A DNA stretch of 64,000 nt from Candidatus Limnocylindrales bacterium (GTDB lineage: Bacteria; Moduliflexota; Moduliflexia; Moduliflexales; JAUQPW01). Positions within the stretch are counted from its first letter, which is position 1. The number at the start of each line of letters is the position of its first letter. Positions 1 through 64,000 of the stretch are shown here, one piece after another. Under the pieces are notes generated by a model. That model worked only from the letters and a program-made list of their open reading frames with translations. It was not told the origin of the DNA and did not search any database. The translations under genes were made by a program, and so were the position numbers. The stretch spans positions 62,001 to 126,000 of the forward strand of contig DATMBG010000044.1 of assembly GCA_035559535.1 (NCBI GenBank), given 5' to 3'.

Positions 1-451
1 AAGCGTCTTTCTTTTTTTCACTTTGAGGGTAGGCCTCTAGGAGGCGTTGAAAGGTCGAAGCAGCCCCGGCATAATCTTCCAAAAGAAATTGAGACCGACC
101 CAGTTTGTATAACGCCTGATCGGGGATATGGATGGCAGGATCCATTTTTTGCTTACTACTTTCAGCTTTCTGAAAACCTGCAAGGGCGGCTTGATAGGCT
201 TTGATGGCTTCTGAATATCGTTTTTGAGCAAAATCACATTCCCCCATAAGAAATTGAACATAAGGGGCCCGAGGACTTTTAGGAAATTTATTTAAAAATT
301 TTTGAGCCTGATCTTTTGCAGAATCGAAAAGACCGTCTTTATAAAGACCGCCCAGAATGGTATAAACTTCATCTTCGGTTTCAGCGGCCCATACGCTAAC
401 ACTCAAAAAAAGGAAAAAGAGAATACCTCCTAGGACTTTACCGGATGTCAT
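1..451 (-). CDS. TPR-repeat periplasmic protein, 3' end beyond window
   Basis: Translating the minus strand from the ATG at 451 gives an open frame that runs off the left edge. It starts with a probable signal peptide (a hydrophobic stretch ending in VWAAE) and continues as helical repeats of tetratricopeptide type, with motifs such as PRAPYVQFLMGEC and EDYAGAASTFQRLLEAYP. This resembles YbgF/CpoB- or BamD-like envelope scaffold proteins, but the remainder is needed to decide. The start lies 1 nt after the stop of the TPR lipoprotein upstream (TAA-T-ATG), so the two are almost certainly co-transcribed and translationally coupled. The exact envelope function is unknown. Confidence 0.75.
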   Translation of the reverse strand, partial: MTSGKVLGGILFFLFLSVSVWAAETEDEVYTILGGLYKDGLFDSAKDQAQKFLNKFPKSPRAPYVQFLMGECDFAQKRYSEAIKAYQAALAGFQKAESSKQKMDPAIHIPDQALYKLGRSQFLLEDYAGAASTFQRLLEAYPQSEKKKDA

Positions 452-452
452 A

Positions 453-1217
453 TTATTCTAGAATATCCAGATACCGCCGCGCATTGTTAGCCAGCTCACT
501 TCCCTCGGGAGCCAATTTTAAAACCTCTTTAAATTGTTTAATAGCTTCTTCTCTTTCACCCAATTTCATATAAGCAAGTCCCAGATTGGAGTAGGGTTCC
601 ACGTAATTGGGATTGATCTCAACGGCCCGTTTAAATTTCTTGATGGCTTCATGGACCCGATTAAGACGAAAAAGAGCCACCCCATATTTATTCACGGCCC
701 AATCAAAATCCGGGTAAAGATTGGTCGCGATCCGAAATTCTTCCAAAGCTTCCACCAAATCTCCTTTTTCCAATAAGGCATATCCGATATTGTAATGAGC
801 CAGGGCCGGGGTTCGATATAGTGGATCACTTAGAGCAATGCGATACTCTTTAATAGCCCGGTCCCACATTCCCATTCGGGAATAGGCGGCACCTAAATTA
901 TTATGGGCTTCTACAAAATCCCCATTCAACTGGATCGCTTTCTGAAAATTCTGCGCTGCGGTATCAAATTTCTCTTCTCCAAAATAAACAAGACCTATAG
1001 CATTATAGATCTTGGGGTCGTGGGGATAAAGCGTTTTAGCTTTTTCTAAAGCGGCCAGGGCGTCTATCAGTTTTCCCCGATTCAGCAAAGATACCCCTAA
1101 ATCGTAGTGCGCCTCGGCCTGTGCTCGTTGTTCTTCGACTTTTATTTGAGAGGCACAGCCTGTTATGATCAACGTTACAAAAATAGCCGGATAAACTACT
1201 AAAACTTTAACGATCAT
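453..1217 (-). CDS. TPR lipoprotein, PilF/PilW-like
   Basis: A 254-residue protein. The N-terminus has a hydrophobic segment ending in a lipobox (LIITGCA, Cys at about residue 21), so it should be lipid-anchored, probably in the outer membrane. The rest is about six tetratricopeptide repeats (for example PKIYNAIGLVYFGEEKFDTA and VEPYSNLGLAYMKLGEREEA). Size and layout match the PilF/PilW pilotin family that helps assemble type IV pilus secretins, and also NlpI-like lipoproteins. A pseudopilin-like gene lies far away at 48.6 kb, which is weak support for a pilus role. It is directly coupled to the next TPR gene. Lipoprotein and TPR assignment is firm; the pilus role is inference. Confidence 0.8.
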   Translation of the reverse strand: MIVKVLVVYPAIFVTLIITGCASQIKVEEQRAQAEAHYDLGVSLLNRGKLIDALAALEKAKTLYPHDPKIYNAIGLVYFGEEKFDTAAQNFQKAIQLNGDFVEAHNNLGAAYSRMGMWDRAIKEYRIALSDPLYRTPALAHYNIGYALLEKGDLVEALEEFRIATNLYPDFDWAVNKYGVALFRLNRVHEAIKKFKRAVEINPNYVEPYSNLGLAYMKLGEREEAIKQFKEVLKLAPEGSELANNARRYLDILE

Positions 1218-1493
1218 CCTAACCCTCCTCTCACAGTACTATACCGTCTAAACGCGCTACATTAATACTCTTACAGCCCTTACCTTAATTTTTACAGAAC
1301 TCAACCGAATTTGTCAATAAAGTTTGTTGATAAATTTATCCCTTTTGGTTTAAAGCTTGCATATCTGATCTGGTCTAGATTTACTCGCCTTTGTGATCTT
1401 GACAAATCTTGACAAGGGTGAATCTCTTGAAGTAAGAATATTAAGAACCAGGCAAATACGTCAACGGCTTTTTGGACAGGATTGGACTTCTTT

Positions 1494-1645
1494 ATGGAGT
1501 TAACAAAGCTTTTGAAGGAACTGAAAGAGGCCTTGTACCAAATCTACCGGAAAACTTTTGTGGTGTTTACCTCCATGGCTCTTATGCCAGGCAAGGGGAG
1601 GACCTGGAATCGGATATAAAGTTGCCATTGTCTAACCAGAGATGA
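1494..1645 (+). pseudogene. Remnant of a minimal nucleotidyltransferase (MNT-type)
   Basis: From the ATG at 1494 the frame reads ELTKLLKELKEALYQIYRKTF, the usual N-terminal helix of small nucleotidyltransferases. The conserved continuation then sits in another frame: GVYLHGSYARQGEDLESDIK, the GSxAR...SDxD active-site signature, with Lys in place of the last Asp, ending at a TGA at 1643-1645. A frameshift and early truncation therefore left a fragment of about 50 codons. Such genes (MNT/HEPN pairs) are often mobile toxin-antitoxin modules. No HEPN partner is visible, because purH begins 80 bp downstream. Confidence 0.7.
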
Positions 1646-1725
1646 GAAAAACCAGACGCATTTTCCTTGACGTTTTGACCTGCTGCCTGTATGTTAAGTA
1701 AGCGTTTAGTTGTGGGGGAGCCCTT

Positions 1726-3282
1726 ATGAATACTCCAAAGAGAGCCCTTATTAGTGTTTCCAATAAACAAGGAATTGTAGAGTTTGCTCAAGCCCTTGAT
1801 CAAATGGGATTTGACTTGATTTCTACAGGCGGAACGGCCACGCTGTTGTCAGAGTTCGGGCTTTCCGTGAAGCGGGTCTCGGATTTAACCCATTTTCCGG
1901 AAATCTTGAATGGCAGAGTTAAAACACTTCATCCTATGATCCACGGGGGGATTCTGGCGAACCTGGAAGACCCTCAGCATGTTAAGGAAATCTCGGAGCA
2001 GGGAATTTTACCTATTTCTCTGGTGGTAGTTAACTTGTATCCCTTTCGGGAAACCGTATCAAAACCGGCCGTTACTTTGGAGGAAGCTATTGAAAACATT
2101 GATATTGGGGGGCCGACTCTTCTTCGTGCAGCGGCAAAAAATTACCGAAATGTTACCGTCATCTGTGATCCCCGGGATTATGGAAAGGTTTTGAATGAAC
2201 TTAAGCAGCATTCTGGAACGGTAAGTCTGGAAACCCGGTTTAAATTGGCCTATAAAGCTTTTGCCCATACGGCTTCTTATGATATCACCATTACCCGCTA
2301 TCTTTCTTCCACCCTTACCTTTCCCGACTATTGGTTTTTGGATCTGGAGAAGGTACAAGATCTCCGTTATGGTGAAAATCCTCATCAGCGGGCGGCCCTT
2401 TACAGAGATTTATCTGTTGCAGGCCCTTCTCTAACCAAGGCCCGGCAACTTCAAGGAAAGGAGTTATCTTTCAATAATATTTTTGACCTGAATGCCGCCC
2501 TGGAATTAATTTTAGAGTTCACGTCGGAAGGAGAATTATTCCAACCGGCGGCAGCCATTATTAAACATACAAATCCCTGTGGTGTTGCTCTGGGACAGTC
2601 TCTTGCTGAAGCATATCGTCGTGCCAGGTCTTGTGATCCGGTTTCGGCTTTTGGGGGGATTGTGGCCTTAAATACCACCGTAGATGTAGAAACGGCTCAA
2701 GAACTGACCTCAACCTTTATCGAGGCGGTCATTGCTCCGGCGTTTGAGGAAGCAGCCCTGGCTGTTTTACAGAAGAAAAAAAATCTAAGGGTGCTCTGCT
2801 TGGATTTTTCTACTCTGGCCGGGGAAAAGTATGACGTTAAAAAAGTTTCAGGAGGTGTACTGATCCAGGAAAAAGATGTCTTAGATTTAAACCCTCAGGA
2901 ACTTAAAGTAGTGACTAAGCGTCAGCCAACTCCTCAAGAGATGAAAGGATTACGGTTTGCCTGGAAAGTGGTAAAACACGTTAAATCCAACGGCATTGTG
3001 TATGCTACTGAAACCGAGACGGTAGGTATCGGGGCCGGACAGATGAGCCGGGTAGATGCTTCTAGAATAGCGATTATGAAAGCACAACGGTCGCTTCAAG
3101 GAACCGTTGTGGCATCTGACGCCTTTTTCCCATTTCGGGACGGGGTCGACGCAGCCGCAGAAGTAGGGGCTACGGCGATCATTCAGCCGGGAGGGTCTCT
3201 ACGGGATCCTGAGGTTATTGCCGCAGCTGATGAACATGGAATGGCCATGGTTTTTACACAGGTTCGGCACTTTAAACATTAG
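1726..3282 (+). CDS. purH: Bifunctional AICAR transformylase / IMP cyclohydrolase
   Basis: A 518-residue protein matching the family length of about 510-530. It catalyses the last two steps of de novo IMP synthesis in the cytoplasm: formylation of AICAR with 10-formyl-THF, then ring closure. The N-terminal IMPCHase (MGS-like) domain shows [20 protein letters not shown] and the loop [13 protein letters not shown]. The C-terminal transformylase domain carries [15 protein letters not shown], the catalytic KHTNPCG motif (about residues 280-290) and the C-terminal [12 protein letters not shown]. The ATG at 1726 follows a GGGGGAG ribosome binding site. The other purine gene in the window, purA, is 54 kb away, so there is no purine operon here. 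Confidence 0.97.
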
Positions 3283-3292
3283 GGTAAGGGTT

Positions 3293-3369
3293 CGTCGTCT
3301 TTCGTCCGTCGTTGAAGGTTTAGAAGGATGGGTTATTAACAACGGATAATGGAGGATGGACAACGGACG
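3293..3369. repeat. Intergenic hairpin built of short near-repeats
   Basis: Left-arm text CGTCGTCTTTCGTCCGTCG faces right-arm text ACGGATAATGGAGGATGGAC plus CAACGGACG. Both arms are degenerate short repeats of a GGAYAACGGA-like unit. The structure spans the purH-phosphoesterase gap and reaches into the annotated start of the phosphoesterase, so it probably encodes the first eight non-homologous residues of that frame. It belongs to the tandem-arm hairpin class seen throughout this window. Confidence 0.5.
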
Positions 3370-4539
3370 TTTATGGCTCCACATACCAAGCAAGATGTAC
3401 AAATCGATGTAAAAGGTGGGTTTGTTAAATCCCTAGAAGATGGAAAAGTTCTCATACGAGCTCTGGGGTTTGAGATAGTTATTCGGATTGTATCGATCGG
3501 TCATACCTGTTTAAGACCTATCCAGATAGAGCTGGAAAATGTTGCAGGCAATCGGGTTCAAGTATTAGAAAAAGACCAGCTTATAAGCCCCCTAGAGCGA
3601 AGCCCTCGAAGTATTTGTTTTCAGGTAATACCCGGAATTAAGAAAGAGATAGTTGTTAAGACGGAGCTTCCTGAAGAAGATATTCGCTTTATCATCTTCG
3701 GAGATAATCATGCCGTTCTTCCTAATTTACGGGAAATTGTTGAGACTGCAAATCGGAATCAGGTCCATTTTGTAGTGCCCAATGGAGACCTGGTTCACAG
3801 CGGACGTGTAGAAGAATACCATGAGATCTTGAAGGAACTTAATCGGCTGGAAATGCCTTTTTTTACATCCATCGGGAATCATGATAAACGAGTTCGAAAC
3901 GGGAGAAAAAACTATAAAAGCTTTTTGGGTCCTTTTTATTATGCCTTTGATTACGGGGAAGTTCATTTCATAGTCCTGGATAGCTCCAGGAAACGGGGGA
4001 TTGATCGATTCCAGTATAGATGGCTAGAACGGGAGTTGGAGGCTTCTCGTGGAAAGCGGATTATCGTTTTTCTACACCGCCCGGCTTTTTGTCCAGGATA
4101 TGGATACGCCTGTTTTTCAGATCCTTTTAATACCAGAAAGTTTGTAGATCTCATGGAGAAATACCGGGTTGAGGCTGTTTTTAGCTCTCACATTCATATT
4201 TATGAGAACTTTACCCGAAACGGGGTTCGCTATTTTGTGACAGGGGGAGGGGGGGGCGTCCTCTGGCAGACCAGCACTTTCCATCACTATCTGCAGGTTT
4301 TTGTTAAAAAAACCGGTATCCACGTAGAGGTTATCAAACTGCCGACTCCAGAAGCCCGGTTAAAAGAACGCCTAAAAGAAGGAATTAAGTTCAATCTGGA
4401 GTTTCATCTGAAGAAAAAACGCCAAATGCGAGCCCAGAGGCGAAAGAAATACTTGGAGTGGTTAGGACTTACTCTAGCTGGCGTAGGAATCCTTGGATTA
4501 AGAAGATTAAGAAGACGTCTTCCTATTCCTAAAAAATAA
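3349..4539 (+). CDS. Calcineurin-like metallophosphoesterase with C-terminal membrane segment
   Basis: A 396-residue protein. An N-terminal all-beta region (about residues 15-110) precedes a metallophosphoesterase domain with the full set of metal ligands: FGDNH (D-x-H), NGDLVHSG, SIGNHDKR, FLHRPAF and SSHIHIYEN. It should hydrolyse a phosphoester using a dinuclear metal centre; the substrate is unknown. The C-terminus has a basic stretch, a short hydrophobic segment (WLGLTLAGVGILGL) and an Arg/Lys-rich tail, suggesting membrane attachment. The N-terminal beta domain resembles the purple-acid-phosphatase layout. No clear Shine-Dalgarno precedes the ATG at 3349. The ATG at 3373 is a possible true start, since residues 1-8 derive from the intergenic hairpin. 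Confidence 0.85.
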   Translation: MEDGQRTFMAPHTKQDVQIDVKGGFVKSLEDGKVLIRALGFEIVIRIVSIGHTCLRPIQIELENVAGNRVQVLEKDQLISPLERSPRSICFQVIPGIKKEIVVKTELPEEDIRFIIFGDNHAVLPNLREIVETANRNQVHFVVPNGDLVHSGRVEEYHEILKELNRLEMPFFTSIGNHDKRVRNGRKNYKSFLGPFYYAFDYGEVHFIVLDSSRKRGIDRFQYRWLERELEASRGKRIIVFLHRPAFCPGYGYACFSDPFNTRKFVDLMEKYRVEAVFSSHIHIYENFTRNGVRYFVTGGGGGVLWQTSTFHHYLQVFVKKTGIHVEVIKLPTPEARLKERLKEGIKFNLEFHLKKKRQMRAQRRKKYLEWLGLTLAGVGILGLRRLRRRLPIPKK

Positions 4540-4546
4540 AGGGTGG

Positions 4547-5302
4547 TTATTTCCATATCTTCTCAATGGTCATAATTTCAGATGCCGTAGGATAAAGCCA
4601 AAGCATTTTGCTATCGGAAGCCATCACGGAGCATTCGGAATTTTTTTCGCTGGGATGACAACCCGGTTGATGAGTCAGGCCTAAAGCGTGGTACAGCTCG
4701 TGTTTTGTAACCGCTACCATGGCCGATTTTATTTTCTCCACAGGTTCTTTAAACTCCAAAACTTTATTATACCCTATCACGGTTAGATCCGAAAGTCCAA
4801 AAATAAAGGACTGAGGGTGTGCAACCAGGCATTCGATATAGTCATATTTATCATCTTCATACGTTGGATCGAGTCCCCAAAGTTTCCATTCTTTATCTAC
4901 GATGAGGGTTATGCCAGGGTGCGTTCGGATCAAATTCAGAAGGGTTCGGCCTCGGGGTGATCCCTGTACAGCCTTTAAGTAGAAAGAGTCGTTATAAAGA
5001 CCCAAAAACAGGTCTGCACCTTCTGTCCATTCTACCACAGATAGAGGAACGGCCGAGGTAAAAAGAATTTCTCGATCCAGCTCGGAGATGGCAGATTTAA
5101 AAATGTTATGGACATTTATCTGATAAACCTTCTCCTCCATTTTAAACTCTCGCATGGGAGGCCCCAGGAGAAACACACTAATCTGCCCTTGAGACTTCCA
5201 CTTATGAATTCTCCCCAGAGGCATTTCTTGAGCGGAGAGGATGGAAGAATAAAAGCCCAGGATTAAAAGGATTATCCCAACCATTTTTATAAGATGTTTC
5301 AT
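4547..5302 (-). CDS. Secreted metzincin-type zinc protease, archaemetzincin-like
   Basis: A 251-residue protein with a clear signal peptide (hydrophobic to about residue 20, cleavage near LSAQE). The zinc site HELYHALGLTH (H201, E202, H205, H211) fits the HExxHxxGxxH metzincin signature. It is followed by a Cys (215), a second Cys (224) and the SVM Met-turn (M227). This order resembles archaemetzincin (peptidase M54, HExxHxxGxxHC...CxM), but the downstream CxxC of that family is absent. Unlike typical archaemetzincins it is exported, so it probably acts in the periplasm or outside the cell. It converges on the phosphoesterase, with only 7 bp between the stops. Substrate unknown. Confidence 0.75.
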   Translation of the reverse strand: MKHLIKMVGIILLILGFYSSILSAQEMPLGRIHKWKSQGQISVFLLGPPMREFKMEEKVYQINVHNIFKSAISELDREILFTSAVPLSVVEWTEGADLFLGLYNDSFYLKAVQGSPRGRTLLNLIRTHPGITLIVDKEWKLWGLDPTYEDDKYDYIECLVAHPQSFIFGLSDLTVIGYNKVLEFKEPVEKIKSAMVAVTKHELYHALGLTHQPGCHPSEKNSECSVMASDSKMLWLYPTASEIMTIEKIWK

Positions 5303-5658
5303 ACCTTTACCCCCTAAGAAAACCCGATTCTAATTCTTCTCTGTATCCTTTTTATACTTTTTCAGATCCTTAAAGGATACAAAAACTCTAGAGGATACAA
5401 AGACTCTCCTGACAGGTTTGCCTTTAAATATATTTTATACCTTTTAGCTCGACAACGGTAAATCAGGTTTTAACCTTAAAAGCTCCATAGGAACCACTGG
5501 TTTGTAGCCACTAAGCCTGTAGGAGCGGCCTATGAAATTCTGGCATGGTTTTGATACCCGGTTTACTCCTCTGAAGCTAAAAGATCCGGGGGTGAGACTC
5601 TGTTGGCTACAAATAGACTGTCCTGCCGGTACTTTTTCGGTAATTTAACAGGGTTGAG
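5303..5658. other. Intergenic region with inverted and direct repeats
   Basis: No gene is visible in these 356 bp. A perfect 10-bp inverted repeat (TTTGTAGCCA at 5501-5510, TGGCTACAAA at 5604-5613) brackets about 90 bp. A second pair (GTATCCTTT near 5343, AAAGGATAC near 5372) lies close to the metzincin gene, followed by a near-duplicate AGGATACAAARACTCT. The latter two could be operator-like sites for the minus-strand metzincin promoter. The 10-bp pair could be termini of a small decayed element. Function not established. Confidence 0.4.
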
Positions 5659-6249
5659 TTAGATAGATCTATATTTTTGGGCCAGTCTCTGAAAATCTTC
5701 CCAGGCTTCCCGTTTTTTAGAGGGATCCCTGAGCAAGTAAGCCGGATGAAAAGTTGGTAACACGTCAGCATCCAGGGCTTCATATTTAAGCCATTTTCCT
5801 CGGATTTTGGTGATGCTTTCCTTTATCCCCAGTAAAGCCTTTAAGGCTGGAGATCCAAGCGTACAGATAATCTTTGGCTTGAGGAGTTTAAGTTGCGCAA
5901 CCAAAAACGGATTACAGGCATTTATTTCGGCCTGGGTAGGGGTTTTATTATTGGGTGGTCGGCACTTAATCGCATTGCAAATATAAACTTCCTTTCTGGT
6001 TAAGTTGATGGATTGCAGCATCTTATTCAAAAGCATTCCAGACTTACCAACAAAAGGAATCCCCTGTCGATCTTCTTCTTCTCCAGGAGCTTCTCCGATA
6101 AAGACCAGTTTAGCTTGAGGATTACCATCTCCAAAAACTACCCGGGCATGACTGCAACGGGAACACCGAAACTTTTTAATATGGTCTTCAAGCTCCGAAA
6201 GGGAAGTAAACTCTTGCACAGGTAAATTGAATAAATCTCTATCGGCCAT
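5659..6249 (-). CDS. udg: Type-4 (4Fe-4S) uracil-DNA glycosylase
   Basis: A 196-residue cytoplasmic DNA-repair enzyme that excises uracil arising from cytosine deamination. It has the family-4 iron-sulfur ligands C29-x2-C32, C96 and C112, the active-site motif GEAPGEEEDRQGIPFVG (about residues 53-68) and the C-terminal HPAYLLRDP motif. Length and architecture are normal for thermophilic and many mesophilic bacterial family-4 enzymes. Its start overlaps the end of the upstream HELVH gene by 11 bp, so the two are likely co-translated. Confidence 0.95.
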   Translation of the reverse strand: MADRDLFNLPVQEFTSLSELEDHIKKFRCSRCSHARVVFGDGNPQAKLVFIGEAPGEEEDRQGIPFVGKSGMLLNKMLQSINLTRKEVYICNAIKCRPPNNKTPTQAEINACNPFLVAQLKLLKPKIICTLGSPALKALLGIKESITKIRGKWLKYEALDADVLPTFHPAYLLRDPSKKREAWEDFQRLAQKYRSI

Positions 6250-6649
6250 GTAAACAAGCTCCTAAGTTAAGCATCATAAGATTAAGGGTTACCGAACCTT
6301 GCTCGAACAACCACCGATTCTGGATCCCATAAGCTTCTTTCTCTCGCAGGGTCCAGCTTTCACAATCGCTTTTCCCATCGAATTTCCCACTTACCTGCTG
6401 AACATAATGCACAAGCTCGTGGAGCAAGACGCTACGCGCCAAAACACTTCCCTTTAGATCTAAAGTATCATCGAGATAAATTTCATTGGTTTCCAATGAA
6501 AACCATCCCAGAATTTGACAAGGCTTATGACAGGCCTTTTCCTCCAGAACCGCATGGGGAACCAGATGGACTATGGGGAGTTGCTCAGGAATAGGATACC
6601 CGCCTAATAGTTTGATCGATGAAAGCAAGATTAAGATCAATTCGTTCAT
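6239..6649 (-). CDS. Small zinc-metallopeptidase-like protein (HELVH), DUF6647-like
   Basis: A 136-residue protein with a short hydrophobic N-terminus (about residues 1-17) and an HELVHYVQQ motif at about residue 77, i.e. the HExxH core of zincin peptidases. A downstream E-x-E-A-Y helix (REKEAYGIQNRW) supplies a plausible third ligand, as in gluzincins. This pattern fits small secreted uncharacterised proteins annotated DUF6647; the family name is from memory. It overlaps the udg start by 11 bp. It is the second putative zinc protease within 2 kb. Substrate unknown. Confidence 0.65.
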   Translation of the reverse strand: MNELILILLSSIKLLGGYPIPEQLPIVHLVPHAVLEEKACHKPCQILGWFSLETNEIYLDDTLDLKGSVLARSVLLHELVHYVQQVSGKFDGKSDCESWTLREKEAYGIQNRWLFEQGSVTLNLMMLNLGACLHGR

Positions 6650-6786
6650 ACCAATACCTTTTGTTTAAGATTATATCACGTTTCATTTCTTCTTTATAAC
6701 TTTTTTGTAAGTATGCAAGTGAAATGCCACAACTTATCCTGGGGAAGCTTATGCTGGATTAAGAACCTTTTTATTGATAAAAACAA

Positions 6787-6815
6787 AAACCCGTTTTCCT
6801 AAAGAAAACGGGTTT
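6787..6815 (-). terminator. Rho-independent terminator of the xox operon
   Basis: A perfect 12-bp stem (AAACCCGTTTTC at 6787-6798, GAAAACGGGTTT at 6804-6815) with a 5-nt loop. On the minus strand it is followed by a T-rich run (TTTTGTTTTTATC). It lies 110 bp past the stop of the xox-associated cytochrome gene. A shorter T run on the other side allows bidirectional use. Confidence 0.85.
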
Positions 6816-6925
6816 CTTTCTCTTGGACTCGAAGTATAAGAGTCTCTATCTACCTAGGAAACAGTTTCCTACAACCCTTGGGCTATCTTTACTAAAACTC
6901 ATCCCCAGGCAATCTGGATTCTTTC

Positions 6926-7909
6926 CTATCTTAATGTCAGGAGATAGGCCAGAAGGTCGTTCAACTGCTGTTCGTTCAACAATTCAGAGTAATTATTTGG
7001 CATCAACGAGGTTTTGGATATGATCGTTTGTTGGATTTCGCCTTTGGGAATTGCCTGAAGTTTTCCATCTGCCGTTGCCAATTCCACCGAAGAATCGTCT
7101 TCAGCTTTCTTAATTCCGGTTATATTTCGTCCGTCTTTGGTTGTAATAACCGTGGTCTCGAAACCGGATACGATGACGGCACTGGGTTTTAAAATAGATT
7201 CACGAATATAGTCCGGAGATCGGCGACCTATTTTAGAAAGAACAGGTCCCACTTCACCGCCCTTTTCCTTAGCGATATGGCAATTGGCACAAGCCTCAGC
7301 TCCCAGGATCTGGGTATCGAAGAATATTTTTTCTCCGGCAGCCGGGTCTCCCTTCACAGCGGGGGTTTCAGGGGCTGGAGCGATACCTGCGGCTCCAGAG
7401 GTTTTGGTTGCCACATGTCCTTGGGGCCAATTCTTAGGTATATCCCATTGAGTTTCATCGGGCCTTCCCGGGGGAAGAATTCCTTCAGATCTGGCCCTTA
7501 CGTAAAGATAGACATCCCGAATTTTTTCATCATCTAATAACGTTGCCCAGGCGGGCATTCCCTTCGGGACTCTCCCCTCTTTAACGGTTTTGAAAAACTC
7601 CTCATCGGTCAGTACTTTAACAGATTCCCTCAAATTCGGTGCCAGAAAACTCCCCAGGGCATCCACCCCATGGCATCGGTAGCAGTAAACATGCCAAAAC
7701 TTCCATCCGGTATAGATCTTCTGATAGAGTTCTGGAGAAGATTCTTTAGCCTGCTGGGCAGCAGCTTCTGGAATAGGTTGGAACTGGCCGATGAAAAATC
7801 CTAAAATCCAAACAATCGTTGTAAGAATCAGGATGTTTTGTGGCATTGCCGGATATACCCTTTCAAAGGGACATGTGGAACCTTGATCGGCTGCTCGTTT
7901 ACCTGTCAT
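6926..7909 (-). CDS. Diheme c-type cytochrome, probable XoxF electron acceptor
   Basis: A 327-residue exported cytochrome. A hydrophobic signal segment (about residues 25-45) is followed by a cytochrome c domain with CYRCH (76-80) and probable axial Met in GMPAW (M118). A second module has CANCH (207-211) and a C-terminal heme-binding region ending in LLNEQQLNDLLAYLLTLR, resembling the C-terminal module of planctomycete-style heme-binding proteins. It should take electrons from the PQQ enzyme. Typical XoxG proteins are single-heme and much shorter, so this is a fused or substituted partner. The ATG at 7909 overlaps the xoxJ stop (ATGA), indicating coupling. M22 (7846) would give a tidier signal peptide. 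Confidence 0.85.
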   Translation of the reverse strand: MTGKRAADQGSTCPFERVYPAMPQNILILTTIVWILGFFIGQFQPIPEAAAQQAKESSPELYQKIYTGWKFWHVYCYRCHGVDALGSFLAPNLRESVKVLTDEEFFKTVKEGRVPKGMPAWATLLDDEKIRDVYLYVRARSEGILPPGRPDETQWDIPKNWPQGHVATKTSGAAGIAPAPETPAVKGDPAAGEKIFFDTQILGAEACANCHIAKEKGGEVGPVLSKIGRRSPDYIRESILKPSAVIVSGFETTVITTKDGRNITGIKKAEDDSSVELATADGKLQAIPKGEIQQTIISKTSLMPNNYSELLNEQQLNDLLAYLLTLR

Positions 7910-8796
7910 TGTGTATTCTCCTTTCCATCAATAAGTGGAACACCGTAATCCTCTAGAATTTTTCGGATCTCAGTTTTTTTCTTATCGAGTATCTCTTCTA
8001 ATTTTGCTTTCAATTCTTTATCTGACTTTCTAACCCCTATGGAAATATCATAAACAAAGGGTTGGCTATCGGGGCCCCCATCCAGGAGTGGGACTATTTC
8101 GATAGGTATGGGTTGTTTTTTTGCAAAATAACCTGCAATAGCGCCCCATACAATGGCTACATCCAGTTTACCGGCGGCTAGATCGTCGATAATCTTTCCC
8201 GGATAATTCTCCTGGGGGTCATAAAACACTTCATAGCCCACCACGTTTTTGGTAATTCCTCGTTCACTCAGCGCGATATGAGGTGGGGTATTAACGTAAA
8301 CGCCGATTTTAACCTCCTTGAGAATCGGATCATCCAGAGATTTAATCTGGAAACCTTTATTTTTTGGATAGGCAATTACATAACTGGTGCGATAATAAGG
8401 CTTGGTCCAGAGGACTGGATCATACCCTTTGGGGATTCCCATAACGATATCACACATTTTGGTTCCCAGGGTGGTTCTGATAAATCCGCGTCGTTGGGGC
8501 CACCAATAATAAGTCGGCGATTCGCCTAGTTCTTTTGCCATCAATTCGGCAATTTTATTTTCAAATCCCTCCAATTTTTGGTTGGAATAAGGTAGGTTAT
8601 CTGGATCGGCGCAAACCCGAAATCCACCCTTTGCCGGACCCTGCAGGTTCTGATTTATCCATTCTTCTACGGTCCATGCCTTTGGCGCTAATAAAGGTAA
8701 CAAAATAACCACCATGAGTATCCCTACAGGGTTTAACTTTTTTTTATTTTTAGTTTTCAATTTAAACAACTTCTCCACTTCCAAAAACGCCATCAC
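7906..8796 (-). CDS. xoxJ: Periplasmic solute-binding-like protein of the PQQ dehydrogenase locus (XoxJ/MxaJ)
   Basis: A 296-residue protein with an N-terminal signal-anchor (about residues 22-40) and a type-2 periplasmic binding fold: FRVCADPDNLPYSNQKLEGFE near the start of the mature protein, MCDIVMGIPKGYD in the middle, DLAAGKLDVAIVWG later. This pattern belongs to the quinoprotein-dehydrogenase-associated MxaJ/XoxJ family, thought to help activate or chaperone XoxF/MxaF rather than transport a solute. It sits between xoxF and the cytochrome, as in many methylotrophs. The start is GTG at 8796 or the ATG at 8793. Both lie inside a strong hairpin, suggesting controlled translation. Confidence 0.9.
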   Translation of the reverse strand: MMAFLEVEKLFKLKTKNKKKLNPVGILMVVILLPLLAPKAWTVEEWINQNLQGPAKGGFRVCADPDNLPYSNQKLEGFENKIAELMAKELGESPTYYWWPQRRGFIRTTLGTKMCDIVMGIPKGYDPVLWTKPYYRTSYVIAYPKNKGFQIKSLDDPILKEVKIGVYVNTPPHIALSERGITKNVVGYEVFYDPQENYPGKIIDDLAAGKLDVAIVWGAIAGYFAKKQPIPIEIVPLLDGGPDSQPFVYDISIGVRKSDKELKAKLEEILDKKKTEIRKILEDYGVPLIDGKENTQ

Positions 8797-8815
8797 CCCG
8801 CCGAAGCGAGGTGAT
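8792..8815 (-). promoter_or_regulatory. UUCG-capped RNA hairpin sequestering the xoxJ start
   Basis: Read on the minus strand, 8815-8792 folds into a 10-bp stem (ATCACCTCGC against GCGGGGTGAT, one T-G wobble) closed by a C(UUCG)G tetraloop, among the most stable RNA loops. The 3' arm contains the only G-rich ribosome-binding candidate and the GTG/ATG start region of xoxJ. It is followed a few bases later by a T5 run (GGCGTTTTTGG). It could block translation or act as a leaky terminator, lowering xoxJ and cytochrome output relative to xoxF. Confidence 0.6.
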
Positions 8816-8825
8816 GATCTGACAT

Positions 8826-8860
8826 ATTGTAGGATGAATTTTGAAAGTTCATCCTACAAT
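8826..8860 (-). promoter_or_regulatory. Stem-loop in the xoxF-xoxJ spacer
   Basis: A perfect 13-bp inverted repeat (ATTGTAGGATGAA at 8826-8838, TTCATCCTACAAT at 8848-8860) with a 9-nt loop, 26 bp past the xoxF stop. There is no proper T run, so mRNA 3'-end stabilisation or processing is more likely than full termination. This is the usual way to favour expression of the first gene in an operon. Confidence 0.6.
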
Positions 8861-8886
8861 ACGTAGCAGGAAAAATAATTTTTACC

Positions 8887-10734
8887 TTATTGTTTCTTCT
8901 CCTCAGCGGGTTGAGCTTGTGCCGGCTGAGCTGAAGCGGTTTGTGTATCCGGCAGCGAGAATACGGTTAACACCCCACCCAGTGTTGTTACCTTATCTAC
9001 ATCTCCGAAGGCTCCCAGAGCTCCTAATCCTGCCGTAGGATCTTCTGCACCTATTCCAGCAGCAATTCCAATTCCGGCCCATCCACCGACCCCGGAGAGG
9101 ATAGCAACGTACTGTTTACCGTCAGGACCTACATAGGTCATGGGGTTACCGATGATACCGGATGGAGTTTTGAATTTCCAGAGAACCTCACCGGTCTTTG
9201 CATTAACCGCTTTTAACCAGCCTTCCATAGTACCATAGAAAACGACATCCCCGGCAGTAACCAAAGCACCTCCATAAGCTGCCAGGTTCTCTTTAATTTC
9301 CCAGACCTTTTCACCCTTGGTGGGATCCCAGGCTATCAAAGCACCTCGGTGACCCCCTGGTCCAGGATACATACGCACAATGGCTCCCACATAGGGTTGG
9401 CCCTCTGAATATTTAACCTCAACCCCTTCATAGTCCATACAGATATTATTGGTAGGAACATAGACAAGACCTGTCTGGGGTGAGTAAGCGGCAGGTTGTT
9501 GATCTTTGAATCCAATAGCTGCAGGACAGATATCCTTGGTATTGCCTTTCGAGCTGGTCCTCTTAGCAGGATCTTCGATAGGTCGACCGGTATTCAAGTC
9601 TATACCTTTGGCCCAGTTAACCGGTCCATAGGGTTTTGCTACAATCAGTTTACCGTTGGTACGATCAATGGTATATCCAAATCCATTACGATCAAAATGC
9701 ATCAGCGCCTTAACGGTCTTATCCCCGATTTTAAGATCGGCAAGGATATTTTCGTTTACTCCATCATAATCCCAGGCATCATGGGGGGTCATCTGATAAG
9801 CCCATTTGGCCATACCGGTATCTGGATTGCGGGCGAAAATCGTCATGGACCACTTGTTATCACCCGGTCGCTGATCCGGATTCCAGGTCCCAGGATTCCC
9901 GGTGCTGTAGTATAAAAGGTTCAACTCGGGATCATAGGAATACCAACCCCAGGTGGTACCGCCTCCCCGTTTCCACTCATCCCCTTGCCAGGTTGTTACA
10001 CCCAGATCTTTACCTTGATGATCTGGATAAGGGGCAACAAAATCGGGACCGATCAACACATCAGAATCGGGACCTGCGCTGTAAGCACGCCAAACCTGTC
10101 GACCGGTAGCCACATCATTGGCGGTTACAAAACCACGGACTCCAAATTCACCTCCGCTGATCCCGCTAATGACGACGTTCTTAATGACGAGGGGAGCTCC
10201 GGTCATCGTCATTCCTTTCTTGAAATCACCCTGCTGGACCCGCCAAATCTCCTTTCCGGTCTTTGCATCCAGAGCCACCGTAGTCGCATCGAGGGTATTC
10301 AAGAAAATCATCCCGTGCCCATAGGCTAGCCCCCGATTTACAACATCACAGCAGGCAATCGGGATTACCGCCGGGTCTTGAGTCGGAGTATATTTCCATT
10401 TGATGGGCGCTCCTTCCTTGGTTAAGTCCAGAGCATAGACATGATTTGGAAAAGCGGTGTGAACATACATGGTATCCCCAATGACCAGCGGGGCACCTTC
10501 ATGTCCTCTTAAGACCCCTGTGGAAAATGTCCAGGCAACCCTTAGATTTTTAACGTTTTCAGTGGTAATCTGCTTCAGGGGACTGAAACGGGTGTTGGCA
10601 TAGTCTCTGGCCGGCATTACCCATTGCTTTTCATCCTGGGACATCTTGATAAGCTCTTCACTCCCATACACCAAACTAGGTAATAACACCCATGCTACCA
10701 CTAATATAACCCATAACCGTTTTACCATACTCAT
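8887..10734 (-). CDS. xoxF: Lanthanide-type PQQ-dependent methanol/alcohol dehydrogenase
   Basis: A 615-residue periplasmic quinoprotein with a signal peptide (cleavage near LVYGSEE) and an eight-bladed propeller. The disulfide-forming Cys pair is C128-C129 (IACCDVVNRG). Expected metal/active-site residues are E196 (GGEFGVRG), N280 (STGNPGTWN), D322 and D324 in WDYDGVNE. The extra Asp (D324) two residues after the catalytic Asp is the hallmark of lanthanide-dependent XoxF enzymes; calcium MxaF has Ala there. It oxidises methanol or other short alcohols and passes electrons to a cytochrome c. The C-terminus has an unusual Ala/Gln/Pro-rich tail. The order xoxF-xoxJ-cytochrome supports the call. 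No PQQ synthesis genes are in the window. Confidence 0.95.
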   Translation of the reverse strand: MSMVKRLWVILVVAWVLLPSLVYGSEELIKMSQDEKQWVMPARDYANTRFSPLKQITTENVKNLRVAWTFSTGVLRGHEGAPLVIGDTMYVHTAFPNHVYALDLTKEGAPIKWKYTPTQDPAVIPIACCDVVNRGLAYGHGMIFLNTLDATTVALDAKTGKEIWRVQQGDFKKGMTMTGAPLVIKNVVISGISGGEFGVRGFVTANDVATGRQVWRAYSAGPDSDVLIGPDFVAPYPDHQGKDLGVTTWQGDEWKRGGGTTWGWYSYDPELNLLYYSTGNPGTWNPDQRPGDNKWSMTIFARNPDTGMAKWAYQMTPHDAWDYDGVNENILADLKIGDKTVKALMHFDRNGFGYTIDRTNGKLIVAKPYGPVNWAKGIDLNTGRPIEDPAKRTSSKGNTKDICPAAIGFKDQQPAAYSPQTGLVYVPTNNICMDYEGVEVKYSEGQPYVGAIVRMYPGPGGHRGALIAWDPTKGEKVWEIKENLAAYGGALVTAGDVVFYGTMEGWLKAVNAKTGEVLWKFKTPSGIIGNPMTYVGPDGKQYVAILSGVGGWAGIGIAAGIGAEDPTAGLGALGAFGDVDKVTTLGGVLTVFSLPDTQTASAQPAQAQPAEEKKQ

Positions 10735-11038
10735 AATCCCTCCTTCTTCAGATTAAGGACTATGAACCCCGACCTTTGCAGGATCATAACCTTGCTTTCA
10801 CCCTTATCTGATAGAGTATGTAGCATCTTACCCGAAAGATACCTTGACTCTTTACCCTTCAAAAGAAATTTGTGCTATGATCCACCTCCTTTCTTAGAAA
10901 GGATTTACATCATCTGGCTAGAAAACCCACTTCAACTTCCTAAACTTTCTTTTATTAGGTTAGGACCCGGAATTAATTAGGATTAATTGGTCAAAAGAAA
11001 CCGATTTTTGTAGAACAACTTCTAAGGAACGCAATTTT
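10735..11038. other. Long 5' leader of xoxF
   Basis: About 300 bp between the predicted xoxF promoter and the xoxF ATG, with no convincing gene. The short plus-strand frame here lacks homology features. No known riboswitch fold was recognised by eye. If the promoter at 11039-11066 is right, xoxF mRNA has an untranslated leader of roughly 290-300 nt, a plausible site for RNA-level control. Confidence 0.45.
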
Positions 11039-11066
11039 ATAATAAGATACAATTCAAAACTGTCAA
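11039..11066 (-). promoter_or_regulatory. Sigma-70-like promoter for the xox operon
   Basis: On the minus strand there is a perfect -35 box TTGACA (11066-11061), a 16-bp spacer and a -10 box TATTAT (11044-11039). It points at xoxF, about 300 bp away, and begins 49 bp past the tRNA-Leu gene. No other good promoter was noticed in the gap. Confidence 0.65.
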
Positions 11067-11114
11067 GACAAAAAATGCTGTTTTGGAGGATAAAAGAAAG
11101 CTAAAGACAAGAGA

Positions 11115-11199
11115 TGCCGAGGGCCGGACTCGAACCGGCACGGGTTTTAGGCCCGGGGGATTTTAAGTCCCCTGCGTCTACCAATTCCGCCACCCCGGC
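11115..11199 (-). tRNA. tRNA-Leu (anticodon TAA)
   Basis: Minus-strand GCCGGGG acceptor pairs with CCTCGGC. The D-arm text GGCGGAATTGGTAGACGC, a GGGGA-CTTAAAA-TCCCC anticodon arm (anticodon TAA), a variable arm and the T-arm GGTTCGAGTCC are all present. CCA is not encoded. It is the third gene of a Gly-Cys-Leu cluster, the same trio and order as E. coli glyW-cysT-leuZ. Confidence 0.95.
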
Positions 11200-11253
11200 A
11201 AGGGAAGTAAAGTACCGACTGAAAGGCTTTTACCCATCATCCGGTACTATTTA

Positions 11254-11327
11254 AGGCGGGAACGGGATTTGAACCCGTGAATAACGGTTTTGCAGACCGT
11301 CGCCTTAGACCACTTGGCTATCCCGCC
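11254..11327 (-). tRNA. tRNA-Cys (anticodon GCA)
   Basis: Minus-strand GGCGGGA acceptor pairs with TCCCGCC and is followed by discriminator T, as expected for tRNA-Cys. The anticodon arm ACGGT-CTGCAAA-ACCGT gives GCA. The T-arm GGTTCAAATCC is present. CCA is not encoded. Middle gene of the cluster. Confidence 0.95.
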
Positions 11328-11350
11328 GAAATCAAAAAGAGCAAAAAAAA

Positions 11351-11426
11351 TGGAGCGGGAAACGGGATTCGAACCCGCGACACTCGCCTTGGCAAGGCGA
11401 TGCTCTACCAGCTGAGCTATTCCCGC
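11351..11426 (-). tRNA. tRNA-Gly (anticodon GCC)
   Basis: Minus-strand GCGGGAA acceptor pairs with TTCCCGC and is followed by TCCA, so the 3' CCA is encoded here, unlike in its two neighbours. The anticodon arm CGCCT-TGCCA-AGGCG contains GCC. The T-arm GGTTCGAATCC is present. First gene of the cluster, about 35 bp after a predicted promoter. Confidence 0.96.
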
Positions 11427-11461
11427 ACCATATCTATCTTTAATCTAAAACTCACAGGAAT

Positions 11462-11490
11462 AAATTACAAGATGAAAATGGCTTTGTCAA
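11462..11490 (-). promoter_or_regulatory. Sigma-70-like promoter for the Gly-Cys-Leu tRNA cluster
   Basis: Minus-strand -35 TTGACA (11490-11485), a 17-bp spacer and -10-like TAATTT (11467-11462) lie about 35 bp before the tRNA-Gly 5' end. The position is right for a tRNA operon. The -10 box is weak. Confidence 0.55.
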
Positions 11491-11514
11491 TTGAAAATCA
11501 AACGAAAAATGAAA

Positions 11515-11684
11515 GTGCACCCGGCGGCCAGATCCCTATCCAAGAGGCCTTCCCTGGTTATCAAAGAGGGCAGCCCCGAAGGGTATACTCCCCCCTCCGC
11601 CCGTCCTTGCCGGACTTCTTCGATAGCTCCCTGTAACAGGGCCTTGTAATCAACCTTGTTCCCTACGCATTTTTTTCCTTTCAA
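11515..11684 (-). pseudogene. Decayed cytosine/guanine deaminase next to upp
   Basis: The minus-strand frame after the upp stop reads DYKALLQGAIEEVRQGRAEG, the usual N-terminus of cytosine deaminase-type nucleoside deaminases. After the codons for GGV the reading frame must shift to continue PFGAALFDNQGRPLG, then a TAG stop where the enzyme has GRGHNRR, then GSGRRVHF. A frameshift, a nonsense codon and loss of the entire catalytic HxE / PCxxC region (tRNA sequences follow) make it clearly dead. An intact enzyme here would have made uracil from cytosine for the adjacent upp, so the salvage pair has been broken. Confidence 0.75.
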
Positions 11685-12313
11685 GTTCCGAAGTATCGAT
11701 CCCCAAAATCACCCAAACCCGGTACGATAAACTTCTGGGCATTGAGGTGATCATCAATGGCTGCCGTTACAATAGATACATCTGGATAGTGCTTTTGGAT
11801 ACGATCAATTCCTTCCCGGGCTGCTACAATACAAACCAAGGTGATTTGCCGGGCTCCTTTCTCTTTAAGGACAGCTACTGTTTCATCAAGCGACCCTCCC
11901 GTAGCCAGCATCGGATCCAACACGATCACCTGATGCGACGCAAAGAGTTTGGGAAGTTTCTGGTAATATTCCCGTGCCTGGGCTGTCTTCTCATCGCGTT
12001 CAAGCCCCATGAATCCTACTAACATGGCCGGCAGAAAGTCTTGAATGGCAAAAAGCATGGCAAGACCCGCTCGAAGTACGGGCACAACCACCACCTCTTC
12101 CTGAAGCTTTTTCCCCTCCATAGGAGCCAGCGGCGTCTCTATAGGTTCCGGGATTACTTTCAATTGTTTTGTCGCCTCAACCAACAGAATCTTTGAGATG
12201 ATGCTGGCATGCCGACGAAACTCGGTCGTAGTCGTGTGTTTATTTCGTAAGATCGTCAAGGAATGTTCAACCAACGGATGTGAAACTTTGGTAAGTTTTT
12301 CCATAGAAACCAT
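11681..12313 (-). CDS. upp: Uracil phosphoribosyltransferase
   Basis: A 210-residue cytoplasmic salvage enzyme converting uracil plus PRPP to UMP. The PRPP-binding loop VIVLDPMLATGGSLDETVAVL is at about residues 128-148. The uracil-binding region near the C-terminus contains IVPGLGDFGDRYFGT, the expected ending of the family. Normal length (about 208-210). The start is either 12313 (MVSMEK) or the second Met at 12304. Its last codon overlaps the TTG that opens the deaminase pseudogene, consistent with an ancestral upp-deaminase operon. Confidence 0.96.
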   Translation of the reverse strand: MVSMEKLTKVSHPLVEHSLTILRNKHTTTTEFRRHASIISKILLVEATKQLKVIPEPIETPLAPMEGKKLQEEVVVVPVLRAGLAMLFAIQDFLPAMLVGFMGLERDEKTAQAREYYQKLPKLFASHQVIVLDPMLATGGSLDETVAVLKEKGARQITLVCIVAAREGIDRIQKHYPDVSIVTAAIDDHLNAQKFIVPGLGDFGDRYFGT

Positions 12314-12559
12314 GAAAAAATGTTGTCTAACAAATAAAGTTCTTTTAAACTCTTAGTATAAAATGCCTCTCCGAGTCAAGGAGAAACCTCGATTTTAACA
12401 AAACTCTAAGCTGACCTCTATTTTTTAGAATTTGTTTTTTTACTTGCTTAGGGTGGTTTATAGGTTCCAGGAGGTATTATATTTTATTACATAAGAACCG
12501 GCTTTTCAGCCTTTTATATTCATGGGAATGTTTGGTTTTTAGATTAAGGATTCAATCCT

Positions 12560-13852
12560 ATGGAACATGTTTACGTTTCAGATATTGCCAAATACGAAGG
12601 TCAAGAAGTAATCCTCAAGGGATGGCTTTATAATAAGCGTTCGAGCGGAAAACTCCACTTTTTACAGTTAAGGGATGGAACCGGAATTATCCAGTGTGTT
12701 GTCTTTAAGGGGGATGTTCCGGAAGAAATATTCAATTTAGCAGATAAAATTACCCAGGAGTCCTCCATCATTATCCAGGGAGTGGTCCGGGCGGATAAAC
12801 GATCCCCCATCGGTTATGAGATAGGGGTAAAGGACTTAAAGGTTGTTCAGATGGCGGAGGACTATCCCATCACCCCCAAGGAGCATGGGGTCGCTTTTCT
12901 GATGGAACATCGGCATTTATGGCTTCGTTCCACCCGGCAACATGCGATTCTGCGAATCCGAAGTGAGATTATTAAGGCTTGTCGATCCTATCTGGATGAT
13001 AACGGATTTATCCTGATTGATGCGCCCATTTTTACCCCGGCCGCCTGTGAGGGGACGACCACCTTATTTGAGACGGATTATTTCGGAGAAAAGGCTTACC
13101 TGACGCAGAGTGGACAACTCTATATGGAAGCTGCTGCCATGGCATTTGGCCGGGTGTACTGTTTCGGCCCCACATTCCGTGCAGAAAAATCCAAAACCCG
13201 ACGGCATCTTACAGAGTTCTGGATGGTAGAGCCGGAAATGGCCTATTACGATCTCAATGATGATATGGATCTGGCAGAAAGTTTGCTTGAACATATTGTC
13301 AAACAGGTTCTTAAAAATAAACGACGGGAGTTGGAAACCCTGGAGCGAGATATTTCTGCGCTGGAAAAAATCGAGAAACCCTTCCCGAGGATTACCTATA
13401 CGGAAGCTGTTGAGATTTTAAATAAAAAAGGTATGGCTATGACCTGGGGGGATGATTTTGGAGGAGATGAAGAAACGGTGCTATCCAAGGAATTTGAAAA
13501 ACCCGTCCTGGTCCATCGATACCCTCTTCAATGTAAGGCGTTTTATATGAAAGCAGATCCGCAAGATCCGAGACTGGCTCTGTGTGTAGATGTCTTGGCA
13601 CCGGAAGGCTATGGAGAGATCATCGGTGGAGGGCAGCGGGAAGATGATCTGAAAACGTTGGAGCAAAAGATTCGAGAGCATAACCTTCCCATGGAAGCTT
13701 TTAAATGGTACTTGGATTTACGCCGTTATGGATCGGTCCCCCATGCTGGATTTGGACTTGGAATTGAACGAACGGTCGCCTGGATCTGTGGATTACATCA
13801 CGTCAGAGAAACCATTCCCTTCCCCAGGCTTATGGAAAGAATCACCCCTTAA
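12560..13852 (+). CDS. asnS: Asparaginyl-tRNA synthetase
   Basis: A 430-residue class IIb synthetase. The N-terminal OB-fold anticodon-binding domain (about residues 1-110) shows [20 protein letters not shown]. The catalytic core has motif 2 ([20 protein letters not shown]) and motif 3 ([12 protein letters not shown], about residue 400). The block [18 protein letters not shown] is characteristic of AsnRS rather than AspRS. Length matches the short bacterial AsnRS. The organism can therefore charge tRNA-Asn directly. Preceded by about 245 bp without a recognisable regulatory fold. Confidence 0.95.
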
Positions 13853-13861
13853 ACTGAATAA

Positions 13862-13925
13862 GCAATGAGCGGTGGGTAATGGACCGAAGCCTTAAAGGCC
13901 ATTACCTATTGCCCACTGCCTGATA
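13862..13925. repeat. Intergenic hairpin of GGTAATGG-like near-repeats
   Basis: The left arm (GCAATGAGCGGTGGGTAATGG) faces a right arm (CCATTACCTATTGCCCACTG...). Both arms consist of degenerate GGKMAATGG-like units. It sits between asnS and the MgtC-family gene and ends just before the TTG start of the latter. It could terminate asnS transcription, but there is no T run. Another member of the window-wide hairpin class. Confidence 0.6.
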
Positions 13926-13928
13926 ACC

Positions 13929-14597
13929 TTGCCTTCCCATGCGGAAATCGTTCTCAGGTTGATTTTAGCAGCTATTCTCGGTGGAATTGTAGGCTTAGAA
14001 AGAGAGCGACGCCATCAACCTGCCGGGTTTCGAACCCATATGATTTTATGTTTGGGTTCTACTCTGGCTATGATGGTTTCCATCCACGTCGCCCATACCG
14101 CCTATGTGAACGGGCCTCCTTATCCAGATCCGGCCCGGATTGCGGCCCAGGTCGTGAGTGGTATAGGTTTTCTGGGGGCAGGAGCCATCCTCAGATTGGG
14201 AGTCTCTGTTAAAGGATTGACAACCGCTACGAGTCTCTGGACTATGGCCGGAATAGGCCTGGCCATTGGAAGTGGATTTTATTTCGGGGGTTCCATTGCT
14301 ACGGTCATTATAATTATTGCCCTGAGTGCCATGAGCAGAGTGGAAAAGGATTTATTCGGAAGTAAAGGAAACAAAATTTTAATCTTCACCGCAGAAGACC
14401 GTCCCAACTTGATACCGAAGGTAGAGGAAATCCTGCGTAAGCATAAGATTCATATCAATACCTTGAAAATTAACAGGAATCCCAATGGACTTTTAAATGT
14501 TCAGATCGAAATGCGATTACTCGAGGAACGACAAATTTCCCATTTCTCCGATGAACTCCTCGCCCTGGGGAGGATCTCAGAGTTGGAGATTCGTTAA
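13929..14597 (+). CDS. MgtC/SapB-family inner-membrane protein
   Basis: A 222-residue protein with about five hydrophobic helices in the first 140 residues. Hallmark motifs are LGGIVGLERERRHQPAGFRT and IAAQVVSGIGFLGAGAIL. It has a soluble C-terminal ACT-like domain (about residues 145-222). The family has been linked to magnesium limitation and virulence, though many members have unknown roles and it is not a proven Mg transporter. The start appears to be TTG at 13929, immediately after a hairpin; no ATG gives the complete conserved N-terminus. It converges on the ccm operon. Confidence 0.9.
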   Translation: MPSHAEIVLRLILAAILGGIVGLERERRHQPAGFRTHMILCLGSTLAMMVSIHVAHTAYVNGPPYPDPARIAAQVVSGIGFLGAGAILRLGVSVKGLTTATSLWTMAGIGLAIGSGFYFGGSIATVIIIIALSAMSRVEKDLFGSKGNKILIFTAEDRPNLIPKVEEILRKHKIHINTLKINRNPNGLLNVQIEMRLLEERQISHFSDELLALGRISELEIR

Positions 14598-14611
14598 AAA
14601 ACCCCTCCCGG

Positions 14612-14758
14612 TTAGTCCTCCTCTTCTGGAAGGTTCTCTTTTAGAGATCGAAGTTCTTCCCACAGTTTTTTCTGCCTTCGAGCCAGGCTATACACATACC
14701 CAAATAAGACAACCCAAACCACGGTATATCCTGCAAAAAGAAAAGGAAATTTATCCAT
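14612..14758 (-). CDS. ccmD: CcmD-like small membrane subunit of the heme exporter
   Basis: A short 48-residue gene found by translating the minus strand after ccmC. ATG at 14758 is preceded by AAGGAG, and TAA is at 14614-14612. The product begins MDKFPFLFAGYTVVWVVLFG and continues with a basic then acidic tail (ARRQKKLWEELRSLKE). One transmembrane helix with a charged cytoplasmic tail matches CcmD, which stabilises the CcmABC complex and is needed to release holo-CcmE. Its position as last gene after ccmABC and its strong RBS support it. It is 12 bp after the ccmC stop. Confidence 0.9.
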   Translation of the reverse strand: MDKFPFLFAGYTVVWVVLFGYVYSLARRQKKLWEELRSLKENLPEEED

Positions 14759-14770
14759 TGCTCCTTCTTC

Positions 14771-15481
14771 TCAGTTAGATCTCTCCTTGAGGGTCTCAAC
14801 GTTTTGTTTAATTTCTTCGATTTCATCCTTGAGCTTCTCCAGGGAGATCCTTTGAGCCATGAGGTAAATATAAAACAGTGTAAAAGCTAACAGGCAAACC
14901 ATTAAGGTTAAAGCCATCTCAAGAGCTAAACCGGAGGACCCGGGTTCCCCTCCAATCACCGGTTTGGGATGAATCGTCCGCCACCAGCGGGTAGACATAT
15001 AGACCAAGGGTACATCCAGAAAAGCCAGAATTCCAAATACGGCGGTAAATCGAGAGGTCTTGGAACTCTCGCTGCTCGAACGTAACATCAAATAGGCCAC
15101 ATACATCAGCCAGAGGATAAGGGTGGTAGTTAACCGGGGATCCCAGGTCCACCAGACATTCCAGACCGGTCTCGCCCAAATGGGACCGGTTAATAAAACC
15201 AGAGAGCAGAAAACAACCCCAATTTCTGCGGAAGCATAAGCAATACGGTCCCATTTCCGTTCCCGTCGCCAGAGATAGAGGGAACTTGAAACGGCCACCA
15301 CAAAAAAAGCTAGAAAAGAAGTCCAAGCCGACGGCAAATGAAAGTAAAAAATACGCTGAACGATTCCCATTTTCTGTTCGGTTGGGGCATACATAAAAAT
15401 GAGATAAAGACCCACCGTCATGGTAAGAAAGGTCGCCCAACCCAGGAGATCCACCGGCGTATATCGAGGCGTTGATTTCAT
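14771..15481 (-). CDS. ccmC: Heme exporter membrane protein CcmC
   Basis: A 236-residue inner-membrane protein with six hydrophobic helices and a short cytoplasmic coiled-coil tail (EKLKDEIEEIKQNVETLKER). The periplasmic tryptophan-rich heme-handling motif is WWTWDPRLTT (about residues 110-120), with conserved His residues in flanking loops (FYFHLPSAW and RTIHPKP). It loads heme onto CcmE. It follows ccmB by 4 bp. The C-terminal coiled coil is longer than in most CcmC proteins. Confidence 0.95.
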   Translation of the reverse strand: MKSTPRYTPVDLLGWATFLTMTVGLYLIFMYAPTEQKMGIVQRIFYFHLPSAWTSFLAFFVVAVSSSLYLWRRERKWDRIAYASAEIGVVFCSLVLLTGPIWARPVWNVWWTWDPRLTTTLILWLMYVAYLMLRSSSESSKTSRFTAVFGILAFLDVPLVYMSTRWWRTIHPKPVIGGEPGSSGLALEMALTLMVCLLAFTLFYIYLMAQRISLEKLKDEIEEIKQNVETLKERSN

Positions 15482-15485
15482 TTAC

Positions 15486-16160
15486 TTACTCCTCTACAAC
15501 AAACTCGAAAGTAAGAAAAGAAGCTACTAAAAAAATGATATCAAAGGCTATCAATAAATGGAGCCAGGAGGTGATGTCGGATAGAGGTTTCTGAGCTAAA
15601 ATTCGGTCTGTTGCCTTAACCGCTCCGATTATAACAGGAACTACCACAGGAAACAGTAAGACCGGAAGCATCACCTCTCGGGTTTTGGTATGAATAGACA
15701 TAGCTGAAAATAAGGTCCCTACCGAAATGAATCCAAGGGTGCTCAGTAAAATAACCAGACCTAGCCCGGGAAGCAAGCTCAACAGGTTCAGATTGAAAAA
15801 AACCATAAAGATAGGAAGCGCTATCAGCTCCACAACACTCATGAATAAAAGGCTTCCCAACATTTTACCCAGATAGATAACACCCCGGTCAACTGGGCAC
15901 AGAAGTAATCCCTGGAAAGCTTCATTTTCTCGCTCCAGGATAAAAGACCGATTTAATCCAAGTACTCCTGCAAAGGTGAAGGCAATCCATAACGCTCCTG
16001 GAAGAGTCGTCTGAGGATCTGCACCCGGGTCGAGGGCGAAGTTAAAGATAACGATAACCAACAGCGTAAAGATAAACGTGGAAGAAAAGATCTCCCGGGT
16101 TCGCCACTCAGCCTTTACATCTTTCCAGGTAATGAACCAAACCTTCTGAAAGAAACCCAT
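15486..16160 (-). CDS. ccmB: Heme exporter permease CcmB
   Basis: A 224-residue protein with six predicted membrane helices. It has the N-terminal amphipathic WKDVKAEWRTREIFSS and the ILERENEAFQGLLLCPVDRG segment typical of CcmB. It pairs with the CcmA ATPase and CcmC. The gene is separated from ccmA by about 150 bp filled with an inverted repeat, unusual for these normally tightly packed genes. Confidence 0.95.
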   Translation of the reverse strand: MGFFQKVWFITWKDVKAEWRTREIFSSTFIFTLLVIVIFNFALDPGADPQTTLPGALWIAFTFAGVLGLNRSFILERENEAFQGLLLCPVDRGVIYLGKMLGSLLFMSVVELIALPIFMVFFNLNLLSLLPGLGLVILLSTLGFISVGTLFSAMSIHTKTREVMLPVLLFPVVVPVIIGAVKATDRILAQKPLSDITSWLHLLIAFDIIFLVASFLTFEFVVEE

Positions 16161-16182
16161 GAAAATTTTATTCCTAAAGAGC

Positions 16183-16294
16183 TATGGGAGTGTGAGGGTG
16201 CGGGAGTATGGGAGTATGGAAGTATGAAGGTAAATTCTCCTATACCTTCACATACTTTCACTCCCCTACTTCCACACTCCCACCCCCTCACCCT
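16183..16294. repeat. Large hairpin between ccmA and ccmB made of GGGAGTATG-like units
   Basis: The left arm contains GGGAGTGTGAGGGTGCGGGA then GTATGGGAGTATGGAAGTATG. The right arm is its approximate complement (CATACTTTCACTCCCCTACT, then TCCACACTCCCACCCCCTCA). Each arm is a string of about 8-9 bp near-repeats. It lies inside the ccm operon and could reduce or process ccmBCD mRNA relative to ccmA. Confidence 0.7.
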
Positions 16295-16308
16295 TTCATC
16301 ACCTTCCG

Positions 16309-17013
16309 TTATCGAGCTTGTTCAACCCAGTAAAAGTAGGTTTTCCCGAAATCCTGGGTATCTATTTTCTGAATCGGTTCTAGATAAACCAATTTTCCCC
16401 TGACCAGAATACCCACCATATCCGATACTTCGAGTCCTTGAGAGATACTATGGGTAGTCATGATAACGGTCCTTTCCCGGGTGTGAACGGTCTGCAAGAG
16501 ATCGCGGAGCATCTCAGCGGCATGGAGATCTAATCCGGTGTAAGGTTCATCCAGAAACATCACGGCGGGATCATGGAGAATGGCCCTAGCAATGGATAAC
16601 CGCTGCTGCATGCCTCGGGAGTAAGTTCTTACCAGATCGTGCATACGGTCCTTTAAGCCTACATCTTCCAGAACCCGCTCGATGGTTGTCGGCAGATTTT
16701 GAAGGTCATACATCTTCCCATAGAACTTTAAGTTTTCATAGGCCGTCAGATTCGGATAAAGGTAGGTACTATGGGAGATTACTCCTATTTGTTTTCGAAC
16801 GGACTCCCCATCTTCCCGGGGATCTAAGCCTGCGATTTTTATCACTCCGGAGGTAGGTTTCATGAGTGTGGAGAGGATTTTGATAAGGGTGGTTTTGCCG
16901 GCTCCGTTGGGTCCAAAAATGGTAAGAAATTGGCCTTTCTCCAGCTTTAAGTTTATTCCTTTTAAAGCCTTAAAATTTCCAAAGGATTTGGTCAGGTTCT
17001 GGATATAAACCAA
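16309..17013 (-). CDS. ccmA: Heme exporter ATPase CcmA
   Basis: A 234-residue ABC ATPase with Walker A GPNGAGKTT (about residues 35-43), signature YSRGMQQRLSIARA and Walker B VMFLDEPYTGLD. It powers release of heme-loaded CcmE from CcmC in the inner membrane. Its position beside ccmB and ccmC sets the assignment apart from the many other ABC ATPases. It follows the upstream unknown gene by 7 bp. Confidence 0.93.
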   Translation of the reverse strand: MVYIQNLTKSFGNFKALKGINLKLEKGQFLTIFGPNGAGKTTLIKILSTLMKPTSGVIKIAGLDPREDGESVRKQIGVISHSTYLYPNLTAYENLKFYGKMYDLQNLPTTIERVLEDVGLKDRMHDLVRTYSRGMQQRLSIARAILHDPAVMFLDEPYTGLDLHAAEMLRDLLQTVHTRERTVIMTTHSISQGLEVSDMVGILVRGKLVYLEPIQKIDTQDFGKTYFYWVEQAR

Positions 17014-17020
17014 TGTGCCC

Positions 17021-17986
17021 CTACTTCTCCATTTCTAATAAGGTACGGGTCAATTCAATGAGCTTTTTCTTCTTGCGGGCCCGCTCCTTATGATAATTCT
17101 CCTCGGCTATATCTCCGGCCTCAAACCGATCATCCAGCTCTGCAATAATCCTGATCAATTCTTCCCGCTCTTGTTTTAAAGAAAGCCTGGGATTCCTGGG
17201 AGATCCTGATTTTCTCTTATTTTTGCCCAATCGGTTTTTAACATATACCGATAAAATCCCACCTACTATCAGAATACTTACAAGGACCGAAACGATCAAG
17301 CTCTGACGCTGATTATCCTGTTGTTCCTCGGGAGGTAATGGGACTATTCTGCTAGCATTTGAGTCGGGAAGTCCGGAACCCGGTTGCCCTTTTCCACTTC
17401 CCGGAATTAACTTAACCGGAATAACGACCCCTTTATCAAAATTTTCTCCGGCATATCGACGAAATAGCTGATCTCCCATTTGCACAGGAGGTTGCGCAAC
17501 CAATTGGGGACTTTCTACCTGGGTATCCGAATCTGCTATAAAAACATCCAGAAGTTTGGTAGGATAACTGATTCTGATCGAGAGGGTATAAGGGAAAGAT
17601 GAAATCTTCACATGGTAAGATACGGCCAACTTTAACTCACCTGGAGCTACCGGTTTATTATAATCAAATCCTCGATCGGTGACCGATACTGCATCGGCCA
17701 TTTCTTCGAGAAATTGAGGTGCAAAGAAACCCTCTGGAAGGTTAAAACTTAATACCTTGCTTCCTCCAGTACTCACCAGAGTTGCTTCACTTCTATTATC
17801 CAGGATAAGAACCTCGGTGATCCGAATCATGTCTCCCAGAATACGCAGCACTACATGTTGTCCGGATACCGTGATGGTTTCATCGCTGGTTGTAGTTTTC
17901 GATTCTGCGGCTTGAACACCCGTAAGTGAAAAAAGAGCTAACCAGATGTAGAGTCCAAAATATCCAAGATAAATGAATTTTTTCAA
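17021..17986 (-). CDS. Membrane-anchored beta-domain protein of the ccm operon, CcmI-like C-tail
   Basis: A 321-residue protein not recognised as a named family. It has a signal peptide (cleavage near VQAAES) and a periplasmic beta-rich domain (about residues 30-200). A transmembrane helix follows at about 227-249 (SLIVSVLVSILIVGGILSVY), then a cytoplasmic helical tail with EELIRIIAELDDRFEAGDI. The tail repeats the pattern seen in the neighbouring zinc-ribbon protein and in CcmI N-termini (hydrophobic-x-LD-F-x-G-x-I/L-x-E-x-x-Y). Its position between ccmF and ccmA strongly suggests a role in heme handling or apocytochrome presentation. Confidence 0.7.
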   Translation of the reverse strand: MKKFIYLGYFGLYIWLALFSLTGVQAAESKTTTSDETITVSGQHVVLRILGDMIRITEVLILDNRSEATLVSTGGSKVLSFNLPEGFFAPQFLEEMADAVSVTDRGFDYNKPVAPGELKLAVSYHVKISSFPYTLSIRISYPTKLLDVFIADSDTQVESPQLVAQPPVQMGDQLFRRYAGENFDKGVVIPVKLIPGSGKGQPGSGLPDSNASRIVPLPPEEQQDNQRQSLIVSVLVSILIVGGILSVYVKNRLGKNKRKSGSPRNPRLSLKQEREELIRIIAELDDRFEAGDIAEENYHKERARKKKKLIELTRTLLEMEK

Positions 17987-18008
17987 TTCTCTAAGAACTC
18001 CTCCCCTT

Positions 18009-18569
18009 TTATAAACTTGAAACTAACTTGTTTCCACAATTGGGACAAAACTTATAAGTAGCCATATAAGTTTGCCCACAACTCTGGCAACTAAATTGAA
18101 CACGGGTTCCACATTCTGAACAGAATTTATCTTGAGCGGCCAGTAATTTATGGCAATTAGGACATTTTACTTCCAATGTCCCTGAAGAAGCATGGATTTG
18201 ACTTCGAGCCTTTTTCTTTTTGCGAAAAGCCAGGATTTCCTTCTCGATTTGATCTTCCAGGCTTTCGCCGTATTGATTTTTCTCCAGCTCATCGATTTGT
18301 TGGAGGACAAGGGTTGCATCGACCTTCAGTTGCTGCCGGAGTTGTTGATAATCCCCTTCTGATAATTTACCCATTTTATAATCAAAATCGAGTTCTTTAA
18401 TGGCTAAATAGAGATTTTCTTTTTTACGTTGGAGCTCTCGAAGGGAATAACTGGTCGTGGAAGATGAATCGATCCAGGAAGGTTTTTCTTCCCGTTTAAA
18501 AATCAAGGGATAGGTCACATAACAAATAACCCCCACCGAAAGAAGAATTACAATAAAGGCACTTAACAT
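18009..18569 (-). CDS. CcmI-like membrane protein with two C-terminal zinc ribbons
   Basis: A 186-residue protein. One N-terminal helix (about residues 2-22) is followed by a helical hairpin, LYLAIKELDFDYKMGKLSEG, typical of CcmI-type proteins. The C-terminus holds four CxxC-type knuckles (CPNCHK, CSECGT, CQSCGQ, CPNCGN), enough for two zinc ribbons, instead of the periplasmic TPR domain of proteobacterial CcmI. It probably acts at the membrane with CcmF. The zinc ribbons should be cytoplasmic or periplasmic depending on topology; the short N-terminus suggests cytoplasmic. Confidence 0.75.
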   Translation of the reverse strand: MLSAFIVILLSVGVICYVTYPLIFKREEKPSWIDSSSTTSYSLRELQRKKENLYLAIKELDFDYKMGKLSEGDYQQLRQQLKVDATLVLQQIDELEKNQYGESLEDQIEKEILAFRKKKKARSQIHASSGTLEVKCPNCHKLLAAQDKFCSECGTRVQFSCQSCGQTYMATYKFCPNCGNKLVSSL

Positions 18570-18621
18570 GTTATTTTATATCCTGTTAAAAGTTTAACTT
18601 GAGTCTAGTTTAAAAAATTTT

Positions 18622-18640
18622 GGCAGGTCTAAAACCTGCC
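18622..18640 (-). terminator. Intra-operon attenuator-like hairpin after ccmF
   Basis: A perfect 7-bp stem (GGCAGGT / ACCTGCC) with a 5-nt loop. On the minus strand it is followed by AAAATTTTTT, giving a T6 run four bases after the stem. It lies between ccmF and the zinc-ribbon gene and could be a partial terminator setting the ratio of ccmE/ccmF to ccmABCD. Confidence 0.5.
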
Positions 18641-18687
18641 GCCACAGGGCATTCATCCTCTGGGAGTAGGTATTTACAGCATGACCA

Positions 18688-20703
18688 CTAAGCTCGACTC
18701 CATACTTTTGATCCTACCCTCCATTCCGGTTGCATGGCACGTTCACGTTCTTTAAGCTCTTCCAGGGTTGGAAGGGTAATAACAAAGGTTCCCAGCGTCA
18801 TAAAGAGAAACCCGCCGACCCAGATCCAGAGAACCATAGGGTTAATTATGAATTTAAACACCGCCGTATTATCTTCCTCGATGGCTCCGAGAACCGTATA
18901 AAGGTCTTCCTTCAGGGTTGAATAGATGGCTACCTCGGTGGTAACCATTTGATCGCCCCGCAGATAACGATGTTTTTCGGGAACCAGACCGGAAATTTTC
19001 TCTCCCTGGCGATAAACGAGGAGATCGGCAGAGGCAACGGTTTTATTGGGATCACTTTTAAAGGAAATTCCCTGGTATTTAATTCGGTAATCCCCGATAA
19101 TCGCAGATTCTCCTGGTTTCATGACCACTTCCTTTTCTATCTGGAAAGCGGAAGAACCTGCAATACCCACAAAGATCAATACAATGCCGAGATGGACAAT
19201 ATAGCCCCCATAGCGCCTGCGATTTTTAGAAATTAAGGTGAAAAAAGCGGTCAAATAATCTTCTCCGGTCATTTCTCGCCTGGCCAGAGTACCCCGGATA
19301 TACTCGAGGAGGATGGTCCCGGCTACAAACATGGCGATAACAAAAGCGAGTAGGGCCTTGAGGTGGTGGACTCCTGATAGAAACAAAAGGACACCACCCA
19401 GCAAGGCTCCGAAGGTAGGATACATAAAGCTTCGCTTTAAATGTTGCCAGGAGGCCTTACGCCAGGGAATCAAGGGGCCTATGCCGGTTAAAAGGAGCAT
19501 TAAAAGTCCGATTGGGACGTTAACTTGATTGAAAAAGGGAGGCCCAACAGTTATTCGGGTTCCCTGGATGGCTTCAGAGAGAGTTGGAAACATGGTTCCC
19601 CACAGTACGGTGAAGGCGATTCCTACGAAGATCAGATTATTGAGCAGGAAAATACTTTCCCGAGAGATAAAAGAGTCCAATTCATTTCTGCTCTTTAACA
19701 ATTCCCACCGTTTAACAATCCAGAAAACGGAAAAGACCAGGACAAGGGTTAAAAAAACCAAAAAGTAATATCCAAGGGAAGATTGGGCAAAGGCGTGTAC
19801 AGAGGAAACCACCCCACTTCGAGTTAAAAAAGTTCCAAAGATGGAAAGCATGAAGGTCAAAATAATCAGTGAAACGTTCCAGACCTTCAGCATATCTTTC
19901 TTTTCCTGGATCATGACCGAATGGAGGAAGGCTGTTCCCGTCAACCAGGGCATAAGTGAGGCATTTTCTACCGGATCCCAGGCCCAATAACCCCCCCATC
20001 CCAGTTCAAGATAGGCCCAATGAGCCCCCAGCAGAATACCTACACCCAGGAAGTACCAGGGGAAGATGGTCCACCGACGTGTACTCTTGATCCAGGTACT
20101 ATCCAATCGTCCTGTGATAAGGGCTGCAATGGCAAAAGCAAAGGGTACTGTAAATCCGACATATCCCAAATACAGGTTAGGAGGATGAATGATCATGTAG
20201 GGATTTTGAAGGAGTGGATTTAACCCGGCCCCATCTGCAGGAACCCTGGAGGGAGGTAGTACTGCAAAGGGATTTGCAGCAAAAAGGATCAGAACTAAAA
20301 AGAATAGGGCCGTTGACATCAGAACCGAATACACGTACGGCATAAGTTCCCGATTCTTATAACGATTTTGGGCCACCACAATGGCCGAAAATACCGATAA
20401 GATCCAAACCCAGAATAAGAGAGAACCCTCCTGTCCACCCCACCAGGCAGTTATTTTATAAAAGAGCGGCATGGCGCGATTAGAATGTTCTGCGACATAC
20501 CGGAGTTGAAAATTGTCGGTGATTAGAGAATAGATTAAACAAAACGACGCCAGGGTTAAAACCCCAAAAGCGGCCTGAATACCCTTTTCGGCACTTAATA
20601 TAAAATGATTTCTCCGGGTGCGAGCCCCCAGAACAGAAATCACCGGCACATATATACAAAGCCCGAAGGCGATCCATAAGGTAATATATCCTATATCGGC
20701 CAT
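18688..20703 (-). CDS. ccmF: Cytochrome c heme lyase subunit CcmF
   Basis: A 671-residue inner-membrane protein with about 14-15 helices. The tryptophan-rich heme motif is WGGYWAWDPVENASLMPWL (about residues 230-250), and conserved histidines lie in flanking loops (NPYMIIHPP, GVVSSVHAFAQSS). It has the C-terminal periplasmic domain typical of CcmF. It takes heme from CcmE and attaches it to CxxCH motifs of apocytochromes. Full family length. It lies directly downstream of ccmE. Confidence 0.96.
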   Translation of the reverse strand: MADIGYITLWIAFGLCIYVPVISVLGARTRRNHFILSAEKGIQAAFGVLTLASFCLIYSLITDNFQLRYVAEHSNRAMPLFYKITAWWGGQEGSLLFWVWILSVFSAIVVAQNRYKNRELMPYVYSVLMSTALFFLVLILFAANPFAVLPPSRVPADGAGLNPLLQNPYMIIHPPNLYLGYVGFTVPFAFAIAALITGRLDSTWIKSTRRWTIFPWYFLGVGILLGAHWAYLELGWGGYWAWDPVENASLMPWLTGTAFLHSVMIQEKKDMLKVWNVSLIILTFMLSIFGTFLTRSGVVSSVHAFAQSSLGYYFLVFLTLVLVFSVFWIVKRWELLKSRNELDSFISRESIFLLNNLIFVGIAFTVLWGTMFPTLSEAIQGTRITVGPPFFNQVNVPIGLLMLLLTGIGPLIPWRKASWQHLKRSFMYPTFGALLGGVLLFLSGVHHLKALLAFVIAMFVAGTILLEYIRGTLARREMTGEDYLTAFFTLISKNRRRYGGYIVHLGIVLIFVGIAGSSAFQIEKEVVMKPGESAIIGDYRIKYQGISFKSDPNKTVASADLLVYRQGEKISGLVPEKHRYLRGDQMVTTEVAIYSTLKEDLYTVLGAIEEDNTAVFKFIINPMVLWIWVGGFLFMTLGTFVITLPTLEELKERERAMQPEWRVGSKVWSRA

Positions 20704-20708
20704 GAATA

Positions 20709-20762
20709 GCAGGAGTTAAAAGTTAGAATTCAGAACTTTCCTTCTGACTTCTGACTTCTCCT
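20709..20762. repeat. Short hairpin of near-repeats between ccmE and ccmF
   Basis: AGGAGTTAAAAGTTAGAATTCAGAA pairs imperfectly with TTCTGACTTCTGACTTCTCC. The right arm is an exact tandem of TTCTGAC units. It fills the gap between the ccmF start and the ccmE stop. Same structural class as the other tandem-arm hairpins. Confidence 0.5.
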
Positions 20763-21198
20763 AATAAGACTTTAATTGTTCTTTGGATATATACTGCTGC
20801 TTATCCTCAGGCACATATTTGGAAGGACAAGCCGTCATGAGGGTTTTTGCGTGAAAAGTGCCATCGGCATCATAGCGACCTTCTATGATGACATCTGCGT
20901 CATCTTTGAACATATCCGGTATGATTCCTTTGTAATAGACGGGGAGTATACCGGTTCCATCCTTGTCTTTGACGTTAAATTTTACCTCTGTGGGTTGCGG
21001 GCCCTTGACAATGGATGCCGGAACTACCTTACCGGCCACTCGAACGCCTTCCCCATGGAAAGACTTACCTTTAGCCATCAACTCATCCACCGTCATATAG
21101 TAAACCATGTTATTACGGGCGCCTGCAAAGACCATATAGGTAATAGCCAGGGCGATCACACTACCTCCGATTACAAATTTTAATTTTTTCTTTTTCAT
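20761..21198 (-). CDS. ccmE: Heme chaperone CcmE, cysteine (CxxxY, System I*) type
   Basis: 145 residues from the preferred ATG at 21198; a TTG at 21216 would add six residues. One N-terminal membrane helix (about 8-27) is followed by an OB-fold periplasmic domain (VRVAGKVVPASI, VKFNVKDKDG, VYYKGIIPDMF). Where classic CcmE has the heme-binding His in HxxxY, this protein has C124-P-S-K-Y128 (MTACPSKYVP). The Cys variant defines System I*, known from sulfate-reducing bacteria and archaea and usually accompanied by loss of CcmH; no ccmH is seen here. It carries heme from CcmC to CcmF. Confidence 0.95.
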   Translation of the reverse strand: MKKKKLKFVIGGSVIALAITYMVFAGARNNMVYYMTVDELMAKGKSFHGEGVRVAGKVVPASIVKGPQPTEVKFNVKDKDGTGILPVYYKGIIPDMFKDDADVIIEGRYDADGTFHAKTLMTACPSKYVPEDKQQYISKEQLKSY

Positions 21199-21292
21199 GA
21201 ACCATTCAGCCACCAAGACATGAAGTTTAAAAAAGCGCTTACCACAAATTTTAGTAAGCCTTAGGGTCTCAATGTCTTTGTGGCCAATACCT

Positions 21293-22033
21293 TTAGCCCA
21301 GTTTTAACAACCAGGGAAACCATTCTGCCAGTTTACTGGCCAACAGAGTGAATTGATTGGTAAAGATGAGATATCCTACGAGGATTAAAAAGCTTCCACT
21401 AAACACCTCTACCACCGTAAAATACCGCTTAATCTTATTGAAAAAATCCATGAAAGCACTGGTTCCTATAGCCGTCAAAATAAAGGGGAGTCCAAGTCCC
21501 AGGGAATAGACAGAAAGAAGAACAATCCCCTTTAATACTGTTTCTTGCCCTCCGGCTAAAAACAAAATAGTTCCTAAGATGGGACCAATGCAAGGTGTCC
21601 AACCAAAAGCAAAGGCCAATCCCAATAAAAAGGAACGTACAAGCCGGGGTCTTTTTCTACCCGTTGGATGAAATCTTTTCTCATAATTTAAGAATTTTAA
21701 TTTAAATAAGCCTATCAAATGCAATCCAAAAACAATCACGATAAGACCGGCTATTTTGCTCAAAATGTTCATTTGGGAAAAAACAAGCTGCCCAAGGGCC
21801 GTGGCGGTAGCACCTAATAAAATGAATACAAGGGAAAAGCCGAAAACAAAGGTAAAGGAGCTAATAACTGTTTTTTTTAAGATCTTTTTACGGTCCCTGG
21901 AGTTTCGCATTTCATCTATGGAAACTCCTGAGGTAAACGCTATATAGGCCGGAACTAATGGGAGAACGCAAGGAGATATAAAAGAAATCAGCCCGCCTAT
22001 AAAAGCGGCCAGTACGGAAATCTCTCCACCCAT
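21293..22033 (-). CDS. ccdA: Thiol-disulfide transporter CcdA (DsbD transmembrane family)
   Basis: A 246-residue protein with six hydrophobic helices. The paired cysteines needed for electron transfer are in FISPCVLPLVPAY (helix 1) and GWTPCIGPILGTI (helix 4). It moves reducing equivalents from cytoplasmic thioredoxin to the periplasm, keeping the CxxCH cysteines of apocytochromes reduced for heme attachment. It lies 2 bp after the glutaredoxin-like gene and about 95 bp before ccmE, clearly part of the cytochrome maturation operon. Confidence 0.95.
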   Translation of the reverse strand: MGGEISVLAAFIGGLISFISPCVLPLVPAYIAFTSGVSIDEMRNSRDRKKILKKTVISSFTFVFGFSLVFILLGATATALGQLVFSQMNILSKIAGLIVIVFGLHLIGLFKLKFLNYEKRFHPTGRKRPRLVRSFLLGLAFAFGWTPCIGPILGTILFLAGGQETVLKGIVLLSVYSLGLGLPFILTAIGTSAFMDFFNKIKRYFTVVEVFSGSFLILVGYLIFTNQFTLLASKLAEWFPWLLKLG

Positions 22034-22035
22034 AC

Positions 22036-22293
22036 TCAGACTCCCCTTTGCAGAATTCGATTCAATTTTTTACGTAAAAGCTTTTCACTCACCTTATATC
22101 TAAAAGCTTTTTCGTTTTCAATGAAAACTACGGGAATTTCATATTGAAATCTTTGATACAAATCTGTATCGGAGGTTACATCCACTTCATAAATTTCCAT
22201 TGTGGGATAATCGGCTTGAACTTTTTTGATAACTTCCTTAGCCGTCTCACAAAGACAACAATCCTTCTTTGTATAAATGGTCACTTTTACCAT
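22036..22293 (-). CDS. Glutaredoxin-like thiol protein
   Basis: An 85-residue protein with a compact thioredoxin fold. The N-terminal beta strand VKVTIYTKKD leads to C12-C13-L-C15 (a CxxC active site with one extra Cys), and the cis-Pro motif is EIPVVFIENEKAF. It resembles the DUF836/glutaredoxin-family proteins often found beside ccdA. It may hand electrons to CcdA in the cytoplasm. It has no signal peptide. It is the promoter-proximal gene of the cytochrome maturation operon. Confidence 0.9.
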   Translation of the reverse strand: MVKVTIYTKKDCCLCETAKEVIKKVQADYPTMEIYEVDVTSDTDLYQRFQYEIPVVFIENEKAFRYKVSEKLLRKKLNRILQRGV

Positions 22294-22496
22294 AAATAAT
22301 TTACAACCTCTTTAAATTCCACCTTAAAGTCTATCAAATTTCTATAAAGCGTCAAGGAATTTTTCTTTAGCCCTGCCATTTTATAGAAACCCTGGCATTT
22401 TTGCTCCCCTCCCTTACTTTGTTTCCAGGCTCTGCTTTAATAGTATGGGTTGTAGAGTTCTTTTCATCTGTCTACCCCTGAAGCCATCTATGAGTT

Positions 22497-23729
22497 TTAT
22501 TTGTGGGGCGTATCGACCAAGGTTTCCTCTCCCCGAGTCAGCCTTCGCACCCGGTCGCTCGTTAACGTTTTTAAAAACGCCTCTAGATCGCTTATTTCTT
22601 GATCGCTGAGATCGAGCCTGACAATATCCTTATCTAAATTGGAATTGGGTTCGCCTCCTTTATTGTAGAAATCAATAACTTCCCGTAAGGTCTTAAGACC
22701 TCCATTGTGCATGTAAGGGGCTGTTAACTCGATATCACGTAGGGACGGGGTCTTGAAAGCTCCCAGATCCTGAGGTTGATGGGTAACTAAAAATCGACCC
22801 AGTTCAGAAAATCCTTCTGTAAGAGATAATCGGTTCAGTTTTTCTTCGGTTAATTGTCCACTTTCGGCCAATACCCGAACTTGTTGGACCAGGTACTCGA
22901 AGTTTGGGGTGGCTTTCCTGCCGATACCGATGTTATGATACTTGAAGTCGGTGAAGAAAGGGGAAGAATCTTTGAACTCGTGACAGATATGGCAACGGGC
23001 TTTTTTCTGGAATAATTCCCAACCTCGTCGAGCTGCTTCACTAATAGCTGTTTTATCTCCATCGATAAATCGGTCAAAGGGTGAATCCCCTGAAAGCTGG
23101 GTACGCTCAAAGGCTGCAATAGCTTTTGCAATAAGATCAATTGTGACCGGGCTTTTGAAGACCAGTTGAAATTGCTCCCGATAAGAAGGGATTTGTTGGA
23201 CCACATCGACTACAGCCTCATAGGATGGCATAGCCATTTCAACGGGATTGATGAGAGGCTGTTTAATCTGATCTTCTAAAGATTTCGCCCTTCCATCCCG
23301 GAATTGCTCAGGGTTAAATAGGGCATTTAAAATGGTTGGGGCATTGCGTGTGCCTTTTTTTCCACCAACCCCTTCAGACACAGGTTTTCCATCTGTGAAA
23401 GCGGCTTTAGGATCGTGACAGGTCCCGCAACTCACAGTTCGATCCACAGATAATCGCTTATCAAAATAAAGAGCTTTTCCCAAGGCAACTTTGGCTTCGG
23501 TCAGAGGATTATCTTCTGGAATAAACAACTCCCAGAGGTCTTCTGGAATACCCAGAGGGAATTCCATCTGAAACTTTCTGACTGGCTCAGGGGTGGCTGC
23601 ATAGGTAGAAAATAATAGGAAGCTTGCTGGGTAAGTTACAAAAAATCCCAAACCCATCACCGTAGCCGCGATAACCACCGGTATGGTCCTTGGGAGAGGG
23701 GGTTTTCTCATGGTATAATACTTCTTCAT
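22497..23729 (-). CDS. Diheme cytochrome c peroxidase (CcpA/MauG family)
   Basis: A 410-residue exported protein. An N-terminal signal-anchor (about residues 16-42) precedes two heme c sites, CGTCH (101-105) and CHICH (246-250), in the order and spacing of bacterial diheme peroxidases and MauG. Other family landmarks are LGKALYFDKRLSVDRTVSCG, GKKGTRNAPTILNA and FKTPSLRDIELTAPYMHNGG. It would reduce hydrogen peroxide with electrons from a small cytochrome, or oxidise a protein partner as MauG does. It depends on the neighbouring Ccm system. It is divergent from an ECF sigma gene. Confidence 0.93.
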   Translation of the reverse strand: MKKYYTMRKPPLPRTIPVVIAATVMGLGFFVTYPASFLLFSTYAATPEPVRKFQMEFPLGIPEDLWELFIPEDNPLTEAKVALGKALYFDKRLSVDRTVSCGTCHDPKAAFTDGKPVSEGVGGKKGTRNAPTILNALFNPEQFRDGRAKSLEDQIKQPLINPVEMAMPSYEAVVDVVQQIPSYREQFQLVFKSPVTIDLIAKAIAAFERTQLSGDSPFDRFIDGDKTAISEAARRGWELFQKKARCHICHEFKDSSPFFTDFKYHNIGIGRKATPNFEYLVQQVRVLAESGQLTEEKLNRLSLTEGFSELGRFLVTHQPQDLGAFKTPSLRDIELTAPYMHNGGLKTLREVIDFYNKGGEPNSNLDKDIVRLDLSDQEISDLEAFLKTLTSDRVRRLTRGEETLVDTPHK

Positions 23730-24165
23730 ACTTAGGCTTGCAGGACCGGTACGGTTAGATTATATTAGTTTTACCATCCGTTTTTTTATTTAATTTATTT
23801 CTGTAATTCTTACTTTTAAGTTATCACCGTCCTATCGGTTTTTTTATTCCTTAATAAAAAAATTTTTTATCCTGGGGAATAACTTGCCCTGCTAGATTGT
23901 GATTCCTTATAAAAAGGCTTATAAAAAGGAAGAGTTAATAAATTTTTTATTTGCGGACTGGCCTTGAGGCTTGTTTCATTGAATGAATGATTCAATATTA
24001 AGTTTAGCAGTCTTTACTTTAAGACAGATATCTATCAAATCTGGTTAATGCGAGTTCTCATATTTAACCGGAATGGTAGAAGGAGCATAAAGTTGTACTC
24101 ATTGCCATGCTTCATCAAGCACCCGTATCGGAATAGGTTCTCAAAGCACCGCGAAAAGGACGATA
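23730..24165. other. AT-rich divergent control region between the diheme peroxidase and ECF sigma genes
   Basis: 436 bp without a gene, clearly more AT-rich than its surroundings. It contains a 12-bp exact tandem repeat (CTTATAAAAAGG at 23906-23917 and 23918-23929) and a 7-bp palindrome (ATTGAAT / ATTCAAT at 23978-23996). A TATAAT (minus strand, 23764-23759) points at the peroxidase gene. The layout suggests a shared regulatory region, perhaps for the ECF factor. Confidence 0.5.
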
Positions 24166-24705
24166 ATGATCGGGCAGGGTGAGGACAAGGAGGGGCAGAA
24201 AAGCATCGAGCAAGCCATTCTTGAGTATGTGGAGGCACTCTATGGTTATGCCATGTCCTTAGCACGAAACCCGGTGGAGGCTGAAGATTTAGTACAGGAA
24301 ACGTATTTACGAGCCATCAAGGGAGCACGTCGCTCCATGCCCACCGGGGATCTAAAAGCCTGGTTATTCACGATCCTGCGTAATATTTGGATCAATCAAC
24401 GGCGGCGTGCTCAGGGGTCAGAATTGCTTCTTGGAATAGATATAGAGGGTCTGGAATCAGAGAGTGAATGGACGGCCAAAAATCAACAGCGCCCGGATAC
24501 AATATTTGAGCAAGGACTACTACGGGAAAATATTCGAATCGCTTTGGAAAGTTTACCTGAGGCCTTTCGTGAGGTCATTGTCTTGCGTTGTATGGAGGGA
24601 TTCAGTTATAGCCAGATAGCTGAGATTTTAGGTTGTCCGGTTGGAACGGTCATGTCACGTATCAATCGTGCCAGAGCTGAATTACGCCGTCGGTTGAACA
24701 AATAG
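24166..24705 (+). CDS. ECF-type RNA polymerase sigma factor
   Basis: A 179-residue protein. The sigma region 2 helices (LYGYAMSLARNPVEAEDLVQ, then ETYLRA and LFTILRNIWINQRRR) bind core polymerase and the -10 element. Region 4 (LPEAFREVIVLRCMEGFSYS, then QIAEILGCPVGTVMSRINRA) binds the -35 element. There is no region 3, as expected for ECF factors. An AAAAGGA site precedes the ATG. It is followed 14-30 bp later by its probable membrane anti-sigma factor, and divergent from a diheme cytochrome peroxidase, so an oxidative or heme-related regulon is plausible. Confidence 0.95.
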   Translation: MIGQGEDKEGQKSIEQAILEYVEALYGYAMSLARNPVEAEDLVQETYLRAIKGARRSMPTGDLKAWLFTILRNIWINQRRRAQGSELLLGIDIEGLESESEWTAKNQQRPDTIFEQGLLRENIRIALESLPEAFREVIVLRCMEGFSYSQIAEILGCPVGTVMSRINRARAELRRRLNK

Positions 24706-24737
24706 GCCGATGGATCTTTGTGGGAAGTAGGAGAGCT

Positions 24738-25571
24738 GTGAACGAACACGTTATTTATCAAATTCCACTTTACCTGGATAACGAATTACAGGGAGACGAA
24801 CAACGTCTGTTTGAAGCGCACATCAACGCCTGTGCCAGTTGCTGGGCAGCTTTAGAGTATGAACGCCGACTGATTTTGGCAATTCATCAGGCACGTCCTT
24901 TATATTCTACACCAGAAGGGTTAAGGGAGAAGATTGAGCAGATCCTGCAAAATCATCAACCCATTTCGAAAAGATTTTCCTCTCGTACCCGGAGAGTCTT
25001 TGTGGCTATCGTGGTTGTTCTGGGCCTGATACTGGCCTGGTTTATTGCTCGTCCAACCCATATCCCGTTGGTACGACCTTCTGAATTTGCTCTCGTTGCG
25101 GTGGATACTCACCAGCGATATACCCGTAATCAACTTCCATTGGAAGTGATCAGTAGCTCTCCAGAAGAAATTTCCACGTGGTTTGCCGGTAAATTACCTT
25201 TTAACCTGAAATTACCTAATTATCCTGAAGATTTGAATCAGTCCAAGCCTTATGAAATCGTCGGTGCCCGACTGATTGGTTTCAAGCAAGATTATGCAGC
25301 CCATGTGGTCTATCGTTTGCACAATCGTCCCATTTCTTTAGTTGTTACTTCGGAAACTATTGCACAACCTGCCGGGGGGGAGAAAATTCCCTGGCAAGGA
25401 CTTTTGTTCCATTTTGATGTGATTAACGGTTGGAAAGTCCTTACCTGGTCCGATAAAGGATTAACCTATGCCCTCGTGTCTGATTTTGAAGAGCACGGCC
25501 AGGCCTCTTGTGTAGTTTGCCATTCTGGAGGGCAGGATCAGCATAAATTTGAAGGTTTAAAATTCAGATAA
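24738..25571 (+). CDS. Transmembrane zinc-finger anti-sigma factor with C-terminal CxxCH
   Basis: 277 residues from the GTG at 24738, chosen because AGGAGA lies just upstream (an earlier GTG at 24720 is also open). The N-terminal zinc-binding anti-sigma motif is H28-x3-C32-x2-C35 (HINACASC). A transmembrane helix (about 86-103, VFVAIVVVLGLILAWFIA) leads to a periplasmic domain of about 170 residues. This domain ends in SCVVCHSGG (C258, C261, H262), an exact c-type heme attachment motif. It should hold the adjacent ECF sigma at the membrane and release it on a periplasmic signal. The CxxCH could be a covalent heme or redox thiol sensor, or merely a metal site. Confidence 0.88.
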   Translation: MNEHVIYQIPLYLDNELQGDEQRLFEAHINACASCWAALEYERRLILAIHQARPLYSTPEGLREKIEQILQNHQPISKRFSSRTRRVFVAIVVVLGLILAWFIARPTHIPLVRPSEFALVAVDTHQRYTRNQLPLEVISSSPEEISTWFAGKLPFNLKLPNYPEDLNQSKPYEIVGARLIGFKQDYAAHVVYRLHNRPISLVVTSETIAQPAGGEKIPWQGLLFHFDVINGWKVLTWSDKGLTYALVSDFEEHGQASCVVCHSGGQDQHKFEGLKFR

Positions 25572-25599
25572 CCTCTGAAGGGGGCCAGACGCTTAAAAT

Positions 25600-26730
25600 T
25601 TAATCCTGGAGTCTTGCATTAAAACCCGCGTGTTTCAATAACTCTACGGCTTGTAAGGCGTCCGACCTTAATCGGAAAGCGAGTCGTATAGTTCCGCCTT
25701 CCCCCTCCCGGATTTTGAGAATTTCCATATCACTGATATTGATTCCCGCTTCTGCAATGACCCGGGTTAAGGTGGCCAGGACGCCGGGTTCATCCTTGGC
25801 CACCAAACGTATCTCATGGAGAGGTTCCAAAAGTCCTTTATTGCTGTAAGGAATGGTATTGCGAACCTGTCGCGCCCTTTCAAGTTTAGAAAGAACACTT
25901 TCTTCGGAAATAAGGTTTTTGAGGGTTTGAAGATTTTGGATAAGAAGGTCTAGAAGTGGCAGGATCTGAGATTTATTGGATTGACAAATATCCACCCACA
26001 TTTTAGGAGAACCCGAAGCGACCCGGGTCAGATCTCGGAATCCCCCTGCCGCTAGTTGGAGTAAATCCGGATGCTTTGCCTGCAAATCGGCAATTAAATT
26101 GACCAAGGATACCGATAAAAGGTATGGAAGGTGACTCACCGCGGCGACAATTTCATCATGGCTTACAGGATCCAGTACCAAAACACGTCCTCCGATTTTT
26201 TTAACAATCTTGCAAAGAATCGTAAACTCCGGCAAAGAAGGTTCCGACAGGCTTTCAGGCGCAGGTATTTGTTGATGATGGGTTTGCAGGGGAGTCAGTA
26301 CATACACCGCGTTTTCAAAAAGGAAGGAATCTGCCGAAGTAACCCCACTCCGCTCAGAACCGGTCATGGGATGACCGCCTATAAAGCAGACGGTTTCAGG
26401 AAGATATTTTTGAGCCGTTTTGATAATCTCGACCTTAGTACTTCCCACATCGGTTACCAGGGCCCCCGGTTTAAAATGAGAGGCAAGGCGAGGAATAAGG
26501 GTTAGAATAGCAGAGATAGGGGTCGCCAAAACGACCATATCGGCTCCTCGAACCCCCTCTTCGGGGCTTTGATAGGTTTTATCTATAATTCCCATCTCTA
26601 AAGCCTTTGCTAAGACTTCCGGGGTATCCACGCCGGTGATTTCACCGGCGCAGCCCGTGCGCTTCAAGGAAGCAGCCAGAGAACCTCCTAACAAGCCAAC
26701 TCCAATAATGGTAACTTTTTCAACTAACAT
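25600..26730 (-). CDS. tyrA: Prephenate dehydrogenase with C-terminal ACT domain
   Basis: A 376-residue cytoplasmic enzyme converting prephenate to 4-hydroxyphenylpyruvate for tyrosine synthesis. The N-terminal Rossmann motif is GVGLLGGSLAASLKR. The catalytic region carries GGHPMTGSERSG and the helix VAAVSHLPYLLSVSLVN with the expected His. A C-terminal ACT domain (about residues 300-370, VAKDEPGVLATLTRVIAEAG) probably mediates feedback by tyrosine. It lies downstream of the hydrolase and rnr on the same strand and converges on the anti-sigma gene with only 28 bp between stops. Confidence 0.94.
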   Translation of the reverse strand: MLVEKVTIIGVGLLGGSLAASLKRTGCAGEITGVDTPEVLAKALEMGIIDKTYQSPEEGVRGADMVVLATPISAILTLIPRLASHFKPGALVTDVGSTKVEIIKTAQKYLPETVCFIGGHPMTGSERSGVTSADSFLFENAVYVLTPLQTHHQQIPAPESLSEPSLPEFTILCKIVKKIGGRVLVLDPVSHDEIVAAVSHLPYLLSVSLVNLIADLQAKHPDLLQLAAGGFRDLTRVASGSPKMWVDICQSNKSQILPLLDLLIQNLQTLKNLISEESVLSKLERARQVRNTIPYSNKGLLEPLHEIRLVAKDEPGVLATLTRVIAEAGINISDMEILKIREGEGGTIRLAFRLRSDALQAVELLKHAGFNARLQD

Positions 26731-26744
26731 GGTCCGTACCTCGG

Positions 26745-27587
26745 CTAACGAACACCCGACGAGAGTAAAAAATCTATTACTATTCTATTAAACTCCTCGG
26801 CATTCTCTTCCTGGGGGGCATGCCCGGTCTTTTCCAGAATAACCAGTTGAGAGGTTTTAATCTCCCGATGAAATCGATAAGCATGCTGTACTGGAACAAT
26901 CCGATCTTCCCGACCCCAAATGAGAAGGGTGGGAATCTGAATCTGGTTATATAAATTTTCCAGGGGAGAGGGCCGGTGGAACCCAAACCTTCGAGCCATC
27001 AAAAGTTGTGGTCTGAGGTTTCGATCCCGGGTATAGGGCAGGTAATACCCTTCTACAACTTCTGGAGTAATTTGGGTTGAATCATAATAACAATTTCGAA
27101 GACCGCGCTCCAGGTCCTTTTTTCCGGCAAACTTGATCAAAATCTCTCCCAGAACAGGAGTTTCTAAGAGCTTCCTGAGAAGTTTGGAGGGGAGAGGATA
27201 CCCGGTACTTGCCACCAAAACCAGTTGGGTAACCCGAGAAGGATACTTAAGAGCTGCCGTCAGGCTGATCATGCCGCCCATAGAACTTCCGATAAGGGCT
27301 GCCTCCGGGATTCCCAAAGTATCCATAAATCGGATAACAAAAGTGGCCATCCCTTCTGGAGAATAATCACTTTTTAAGGGCTTATCGGAGAAACCCAGGC
27401 CTTTTAAATCCAGAGCATAGACGTGAAAGAACTTGGCTAAAGGATCTAAGTTTTTCCGCCAGGAAAAAGAGTGGGCAGATAAGCCATGGATAAGAATAAC
27501 GGGTTTACCCGATCCCCGGGTCAGGTAGTAGGTATTAAGACCTTCGACAGTAACCCACATGCCATTTAAATGATGCAAGGTTCCCAT
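26745..27587 (-). CDS. Alpha/beta hydrolase
   Basis: A 280-residue protein with the classic fold landmarks. The oxyanion hole is IHGLSAHSFSW, the nucleophile elbow GSSMGGM (Ser at about 101), the acid WGREDRIVP and the catalytic His KTGHAPQEE near the C-terminus. There is no signal peptide. Substrate cannot be told from sequence; relatives include esterases, C-C bond hydrolases and haloperoxidase-like enzymes. Its start codon shares one base with the rnr stop, so it is translationally coupled to rnr. Confidence 0.9.
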   Translation of the reverse strand: MGTLHHLNGMWVTVEGLNTYYLTRGSGKPVILIHGLSAHSFSWRKNLDPLAKFFHVYALDLKGLGFSDKPLKSDYSPEGMATFVIRFMDTLGIPEAALIGSSMGGMISLTAALKYPSRVTQLVLVASTGYPLPSKLLRKLLETPVLGEILIKFAGKKDLERGLRNCYYDSTQITPEVVEGYYLPYTRDRNLRPQLLMARRFGFHRPSPLENLYNQIQIPTLLIWGREDRIVPVQHAYRFHREIKTSQLVILEKTGHAPQEENAEEFNRIVIDFLLSSGVR

Positions 27588-29812
27588 TACGGTAGCAAAT
27601 CCTCAAGGGGTATAATTTTCTCAATTCTACGGCCCTTCCGTTTTCTTGGCAGGGCTTTGAGAGTTTCCTGGTCAGATTTCGTCGGTTTTTGCTTCTCCGC
27701 TACCAGAAGAAAGTCTATTTGACGTTTGGGCACATTCACAGAGACAACCTGAACTTTAACTTCATCCCCCAGCCGATAAACCTTATGGGTCCGTTCCCCG
27801 ATCAGAGCATAACTATCTTCCTGAAAATGGTAATAATCATCATACATAGAACTGACATGGACGAGCCCTTCCACGTAAAAATCTTTGAGTTCCACGAAAA
27901 GTCCATAGGCCGTTACACCAGAAATAACACCTTCGTAAATTTCTCCCAGTTTATCCTGCATGAACTTAACCTTTTTAATGGCTATAATATCCCGTTCGGC
28001 ATCCATGGCTATCCGTTCTCGCATGGAAGAGTGTTGGGCCATCTCTTCCAATAAGGCTTCCAGTTCTTCCAATCGCTCCGGTGAATAATTTTCTCCTTCC
28101 CAGGTTTTTTTCAACATACGATGAACCACAAGGTCCGGGTATCTTCGGATAGGAGAGGTAAAATGGGTATAACATTCCGATGCCAGTCCAAAATGGCCTT
28201 CATTGGTAGCCGAATAGCGGGCCTGCTTCATAGATCTTAAAAGTAGCGTATTTATCAGCTTTTCAAGGGGCTTACCCTTCACCTGTTCCAAAAACTTTTG
28301 AAGGGTCCGTGGATGGATGTTGGAAGTACCTTTCAGATTGTATCCCAGGCTTCGAACAAACTCTTCAAAATCGGCGAGTTTTCCCGGGTCGGGTTTTTCG
28401 TGGATCCGATAGATGGAAGGAAAGTTTAACCAGGCCATGTGAGAGGCCACCGTCTCGTTGGCTGCAATCATGAATTCTTCAATGATCCGATGGGCTATAT
28501 TCCGTTCGGCCCTGACAATATTCTCAATATCCCCCTGAAGGTCCAGGATAATTTCGGGTTCTGGTAAATCAAAATCAAGACTTCCCCGCCGGATACGCTT
28601 TTCATAGAGGATCTGGGCAAGATCTCGCATCCTCTGGAGAGAAGGAATCAGGTTTCGATATTTTTTTAGCAGTTTCGGATCCTCCTCCTGAAGGATCTGT
28701 CGGACAAGGGTATAAGTCAATCGATAGCGACTTCGGATGACACTCTCAAAAATATCATAATGAACCTTCTCTCCCTGGGGAGTAAATTCCATGAAAACAC
28801 TCACCGTCAGTCGGGATTTTCTGGGGACCAGACTGCACATATCATCGGAGAGTTTAGAAGGCAACATGGGAATCACCCGGTCTGGAAAGTAAACACTCGT
28901 CCCGCGTTGATATGCCTCCCGGTCGATGGTGCTTTGTTCCCGGACGTAGTAACTGACGTCGGCAATATGAACTCCCAGGCGATAGTGACCGTTATCCAGC
29001 ATCTCTATGGAAACGGCATCATCAAAATCCTTGGCTTTTTCCCCGTCAATAGTCATCGTTAATAAATCCCTTAAATCTCTACGAAGGGTAATTTCTTTCC
29101 TGGGAATTCTATCTGGAATTGCAGCGGCTTCCTTTAAGGCCTGCGGGCTAAAGGCCACCGGTAATTCATACTCACGAATTACAATTTCCTCATCAATTCT
29201 GGGTGTATTTCGATCCCCAAGGATTTCGATAACCTTCCCGATAGGATTCCGACGCTGTTCCGGATACTCGGTTATCTCCACCACAACTATCTGACCATCC
29301 CGAGCACCCAGACTGTCCTCTTTTTCTACGTGGACATCGTAGGGAATTTTTGGATCTTCAGGGATGACGAATCCATATCCCTTGTGGGCCTCGTAGGTTC
29401 CCACCAATACCCGATGTCCGCGTTTGAGTATTCGAATAACTCTCCCCTCGACCCGACCTCTCCGCTCTCGCCGCTCAACCCGAGCCACCACTAAATCCCC
29501 ATGGAAAGCCCCGGCCAGGTTACGAGCTCGAATATAAAGATCCGGAACCCCTTTCTCTTTAGGAATGACAAATCCATACCCGCTGGGATGCCCTTGAAGA
29601 TACCCCACCACCAGGTTCATTCGACCTGGAGGGCCATAACGACCTTCACGGGTTTCTACAATTTCTCCCTCTTGAACCAGTTCTTTGATAAGCTTTTTAA
29701 AAGCAGACCTCTCCTCAGAATCGATCCCGAAGGCCTCTATGAGCTCTTTTAAAGAAAGGGGTCGGTATGAGGCATGTTGCATGAATTCTAGAAGTTGCGT
29801 TTTTGTAATCAT
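27587..29812 (-). CDS. rnr: Ribonuclease R
   Basis: A 741-residue 3'-5' exoribonuclease that degrades structured RNA. Domains in order are: N-terminal helix-turn-helix-like segment, two cold-shock OB folds (about 65-225, with GYGFVIPKEKGVPDLYIRAR and HKGYGFVIPEDPKIPYDVHV), the RNB catalytic domain (about 240-580) with the Asp cluster AKDFDDAVSIE, an S1 domain (about 630-715, GEIYEGVISGVTAYGLFVEL) and a basic tail. Length is typical of RNase R. First gene of an rnr-hydrolase-tyrA transcript. Confidence 0.95.
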   Translation of the reverse strand: MITKTQLLEFMQHASYRPLSLKELIEAFGIDSEERSAFKKLIKELVQEGEIVETREGRYGPPGRMNLVVGYLQGHPSGYGFVIPKEKGVPDLYIRARNLAGAFHGDLVVARVERRERRGRVEGRVIRILKRGHRVLVGTYEAHKGYGFVIPEDPKIPYDVHVEKEDSLGARDGQIVVVEITEYPEQRRNPIGKVIEILGDRNTPRIDEEIVIREYELPVAFSPQALKEAAAIPDRIPRKEITLRRDLRDLLTMTIDGEKAKDFDDAVSIEMLDNGHYRLGVHIADVSYYVREQSTIDREAYQRGTSVYFPDRVIPMLPSKLSDDMCSLVPRKSRLTVSVFMEFTPQGEKVHYDIFESVIRSRYRLTYTLVRQILQEEDPKLLKKYRNLIPSLQRMRDLAQILYEKRIRRGSLDFDLPEPEIILDLQGDIENIVRAERNIAHRIIEEFMIAANETVASHMAWLNFPSIYRIHEKPDPGKLADFEEFVRSLGYNLKGTSNIHPRTLQKFLEQVKGKPLEKLINTLLLRSMKQARYSATNEGHFGLASECYTHFTSPIRRYPDLVVHRMLKKTWEGENYSPERLEELEALLEEMAQHSSMRERIAMDAERDIIAIKKVKFMQDKLGEIYEGVISGVTAYGLFVELKDFYVEGLVHVSSMYDDYYHFQEDSYALIGERTHKVYRLGDEVKVQVVSVNVPKRQIDFLLVAEKQKPTKSDQETLKALPRKRKGRRIEKIIPLEDLLP

Positions 29813-29907
29813 AAATAAAAGTAGTAGATGATCCAGAGATTTTTCTTATATGAGATTGCCGGGTTATCATATAATATATCTCTTAATGGCAGAGGTTTAA
29901 AGTATTT

Positions 29908-29916
29908 TGATATAAT
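29908..29916 (+). promoter_or_regulatory. Extended -10 promoter for the SDR gene
   Basis: TGATATAAT matches the extended -10 consensus TGnTATAAT, 22 bp before the ATG at 29939. No good -35 box is visible, as is common with extended -10 promoters. An AAAGGAGG ribosome site lies between. Confidence 0.5.
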
Positions 29917-29938
29917 TGAATAAAGGAGGAAAGATTCT

Positions 29939-30703
29939 ATGAAATTTTCTTTTAATCTAGAGGGTAAAATCGCCGTAGTTACAGGGGCCGGTTCTGGGAT
30001 TGGCGAAGACATAGCTCTCAAACTGGCCAAAGAAGGTAGTAAGGTGGTGCTAAACGGACGAAATATAGATAAACTCAATGGGGTGGCAAAGAAAATTCGA
30101 GAAATGGGGAAAGAGGAGTTGGTAGTAGCCGCCGATGTTTCCAAAGAAGATGAAGTAGAATCCTTATTTGATCGGGTTATAAAAACCTATGGGCGGGTCG
30201 ATTTTTTGGTCAATAATGCCGGTATAAACATTCCCCAACCTCTGATTGAAATGGAAGAGAAGGTGTGGGACCAGATTATGGACATCAATGTAAAAGGAGC
30301 TTTCCTTTGCTCAAGGGCTGCAGCGCGACAAATGGTCAAGCAAAAATTCGGACGCATTGTAAATATTTCTTCCGTGGCCGCACAGAAAACCCATCCCGGT
30401 CGCGCTCACTACGGGGCCTCTAAAGCTGCCTTAGATTCCCTCACCCGAACCATGGCCCTGGAGTTGGCCCCTTATAACATTCGGGTCAACGCCGTTGCAC
30501 CCGGTCTGATCCTTACTCCTTTAAGTGAAGGACTCCTGGATCAGGCCACTCGAGAACGATTCGCCAGCTTAAAACCCATGGGTAGACTCGGTCGTGTGGA
30601 AGAGATTTCCTACCCGGTGTTATTTCTCCTATCCGAGGGGAGCAGTTTTATAACCGGGCAGGTCCTCATCATTGACGGGGGGTTGAGTATTAAGTTGTGG
30701 TAA
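29939..30703 (+). CDS. SDR-family oxidoreductase (FabG-like)
   Basis: A 254-residue classical short-chain dehydrogenase. The cofactor motif is VVTGAGSGIGEDIALKLA. NAG is present in LVNNAGINIPQP, and the catalytic Ser-Tyr-Lys are in NISSVAA and HYGASKAALDSL. The C-terminal family signature is VAPGLILTPLSEGLLDQA. Asn in VLNGRNIDKL favours NADP over NAD, as in FabG. It could reduce 3-oxoacyl-ACP or another alcohol/ketone; context does not decide. Strong ribosome site AAAGGAGG. Confidence 0.9.
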   Translation: MKFSFNLEGKIAVVTGAGSGIGEDIALKLAKEGSKVVLNGRNIDKLNGVAKKIREMGKEELVVAADVSKEDEVESLFDRVIKTYGRVDFLVNNAGINIPQPLIEMEEKVWDQIMDINVKGAFLCSRAAARQMVKQKFGRIVNISSVAAQKTHPGRAHYGASKAALDSLTRTMALELAPYNIRVNAVAPGLILTPLSEGLLDQATRERFASLKPMGRLGRVEEISYPVLFLLSEGSSFITGQVLIIDGGLSIKLW

Positions 30704-30885
30704 AACTAAGGGCCTGCCGATCCTTCCCGGGCGTTTATGGATCAATAGACCAGGGTATTTGATTTTATCAACCTTTTTAGTTTAGAAAGTCAAAACCAAC
30801 CCCTGTCATCTTGACATTTTAAACCCTGTATGGTAAGTTATTCCATACCATTTTATTATTTTTAATTCAAAAAGGAGGTTCAGGA

Positions 30886-31977
30886 GTGATAAATAAGGAT
30901 ACCCTGATCGCCGTCGCCATGAGTGGCGGTGTAGATAGCTCGGTGGCCGCAGCCTTGCTCAAGGAGCAGGGGTATAACATCATAGGACTTTCTATGAAAA
31001 CGACCCCCTGTGAGATGGAAGAGGAGCGGACGGAGCGCTACAACAGTTGTTGTTCCTTGCGACATCTGCAGGATGCTCGATACGTAGCGCACATGTTGGA
31101 GATTCCTTATCAGCTCTTGGACTTCCATAAGGAGTTCCAGGCCCTGGTAATTGATGATTTCGTTGATCAGTACAACCGGGGAAGGACACCGAGCCCTTGT
31201 GTGGTTTGCAACGAGAAGGTCAAGTTTGATCTTTTCTTCCGACGGGTTCGGGAGTTTGGGGCCGAGTATGTAGCAACGGGTCATTACGCAAAGGTCGAGT
31301 ATAACCCGCAGTCCGGTCGATATATCTTACGAAGGCCAAAGGATCTGGACAGGGATCAGACTTACTTCTTGTATGGCTTGACTCAAGAACAACTCAGTCG
31401 GGCGATTTTCCCCCTGGCAGACTATACGAAGCCTGAGGTTCGAGAGATAGCCCGAAAACTCGGGTTAAGGGTGGCAGATAAGCCGGATAGCCAGGAGCTT
31501 TGTTTTGTGACCGATAAGGATTATCGGGACTTCCTGGCTAAGAAGGCTTCCAATCATATCAAGCCGGGTCCCATTGTAGACAGAGCGGGAAACGTTCTGG
31601 GCGAGCATCGAGGTATTCAGTTCTACACCATCGGTCAGCGAAAGGGACTCGGAATTGCCCTGGGTAAGCCGAAGTATGTTGTGGCTCTCGATGCCGAGAC
31701 GAACTCAGTAATAGTTGGAGATAACGAAGATCTTTTCTCGAAGAGTCTGCGGGTACAGAATACTAACTTTATCTCTATTCCAACACTGATAGAGCCCATG
31801 TCGGTTTTGGTGAAAATCCGACATGTTCATGCGGGAAGTAAAGCAACCATTGTGCCGGGAAGTCAGGACCGTGAGGTCGAGGTGATCTTTGAGGAACCTC
31901 AGCGGGCTATTACTCCAGGGCAGTCTGCAGTCTTTTACGATGGAGATATTGTCGTAGGAGGCGGAGTTATTATTTAA
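30886..31977 (+). CDS. mnmA: tRNA-specific 2-thiouridylase MnmA
   Basis: A 363-residue enzyme that thiolates U34 of tRNA-Lys, -Glu and -Gln. The ATP-binding PP-loop is AMSGGVDSSVAAALLKEQGY, the catalytic cysteines are in PSPCVVCNEKVKFD and DSQELCFV, and the C-terminal region has FYTIGQRKGLGIALG. The start is GTG at 30886 with a strong AAAGGAGGTTCAGGA site. A TTGACA (30811-30816) and a small palindrome (GTATGG...CCATAC, 30828-30848) lie upstream and could be promoter and operator. Followed by a clear terminator. Confidence 0.96.
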   Translation: MINKDTLIAVAMSGGVDSSVAAALLKEQGYNIIGLSMKTTPCEMEEERTERYNSCCSLRHLQDARYVAHMLEIPYQLLDFHKEFQALVIDDFVDQYNRGRTPSPCVVCNEKVKFDLFFRRVREFGAEYVATGHYAKVEYNPQSGRYILRRPKDLDRDQTYFLYGLTQEQLSRAIFPLADYTKPEVREIARKLGLRVADKPDSQELCFVTDKDYRDFLAKKASNHIKPGPIVDRAGNVLGEHRGIQFYTIGQRKGLGIALGKPKYVVALDAETNSVIVGDNEDLFSKSLRVQNTNFISIPTLIEPMSVLVKIRHVHAGSKATIVPGSQDREVEVIFEEPQRAITPGQSAVFYDGDIVVGGGVII

Positions 31978-32042
31978 AGGGGAAAGACAGAAGGCTGTTC
32001 CTCTCACCAGCTTAGAAAAGGCTTTAGTTTCATCGAAGGACA

Positions 32043-32086
32043 AAAGGCAAAAGGCAAAAATGAAGGGAGCCTTTTGCCTTTTTTTA
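32043..32086 (+). terminator. Rho-independent terminator of mnmA, with heptamer-repeat arms
   Basis: A perfect 13-bp stem (AAAGGCAAAAGGC at 32043-32055, GCCTTTTGCCTTT at 32069-32081) with a 13-nt loop, running into a T7 tract. The arms are a tandem of the heptamer AAAAGGC, linking ordinary terminators to the tandem-arm hairpin class of this genome. Confidence 0.9.
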
Positions 32087-32270
32087 ATTTATACCCATTA
32101 CACAGACGGAACCTCCTTCTTTAAAAAAGGACTAACTACTTAAAGTAGAGAGCATTGCCCTGAAATTTCTCGCTTTGTAATTATATAGGTTTTAGGGATA
32201 TTTTTCTTGTAAAGAAGCAAGATAAACCCTTCAAGGAGACTCTTTGCGCCTTTGCGAGAAAATTTTCTAA

Positions 32271-33767
32271 ATGAAAAGATATCGCTATTCGTTGCTGGCT
32301 GTAATTTTCATCCTGTTTATTTATTACCCGGCGCAGGCTCAAAAGCTGGAGGGCCGGGTTATCGAGCATAAATTGAAAAACGGGATTCAGGTTCTCATGC
32401 TAGAGCGACATGAGGCGCCGGTTGTATCTTTCCATGTGCTGTTTGATGTAGGCGCCTCCGATGAAAGTGTGGGCATAACCGGAATTGCCCATATGCTGGA
32501 GCATCTGGCCTTTAAGGGGACAAAAACCATTGGAACAACCAATTACGAAAAAGAAAAGCCTCTCCTGGAGAAGTTGGATAAAATTGTCATTCAATTAAGG
32601 GAAGAACGTGCCAGGGGAGAAAAGGCAGACCCTGCAAAAATTCAACAACTGGAGAAGGAATTTGCTGAAACCCAGGCGGAGGCCAATAAGTATGTGGTAA
32701 CCGATGAATTCAGTAAAATTCTTCAAGTCAACGGCGGGGTAGGACTGAATGCAACGACCTCCCAGGATAGTACCCGATATTTTGTCAGCCTTCCGGCCAA
32801 TAAAGTAGAACTCTGGGCCCTTCTTGAATCGGATCGAATCGCAAACCTGGTACCCCGGGAATTTTACTCGGAACAAGACGTGGTGCTCGAAGAAAGACGG
32901 CTTCGGACGGATTCTTCTCCGATTGGAAAACTTTTTGAGCAGTTTCAGGCCCTGGCTTTTAATGCACATCCCTATCATAATCCGACCATTGGATGGGAAT
33001 CGGATATGCGCAACTATACCCGAGAGAAGGTCGAAGCCTTTTATAAAAAATATTATGTTCCGGCCAACGCAACCATTGCCATCGTCGGGGATATTAACCC
33101 TCAGGAAGTCATCGAGTTGATGGAAAAGTATTTTGGGGCCATCCCACCTGCCCCAAAACCTCCTAAAGTCGTCACCGTAGAACCTCCTCAAGTCGGTGAA
33201 AAGCGTATCCAGGTCGAATTGGATGCAAATCCCCACATCTTGATCGGTTACCATAAACCGGATATAAATCATCCGGATGAAGCGGTCTTTGATGTGATTA
33301 CTTCCATCCTCAGTGAGGGTCGTACCTCCCGGTTTTATAAAAACCTGGTGGAAAAGCGCATTGCCACCAATGTTGATAGTTTTACCGGCTTTCCTGGAGA
33401 TAAGTACCCAAATCTATTCTCAATCCTGGCAACTCCTCTAACTCCCCATACCAACAAGGAAGTCGAGGAAGGAATTTACGCCGAGTTAGAAAAGTTAAAG
33501 ACCGAATCTGTCAGCGCAGAGGAATTGCAAAAGGTCATCAATAACGTAGAGGCTTCCTTTATCAGCTCCCTGGCTTCCAATAGCGGCCTGGCCAGTCAAC
33601 TGGCCTTCTTTCAAGCCATAACCGGAGATTGGCGAAATCTCGAGAAACATATTGATCGGATAAAAGCAGTTACCCCTGAGGATATCAAACGGGTTGCTAA
33701 ACAGTACTTTATCAAAACAAATCGAACGGTTGCCGAAATTGTAAAAAGGGAGAAACCTCAAGGATAA
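32271..33767 (+). CDS. Exported M16 zinc protease, catalytic subunit
   Basis: A 498-residue protein with a signal peptide (cleavage near AQAQK). The inverted zinc motif HMLEH is at 74-78, with the third ligand Glu in VVLEERRLRTDSS. It has two pitrilysin-type halves joined by a linker. It has an extra charged helical insertion (about residues 100-145) after the zinc site. It would degrade peptides in the periplasm as a heterodimer with the next gene, which lacks the zinc motif. Such pairs are common in Gram-negative bacteria. Confidence 0.93.
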   Translation: MKRYRYSLLAVIFILFIYYPAQAQKLEGRVIEHKLKNGIQVLMLERHEAPVVSFHVLFDVGASDESVGITGIAHMLEHLAFKGTKTIGTTNYEKEKPLLEKLDKIVIQLREERARGEKADPAKIQQLEKEFAETQAEANKYVVTDEFSKILQVNGGVGLNATTSQDSTRYFVSLPANKVELWALLESDRIANLVPREFYSEQDVVLEERRLRTDSSPIGKLFEQFQALAFNAHPYHNPTIGWESDMRNYTREKVEAFYKKYYVPANATIAIVGDINPQEVIELMEKYFGAIPPAPKPPKVVTVEPPQVGEKRIQVELDANPHILIGYHKPDINHPDEAVFDVITSILSEGRTSRFYKNLVEKRIATNVDSFTGFPGDKYPNLFSILATPLTPHTNKEVEEGIYAELEKLKTESVSAEELQKVINNVEASFISSLASNSGLASQLAFFQAITGDWRNLEKHIDRIKAVTPEDIKRVAKQYFIKTNRTVAEIVKREKPQG

Positions 33768-33782
33768 TCCAGTGCAAGGAGA

Positions 33783-33833
33783 AAGGGGGGTAGGAGAGTT
33801 AAGAGAACATATTCTCTCATTCTCCTCCTCGAA
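33783..33833. repeat. Hairpin in the M16-M16 gap
   Basis: TAGGAGAGTTAAGAGAA (33791-33807) pairs with TTCTCTCATTCTCCTCC (from 33812). The arms are degenerate repeats of AGGAGA-like units. It lies just before the second M16 gene and reduces the chance of a normal ribosome site there; none is obvious. Member of the tandem-arm hairpin class. Confidence 0.6.
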
Positions 33834-33841
33834 ATCACCTT

Positions 33842-35260
33842 ATGCAAAGAGTAACAAAGCACTTTTTTATTCTATTAAATATCCTCCTTCTTTTCTCTAT
33901 AGCTTCCCCCCTTCAGGCCCAAAGCTATAAGGACCTTAAGTTCAAGCCTCTGGAGTTTAAGCCACCTCCTGTAGATCGGGTTGAACTGGCAAACGGGATG
34001 ATTCTCTTTTTAGCTGAAGATCATGAGCTTCCCATTGTGAATATTTCGGCTAAGATTCGAACCGGAGGTATCTATGAACCGGCCGATAAGGTGGGTTTGG
34101 CCGAGCTTACAGGGATTGTTATGAGAACGGGAGGAACCCAAAGTCGGACCCCAGAAGAAATCAACGAAGAACTTGAATTTATGGCCAGCACAATTGAAAC
34201 AAGCATCGAGGATGAATCTGGTTCTGCGGGGCTTTTTACCCTCAAGAAGAATTTAGATAAAAGCCTGGAAATTTTTGCAGATATCCTGATGCATCCGGCC
34301 TTCGATAAGGATAAAGTAGAACTGGCTAAAGCCAAGGCACTGGAAGCCATCCGAAGACGAAATGATTCCCCTCAAGGGATTGCTCAGCGCGAGTTTCAAA
34401 AATTGATCTATGGAAAGACCCACCCTCTGGCCCGAACCACCGAAGTTGAAACCATTAACAATATCAGCCGTGACGACATGGTAGACTTTCACAAGAAATA
34501 CTTTCACCCTAATACGATCCTGTTGGGAATTACCGGGGATTTCAACAAAGCCGAGATGATCGAAAAAATAGAAAAAGTCTTTGCCGGATGGGAGAAAGTA
34601 AACGTCGACTACCCTGAAGTACCACCGGTCGATACCCAGGTCAAAAGTACCATTGCCCTTTTTGATAAAGATATCAACCAGGCAAATATCATTATAGGGC
34701 ATTTGGGAACTAAGATTACCAATCCGGATTATCCGGCCCTTCGGATTTTGGACGAAATTTTAGGCGGAGGTGGATTTACCAGCCGACTTTATAAGAAGGT
34801 TCGTAATGATGAAGGTCTGGCTTACGGTATTTATTCTAACTTTGAAGCCGGATTGCGAGATTACGGGACTTTTGAAGTAGTTCTTCAAACAAAAACAGAA
34901 TCTACTCGGGAAGCCGTTGATGCCGTTATCGATCAAATTAAAAGATTAACCCAGACGGAGGTTTCCGATGAAGAGCTTCAGGTAGCTAAAGATCAGTATA
35001 TGAACTCTTTTGTGTTCAGATTTGACACACGATCGAAAATTGTACAGCGTAAGATGCTCTATGAGTATTATGGGCTTCCCGCCGACTTCTTAGAAAAGTT
35101 CCGGGATAAAGTCCTGAATGTAACCAAAGCAGATGTACTTCGAGTTGCTCAACAATATCTTCATCCGGATAATTTGGTGATTATGGTCGTTGGAGATCGT
35201 AGTAAGATAGAAAAAGATCTGGCTTCGCTGGGGCCTGTGACTATCCTATCGAAAAGTTAA
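33842..35260 (+). CDS. Exported M16 protease, non-catalytic partner subunit
   Basis: A 472-residue protein with a signal peptide (cleavage near LQAQSY) and the M16 fold. The zinc motif is replaced (GLAELTGIVMRTGG where HxxEH should be), so it cannot cleave by itself. It keeps the C-terminal substrate-binding signature (GGGGFTSRLYKKVRNDEGLA, then YG), the Arg/Tyr pair that completes the active site of the partner. Forms a heterodimer with the preceding gene by family precedent. Confidence 0.93.
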   Translation: MQRVTKHFFILLNILLLFSIASPLQAQSYKDLKFKPLEFKPPPVDRVELANGMILFLAEDHELPIVNISAKIRTGGIYEPADKVGLAELTGIVMRTGGTQSRTPEEINEELEFMASTIETSIEDESGSAGLFTLKKNLDKSLEIFADILMHPAFDKDKVELAKAKALEAIRRRNDSPQGIAQREFQKLIYGKTHPLARTTEVETINNISRDDMVDFHKKYFHPNTILLGITGDFNKAEMIEKIEKVFAGWEKVNVDYPEVPPVDTQVKSTIALFDKDINQANIIIGHLGTKITNPDYPALRILDEILGGGGFTSRLYKKVRNDEGLAYGIYSNFEAGLRDYGTFEVVLQTKTESTREAVDAVIDQIKRLTQTEVSDEELQVAKDQYMNSFVFRFDTRSKIVQRKMLYEYYGLPADFLEKFRDKVLNVTKADVLRVAQQYLHPDNLVIMVVGDRSKIEKDLASLGPVTILSKS

Positions 35261-35326
35261 GAAGTCTCCTAAAACATACCCCTGTTTCCTCCAAGGGAGT
35301 TTAGGGAGGTTTCAGGCTGATGGATT

Positions 35327-37186
35327 ATGTCAAATATGTCAGAACCCAAACTCATTCCCAGATCTATACTTTTCGGAAATCCGATCAAAACCAATCCACA
35401 AATCTCACCGGATGGAAAGCGGATGGCTTATCTGGCTCCGGTAGATAATGTGCTCAACGTGTGGGTAGGAACCGTTGGTAAAGAGGATTACAAGCCGGTT
35501 ACCCAGGACAGAGATCGAGGAATACGGATATATTTTTGGGCAGAGGATAACCGGCATATTTTGTACCTTCAGGATGTGGGAGGGAATGAAAATTGGCGAT
35601 TATACGCTGTAAATCTTGAAACGGGAGGGATCAAAGAACTTACTCCTTTTGAAAATGTCCAGGTTCAAATTGTAGCCCATAACAAACATCGCCCCCATGA
35701 ACTTCTCATTGGAATGAACAAGGAAAATCCCCAGGTCCATGACGTATATCACTTGAATTTAACCTCCGGAGAACTGAGGATGGTCGCCAAGAATCCGGGG
35801 AGTGTTGCAGATTGGGTAACCGATGTAAATCTAAAAGTACGGGGTGCAGTGGTTTCTACTCCTCAGGGTGGGTTTGAGTTGATGATTCGGGAAAATGAAA
35901 ATGCCGAATGGAAAAGGCTGGTTACCTGGGATCCGGACGACAGCCTGAACAGTGGTCCTGTGGGATTTTCTAAAGATGGCCGATTTATTTACCTCAAGGA
36001 TTCTCGAGGTGCCAACGCCAGCCGTCTGGTCAAGATGGAGGTTGAGACCGGTCGTACGGAAGTTATCGTTGGGGATCCTCAATATGATGTAAATACCATA
36101 GTCATACATCCGGATACCTATGAAATCCAAATGGTATCTTTCACCAAAGCTCGAACCGAGTGGGTGGTTCTGGATCCATCTATTCGGGACGATATCGAAG
36201 CGATCCGCAATCTCCACCCTGGAGACTTTTTCCTGATCAATCGAGACCATGCAGATGCCGTCTGGTTAATAGGGTTCACGGTGGATACAGGAGCCGTCCC
36301 CTTTTACGCTTTCGACCGAAAAACCCGAAAAGGGACTTTTCTTTTTTATCATCGGCCCGATCTGAACAACTATACCCTGGCTCCCATGGAACCCATCTCC
36401 TTTAAGGCGCGGGATGGGCTAACCATCCATGGATATATAACCTTTCCTCCGGGAAAGGAAAGAAAAAATTTACCCATGGTCCTCCAGGTACATGGAGGAC
36501 CATGGGCCCGGGATATGTGGGGTTTTAATCCAGAAGCTCAGTGGCTGGCGAACCGGGGATATATTTGCCTGCAGGTCAACTTCCGGGGATCTACCGGTTA
36601 TGGGAAGGATTTTCTAAACGCCGGAGATCGGGAATGGGGTGCAAAGATGCAAGATGATCTGGTGGACGCCGTGCGTTGGGCTGTTGAACAGGGATTCGCC
36701 GATCCGAAAAAAGTAGCTATTTATGGAGGTTCCTATGGGGGATATGCAGCATTGGTCGGCGCTACCTTTACACCGGACCTCTTTCGTTGTGCCATCGATG
36801 TGGTTGGGCCCAGCAATCTGATCACACTGATCAAAACGATTCCTCCTTACTGGTCCACCTTTCTGGCGACTTTTCACAAGCGGGTTGGTAATCCGGATAC
36901 CGAAGAAGAATTTTTGAAGTCCCGTTCTCCCCTCTTCAAAGTTGATCAAATCAAGATACCTATACTTATTGCTCAGGGAGCCAACGATCCTCGGGTCAAA
37001 CAATCTGAATCTGAACAAATTGTTGCAGCCATGAAAAGTAAGGGCATTGACTACGAGTATCTGCTTTTCCCCGATGAAGGGCACGGCTTTGCCAAACCGG
37101 AAAATCGGATCAAGTTCTATGCTGTGGCAGAAAAATTTCTGGCCAAGCATTTAGGGGGACGCTTTGAGGAGTCTACCGATTCATGA
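35327..37186 (+). CDS. S9-family serine peptidase (acylaminoacyl-peptidase-like)
   Basis: A 619-residue protein. The N-terminal beta-propeller domain (about residues 20-360) precedes an alpha/beta hydrolase domain with catalytic triad Ser469 (YGGSYGGYAAL), Asp554 (QGANDPRV) and His586 (DEGHGF). The oxyanion region is QVHGGPWARDMWG. No signal peptide, so probably cytoplasmic, cleaving short oligopeptides. The second ATG at 35336 is also possible. It follows the M16 pair by 66 bp, suggesting one peptide-degradation transcript. Confidence 0.93.
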   Translation: MSNMSEPKLIPRSILFGNPIKTNPQISPDGKRMAYLAPVDNVLNVWVGTVGKEDYKPVTQDRDRGIRIYFWAEDNRHILYLQDVGGNENWRLYAVNLETGGIKELTPFENVQVQIVAHNKHRPHELLIGMNKENPQVHDVYHLNLTSGELRMVAKNPGSVADWVTDVNLKVRGAVVSTPQGGFELMIRENENAEWKRLVTWDPDDSLNSGPVGFSKDGRFIYLKDSRGANASRLVKMEVETGRTEVIVGDPQYDVNTIVIHPDTYEIQMVSFTKARTEWVVLDPSIRDDIEAIRNLHPGDFFLINRDHADAVWLIGFTVDTGAVPFYAFDRKTRKGTFLFYHRPDLNNYTLAPMEPISFKARDGLTIHGYITFPPGKERKNLPMVLQVHGGPWARDMWGFNPEAQWLANRGYICLQVNFRGSTGYGKDFLNAGDREWGAKMQDDLVDAVRWAVEQGFADPKKVAIYGGSYGGYAALVGATFTPDLFRCAIDVVGPSNLITLIKTIPPYWSTFLATFHKRVGNPDTEEEFLKSRSPLFKVDQIKIPILIAQGANDPRVKQSESEQIVAAMKSKGIDYEYLLFPDEGHGFAKPENRIKFYAVAEKFLAKHLGGRFEESTDS

Positions 37187-37545
37187 ATCAACCCTTGGCA
37201 CAACAGGTAGGACGAATCGTTGATTTGTCCTGGGCGAAATGGCCTTTCGCCCTACCAGGTTACGTCAACAGCCTGGAGGGTTAGGGTCAATGGCCTTAAG
37301 GTTAAGGGTGGAAGTCCCGGCTAGAAGCGCCCCTACCTTATCCCCCCCCCGCTTCGCAGGGGAGGGGACTTTGACCGCAACGCTTCTTCCCGTGCAAAGC
37401 AAGGGAAGGTCAGGAAGGAGGCCTTAACTTAAAGCTATAGAAGGTGAGGGCGGGGGTCTACTTCCCTCCACTCCTGAAAAACTACTCCTATAAGGGAGTC
37501 GGGGAATTGTTCCAAATAAGCGGGTAATTCAGCTCTTTTATAGAT
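37187..37545. other. Structured GC-rich intergenic region
   Basis: 359 bp between convergent genes. It contains two small hairpins in a row (AGGACGAATC...GATTTGTCCT and GGGCGAAA...TTTCGCCC, about 37211-37255). A G/C run CCCCCCCCGCTTCGCAGGGG follows, then a third hairpin-like stretch. No credible coding frame. It probably holds the terminators of both converging genes and may be a patchwork of decayed repeats. Confidence 0.45.
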
Positions 37546-39288
37546 TCATTGGAGAATTGGAGTCGGGATTGGGACCTCTGCCGGAAGGTCGTAAATAGGC
37601 TCCCGCTCCACGATTTTATCGATGGAAACTCCCATAGCTGCGTCGGTTTCCCGTTCGACCATGACTTCTACCAGAGCCGGCCTTCTTTGACGATTAGATT
37701 CTTTTACGGCCCACTCCAGAGCCGGCTTGATTTCATCCGGCCTGATCACCCGGCGACCCAGTGCTCCCATACCTTCCATTACCTTGACGTGGTCGATTCC
37801 CATACCGTCATAGGTAATATCCACTCCAAAATTCATCTCATAGAGGTATTTTTCCGGTTGTCGAATGAGGCTGAGATAGCCATTATTAACCATAACCAGG
37901 ACGAAAGGAACCTGATATTGAACGGCTACGGCAACTTCTTCCATCAGAAATTGAAAGCTGTAATCTCCTACGACCCCAACAACCTGTTGATGTGGCCTTG
38001 CCAGCTTGATTCCAATACAGGCCGGAATTTCCCACCCCAGGGGGCCTGCCTGTCCGCAACAGAAATAATGTCTGGGCTTATAAATCTCTTGAAATTGGCC
38101 TGACCAGATTTGATAAAGTCCAATAGCCGTTACAAAAACCGTATCCCGGTCGAAGAATTCATTCAGCTCTTTGTAAACCCGCTGGGGTTTAATGGGAATG
38201 TTATCAAAATCCATCTTTCGACCCATCCGACGTCGGATATCCGGAATACTCTGGACCCAGGGTGTTGGTTGACGCGGTGGAGTCATCTCTCGAGCTGTTT
38301 GCAGGAGGGCTTGCAGGGCCAGCTTGGCATCTGAAACAATACCCAAATCCGGAGGGAAAACTCGACCCAGTTGAGTCGGTTCGATATCAATATGGATAAA
38401 CTTTCTTCCCTTCGTATAAACATCCAGAGCCCCGGTATGCCGTTCTGCGAATCGGTTTCCGATCGATAGGACCAGATCTGATTCCAGAAAGATTTTATTA
38501 CCCGAGCGGGTAGTCGTCTGAATACCGACCAGGCCGGCATATAGGGGATGGTCCGCCGGAATACCCCCCATAGCCATATAGGTAGGGATAACCGGTATTT
38601 GTAGATACTCGGCCAACTGGATAAATTCCTGGGTCGCATTGGCTAGAATAACGCCACCCCCCATCATCAGGATAGGCCGCTCAGCCTGGAGAAGCATCTC
38701 GATGGCTCGACGAATTTGCTTCATATTGGGGCCGGGTTTAAAAATCGGCAAAGGCTCATCGATATCAGGATCATATTCTACCTCCCCCCGCTGAACATCC
38801 AGGGGGAGATCGATATGAACTGCCCCGGGTCGCCCTTCTTGGGCAATTTTAAAGGCTTCCCGGAAGACAAAGGGAACCTGAGCCGTTTCCAATACCAGAT
38901 AACTTTTTTTGGTAACCGGCCTCACAATTTCAGCGATGTTAACGGCCTGAAAAGCCTCTTTGTGTAATACATTCCGAGGAGCCTGTCCGGTGATGCAAAT
39001 CAATGGGATAGAATCCGCTTGGGCCGTATAAAGTCCTGTAACCATATTGGTCCCGGCCGGACCTGAAGTCCCTATGGCAATGCCTACCTTGCCCGTAGCG
39101 CGAGCCCATCCATCTGCAGCGTGGGTCCCCCCTTCCTCATGCCGAACGGTCAAGTGTTTAATCTTTTTGGATTTGCTAAGGGCTTTGTAGAGAGGAAGAA
39201 TAGCCGCTCCTGGAATCCCAAACACATATTCTACTCCTTCACTCTCTAAAATTTTTACCACAGCTTCCATTACGGGCATTTTAGGCAT
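37546..39288 (-). CDS. gcl: Glyoxylate carboligase family ThDP enzyme, with Glu51
   Basis: A 580-residue thiamine-diphosphate enzyme. It matches glyoxylate carboligase closely: FGIPGAAILPLY, ITGQAPRNVLHKEAFQAVNI, IGNRFAERHTGALDVYTKGR, DNIPIKPQRVY, CCGQAGPLGWEIPACIG. It would join two glyoxylates to tartronate semialdehyde with CO2 release. The canonical ThDP-activating Glu is famously Val51 in E. coli Gcl (RHVEG); here residue 51 is Glu (RHEEG), as in acetolactate synthase. The enzyme may therefore have altered chemistry or substrate. It is divergent from ureide-type amidohydrolases. No FAD-anchor assessment was possible. Confidence 0.88.
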   Translation of the reverse strand: MPKMPVMEAVVKILESEGVEYVFGIPGAAILPLYKALSKSKKIKHLTVRHEEGGTHAADGWARATGKVGIAIGTSGPAGTNMVTGLYTAQADSIPLICITGQAPRNVLHKEAFQAVNIAEIVRPVTKKSYLVLETAQVPFVFREAFKIAQEGRPGAVHIDLPLDVQRGEVEYDPDIDEPLPIFKPGPNMKQIRRAIEMLLQAERPILMMGGGVILANATQEFIQLAEYLQIPVIPTYMAMGGIPADHPLYAGLVGIQTTTRSGNKIFLESDLVLSIGNRFAERHTGALDVYTKGRKFIHIDIEPTQLGRVFPPDLGIVSDAKLALQALLQTAREMTPPRQPTPWVQSIPDIRRRMGRKMDFDNIPIKPQRVYKELNEFFDRDTVFVTAIGLYQIWSGQFQEIYKPRHYFCCGQAGPLGWEIPACIGIKLARPHQQVVGVVGDYSFQFLMEEVAVAVQYQVPFVLVMVNNGYLSLIRQPEKYLYEMNFGVDITYDGMGIDHVKVMEGMGALGRRVIRPDEIKPALEWAVKESNRQRRPALVEVMVERETDAAMGVSIDKIVEREPIYDLPAEVPIPTPILQ

Positions 39289-39864
39289 AAGCTACCTCCT
39301 TAAAAGAAAGATGGAGTAAATGGAATCCCCCCATCCCCCATCCTTCCTGTTATTTTTATCCTAACTGCTCCGGTTTTCTTAAAACCTTACAACGGAGTTG
39401 TAATCATAAAAGATTATCAAAATCTACCAGGGGTGTCAAGGAGAAGTTAATATCTAGTAATTATACCAATTTAGTAGGTGTCACTTTTTCTGTCTGAACA
39501 CCCTCCCATCCCCCCTTCAGGGGGGACTGACATAGGGTTGCTGCTGCTGAATCCCCCCTGGAGGGGGGGGATGGAAGGGTGTTTCTTTTTCCACCTACTA
39601 AATGGATACGGATACTAATATCTAAGTAACTGTGATAACTTCCTACGAAAATCATCCTACGATTTTCATGCTTTGTGGTAACCCAACAGGTGAAAGAGGC
39701 TTTGGAATAACTTTCTCCTTGACAACCTTTGTAGATTCGATAATCCTTACTAAGGGACTAGGGACTATCAGCCCATTCGCTATTTGCCATGTACCACTTG
39801 CCGCCTGCCCTGTGGATTCGATAATCCTTACCAGGAACCGTCAACCCAGAGAGGAGAGAGAAAT
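39289..39864. other. Divergent gcl / amidohydrolase intergenic region
   Basis: 576 bp with no gene. It contains the 135-bp inverted-repeat element described separately, a small hairpin (GAAAATC...GATTTTC near 39637-39660), and a TTGACA (39719-39724). A 20-bp imperfect direct repeat (GTAGATTCGATAATCCTTAC at 39731-39750; GTGGATTCGATAATCCTTAC at 39822-39841) sits just before the amidohydrolase start. The direct repeats could be operator sites for a regulator not encoded in the window. Confidence 0.5.
39469..39603. mobile_element. MITE-like 135-bp inverted-repeat element
   Basis: Perfect 12-bp terminal inverted repeats (ATTTAGTAGGTG at 39469-39480, CACCTACTAAAT at 39592-39603) enclose imperfectly complementary arms (TTTTTC / GAAAAA, ACACCCTCCCATCCCCCC / GGGGGGATGGAAGGGTGT). 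Two internal C6/G6 hairpins surround the centre. No coding capacity. The single-stranded form would be one long hairpin. No convincing target-site duplication was found, so mobility is inferred only from the structure. Confidence 0.5.
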
Positions 39865-41124
39865 ATGGATATTCGACAACTAACCAACGAGGTCATGGCT
39901 CGTCTGGATGAGCTCGCAACTTACAGCGAAGACCCCTGTGGCCTTACACGAGTTTTTTTAAGTCCTGAGCAGAAGCGAGTCAACGAATTAGTGCTGGGAT
40001 GGATGAAGGAAGCGGGTATGGAGGTCTGGATAGACGGGATTGGTAATGTGGTGGGTCGGTATGAAGGGATAAGTTCCGGCCTCCCTGCTTTGATGTTGGG
40101 CTCACATTTGGATACGGTTCGAAATGCTGGAAAGTATGATGGTCCCCTCGGGGTTGTTACGGCGATTGCCTGTGTCAAAGCCCTGCATCAGAGACAAGAA
40201 CGATTACCTTTTGCTATCGAAGTAGTCGGCTTCTCAGACGAAGAAGGTACCCGTTTCCAGGCAACCCTGCTTGGAAGTCGGGCTATAGCCGGTACTTTCG
40301 ATTATACGGTACTCCAAAATGTAGATGATAAAGGGATAAGTATGGCAGACGCCATGCGGAATTATGGACTTGATCCGGATAAAATCGTTCAGGTAGCCCG
40401 GCGCCCTGCTGATCTTCTGGCCTATGTTGAGCTTCATATCGAACAGGGCCCTGTACTCGAAGCTGAAGACCTCCCAGTCGGTATTGTAACTTCCATTGCC
40501 GGGGCGACCCGGTTGATGGTAACCCTTACCGGTAGCGCCGGACACGCCGGAACTGTACCCATGTCTTTACGGCGCGACGCCCTGGTGGCAGCCGCCGAGG
40601 CTATCTTGTTTATCGAAAAACGTTGCTTGGGCAAGTTGGGGATACCCCCAGATAATCTGGTTGGAACGGTAGGGCAGATTCAGGTTTTACCGGGTGCCAG
40701 CAACGTTATCCCGGGTACGGCAAAGTTTTCCGTGGATGTACGTGCCCCAACCGACTCGGATCGTCTGGAGGCCGTCAGGGATATTGTAAAGGCTATTCAG
40801 GATATTTGCTCCCGGCGCAGGATTGAATATGAGATCCGGAAAGTCCATGAAAGTCCAAGCTCTTTTTGTGCTCCCTGGCTTATGACCCAATTCGAAGCGG
40901 CTATAGTGGCAGAAGGCCTTCAACCGCGCTATTTACCCAGCGGTGCGGGCCACGATGCCATGGCAATGGCCGCGATCACGGATATAGGAATGCTATTCAT
41001 CCGCTGCAAGGGGGGGATCAGTCATACACCGGATGAATCCATTACCCCGGAGGATGTCGAAATCGGTATCCGGGTGTTGTTGCGTTTTATTCGACAGTTT
41101 AAACCCAGGGTCCGTTGTCCTTAG
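39865..41124 (+). CDS. M20 hydantoinase/carbamoylase family amidohydrolase (allantoate amidohydrolase-like)
   Basis: 419 residues from the ATG at 39865 (GGAGAGAG upstream); a longer upstream frame has no conserved content. Metal-site motifs are LGSHLDTVRNAGKYDGPLG, GFSDEEGTRF, HIEQGPVLE and a C-terminal SHTPDES. The dimerisation/substrate region is GSAGHAGTVPMSLRRD. The family hydrolyses N-carbamoyl groups: allantoate (AllC), N-carbamoyl amino acids (HyuC) or ureidopropionate. Divergence from gcl, which uses glyoxylate from ureide breakdown, favours an allantoate/ureidoglycolate-type substrate. Confidence 0.88.
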   Translation: MDIRQLTNEVMARLDELATYSEDPCGLTRVFLSPEQKRVNELVLGWMKEAGMEVWIDGIGNVVGRYEGISSGLPALMLGSHLDTVRNAGKYDGPLGVVTAIACVKALHQRQERLPFAIEVVGFSDEEGTRFQATLLGSRAIAGTFDYTVLQNVDDKGISMADAMRNYGLDPDKIVQVARRPADLLAYVELHIEQGPVLEAEDLPVGIVTSIAGATRLMVTLTGSAGHAGTVPMSLRRDALVAAAEAILFIEKRCLGKLGIPPDNLVGTVGQIQVLPGASNVIPGTAKFSVDVRAPTDSDRLEAVRDIVKAIQDICSRRRIEYEIRKVHESPSSFCAPWLMTQFEAAIVAEGLQPRYLPSGAGHDAMAMAAITDIGMLFIRCKGGISHTPDESITPEDVEIGIRVLLRFIRQFKPRVRCP

Positions 41125-41210
41125 TCTTTCGCCCGTTACTTTTGATTGATGATCCCTCGTAGGGAGTCTTGGACAAAGGACAACGGGCTAAGAACAGACG
41201 GGCTAAGAAC
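41105..41210. repeat. Hairpin of ACGGGCTAAGAAC-like repeats overlapping a stop codon
   Basis: The left arm GTTGTCCTTAGTCTTTCGCC (through the amidohydrolase stop) faces a right arm with two units of ACGGGCTAAGAAC plus GGACAAAGGACAACGGGC. The arms are approximate complements made of repeated short units. The right arm ends 16 bp before the next M20 gene and appears to displace a normal ribosome site. Confidence 0.6.
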
Positions 41211-41225
41211 AATAACTATAGATAA

Positions 41226-42467
41226 ATGTCGGCTAATTTTAAAAAAGAGATCACCGAGTTTCTTAATCAAAAATGGGAAGAGGAAGTCCAATTTCTGGCC
41301 GAACTGGTAAAGGTACCTTCCGATAACCCACCCGGAGATTGCGTACCCCACGCAGAGCGAACCACTGCGCTTTTAGAAGCATTGGGATTGACCGTGGAGA
41401 AGTATCCGGTTCCTGAGGAACTTGTAAAAAAGCAGGGTATGGTCCGGGTTACAAATCTCATTGTCCGCCATCGGTTTGGTGAGGGGCCCATTGTAGCCTT
41501 AAATGCCCATGGAGACGTTGTTCCTCCGGGTGAGGGATGGACCGCCGACCCCTATGGGGCAGAGATCCGAGATGGAACCATGTATGGTCGAGGGGTGGCA
41601 GTCTCAAAATCGGATTTTGCGACCTATACTTATGCTCTGTTAGCCCTTAAGGCCATCCAGGCGCCCCTGAAGGGAAGTGTTGAACTGCACTTTACTTACG
41701 ATGAAGAAGCCGGGGGGCAAGTCGGTCCGAAATGGCTGCTTGAACAGGGTCTTTCAAAGCCTGACTTTGTTATTTCGGCAGGCTTCTCCTACGCCGTAGT
41801 AACGGCCCATAATGGCTGCCTACATCTGGAGGTTCAGGTCAGAGGTAAATCGGCCCATGCGGCCCGTCCGGATACAGGTCATGATGCTCTGGAAGCAACC
41901 ACGGCAATCCTTACAGCACTTTATAACCACCGGAAGAGCTATACCGAAATCCGTTCAAAGGTGGAGGGAATCGACTCACCAACCCTGGTGGTTGGTCTTA
42001 TCCACGGTGGAATTAACACCAATGTCGTCCCAGATTTGATTACTTTCCGCCTCGATCGTCGCTTAATCCCTGAGGAAGATGGGGATAAGGTCGAACAGAC
42101 GCTGACCAATTTAATAGAACAAACCGCTGCCCTTTTTCCGGGTATAAGTATCCAGGTCCGGCGTATCCTGTGGGCCAAAAGCTTCACTCCGGTGCCCGGT
42201 TCTGAAAAACTGTTGAAGATTCTCCTGGATAATGCCTGTGAGGTCATGGGAGAGAAGATTGGCAGTCAGGGGGTTCCCATTTACACCGATGCCCGACACT
42301 ACGCCGGGATGGGTATTCCAACTGTAATGTACGGTGCGGGCCCTCGAAGTCTCCTGGAAGCCAATGCTCACCGTGCCGATGAACGCTTAAAACTGGACGA
42401 CCTTAAAAAGGCAACCCGAGTCGTAGCTTTTACGCTTCTCGACCTTTTACGGGGAACTCATGCATGA
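41226..42467 (+). CDS. M20 family metallopeptidase (ArgE/DapE/CPG2-like)
   Basis: A 413-residue amidohydrolase with the zinc-site order of M20 enzymes: LNAHGDVVPPGEGW, GRGVAVSKSDFA, YDEEAGGQVGP and the C-terminal YGAGPRSLLEANAHRADERL. The dimerisation domain contains VRGKSAHAARPDTGHDALEA. It should deacylate or hydrolyse an N-acyl/N-carbamoyl amino acid; substrate unknown. No clear Shine-Dalgarno is visible before the ATG at 41226. It lies downstream of the carbamoylase-like gene and upstream of the Liv importer, pointing to a shared amide/ureide use pathway. Confidence 0.88.
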   Translation: MSANFKKEITEFLNQKWEEEVQFLAELVKVPSDNPPGDCVPHAERTTALLEALGLTVEKYPVPEELVKKQGMVRVTNLIVRHRFGEGPIVALNAHGDVVPPGEGWTADPYGAEIRDGTMYGRGVAVSKSDFATYTYALLALKAIQAPLKGSVELHFTYDEEAGGQVGPKWLLEQGLSKPDFVISAGFSYAVVTAHNGCLHLEVQVRGKSAHAARPDTGHDALEATTAILTALYNHRKSYTEIRSKVEGIDSPTLVVGLIHGGINTNVVPDLITFRLDRRLIPEEDGDKVEQTLTNLIEQTAALFPGISIQVRRILWAKSFTPVPGSEKLLKILLDNACEVMGEKIGSQGVPIYTDARHYAGMGIPTVMYGAGPRSLLEANAHRADERLKLDDLKKATRVVAFTLLDLLRGTHA

Positions 42468-42847
42468 TTCACCAAAATCAGAATAAGTTTTTAGGCAGTC
42501 CGGGAAGGGAATTTGCCTAAAAATCAGGCAGGTTTAAACAAAATCAAGGAAAAACTCAAGAATATCCAGGCATCTAATTCCTAGACAAGCTGGCATTTAA
42601 GTTGCTTTTTTAGAAATGGATCTCCCGGAATGATGGGAAACCCCACGGGTTTTATGATTCTTTCTTAGAATGGGCAAATTCAAGTTCTTTACAGAATGGC
42701 TCTGCCAGGTATTTATTCACCTGTGACGGTAATATTTTCCTTGACAGGTTTAAGGATATTATTATCTGATGGAGAAAGTGGGATAAAATCCAGGGGTTAG
42801 GAGGAGATAGTTTAACCTTAGCATCCAAAAGGAGGTAAAATAGAATC
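42468..42847. other. Promoter region of the Liv-type transporter operon
   Basis: 380 bp without a gene. A small AAACCC-CAC-GGGTTT hairpin (42638-42652) may help terminate the M20 gene. TTGACA at 42741-42746 with a weak -10 (TATCTG, 16-bp spacing) could be the promoter of the transporter operon. A strong AAAAGGAGG ribosome site precedes the first gene. Confidence 0.4.
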
Positions 42848-44059
42848 ATGAGAGATTTCAGAAGAAGCTTATTCTTGGTGATTTTAGGGATATTTCTAAG
42901 TGCTGTGGCGTTATCATTTTCTTTTGAAAAAGCCGTTGCCCAGGAAAAAGTTCTGAAAATTGGTCAATTGGGTGTGATGAGTGGTCCGGCAGCATCCTGG
43001 GGATTGGTTAATAAATATTGTATTCAGGCGGCTGCCGAGATGATTAATGAAGAGGGAGGTGTAGAGATAGACGGAGAGAAATATAAAATTGAGTTTGTCA
43101 GTATTGACGATAAAATGGATCCCAAGCTGGCTGTATCCGGCATGGAAAGACTCGTTTACCAGGAGAAGATCAAATACATCATCGGCCCTAATGTGGATAC
43201 TACGGCCGCCAGTGTAGTGCCTGTAATCGAGGCAGCCGGAGCCATTAATATTCCTTATGCTTTTTCGAAGGCATTATATTCCCCTCCCCATGGCAATTCA
43301 ATCCTTGGAATGATCGCCTCCTATCAGGCAGGTCCTGTAATTTATAAGTATTTAAAGGAAAACAAAGGGGTTAAGTCCATTAGTTTTATTGCAAGAAATG
43401 ATTCTGATCCTCTCAATCAAAGGGATGAAGGGGTGGAAGCGGCCAAAAAACTTGGGTTAAATATTATTTCTTCGACCGATACTTACGAGCCAGGAACGAC
43501 AGATTTCTTCCCTGTTATGTCCAAGGTGGTCAAGGGAAACCCGGATCTTATTGTTCTTTCAGGAGTTGCCCCTGCGGACGCTCCCCTACTCATCAAAGCT
43601 GCCCGTGAATTGGGTTATAAAGGATTGTTAAGTACTGAGACGGCCCAAGACATCAAGATTTTGAACGAAGTGGCCGGAAAGTATGCAGAAGGTTTTATCT
43701 CTGTGGGTGGGGCCAGTACTCCTGAAATCCAAAGTGATTATATGAAGAAATTCGTCGAGCGTTATAAAAAAGTAGCCGGTGAGTGGAATGATGAAGCTGG
43801 AACTAAAGTCTATGCCCTGCAGATGATCATCTACACCCTTCAAAAAGCTGGCAAGGCTGCTCTGACCGATGTGGAAGTTTTCAAAAAAGCAATTCCGGAA
43901 GTAAAGGTGAGGAATCCCTTTCTCAAAGAGGAGAGGATTTTGAAGTATGTAGGCACGGCCTATTTTGGTCAACCTCGTCAAATCGGTGTTCCCATGGTAG
44001 TTAATGAAGTTCGTAATGGGAAGTTTGAAACCCTTTTCATTGGAAGTGTAGAAGATTAA
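42848..44059 (+). CDS. Periplasmic substrate-binding protein of a branched-chain/amide ABC importer
   Basis: 403 residues with a signal peptide (cleavage near AVAQEK) and the type-1 periplasmic binding fold of LivK-like proteins: KIGQLGVMSGPAASWGLVNK, SIDDKMDPKLAVSGMERLVY, IIGPNVDTTAASVVPVIEAA. It binds the substrate for the HMGF components that follow. The family carries branched-chain amino acids, amides, urea or aromatic acids; specificity cannot be read directly. Its place after two M20 amidohydrolases suggests an N-carbamoyl or acyl amino acid or a ureide. Confidence 0.92.
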   Translation: MRDFRRSLFLVILGIFLSAVALSFSFEKAVAQEKVLKIGQLGVMSGPAASWGLVNKYCIQAAAEMINEEGGVEIDGEKYKIEFVSIDDKMDPKLAVSGMERLVYQEKIKYIIGPNVDTTAASVVPVIEAAGAINIPYAFSKALYSPPHGNSILGMIASYQAGPVIYKYLKENKGVKSISFIARNDSDPLNQRDEGVEAAKKLGLNIISSTDTYEPGTTDFFPVMSKVVKGNPDLIVLSGVAPADAPLLIKAARELGYKGLLSTETAQDIKILNEVAGKYAEGFISVGGASTPEIQSDYMKKFVERYKKVAGEWNDEAGTKVYALQMIIYTLQKAGKAALTDVEVFKKAIPEVKVRNPFLKEERILKYVGTAYFGQPRQIGVPMVVNEVRNGKFETLFIGSVED

Positions 44060-44145
44060 CCCTTTTGTCCGGAGTCCTATGTCGGGTGGCTTATAACAAA
44101 TCATAGACATGGATTCCGGACTCTGAACCCTCGCGATATTTCTCC

Positions 44146-45006
44146 ATGTCCCAGATGATCATTAACGGAATGGTTCTGGGGATGATTTACGCCCTCATTG
44201 CCCTCGGACTTACCCTGATCTTCAGTATTATGAACGTAGTTAATTTTGCCCATGGTCAGATGTATATGCTGGGGGGATTTGTGGTTTATTATCTTTACGG
44301 TGTTTATCAGTGGAATTATTTTCTGGCTTTAATGGTAGCTGCTTTGGCCCTGGCTGTTATAGGAATTATCTTTGAAAAGTTCTTCTTTCGAAGGGTTATG
44401 CGATTGGCAAAACGGGAAGAGAATACCATGCTTCTTGCTATGGGTACGGCTCTGCTCCTCGAAAATCTGGCTTTATTCTCCTTTGGAGAAAAGCAGCGAG
44501 GGGTTCCGCCGGTGGTTACCGGAGTATATGAAGTAGGTGGGGGTTATCTACCTGCCGGAAGAGCCCTTGTATTTTTTGTGGCCTTATTTTTGGTCATCGG
44601 CCTGTTATTATTTGTCCAATATACCAGGCCGGGTCGTGCCATGCGGGCACTGGCTCAAGATAAGGAAGCCACCTATCTGCAGGGAGTAGATATCAATCAG
44701 GTCTCAGCACTGGGATTTGCCATAGGAGCTGCTTTAGCCGGACTGGCTGGAGGGTTGTTGATAACCATCTTTGCGATTAATGCCGGATCAGGCACCGCCG
44801 TTTCCACAAAGGCCTTTACCATGATCATGATCGGGGGGGCCGGAGTCGTTTCCGGGGCTATTCTTGGAGGCTTTGTATTGGGTTTCTGTGAGGCAATAGG
44901 TTATGAAACCCTGCCAGGTTCTACTACTTACCTGATTATCTTTATTGCATTGATTCTTTTCTTAATTGTTCGTCCTCAAGGAATTATGGGGAGACCTCAA
45001 GGATAA
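44146..45006 (+). CDS. ABC importer permease, LivH-like
   Basis: A 286-residue membrane protein with about eight helices. LivH landmarks are NGMVLGMIYALIALGLTLIF, NFAHGQMYMLGG and the C-terminal LPGSTTYLIIFIALILFLIV-RPQG ending. Forms the translocation pore with the LivM-like permease. It is preceded by the substrate-binding gene by 86 bp. No obvious departures from family length. Confidence 0.93.
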   Translation: MSQMIINGMVLGMIYALIALGLTLIFSIMNVVNFAHGQMYMLGGFVVYYLYGVYQWNYFLALMVAALALAVIGIIFEKFFFRRVMRLAKREENTMLLAMGTALLLENLALFSFGEKQRGVPPVVTGVYEVGGGYLPAGRALVFFVALFLVIGLLLFVQYTRPGRAMRALAQDKEATYLQGVDINQVSALGFAIGAALAGLAGGLLITIFAINAGSGTAVSTKAFTMIMIGGAGVVSGAILGGFVLGFCEAIGYETLPGSTTYLIIFIALILFLIVRPQGIMGRPQG

Positions 45007-45029
45007 GGCTGTAGAGAAGGAACCATAGA

Positions 45030-46070
45030 ATGGCTACAACTCAAAAAGAAGGCAAAAGGGAAGAGGAGAAAGTGAGAGAAGGTGGAAAAGGAAAACCGGG
45101 TATCTTATCTTCGGTTCTTCCTTTTTCCCTTTCTTCCGTTCTCTTGTTTTTCCTGGGGCTGATCTATCTGGTCATCTTTCCGCTTCTTTATCGGGATTCC
45201 AGATACGTGCTGGGAGTGGTTATCAATGCTTCCATGTTGAGTGTCATTAGCCTGGGAGTCTGGCTTACCTTTACGATTGGTCGTACGAACATCAGTCAAG
45301 GGGCTTTCGCCCTTATCGGGGGATACACAACGGCTATTTTATCGGTTAGATATGGCATCTCTTTCTGGCTTTGCCTTCCTCTATCCGGACTCATGGCTGC
45401 ACTGATTGGTGCTTTGATCGGCTGGCCCATATTGCGCCTGAGGGGAGTCTACTTTGCCATGATTACCCTCAGCTTAACAGAAGCAACCAGACTTGCTTTC
45501 TTAAATGGCGGAGATTTTACCAGAGGAGGTACCGGAATTGTAGATATTCCAAGACCTGGAGCCTTATCCATCGCAGGAATAACCCTTATCCCGGCCTTTA
45601 AAGGATCAGACCCTTTACCCTTTTATTACCTGGCAGCTTCTTTACTCATTCTCACCCTTATCAGTTTACGACGCCTGACCCAGAGTCGAATAGGCTGGGT
45701 CTTTAGATCCCTCCGACAAAATGAAGAGCTGGCTTCCAGTATTGGAATCAACGTGGCCAAGTATCGGGTCATGGCTTATGCTATTTGCTGTTTTATCGGG
45801 GGGTTGGGAGGCTCGTTTTTCGCAGCTTTCCAGCAAAATATCTATCCGGCAACCTATACGGTTACCGACTCCATCTACTTTATGCTCTACTGCTTCCTGG
45901 GTGGACTTGATTATTTGTTTGGGCCTGTTGTGGGGGCCTTCTTACTTCTTATCAGCTTTGAACTTCTCCACAGTATTCAAACCTATCAAACTATGATTTA
46001 TGCCATTATTATGATCACCTTTATGTTGTGGTTACCCAATGGGATTCTAAGTTTGAGGTTTAAGAAATAA
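45030..46070 (+). CDS. ABC importer permease, LivM-like, with repeat-derived N-terminus
   Basis: A 346-residue membrane protein with about nine helices. Characteristic LivM segments are TIGRTNISQGAFALIGGYT, LRLRGVYFAMITLSLTEATR and RSLRQNEELASSIGINVAKY. Residues 5-24 form a Lys/Glu/Gly-rich tail (EGKREEEKVREGGKGK) before the first helix. The DNA under residues 5-41 is a purine-rich arm followed by a pyrimidine-rich arm, like the intergenic hairpins, suggesting such an element was absorbed into the start of this gene. Confidence 0.92.
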   Translation: MATTQKEGKREEEKVREGGKGKPGILSSVLPFSLSSVLLFFLGLIYLVIFPLLYRDSRYVLGVVINASMLSVISLGVWLTFTIGRTNISQGAFALIGGYTTAILSVRYGISFWLCLPLSGLMAALIGALIGWPILRLRGVYFAMITLSLTEATRLAFLNGGDFTRGGTGIVDIPRPGALSIAGITLIPAFKGSDPLPFYYLAASLLILTLISLRRLTQSRIGWVFRSLRQNEELASSIGINVAKYRVMAYAICCFIGGLGGSFFAAFQQNIYPATYTVTDSIYFMLYCFLGGLDYLFGPVVGAFLLLISFELLHSIQTYQTMIYAIIMITFMLWLPNGILSLRFKK

Positions 46071-46113
46071 TCCTCTACATCCGTTACCTAAACAAGGGAC
46101 TATAGATGACGGG

Positions 46114-46896
46114 ATGAATATGAGCCTGCTTCAGATCAAGGATCTTACCAAACGGTTTGGAGGGTTAACGGCCGTCAATGGAGTAAGTTTTGAGGTGAAG
46201 GCGGGAGAAATCCTTTCCGTTATAGGTCCGAACGGCGCCGGGAAAAGTACACTTTTCAAGTTGATTACTTCCTTTCTAAAACCCAGCCACGGAACCATTA
46301 CCTTCAAAGGAGAAGATATTACCCATTTACCTCCCCATGTTGTAGCCAGGAAAGGGATTGTCCGCACTTTTCAGGAAACCAACATCTTTAAAGAGATGAC
46401 GGCTTTACAGAATGTAGTTCTTGCCCATCATCTTCGATGCCGGGCCAGTAGTTGGGGGATTTTTTTCAATAGCCATCAGGCACGAAAAGACGAAATAGAA
46501 TTTCATCAAAGTGCCCTGGAAATCTTAACATATCTCGGATTAGCCGCCCTCAAAGACGAGGAGGCCAGGAACTTACCCCACGGACATCTCAGGGCCCTGG
46601 AAATAGCCGTAGCTTTGGCGGCCAATCCTACCTTGCTCCTTCTCGACGAGCCCTTCACAGGAATGAATCCCGAGGAGACCGATACAGCCGTCGAAATGGT
46701 TCGAGGGATCCGCGATCGTGGTGTAACGGTTATTCTGGTCGAGCATGATATGCGGGCGGTTATGAAAATCAGTGACCGTATCGTTGTCCTTAATTTTGGC
46801 ACCAAGATCGCCGAAGGAAAACCCAAAGAAATCCAGCAGAATCCGGCTGTAATCGAAGCCTATCTTGGAAAAGAGGATGACGAGGCCGGCTTTTAA
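46114..46896 (+). CDS. ABC importer ATPase, LivG-like
   Basis: A 260-residue ATPase with Walker A GPNGAGKSTLFKLI, Walker B LLLLDEPFTGMNPEE, the H-loop LVEHDM and the LivG insertion. The signature motif is degenerate (LPHGHLRALE instead of LSGGQ); LivG proteins often vary here (LPYGQ), but His for Gln is unusual. Works with the LivF-like ATPase downstream. Start taken at the first ATG (46114); the ATG at 46120 is equally possible. Confidence 0.93.
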   Translation: MNMSLLQIKDLTKRFGGLTAVNGVSFEVKAGEILSVIGPNGAGKSTLFKLITSFLKPSHGTITFKGEDITHLPPHVVARKGIVRTFQETNIFKEMTALQNVVLAHHLRCRASSWGIFFNSHQARKDEIEFHQSALEILTYLGLAALKDEEARNLPHGHLRALEIAVALAANPTLLLLDEPFTGMNPEETDTAVEMVRGIRDRGVTVILVEHDMRAVMKISDRIVVLNFGTKIAEGKPKEIQQNPAVIEAYLGKEDDEAGF

Positions 46897-46932
46897 AAAA
46901 GAAAAAAGGAAGAAAATAGGAGAGAGGAGAAA

Positions 46933-47643
46933 ATGTACTTTGAAACCAGGAATATCCGGGTGCTTTATGACCGGGTCATAGCCCTTCGAGGGGTTTCCAT
47001 AGCTTTGGGGCAAGGCGAGATTGTGACTCTAATTGGAGCCAATGGGGCAGGAAAAACAACGACCTTGCGTGCCATTACCGGTTTAACTAAAATCAGTTCC
47101 GGCGAAATCTGGTTTAATGGACGACGTATTGACGGTCTCCCACCTCAAAAAATTGTTGCCTTGGGAATCTCCATGGTACCCGAAGGAAGACATATATTCC
47201 CTTACATGAATGTCAAAGATAATCTCCTCATGGGAGCCTATCTCCGGAAGGATAAGAAGGGTATTATGGAGGATCTGGAAAAGATCTATGCCCGTTTTCC
47301 CCGTCTCAAGGAGAGACTGCGCCAGCAGGCAGGCAGCCTTAGTGGCGGTGAACAGCAAATGCTGGCCATTAGTCGGGCCTTGATGGCAAGACCCAAGCTC
47401 CTCCTGCTGGATGAACCTTCTTTAGGCCTTGCCCCTATGATGGTCAGGGAAATCGCCAGGGCTATCCTGGCTATAAATAAAGAAGAAAACGTAGGTGTTA
47501 TCCTGGTAGAACAAAACTCCCGAATGGCCTTAAAGATCTCATCCAAAGGATATGTCCTGGAAAACGGACAGATTGCACTGGAAGACGCCTCCCGGAATCT
47601 TATCCATAACGATCATGTGAGGAGGCTTTACCTGGGAGGATGA
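46933..47643 (+). CDS. ABC importer ATPase, LivF-like
   Basis: A 236-residue ATPase with Walker A GANGAGKTTTLRAI, an intact signature SLSGGEQQMLAISRALM, Walker B LLLLDEPSLGLAP and the H-loop replaced by VEQNSRMAL as is normal for LivF. Final gene of the five-component importer, 36 bp after the LivG-like gene, with a GGAGAGAGGAG ribosome site. No terminator is obvious in the 220 bp that follow. Confidence 0.94.
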   Translation: MYFETRNIRVLYDRVIALRGVSIALGQGEIVTLIGANGAGKTTTLRAITGLTKISSGEIWFNGRRIDGLPPQKIVALGISMVPEGRHIFPYMNVKDNLLMGAYLRKDKKGIMEDLEKIYARFPRLKERLRQQAGSLSGGEQQMLAISRALMARPKLLLLDEPSLGLAPMMVREIARAILAINKEENVGVILVEQNSRMALKISSKGYVLENGQIALEDASRNLIHNDHVRRLYLGG

Positions 47644-47863
47644 GTTTTTACTTCCAGGCCATAGCCTCCCCCCCTATAGTTCTGAGAATCCCGACAATAT
47701 TCTTAATCTACTTCCTGTTTCAGGGGAAAAGGATTACCTTAAAGAAGGGTTTCATTTAAAAAAATGAGATTTATCTTATTTAAGAGAGCTATTTAAGTTC
47801 ATACCCCTGCAAGGATAAGTTAAAATCCCATTAACGCCTAAGCTTAGGGAGAGGAGGAAGTTT

Positions 47864-48589
47864 ATGAGTTTATCCATCTCCAGTTTACTGGAACCCATCA
47901 CGGAGCCAGAAGTCCTGGAAAGTATTAAGGCCCTTCCTACCGAGGACGATCTGCCCTACGATGATGGAGAGCCTATGGAGTCAGACCAACATCGGGAGCA
48001 GATGAATATTCTGATCGACTCCCTCAAGGTACATTGGTCGGATCGTGAAGATTATTTTGTAGGTGGGAATATGTTTTTGCATTATGATCCAGAAAATAGA
48101 ACCAAATTTCGAGGTCCAGATTTTTTCTTGGTCCTTGGGGTGGAAAGAAGAAAGCGAAGGAAGAGTTGGGTGGTATGGCGAGAGGGAATGAAGTTTCCAA
48201 ATGTAATCATAGAGTTATTATCGGACAGCACGCGGAACGAGGATAAAGGAATGAAGAAGGAATTATATGAGAAAGTATTTCGGACGGAAGAGTACTATCT
48301 CTATGATCCCCATAGCCAGGAGTTTATTGGGAATCACTTAAAGGTCGGGCGATATGAGGAAGTAATGCCCGATCAGGAGGGGAAGATTTATTCGCCTGTA
48401 ACCGGTTTGTATCTGGCTGTCCGGGGAGAATGGCTGAGATGGCTGACCCCCGAGGGGGTTATCTTACCGACCCCTATGGAATTAGCAGAACAAGAAAAAC
48501 AACGGGCAGAACAAGAAAAACAACGGGCAGAACGAGCTGAACAATTACTTGAAGAATATCGACGTCGTTTCGGTGACCTGAATCTATAG
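47864..48589 (+). CDS. Uma2-family (PD-(D/E)xK fold) protein
   Basis: A 241-residue protein. The N-terminus (LPYDDGEPMESDQHREQMN) and FVGGNMFLHYDPENRTKFRG are typical of the Uma2/DUF820 group abundant in cyanobacteria. The nuclease-fold residues are in RGPDFFLVLG and VIIELLSDSTRNEDKGMKKE. The C-terminal coiled coil carries two exact copies of a 21-bp DNA unit (48485-48505, 48506-48526) encoding AEQEKQR. Function of the family is not settled (restriction-endonuclease-like fold; often many copies per genome). Stand-alone gene with a GGAGAGGAGG site. Confidence 0.88.
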   Translation: MSLSISSLLEPITEPEVLESIKALPTEDDLPYDDGEPMESDQHREQMNILIDSLKVHWSDREDYFVGGNMFLHYDPENRTKFRGPDFFLVLGVERRKRRKSWVVWREGMKFPNVIIELLSDSTRNEDKGMKKELYEKVFRTEEYYLYDPHSQEFIGNHLKVGRYEEVMPDQEGKIYSPVTGLYLAVRGEWLRWLTPEGVILPTPMELAEQEKQRAEQEKQRAERAEQLLEEYRRRFGDLNL

Positions 48590-48610
48590 GCTTTGATTAC
48601 CTTTCCGATT

Positions 48611-49099
48611 TTATTCGATTTTCACCCGTCCGGTATTGTTGACTATGACTTTTCGTTGTTCACCTTTGGAGTTTTGAAGAATAATAGTACCTGTGCTCGC
48701 GCCACCTTTAGGAGTAAAGGTAATCTTGCCTGAACTGGGAGTACTAACAATGAAAATTTCCTTATACTCCGCATCCAGCACTATTTGTCCGATAGAATCT
48801 AGAATTCGATTAACTCCGCCAGGGTCCTGGACGATCTGATAAAAATTCCCCTGGTTTTTGTCTTTGATCTGGAGTTGATAAGAAACCCCTTCGTATACCG
48901 CCGAAAGCCGGGCCTGACGTAGATGATTGGCCAGTGTATAGGCGGCTGTTTTAAGCCGATATGTATGAAGCCAGTCTGTAAAGTTAGGAACCGAGATGAC
49001 TAAAAATAATCCGAGGATGGAGAGAATAAGGATGAGTTCTAAAATGGAAAAACCCCGGGTTTGGTCAAACGAAAACATGAAAAGAGGATAAATCCTCAA
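48611..49099 (-). CDS. Type IV pilin-like / GspH-FimT prepilin protein
   Basis: A 162-residue protein with a prepilin peptidase site and N-terminal helix (RGFSILELILILSILGLFLV, with Glu at mature position 5), then the PNFTDW boundary and a GspH-type globular domain. It would be processed by a prepilin peptidase and act as a minor pseudopilin in type IV pili or type II secretion. No other pilus genes are adjacent, so it is an isolated member. It lies on the opposite strand from Uma2, with 21 bp between the stops. Confidence 0.85.
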   Translation of the reverse strand: MRIYPLFMFSFDQTRGFSILELILILSILGLFLVISVPNFTDWLHTYRLKTAAYTLANHLRQARLSAVYEGVSYQLQIKDKNQGNFYQIVQDPGGVNRILDSIGQIVLDAEYKEIFIVSTPSSGKITFTPKGGASTGTIILQNSKGEQRKVIVNNTGRVKIE

Positions 49100-49227
49100 G
49101 GTTTTTAAAAACCTTAAAGGTTTATGGATCTGTCATCCACAAATTAACATAACTCCTTGGATCCTGGAGTCCTTTCAGGTCTATACAAGGATCTAGGTTG
49201 GATCCTTCTTTGTTCGGTGCTAATTTT

Positions 49228-50121
49228 TCAATACGTTCGTGATACGATAAACTCCCCAAGCTCTCGCAAAGGTTGAGCCGATTCTCCAAAACTTATGAGG
49301 GCTTGTTGAGCTTTTTTGGCCAGCTCCTGGGCCAGCTTCTTAGATTTCTCCAACCCGTATAGAGCCGGGTAAGTGGCTTTTTCCCTCGCTGCATCGCTTC
49401 TGACATCTTTTCCGGTTTCCTCGGTCGTTCCCTCAACATCCAGAATATCATCTACAATCTGAAAGCAGAGGCCGATACAGGTACCATATTCGGTAATGGC
49501 TTTGAATTGCTCTGCAGTAGCATCCGCCAGCAAGGCCCCTACGCGCAGAGAAGCTAAAAGTAATTTACCGGTTTTATGGGTATGGATATACTCGAGGGTT
49601 TTAGGGTCCAGGTCTCTTTTCCCTTCCGATAAAATATCCATAACCTGACCCCCAATCATGCCGAGAGTACCTGCAGCCAGGGAGATTTCATGGATAGCAG
49701 ATAAAAGGGTTTCGGCTTTGAAGGTTTTCAGATTTTCGGGTTGAGAGAGGACTTCAAAAGCCAGAGTCAGTAAAGCATCCCCTGCCAGAATCGCCATGTT
49801 CTCTCCAAAAATCTTATGATTGGTAGGTTTGTTCCGCCGGAAATCGTCATTATCCATAGAAGGCAAATCATCATGGATGAGGGAATAGGTATGAATGAGC
49901 TCGATGGCACAGGCTGCAAAAAGGACCGATTCTGGATTTCCTCCGACCGCTTCGGCGGCAGCTAAAGTAAGAATAGGTCTGAGGCGCTTGCCCCCTGCAA
50001 ATACACTGTAACGCATGGCCTGGTGAATGATAGAGGGATATTTAGATTCTTTAGGAATATAATGTTCCAGGGCCCTATCAACCAATTCCCGTCGTTGGGT
50101 CATGTAGGTTTTTAAATCCAC
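49228..50121 (-). CDS. ispA: Farnesyl/geranyl diphosphate synthase
   Basis: A 297-residue trans-isoprenyl diphosphate synthase. The first Asp-rich motif is IHDDLPSMDNDDFRR (about residue 84), the second FQIVDDILDVEG (about 222), and GGKRLRP is near the N-terminus. It condenses IPP with DMAPP/GPP to make the precursor for quinones and undecaprenyl carriers. In many bacteria ispA directly follows xseB. Here a 3.9-kb sensor kinase gene lies between them on the same strand. Confidence 0.94.
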   Translation of the reverse strand: MDLKTYMTQRRELVDRALEHYIPKESKYPSIIHQAMRYSVFAGGKRLRPILTLAAAEAVGGNPESVLFAACAIELIHTYSLIHDDLPSMDNDDFRRNKPTNHKIFGENMAILAGDALLTLAFEVLSQPENLKTFKAETLLSAIHEISLAAGTLGMIGGQVMDILSEGKRDLDPKTLEYIHTHKTGKLLLASLRVGALLADATAEQFKAITEYGTCIGLCFQIVDDILDVEGTTEETGKDVRSDAAREKATYPALYGLEKSKKLAQELAKKAQQALISFGESAQPLRELGEFIVSRTY

Positions 50122-50125
50122 TTTT

Positions 50126-50195
50126 TGTAAGGGTGAAGAAGGAGGAACGATAGAGAGATCTACCCTTCTTCCTTCCTCCTTTATCCTTTACCCTT
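50126..50195. repeat. Hairpin overlapping the kinase gene 3' end
   Basis: GTAAGGGTGAAGAAGGAGGAA faces TACCCTTCTTCCTTCCTCCT then TTATCCTTTACCCTT. The arms are repeats of AAGGG/AAGGA-like units, imperfectly complementary. The right arm overlaps the kinase stop codon region (50181), and the left arm is just before the ispA start. Member of the tandem-arm class. Confidence 0.6.
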
Positions 50196-53100
50196 TGTGC
50201 AGGCTGTGATGGTTTCCAGCAGCCTTGCTTTTTTTATAGGTTTGGTCAGATATGTCGTACACCCGGCCTTCAGACTTTTCTGCTCATCCTCCTTAAGGGC
50301 ATGGGCAGTCAATGCAATGATGGGGGTAGGGGCAGGTTTCAAACCCAACTTTATCTGCTCACTCTCCCACTCCCGGATCATTTTGGTGGCCGTATATCCA
50401 TCCATTACAGGCATTTGCATATCCATCAATACAAGATGGTAGTCTCCGGATTTAAACTTTTCAACAGCTATCTCACCATTTTCAGCTACCTCTAATTGAT
50501 AAGGGGTTTTTTTGAAATAAGATTGGATGAGTAGCCGGTTATCCGGGGAATCTTCGACCAACAAAATACGAAGGACCGGCAGGGATTCTTCTCCCTGTTT
50601 GGGAAAAACTTTACCTTCGTCCCAGGCCTGTGAAGGGATCGTATCACAAGTAAGCCTGGCACCTGGGACGGCAAGGTTATTCTGTACAGAGGGATCTTTC
50701 CATTCAACAGGTCTCCCCTCAGGCATGGATCTTCTTGTTTTATCGGTACGATTTAAAGCAGTTAGAATGGTCTCCAGTAAATCCGATCGTTTGATCGGTT
50801 TAAGCAGGCAGTTTGTGATTCCCAGCTCTCGGCACCGAACCATATCCCGGCCTCGATTATCTGAAGTAAGCATCAAGATGGTCGCAGGGATAATTCCTGG
50901 AATTTTCCGGACTTCTTCCATAACTTGAAATCCGTTCATACCCGGCATGCGACCATCGAGTAGCAGCAATTCATAAGGGACTCCAGCTTCTCCAGCCCGT
51001 CGAAGCTCTATAAGCCCTTGTTCCCCATCTTCAACTTCTGTTACCTGAGCCCCCCATCTCTTAAGGGTTTCCCTCAAAATCATGCGATTGGTTGCATTAT
51101 CATCCACTATCAAGGTTCTGAGTCCTTTTAAATCTGTAACAGAACTGGATGGCTGCGCCGATTCTATGGGAGAGATCTCCCCTTTCTGGGTTTGAATTTC
51201 AAATCGAGCCGTAAAGGAAAAGGTACTTCCTCGACCCATTTCACTTTCCACCCAGATATGACCTCCCATCAATTCCACCAACCGCCTGGAGATGGCAAGT
51301 CCAAGTCCTGTTCCTCCATATTTACGGGTGATAGAAGAGTCGGCCTGGGTAAAACTGTCAAAAATTGTATCGAGTTTCTCCGGTGGAATCCCTACGCCTG
51401 TATCTGAGACGGAAAACAGCAAAAAGACCGAAGTCCCAACATGGAGATCCGAAAATAGAAACTCACCTTCAGAACTTTTAACTCTGGATTCCGGATTTCC
51501 GACCCTTTCAATACGTAATACGATTTCCCCCCGTTCGGTAAACTTGATGGCATTACCCAGGAGGTTCATGAGAATCTGGCGTAAGCGATGGGGATCCCCC
51601 ATGAGGTGAACAGGTACCTCCGACCCAATCTGATAGGCCAGTTCAAGACCTTTTTCCTGGGCACGTAGAGCTATTAGTTCAACAGTTCTTTCTATGAGTT
51701 TTTCCAGATCAAAGTTAATATTTTCAAGTTCAATATGGCCGGATTCTATTTTAGAGAGATCCAAAATATCGTTAATAAGAGTGAGAAGTGTGTTTCCGGC
51801 TTTCCTTAAAATACCTACATACTCTTGCTGCTCGGGTGTTAAGGGGGATTCCCAGAGCAGGTCGGCAATACCGATAATGGAGTTCAAAGGGGTGCGGATT
51901 TCGTGGCTCATATTAGCCAGGAATTCACTCTTGGCACGGCTGGCGGATTCGGCAGCTTCTTTGGCCTTGTGTAATTCTTCTTCCGCCCGCTTCCGTTCGG
52001 CCAGTTCCTGCTGAACCGAGGTATATAAGCGGGCATTATCCAGAGCGAGGGAAGCTAGCTGGGCAAATTGGCTTAACAATAAGATTTCATCCTCTTTGAA
52101 GATGCGACCTTCCTTCACATAAGCCAAACCAATAACTCCCACAACTTGAGAATTGGATCGAAGCGGTGCTGCCAGAACCGCATGGAATCCGGCGGTATCA
52201 AAAGCCGACAGACGACCGGACCAGGTCTGATAATCTTCCACGGCCAAAGGCTGACCGGTCTGCCAGATGGTTCCGGCTACACCCTCCCCCGGTCTCAGGC
52301 GATAACCGACATATTTATTGTAAACACCTATCCCCACCTTCAAGACCATCTCGGTCCCTTCCGGCTCAGCCAGATAGATAAATCCATGGGGTGTACCCAG
52401 AAGGGCTCCGGCACGTGCAATAAGAACTTCAAGGAGATTTGCCAATTCCAGATGATTCATTAAGGCGAGGGTGGTTTCATGCAGAGCAGCCAGGTATTCA
52501 TTCCGTTGAAGTAGATTTTCTTCTATCCGTTTCCGTTCCATGATCTCACGCCCGAGCTTTTGATTGGCCAGTTCAACTTCTCCGGCACGAAGCCGCGCCA
52601 TCTGAATCAGATGAACCGTCCAGGCAAGCAAAAAAGTCATTACAATTCCCACACCGAGTCCTACTTTAGGAAGAGAAGACTGCTCCATAGCCAGTAACTT
52701 CGGTCTCGGCCATACCCGTATTCGCCAGGTAACCCCATAAAGATCCATTTCCGTTTCATGACCCCATTCTTTTTCATATAGCCTATCCTTATCATAAAAA
52801 CCATAAATTTCTTCTTTATTTTCGAAAATGGCCAGAGAGTATTTAGAGGTTATATCAGGGGATAAGATAGCATTCAGCAAGGCAGGAATATGAAAAACAC
52901 CGGTTATAAATCCCTCAAAGTTTTTTCCTCTGAAGAGAGGTAAATAAACCGAAAACCCCTTACCCCCCTGGACCAAATCCACCGAAGGGGTAAAGGTTAT
53001 TTTATGATGGTCCCGGGCCCTTTCCAAGGCCTGCCGCTGTCTTTCCTCAAATCCGAGATTCAAACCCTGCAGGGCCTCATTTCCTTCCAGGGGGGCAACC

Positions 53101-54050
53101 CATTGTATGTAAAACGAGGGATCTACCCATCCCAGGGCAAGAGAACCGGAATAATGACCAATATAAAACTCTGCCTCGGACTCCCAATATTCTTTAACCG
53201 GCTTTCCTTCTCTCTCCCAGCGGTTGGCTATATGGACAAGACCCAGGATTCGGGTTCTAATTTCCGATGTGATTTGATTTTTGATGGTGATTGCGGTTGT
53301 TTCAATCATCTGTTCAATTTGAGCATGGTCCTGTACCCGAAGGGCCTGCCATAAAACAAGGGCAATTGTTAAAGTACCGATACCGACAGGAATCGGAAGC
53401 CACCGGGGTAGGCGAGTTCTCTCCATTCTACTATCGTGCCATGCAAAGGCAAAGATACCCAGACTGAGAACTACAAATCCGATTGCTGTGTGAAGGGCCA
53501 TATGACGCCACCAACCATAAAGTTCCTTCATATTAATGAGATATCCTAGAAGTGCCATTATTCCAAGAGCACCGATAATGGAACTCAAAAACCCTAAAAT
53601 GAGAGGACGTTGCTTGAGCCGTATGGGTATGCCTGTAAGTAATAAGGCAACTCCGGTGAATACAAAGCATAGAGCAGTACTGGAAGCCATAACTATGGGG
53701 TAGGGCACATCGATCTGGATATCAGGACTTGTCAGAAGCCGGTTACTCCCTAACTTTGCATCAAAACTATTTTGAATGAGGGTTAGAAAACCTATCATCA
53801 AAACTATTCCCCCACAGATCCGGGTCAACCAGAGCTTACCCAAAGCTACGGCCAATAATCCCAGGCCACAGAGAAGAAACCCCAGAGCAGTATGATAATG
53901 CATGGGTATAAAGTTCGGTGATATCTGCAATAAGGTCAGGTTATGGGTATACCATCCTGTTAAGACCACCAATCCTAACAGGGTAGAGGCAATACCCACA
54001 GCTAGCACTATGAAATCAGATCCATAGGCAAATATTTTTTCTCTTCTCAT
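50181..54050 (-). CDS. Hybrid sensor histidine kinase with CHASE, GAF and two receiver domains
   Basis: A 1289-residue membrane protein. Order: about six to seven hydrophobic helices (10-235), a periplasmic CHASE sensor (about 245-455, [17 protein letters not shown]), one helix (462-483), a GAF domain (about 535-675), a coiled coil, HisKA with phospho-accepting H716 ([15 protein letters not shown]), an HATPase domain with [20 protein letters not shown] and GGTGLGLAI, receiver 1 (about 995-1105, [11 protein letters not shown]) and receiver 2 (about 1165-1285, [28 protein letters not shown]). It should feed a phosphorelay; no Hpt domain or partner regulator is nearby. The ligand is unknown. Confidence 0.94.
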
Positions 54051-54268
54051 AACGTCTTTTCGAAAAGGCGGGATAAAGGAGTCAGTCTTAATATTCCTGC
54101 CTTTTGATCCAGGATTAATCCTATAGTTCTCTGGATTCTTTGGAACTCAGGGCAAGATATCGCTTATAAAAGCCATAAGGAGATCCGGGCCTCTTGGAAG
54201 GTCAGATAGTCTTCAGATCACAGGAAGCGAAGAATGGAGGCGTTCCCTAAAAAAGAAGATCCTTCGAG

Positions 54269-54535
54269 TTATTCAGGGAGGATTTCTTCTTCCTGAATTT
54301 CATAGCTCTCGGTCAAGACCTCTTTGACTTGAAAGGGTATTTTTTCCGGTTTTCCATCCTTGATATTTAAAAGCAGTTCGATCCGTTGTTCAGCTTCTTC
54401 CAGTTGTTTTGTACAAAGCCTGGATAGTTTGATTCCTTCCTCAAAGATCTCTAAAGATTTATCCAGAGGTAAATCCCCGCGTTCCAGTTGCTCAACGATC
54501 TGTTCCAGTTTTTGTAAGGCTTCTTCAAATTTCAT
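54269..54535 (-). CDS. xseB: Exodeoxyribonuclease VII small subunit
   Basis: An 88-residue helical protein with the family core FEEALQKLEQIVEQLERGDL, then PLDKSLEIFEEGIKLSR. It binds XseA to form the enzyme that degrades single-stranded DNA from both ends. Overlaps the xseA end by 11 bp, the standard arrangement. Confidence 0.95.
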   Translation of the reverse strand: MKFEEALQKLEQIVEQLERGDLPLDKSLEIFEEGIKLSRLCTKQLEEAEQRIELLLNIKDGKPEKIPFQVKEVLTESYEIQEEEILPE

Positions 54536-55874
54536 GGTTTTTCTCCTCTACACGACAAATAACTTTGCCTTTGCTTAATTGAACAATGACTTTATCATTT
54601 ATTTGAACCTCCGTGGCATCCTTCAAAGGGGTTGGATCAGAGACCTTATAGCATATGGCATATCCTCGCCCTAGCATAGCCAGAGGGCTCAGGGCCTCCA
54701 GCTTTCCCAATATCTTCTCCAATTGAGATCGCTTAGTTTCAAGAGAATAATGTTGACTTTGAACCAGTCGTACATGCAATTCTTTTACCTTTTGGAGAAA
54801 TTGTCGGAGAGGTTCCAGGGGATTCTTTAAAATCAGGCTTCGATACAGGTAGAGGTTTTTATCCTGGGAGTGTTTCAATTTGTGTCGAAAGTTAAGAACC
54901 AATCGATGCTCCAGGTCATCTACCCGTTGTTGGTATTCACTGATCCGCTGACGAGGATCCCTAAGCCCCTTCATGACTTCACCGAGGTGACTTTTCGTCA
55001 GTTGAAGTTTCTTCCGGCAGGCATTTTTCAATCGGATGGTTAAGGCATCCAATTTTTCTATGAGATCGGCTTTGTTTTTAACCACCATTTCCGCAGCGGC
55101 GGAAGGGGTTGGAGCCCGCAGATCTGCCACTAAATCGGCAATGGTAAAATCAATTTCATGTCCTACGGCTGAGATGACAGGAATGCGGGAGGCGTAAATA
55201 CTCCTGGCTACAATCTCTTCGTTGAAGGCCCATAAATCTTCAATGGAGCCACCTCCACGCCCTACGATTAAAACATCCACTCCCTCTAAGGTGTTAAATT
55301 CTTCTATGGCTTTGGCAATTTCATAAGGAGCGGTTTCCCCCTGAACATGGACGGGATAAATAAGAATCTCGACATTAGCGAATCGTCGCTGAATCACTTT
55401 TAAAATATCGCGGATGGCTGCCCCTGTGGGGGAAGTTACAATTCCTATCACTCTGGGAAAGGCTGGAATAGGTTTTTTATGGGCCGGGTCAAACAAACCC
55501 TCCGCGGCCAATTTCTTTTTTAACTGCTCAAAAGCTAATTGAAGGGCCCCTAATCCCTTAGGCTCCAGATACTCTACGATAAGCTGGTATTCTCCCCGGG
55601 GTCCATATACCGAGACGATTCCTCCAGCTATAACCTCAATGCCATCTTCTGGTTGAAATTTCAGATGATTCATCCGGCTCCGATAGAGAATAGCTTTTAA
55701 TTGGCTGTCTTCATCCTTTAAAGTAAAATAGACATGCCCCGACATGGGAGTTCTAACCCCGGAGATTTCTCCGGTAACCCAGACCCCTTCAAAATTGGCT
55801 TCGAGAATATCTTTAATTTCGTAAGTCAGTTCCGTAACGGTATAAATTTTTCGCTCAAAAAGTTCGGGTATCAT
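54525..55874 (-). CDS. xseA: Exodeoxyribonuclease VII large subunit
   Basis: A 449-residue protein. The N-terminal OB fold (about residues 10-105) shows VWVTGEISGVRTPMSGHVYF and TLKDEDSQLKAILYR. The catalytic domain carries GIVTSPTGAAIRDILKVIQR, VGRGGGSIEDLWAFNEE and SAVGHEIDFTIADLVADLRA. A long helical C-terminal region for XseB binding and the SPLAMLGRGYAI ending follow. Normal family length. First gene of the xseA-xseB pair. Confidence 0.96.
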   Translation of the reverse strand: MIPELFERKIYTVTELTYEIKDILEANFEGVWVTGEISGVRTPMSGHVYFTLKDEDSQLKAILYRSRMNHLKFQPEDGIEVIAGGIVSVYGPRGEYQLIVEYLEPKGLGALQLAFEQLKKKLAAEGLFDPAHKKPIPAFPRVIGIVTSPTGAAIRDILKVIQRRFANVEILIYPVHVQGETAPYEIAKAIEEFNTLEGVDVLIVGRGGGSIEDLWAFNEEIVARSIYASRIPVISAVGHEIDFTIADLVADLRAPTPSAAAEMVVKNKADLIEKLDALTIRLKNACRKKLQLTKSHLGEVMKGLRDPRQRISEYQQRVDDLEHRLVLNFRHKLKHSQDKNLYLYRSLILKNPLEPLRQFLQKVKELHVRLVQSQHYSLETKRSQLEKILGKLEALSPLAMLGRGYAICYKVSDPTPLKDATEVQINDKVIVQLSKGKVICRVEEKNHEI

Positions 55875-56089
55875 GCATTTCTCCAGGAATATAATATAAT
55901 GTTCTGTTTAACTATCCTATCTACTTAGGGCTTATCATGCTTAGAGTACCTTGTCAATGAATTTCGGCATTATAATCCCAGGCTCGTGCAAATGGTGCTT
56001 GACATCTATCAACTTTGATGGCATCGTTGTAATGTATGCAAAGTTAATGGCCCATCACCTTTATTTCAAAGGATCAGGGAGGAGGATAG

Positions 56090-57400
<1,311 letters not shown>

Positions 57401-57406
57401 AGCCTA

Positions 57407-57483
57407 AAATCCAAAGTCCAAAGTCCGAAGTTAAGCTAACTCAGGACTTTGGGCTTTAGACTTTGGACTTTGGACTTTGATTG
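57407..57483. repeat. Hairpin of CAAAGTC-type tandem heptamer repeats
   Basis: The left arm AAATCCAAAGTCCAAAGTCC is complementary to the right-arm unit GGACTTTGGACTTTGATT. The right arm holds four near-copies of GGACTTT/GGCTTTA and is longer than the left. It lies between purA and the DUF4175-type gene, and the apparent first 12 codons of the latter's longest frame (GFRLWTLDFD) are translated from it. Confidence 0.75.
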
Positions 57484-57484
57484 T

Positions 57485-60400
57485 ATGAAACTTATTAATG
57501 CGGCCCTTACTAAAGCCAGAGATCACATCAAGACCCACCTTTTCTTAAAAGGTTTGCTCCAGTTGATTATTCTTGCACTGGCTGTTCTGTTAATGGGCAT
57601 CCTGATATATGTCTCTATCCCACCCTCCTTCTATCTTAATCTGATCTTCGATATTCTTGTCGTACTGGCTTTTCTGTATGTTTCTCTTAAATCCCTCATC
57701 TTACCTATCCTGCGGAAGCTTCCCGATGACTCGGTCGCCCTGACCATTGAAGAAAAGTTTCCGGACCTTCAAGATAACCTTATCAACTCGGTCCAACTCT
57801 CCCGGGAGCTCAAAAAAGGTCCTCAAGGGATCTCCCTGGACTTAATTCGTAAATTGATTGCCTCTACCGAGGAACAGGTCCGTAAGTTAGACATCCAGAA
57901 CATTGTGGATCGAACCGACTTACGTAAATATGCCCGGTATAGTGGGATCGGTGTGGTTGTTCTGCTGGCTTTGATTCTCTGGAGGCCGGGGATTCTAAAA
58001 GACACCCTTAAAAATTTTCTTCACCCGGCGGAAGGGGCCTTATTAGCTCAGAAATTAAATCTGGAAATCGAGCCTAAAAATACCACGATTTTAAGGAACA
58101 AACCCCTTAAAATCGTGGCAAGATCTGCATCGGATGTTTGGAAAGAAGTTCAATTAAACTATAAGTTTGAGAAAGAACCCTGGAAGCAGATCCAGATGAG
58201 TAATCTTGAAGCAAAGAAGGTCTTCCAGCATGAAATGAAATCTGTCCAGTATCCCTTCCAGTATTACGTTTCAGCCGGGAATTTTACTTCAGAGACCTAT
58301 CAGGTTCAAATTGCCGATCCACCTGAAATTGGAGATATCACTCTGATTTACCAATATCCCCAGTATACCCGAATTGAGCCTAAAACCATAACAAACAGTG
58401 ATGGGAACATAGAAGGTATTAAGGGAACCCAGGTGCATATCATTCTTAAAGCCAATAAAAAGATTATTAAGGCGCAAATCGTAACCGACGATGGGACCCA
58501 AATTCCTTTGCAAATCACCGATGATGTTAAGCTGGAGGGAGATCTGATAATCACGAAAACCCAAACTTATCATATAGAAGTAGTCGATTCAGAAGAATTC
58601 CAAAATCAAGATCCCATTGAATATCAAATTACTGCACACCCCGACGAATATCCTACCGTTGAAGTTCTGAAACCGGGACAGAATTTAACCGTCGGAAGTC
58701 GAGATGATATAGAATTGGCCTTTTCTGCAAAGGATGATTTTGGCCTTACAGCTGTTTATCTTGTTTTCCAGGGCCAGGCGGAAGAAACTCGGGTTTTGAT
58801 AAAAAAGTTTTCTCCCGGTGGTACCGACGCTTCGTCCGGGCGCACCTACCTGGATAAGTTTACATGGCGTTTAAGCAATTATACCTTTCAACCGGGCCAG
58901 ATCGTTAATTACCATTTAGAAGTCGAGGATAATGATACCATTTCAGGTCCCAAAAAGGGGAGTTCGGCTACTTATTCCTTAGAGATCTACAGTGAGGAGA
59001 AGCGGCATCAAGATTTAGTCAAGGCACAAGAAGAAGTTCATCAAAAACTACTGGAGTTGTTAGCCGATCAGGTCGAGGCTCAAGCCCTGACCGAGGAGAT
59101 GAGATCTGCTTTTCAAGAAAATCCCGGCAATCCCCGTATATCCCCTCAGGATCTCCAAAAAGCTCATCAAGCCCAACAGGCTATTTCTGAAAAAAGCCAG
59201 GATCTTACCAAGAATTTAAAGGACATTTTAAATCAGATGGCCAAGGATCCCCTGAGCAATTTAGGGAGTTACATGGAGCTGAATCAAATTGGAAAAAACC
59301 TGGAAGATCTCCATGATTCGAAAATGGTGGAGGCCCAGGAGAGTCTAAAAACGGCCAGGGAAAGTCCTGTTCGTTCTGAAAAGTCCGATGCACTGGATCA
59401 AGCGGCTCAAAAACAAGAAGAAATTGCCAGTGAGTTAGAAAAACTGGCTGCATTTTCAGATAACTTATTAAAGAAAGAACGAATGCAGGATGTGGTCAAA
59501 ACCAGCGAGAAACTCACAAGGACCCAGGATCAGTTCTTAAAAGATCTGGAAAAACTGGCCCAAAACCCGCAGGACCAGCAGCTTCTCGACCAACTCATGA
59601 AGGAATTAGAGAATCTCTCCCAGGCGCTTAATGCTCTTATGAACCAGCTTTCTCAACTGGCCAATCAGTTACCCGATGAATTTTTAAATAATCCCAACGT
59701 AAAAAATCTGGAATTGGGTAACATGTCGGAGGCTTTGGAGAAAATTAAAGAGGCCCTTCAGAAGGGAGACCTTCAAAAAGCCCTGGAGGAGGCCCGGAAG
59801 TTGATGAGTATGTTATCCCAGATGAATATGATCTTCCAAAATGCGGCCAACCAAAGCATGGCGAACATGATGCAAGGAGCGCAATCCAAAGCCATGGAGA
59901 TGGCTAACAAATTGGGAGAGCTGGTGGAAAATCAAAAACGGGTTATTGAAGGAACCGAAAAGGTGGACAAAGCTTTGAAGGAAGCCTCTCAGCAGGAGGT
60001 AAACAAACTTTTGAAGGATGCTTTGGAGCGGATGAAGAGGATCGCATCGAAGATTCCGGGTCAAATGTCCAGGGCAGAAGGGGAGATGCAGACCGTTCCC
60101 GACATGTACTATTCGACCTATAATCAATTTCAAGATATGCAAGAGCAGCTCAATAAAATCTTGAACGGATTGAATCAACCCAGACTCGGAGAGGTTAAAG
60201 AGGCTGTAGAAGAATCCCTTCGAGATGTAGAAGCTGCAGAGGTCCTGGCTAAACCCTTCACCCGGGGAGTTCCTCAGCTCCAGAAGAAACTGGATGAACT
60301 GAAAAACCTGGAAAGCCTTTACCAGGCCCTAAACGAAGAGCTGGATCGATTAGGAGGTGTCGAAGGCCAGGCTATGAGTCCTTCCCAGGAATCTCAAATG

Positions 60401-60940
60401 AAGGGTCTGGCAAGCAAGCAAGGCCAACTGCAACAGGATACTGGAGAACTGAAGGAAAAGCTGGCCAACCTTTCCAAACTAACTCCGTTCCTCAGCCCTG
60501 ATATTGCTGATAACTTGGGAGAGGCTCAAGATCAAATGGGATCTGCTAAAGAAAAATTGGGGAATAAAGAAGCTGGAAAAGCCCTTTTGCCTGAGAGAGA
60601 AGCTCTTTATCGCCTGGAACAGGCACAGCAAGGTCTCCAGCAAGGTATGCAGCAGATGGCTACCATGCAACAAATGGGCGGCATGGCCATGCCCCAGTTT
60701 GCCATGAGACCGGGTATGCAACCTGGAAACTTCCCCAATTTCCAATTCCCGAATCCCAATACCGCTCCCAACAGCGGCGGGATTATGGGTAGCTCCACCG
60801 AGGATATTGAAATTCCATCCGGAGCCGATTTCCAGGTTCCAAAGGAGTTTCGAGAAGAGCTGTTAAAGGCAATGAAGGAAGGGATTCCTCAACCTTATGA
60901 GGATCTGGTGAAGGATTATTACAAACAGTTATCGCAGTAG
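57485..60940 (+). CDS. Large membrane-anchored coiled-coil protein, DUF4175-like
   Basis: 1151 residues from the ATG at 57485; an upstream in-frame start lies in repeat DNA. The N-terminus has two membrane helices (about 25-75) and a third near 165. A beta-rich middle region follows (about 190-520), then a very long Gln/Leu/Glu-rich coiled coil (about 530-1040), a Met/Gly/Pro-rich linker (MGGMAMPQFAMRPGMQPG) and a conserved end PKEFREELLKAMKEGIPQPY. This matches DUF4175-like proteins often encoded beside MoxR ATPase/BatA-type genes, but none of those is here. Function unknown; probably an envelope or stress-related scaffold. Confidence 0.8.
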   Translation: MKLINAALTKARDHIKTHLFLKGLLQLIILALAVLLMGILIYVSIPPSFYLNLIFDILVVLAFLYVSLKSLILPILRKLPDDSVALTIEEKFPDLQDNLINSVQLSRELKKGPQGISLDLIRKLIASTEEQVRKLDIQNIVDRTDLRKYARYSGIGVVVLLALILWRPGILKDTLKNFLHPAEGALLAQKLNLEIEPKNTTILRNKPLKIVARSASDVWKEVQLNYKFEKEPWKQIQMSNLEAKKVFQHEMKSVQYPFQYYVSAGNFTSETYQVQIADPPEIGDITLIYQYPQYTRIEPKTITNSDGNIEGIKGTQVHIILKANKKIIKAQIVTDDGTQIPLQITDDVKLEGDLIITKTQTYHIEVVDSEEFQNQDPIEYQITAHPDEYPTVEVLKPGQNLTVGSRDDIELAFSAKDDFGLTAVYLVFQGQAEETRVLIKKFSPGGTDASSGRTYLDKFTWRLSNYTFQPGQIVNYHLEVEDNDTISGPKKGSSATYSLEIYSEEKRHQDLVKAQEEVHQKLLELLADQVEAQALTEEMRSAFQENPGNPRISPQDLQKAHQAQQAISEKSQDLTKNLKDILNQMAKDPLSNLGSYMELNQIGKNLEDLHDSKMVEAQESLKTARESPVRSEKSDALDQAAQKQEEIASELEKLAAFSDNLLKKERMQDVVKTSEKLTRTQDQFLKDLEKLAQNPQDQQLLDQLMKELENLSQALNALMNQLSQLANQLPDEFLNNPNVKNLELGNMSEALEKIKEALQKGDLQKALEEARKLMSMLSQMNMIFQNAANQSMANMMQGAQSKAMEMANKLGELVENQKRVIEGTEKVDKALKEASQQEVNKLLKDALERMKRIASKIPGQMSRAEGEMQTVPDMYYSTYNQFQDMQEQLNKILNGLNQPRLGEVKEAVEESLRDVEAAEVLAKPFTRGVPQLQKKLDELKNLESLYQALNEELDRLGGVEGQAMSPSQESQMKGLASKQGQLQQDTGELKEKLANLSKLTPFLSPDIADNLGEAQDQMGSAKEKLGNKEAGKALLPEREALYRLEQAQQGLQQGMQQMATMQQMGGMAMPQFAMRPGMQPGNFPNFQFPNPNTAPNSGGIMGSSTEDIEIPSGADFQVPKEFREELLKAMKEGIPQPYEDLVKDYYKQLSQ

Positions 60941-61008
60941 AAGTATAATACTTTTCAGACGAAGTGGAGTTAGCATAATTCTCTGTCCCTCCCCCCGCCC
61001 CACTCCTT

Positions 61009-61028
61009 CCTCCCCGCATGCGGGGAGG
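61009..61028. repeat. Perfect 20-bp GC-rich palindrome
   Basis: CCTCCCCGCATGCGGGGAGG is a perfect palindrome inside a longer C-rich/G-rich stretch (about 60985-61050) that folds back on itself. It lies in the 260-bp convergent gap between the DUF4175-like gene and pnp and may help terminate the former. No gene is present there. Confidence 0.5.
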
Positions 61029-61148
61029 GAGAGAGGGAGGGGCCGGGAGGGGAACCGGCAGATCTTCAGGCTAACTTCCCACAGGAAGTTGCCACCGTTT
61101 GCCTTACCCCCACGCTCCCGGGTAACAGGAGGAAATAAAAAAACAAAA

Positions 61149-61170
61149 AGTCCCAGAATTTTCTGGGACT
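61149..61170 (-). terminator. Rho-independent terminator of the rpsO-pnp operon
   Basis: A perfect 10-bp stem (AGTCCCAGAA at 61149-61158, TTCTGGGACT at 61161-61170). On the minus strand it is followed by CTTTTTGTTTTTTT. It lies 30 bp past the pnp stop. T-rich sequence on the plus side suggests bidirectional action. Confidence 0.85.
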
Positions 61171-61200
61171 CTAATTTTTAATTTTTAAGGGACTATAATT

Positions 61201-63312
61201 CTACTTGTTAGAATGACCTTGTTGCTCACGCAAAGCGGCTTTGCGGCTCAGTCGAATCTTTCCCTGCTTGTCGATTTCCAGAACCTTAACCAGAACCTCA
61301 TCCCCTTCTTGCAATTCATCGGTGACAGTACGAATATGACGATCGGAGATTTGAGAGATATGAAGGAGTCCATCGGTTCCAGGTAAGATTTCGACGAAGG
61401 CACCATAATCAACAATTCGCTTAACGGTTCCCAGATAGATTTTTCCTTCTTCAACCTGTTGAGCTATTCCTTGAATGATACGAAGGGCCTTGTTGGCAGA
61501 TTCCTCATCGGCAGAGAAGATGTTAATTTTACCATCGTCATCGATATCGATTTTCACCCCTGTTTCTTCCACAATACTCCGAATAACTTTTCCACCTGGC
61601 CCAATGACATCTCGAATCTTGTCCTTATTGATATAGAAGGTCAAAATACGAGGTGCATAGCGGGAAAGCTGTTTTCTAGGTTCAGCCAGGGTTTCTGCCA
61701 TCTTATCCAGAATGTAAAGTCTTCCTTCTCGAGCCTGGGCCAGAGCTTGGGTAAAGATTTCCCGGGTAATCCCTTTAATCTTGATATCCATTTGAAGCGC
61801 AGTAATACCCTTGCGGGTTCCCGCTACCTTGAAGTCCATATCCCCCAGATGATCTTCGATTCCAGAAATATCGGATAAGATCACGACTTTATCTCCTTCT
61901 TTGATAAGTCCCATGGCGATTCCGGCTACAGGGGCCTTAATAGGAACCCCCGCATCCATTAAAGACAAAGTACCTCCGCAAACGGTTGCCATGGAGGAAG
62001 AACCGTTAGATTCCAAAATATCCGAAACAATCCGAATAGTATAGGGGAACTCTTCACTGGTGGGAATAACCGGGGCTAAGGCTCGCTCAGCCAGATAACC
62101 GTGACCTATTTCCCGTCTGCCAGGTCCTCGAAGGAATTCTACCTCACCGACGCAGAAGGGAGGAAAGTTATAATGGAGCATGAATCGCTTAGAAGCTTCC
62201 CCTTGTAAATCATCTAGCCGTTGTTCATCCTCCGCAGTCCCTAAGGTAGATACTACCAGGGCCTGGGTTTGACCTCGGGTGAACAAAGCGGATCCATGGG
62301 TCCGGGGTAAAAGGCCTACTTCACAGGTAATGGGACGAATATCCTTGGGTCCTCTCCCATCCGCCCGTCTTCCTTCCTCGAGAACCGCTTTACGAAGCAC
62401 CTCTCTCTCTGTTTTATGGAAAGCTTCCTTGATCTCCAGGGATAAAGCTTCCAACTCTTCTTCTTCAAATCCGGCAATGGTATCCTCATAGATTTTTTTA
62501 ATCTGATTCTGGTATTCCACTTTATCCGGGTAACTCTCGGCCAAATAAACCGCTTGACGGATCTTATCCATAGCCAGACTACTGACCTTCAAGGCAATGC
62601 TTTGATCTTTCTCTACGGGCTTTATCTCCTGTTTGGTCACAGGGATCTGTGCAGCCAAGTCTTTCTGAAGCTTTACAATTTGCTTGATTTTTTCCTGTCC
62701 ATACTCAATGGCTTCTAACATGTCTTCTTCGGGTACCTCCCTGGCATCTCCCTCCATCATAACCACAGCGTCTTCGGTCCCGGCCATCACCAAATTAATA
62801 TCACTCTTCTCCAACTGCTTGTAAGGGGGATTCAGGACCCATTTCTTATCAATACGACCTATCCGAACAGCTCCTATAGGACCCATAAAAGGAATATCTG
62901 AAATGGTAAGAGCTGCAGAAGCTCCAATAATAGCCAGGATATCCGGACTGTTGATTTGATCTACAGACAGGACGGTTGCAATGATTTGAATTTCATGATG
63001 ATAACCTTCTGGAAAGAGGGGTCGTACCGGTCGATCGATGAGTCTGGAAATTAAAACTTCTCGGTCACTGGGTTTACCTTCTCGCTTGATAAAACCACCT
63101 GGAATTTTACCCGCTGCATAGGCTTTCTCTCTGTACTCAACCATTAGAGGAAAGAAGTCAATGCCTTCCCGAGGTTCTTTACTTGAAACTGCCGTGACTA
63201 AAACAATGGTATCTCCCGATTGAACCCATACGGCCCCGTTGGCCTGCTTAGCCACTTTGCCGGTTTCCAGGGATAATATTCTTCCCTCTAAATCTAATTC
63301 TACTCTATACAT
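61201..63312 (-). CDS. pnp: Polynucleotide phosphorylase
   Basis: A 703-residue phosphorolytic 3'-5' exoribonuclease of the RNA degradosome. It has two RNase PH domains: the first begins [20 protein letters not shown], the second has [20 protein letters not shown] and [14 protein letters not shown]. The KH domain is at about 555-615 ([18 protein letters not shown]) and the S1 domain at 620-690 ([20 protein letters not shown]). Length is typical. It follows rpsO by 19 bp in the near-universal rpsO-pnp order. Confidence 0.97.
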
Positions 63313-63331
63313 TCTTTAAAACGCCTCCACG

Positions 63332-63601
63332 TTATTTACGTAATCCAAGTTCTTTAATAATAGCTTTATATCGCTCGATATCTTTTCTTTTAAGATATTC
63401 AAGAAGCCGACGTCGTTTACTCACTAACTTTAAAAGACCCCGCCTGGAGTGGTGATCTTTATGATGGATTTTAAAATGATCGGTTAAGTGATTAATTCGT
63501 TCAGTTAAAATAGCTATTTGGACTTCTGGGGAGCCGGTGTCGGTATCGTGCGTTTTATGGTGCTGGATAATTTCCTGCTTTCGCTCTTTAGTAACGGCCA
63601 T
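63332..63601 (-). CDS. rpsO: 30S ribosomal protein S15
   Basis: An 89-residue protein with the S15 signature ([40 protein letters not shown]). It binds 16S rRNA in the central domain of the small subunit. Strong GAGGAGGAG ribosome site. First gene of the rpsO-pnp operon. Confidence 0.98.
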
Positions 63602-63658
63602 GGATTTCTCCTCCTCTCTGAAATTTTAAGGCTTGAAAAGTAAAATTATTCTCATTTC

Positions 63659-63686
63659 AATATACTCGTAAAATTTTTCTTGTAAA
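63659..63686 (-). promoter_or_regulatory. Sigma-70 promoter of rpsO-pnp
   Basis: Minus-strand -35 TTTACA (63686-63681), a 16-bp spacer and -10 TATATT (63664-63659), about 55 bp upstream of the rpsO ATG. The position and match are good for a ribosomal-protein gene. Confidence 0.7.
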
Positions 63687-63748
63687 GAGAAAACTGTATA
63701 AATCTTGCATTAACCCTTTATGAAAAAGATAGTTGTACCACCCTGAAG

Positions 63749-64000
63749 TTACAACGGATAAATAACTTTTACAGGCTGTACCATCCAATCTCCCTCGGGA
63801 TTCGGTACAAGCTTTACCACTGCAAAAAAATTACCCCTTGCCTCATACCCCCGGTAATAACCCGGGGAAGGGTAACTATCCTGTTGGGATTGAAGAGACA
63901 AAGAAGGCAAAAGATTAAGGGACCCTTTTGATCGGTCCAACTTTACAAAGGCCCCCCGGGCCAGAAGCCGGCTTGTTTTTTCATCAAAATAAAGGGCAGG
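63749..64000 (-). CDS. C-terminal end of an unidentified protein
   Basis: An open minus-strand frame enters from the right edge and stops at 63749; about 83 codons are visible (reading FDEKTSRLLARGAFVKLDRS, ending QPVKVIYPL). It contains a Ser/Leu-rich stretch and a Tyr/Gly-rich stretch but no recognisable motif. Because it is open through the edge, the real start lies outside the window. It is about 60 bp upstream of the rpsO promoter on the same strand. Confidence 0.55.
   Translation of the reverse strand, partial: PALYFDEKTSRLLARGAFVKLDRSKGSLNLLPSLSLQSQQDSYPSPGYYRGYEARGNFFAVVKLVPNPEGDWMVQPVKVIYPL

Follow-up and report, generated by a model that had tools for sequence, protein, structure and literature searches.

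A putative heme-c sensing anti-sigma factor and its association with cytochrome respiration and maturation genes

The Ccm machinery attaches heme to CxxCH motifs in the periplasm, and an anti-sigma factor whose periplasmic domain ends in such a motif raises the question of what a cytochrome signature is doing at the end of a transcriptional regulator. We examined this question for a gene pair in a 64,000-nucleotide stretch of a contig from Candidatus Limnocylindrales bacterium (the window hereafter), and consider it probable that the protein is an anti-sigma factor with a heme-c sensor, and that its cognate sigma factor directs genes for cytochrome respiration and cytochrome maturation.

The anti-sigma gene (24738..25571, + strand) starts with GTG, 5 nt behind an AGGAG sequence at 24728-24732, and encodes 277 amino acids, with the stop codon ending at 25571. 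It follows, after a gap of 32 nt, a gene for an ECF sigma factor with sigma-70 regions 2 and 4 (24166..24705, + strand; Pfam Sigma70_r2 58.3 bits, Sigma70_r4_2 61.4 bits). The protein begins with a cytoplasmic zf-HC2 or ZAS domain (24750..24842, + strand; H4-x23-H28-x3-C32-x2-C35; Pfam PF13490, 33.9 bits versus a curated cut-off of 22.2) and continues with a single transmembrane helix at about residues 87–105 (24996..25052, + strand; mean Kyte-Doolittle hydropathy 2.7) and a periplasmic domain (25053..25568, + strand). Residues 258–262 of this domain, 15 residues before the C-terminus, read CVVCH (25509..25523, + strand), a putative c-type heme attachment motif. An N-in/C-out orientation with a periplasmic C-terminal part is expected from the positive-inside rule because an RTRR sequence lies on the N-terminal, cytoplasmic side of the helix. 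The first-pass annotation had described a zinc anti-sigma motif, one helix and a periplasmic end carrying CxxCH, and this observation holds: the zf-HC2 match and the ECF sigma gene directly upstream mark the protein as a predicted zf-HC2 ECF anti-sigma factor, and a conserved CxxCH on the Ccm (periplasmic) side, with topology assigned by the positive-inside rule, is one feature expected of a c-type heme protein.

CxxCH stands at the same position in 23 of the 54 homologues examined, distributed over four phylum-level groups, and identity among the carriers falls to about 25–30%. Residue shuffling of the protein generates CxxCH in 0.2% of trials, and a chance origin is excluded because 23 sequences share the motif at the same place. 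Conservation in close homologues, on which the first-pass annotation had staked its reading, was found in an orthologue of 97% identity (L006/L007; the host phylum is represented by four genomes), in a homologue of 59% identity from another phylum (G365, L012) and in 20 more distant sequences; the 97% orthologue was the sole match in a scan of genome contigs. Homologues from the phylum of G088 (probably Methylomirabilota, 95 genomes) include a clade, 46–100% identical to L014, that uniformly ends in SEIGxxxCxxCH and a tail of 16–18 residues, and the fourth group (the phylum of G178, probably Myxococcota) supplied four more CxxCH homologues that end in GRASCAVCHG with the spacing seen in the window. 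This fourth group came from a whole-phylum search, not from a scan with a module profile over 385 genomes (approximately one per family), in which CxxCH was confined to the three groups already known.

Within the first three groups, all 19 sequences checked have exactly two periplasmic cysteines, both belonging to CxxCH, and the histidine of the motif is as invariant as the two cysteines (19/19), with variable residues between them. The 31 homologues of the same domain without CxxCH mostly end in an SDLxxxxLLxxA-like helix instead, and the three weak homologues found on plasmids (23–26% identity) aligned no further than query residue 249 and did not reach the motif. Searches of the PDB by sequence and by profile gave no relative. 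One homologue without CxxCH (L013, G061) has a periplasmic insert with CRLC and CELC, six cysteines in all, and may represent a separate metal or thiol sensor built on this scaffold. In G365, the sigma gene that precedes the one for the CxxCH anti-sigma factor (L012:2421-3025) is split across two frames, either by an assembly error or by a real break.

The periplasmic module is not tied to a single output domain. In two genomes of one genus (L076 and L077), the same helix, domain and CxxCH stand behind a receiver domain that replaces zf-HC2 (Pfam Response_reg 83–87 bits), and sequence comparison thus presents the module as portable between output domains. The resulting order of receiver domain, membrane helix and periplasmic CxxCH domain (L076:8007-9086, L077:7583-8614) is an unusual architecture for receiver-domain proteins. 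Anti-sigma trees inferred with the motif columns omitted place CxxCH in two or three positions; constraining it to one clade was not rejected (AU p 0.35 and 0.39), nor was a single CxxCH clade in the sigma tree (AU p 0.48). The history of the motif is possibly one of a single gain followed by losses, or of repeated gains on one scaffold.

Ccm genes and a diheme peroxidase had been noted beside the anti-sigma gene, and Pfam and NCBIfam models bear this out. The sigma/anti-sigma pair diverges from a MauG/MbnH-like diheme peroxidase gene (22497..23729, - strand; Pfam CCP_MauG 190.9 bits) and from a ccm run that includes a ccdA/DsbD-like thiol transporter (21293..22033; DsbD_TM 66.1 bits), the heme chaperone gene ccmE (20761..21216; CcmE 97.8 bits), the heme lyase subunit gene ccmF (18688..20703; CcmF_C 220 bits), the ABC ATPase gene ccmA (16309..17013; TIGR01189 above cut-off), ccmB (15486..16160; CcmB 107.4 bits) and ccmC (14771..15481; Cytochrom_C_asm 108.8 bits), all on the - strand. 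The window CcmE is a CxxxY variant, with TACPSKY in place of HxxxY, and the CcmE of G365 (L133) likewise reads RCPSKY. Two genes on the - strand separate ccmA from ccmF (17021-17986 and 18009-18569), one without a Pfam match and the other encoding a double zinc-ribbon with an N-terminal hydrophobic stretch.

Loci of relatives were compared by means of a codon-model gene caller suited to GC-rich DNA and blast clustering. Most loci in the phylum of G088 share one order, in which sigma and CxxCH anti-sigma genes are followed by genes for a cupredoxin/carboxypeptidase-regulatory-like protein, a TAT metallophosphoesterase, a SoxA/TsdA-like cytochrome c, a SoxYZ fusion, CcoN, CcoOP (with three CxxCH), small subunits and CtaG; in G088, G429 and G470 this cbb3 cassette continues on the same strand into ccmA, B, C, E and F. 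The same cassette occurs in G365, of a second phylum, where it diverges from the sigma/anti-sigma pair, and in the host itself, where it lies on another contig (L081) with a CcoN of 75% identity and no adjoining sigma pair. L081:2996-14383 (host contig C30) and L029 exemplify a compact form common to three phyla, with a cupredoxin-like protein, TAT metallophosphoesterase, cytochrome c, SoxYZ fusion, in some cases a YVTN propeller, and a cbb3 oxidase with fused CcoOP. The loci L172-L175 have a different order, of MauG-like peroxidase, metallophosphoesterase, cytochrome, sigma and CxxCH anti-sigma genes, and their peroxidase is 48–51% identical to that of the window.

Of 14 informative CxxCH loci from outside the genus of the window, 13 carry cassette genes (L072 is the exception, and L064 runs to a contig edge; the receiver-domain loci L076 and L077 also have no adjacent cassette). 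Among 22 matched loci without CxxCH, several of them shorter than 12 kb, none has CcoN, SoxYZ, ccm or peroxidase genes, and three show isolated matches to other cassette genes. Across the 95 genomes of the phylum of G088, the cassette CcoN is present in all 15 genomes with CxxCH versus 13 of the 80 without it (Fisher p 3e-10, with kinship not corrected). The suggested link of CxxCH to ccm and peroxidase neighbors therefore stands up against matched controls, as a cbb3 oxidase with ccm in one phylum and as a peroxidase operon in another.

A shared promoter motif offers a further connection between the pair and these genes. In 14 loci, GGGAATAA-N14/15-CGTAGTA lies upstream of the sigma gene; 13 loci share GGAATAA-N14/15-CGTA at this position, with the consensus CAGGGAATAA-N14-CGTAGTAC, and L072 also has it (score 26.9). 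Top scores in control loci without CxxCH range from 7 to 15, and one of them (L142) has an exact -35 and no -10. In G365, the cassette is preceded by a strong site (26.9) and the divergent propeller gene by an identical -35; the motif was looked for and not found in L172-L175. The pattern GGGAATAAN{14,15}YGTNNT has one match in each of the genomes of G088, G429 and G471, at the sigma promoter.

In the window, a putative ECF promoter, TGGGGAATAA-N15-TGTGATTC, lies upstream of the sigma gene (23873..23905, + strand) and was recognized by a -35 motif worked out in another phylum. A comparable candidate site, CCGGGAATAA-N14-TGTTTTAA, lies upstream of the unlinked cbb3 cassette of the host, at L081:2778. 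The AT-richer host genome has nine matches to the pattern versus six for a reversed control; judged against the ORFs, the sigma and cassette sites alone are upstream of a same-strand gene, and the other seven are inside or antisense to ORFs. The host case rests on the -35 and on position because relaxation of the -10 to TGT followed inspection of the host sites, and the window sigma site ranks only about 11th in the window under the weight matrix of the other phylum because its -10 differs from that matrix. A peroxidase promoter candidate, AAGGAATAA-N14-CGGTGATA (- strand, near 23850), scored below the best weight-matrix matches in the window and was rejected.

We hypothesize that the Ccm machinery fixes one c-type heme on the C-terminal CxxCH of the periplasmic sensor domain, and that the redox state, ligand state or presence of this heme would be transmitted across the membrane by the single helix to the zf-HC2 domain, predicted to hold or free the ECF sigma factor. 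Freed sigma factor would read promoters of the form GGGAATAA-N14/15-(C/T)GT and switch on its own operon together with genes for periplasmic c-type electron transfer, namely the cbb3 oxidase cassette, joined in several lineages by ccm or a diheme peroxidase. We infer heme attachment, the direction of the response and the sensed signal; heme is the most economical reading because both cysteines and the histidine are equally invariant, the intervening residues vary and the neighbors are cytochrome genes. As to the signal, the regulon points to oxygen or to the redox state of the cytochrome c pool, the co-location with ccm allows a reporter of maturation capacity and the peroxidase operons fit peroxide; heme supply or a gas may also be what is sensed. 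The only other invariant histidine, H125, could be a distal heme ligand and is family-wide (19/19 sequences with CxxCH, 24/26 without); the 19 CxxCH proteins compared share no invariant methionine, and no heme-specific distal ligand is visible among them. Similarity to known heme sensor domains was not detected, and an AlphaFold2 model of the window protein, built with one close relative, was unusable (pLDDT 45.7) for a fold search or for comparison with the Cache fold of sCache_heme, in which CxxCH is an insert between strands 3 and 4.

In another reading, CxxCH mimics a client of cytochrome c maturation and reports that process itself, so that the attached heme need not sense anything. A shortage of heme or of Ccm capacity would leave the motif unmodified (reduced or as a disulfide), free the sigma factor and raise expression of ccm and cytochrome genes. 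Among periplasmic features, CxxCH alone sets its carriers apart from their homologues, and ccm forms one run with the anti-sigma gene in three genomes and is divergent from it in the window, both of which suit this reading; however, in G365 and L172-L175 the system occurs with no ccm nearby (the edge of L172 holds only a weak match to a generic ABC ATPase), and the cassette chiefly carries an oxidase rather than Ccm. We regard maturation reporting of this kind as unlikely.

It is also improbable, in our estimation, that the motif is heme-free and acts as a periplasmic switch based on thiol/disulfide chemistry or on a metal (copper, zinc). Redox switching through CxxC is known in the anti-sigma factors RsrA and RslA (PMC3184428), and the cassette encodes copper proteins, namely the cbb3 oxidase and a cupredoxin-like protein, with a CcoI-like ATPase in L081. 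Such a switch is at odds with the invariance of the histidine, which equals that of the cysteines, and with the genes for c-type cytochromes and Ccm next door; CcmE is present in 15 of the 15 genomes checked, and Ccm generally modifies accessible periplasmic CxxCH. Finally, the protein might be an ordinary zf-HC2 anti-sigma factor with CxxCH as a passive relic of its lineage and no part in signaling, given that the remainder of the domain is common to many homologues that lack the motif; yet a relic would have had to persist across four phylum-level groups, in 23 sequences, as the domain around it diverged to 25–30% identity, and to keep its specific tie to cytochrome loci, and we find this very hard to credit. 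The heme-c sensing anti-sigma factor is accordingly the reading that we carry forward, and the first-pass proposal of an ECF system that senses through covalent heme is partly supported, with indirect evidence for the covalent heme.

Each part of the proposed system resembles something described. Membrane ZAS anti-sigma factors of the RslA type share the zf-HC2 domain, the sigma gene directly upstream and membrane association, but the known redox switches work within the sigma-binding domain, by means of CxxC and zinc (PMC3184428), whereas here an additional CxxCH ends the periplasmic domain. Chemoreceptors, histidine kinases and GGDEF/EAL proteins include examples with heme-c sensor domains (PMC8396549, PMC12889525). 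Among these domains, sCache_heme (DUF3365, Tll0287), including Geobacter GSU0582 and GSU0935, is a periplasmic sensor with an acquired short CxxCH that is portable across outputs (PMC12889525, PMC8396549); the gain of a cytochrome-derived CxxCH by a Cache domain has been described (PMC12889525). The present module differs from sCache_heme in its output, an anti-sigma or receiver domain, in the position of CxxCH at the extreme C-terminus and in the lack of detectable sequence similarity: eight members gave no Pfam match to the DUF3365/Cache profile at E<=1. The term "sigma" is absent from PMC12889525. DcrA of Desulfovibrio vulgaris also uses a periplasmic c-type heme, for redox or oxygen sensing (PMC8396549), but is a chemotaxis transducer. 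The ECF systems HasS/HasI and HxuR/HxuI are likewise heme-responsive (PMC12670364), but in these heme on an outer-membrane TonB-dependent receptor signals to the anti-sigma factor, which bears no covalent heme; a TonB-dependent heme receptor near the pair was not recognized by eye in the ORF lists of the window, L029, L068, L172, L174 and L175.

A full-text literature search, which covered few subscription papers, returned no description of an anti-sigma factor combined with CxxCH, covalent heme or cytochrome maturation. We lean toward regarding these proteins as a novel class, found in at least four bacterial phyla, in which an anti-sigma or receiver-domain protein would use a covalent periplasmic heme to link transcription of cbb3 oxidase, Ccm or diheme peroxidase genes directly to Ccm throughput or to the state of the cytochrome c pool; CxxCH may have arisen on this scaffold more than once. 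The promoter motif, the candidate regulon and three mutable residues (C258, C261 and H262) provide concrete targets for experiment. To our knowledge, the control of high-affinity oxidases in these groups has been little studied. A heme-c sensor driving an ECF sigma factor would, if true, be a new output for a known type of input, and it would tie the genes for respiration and cytochrome maturation to the state of a heme supplied by the same pathway.
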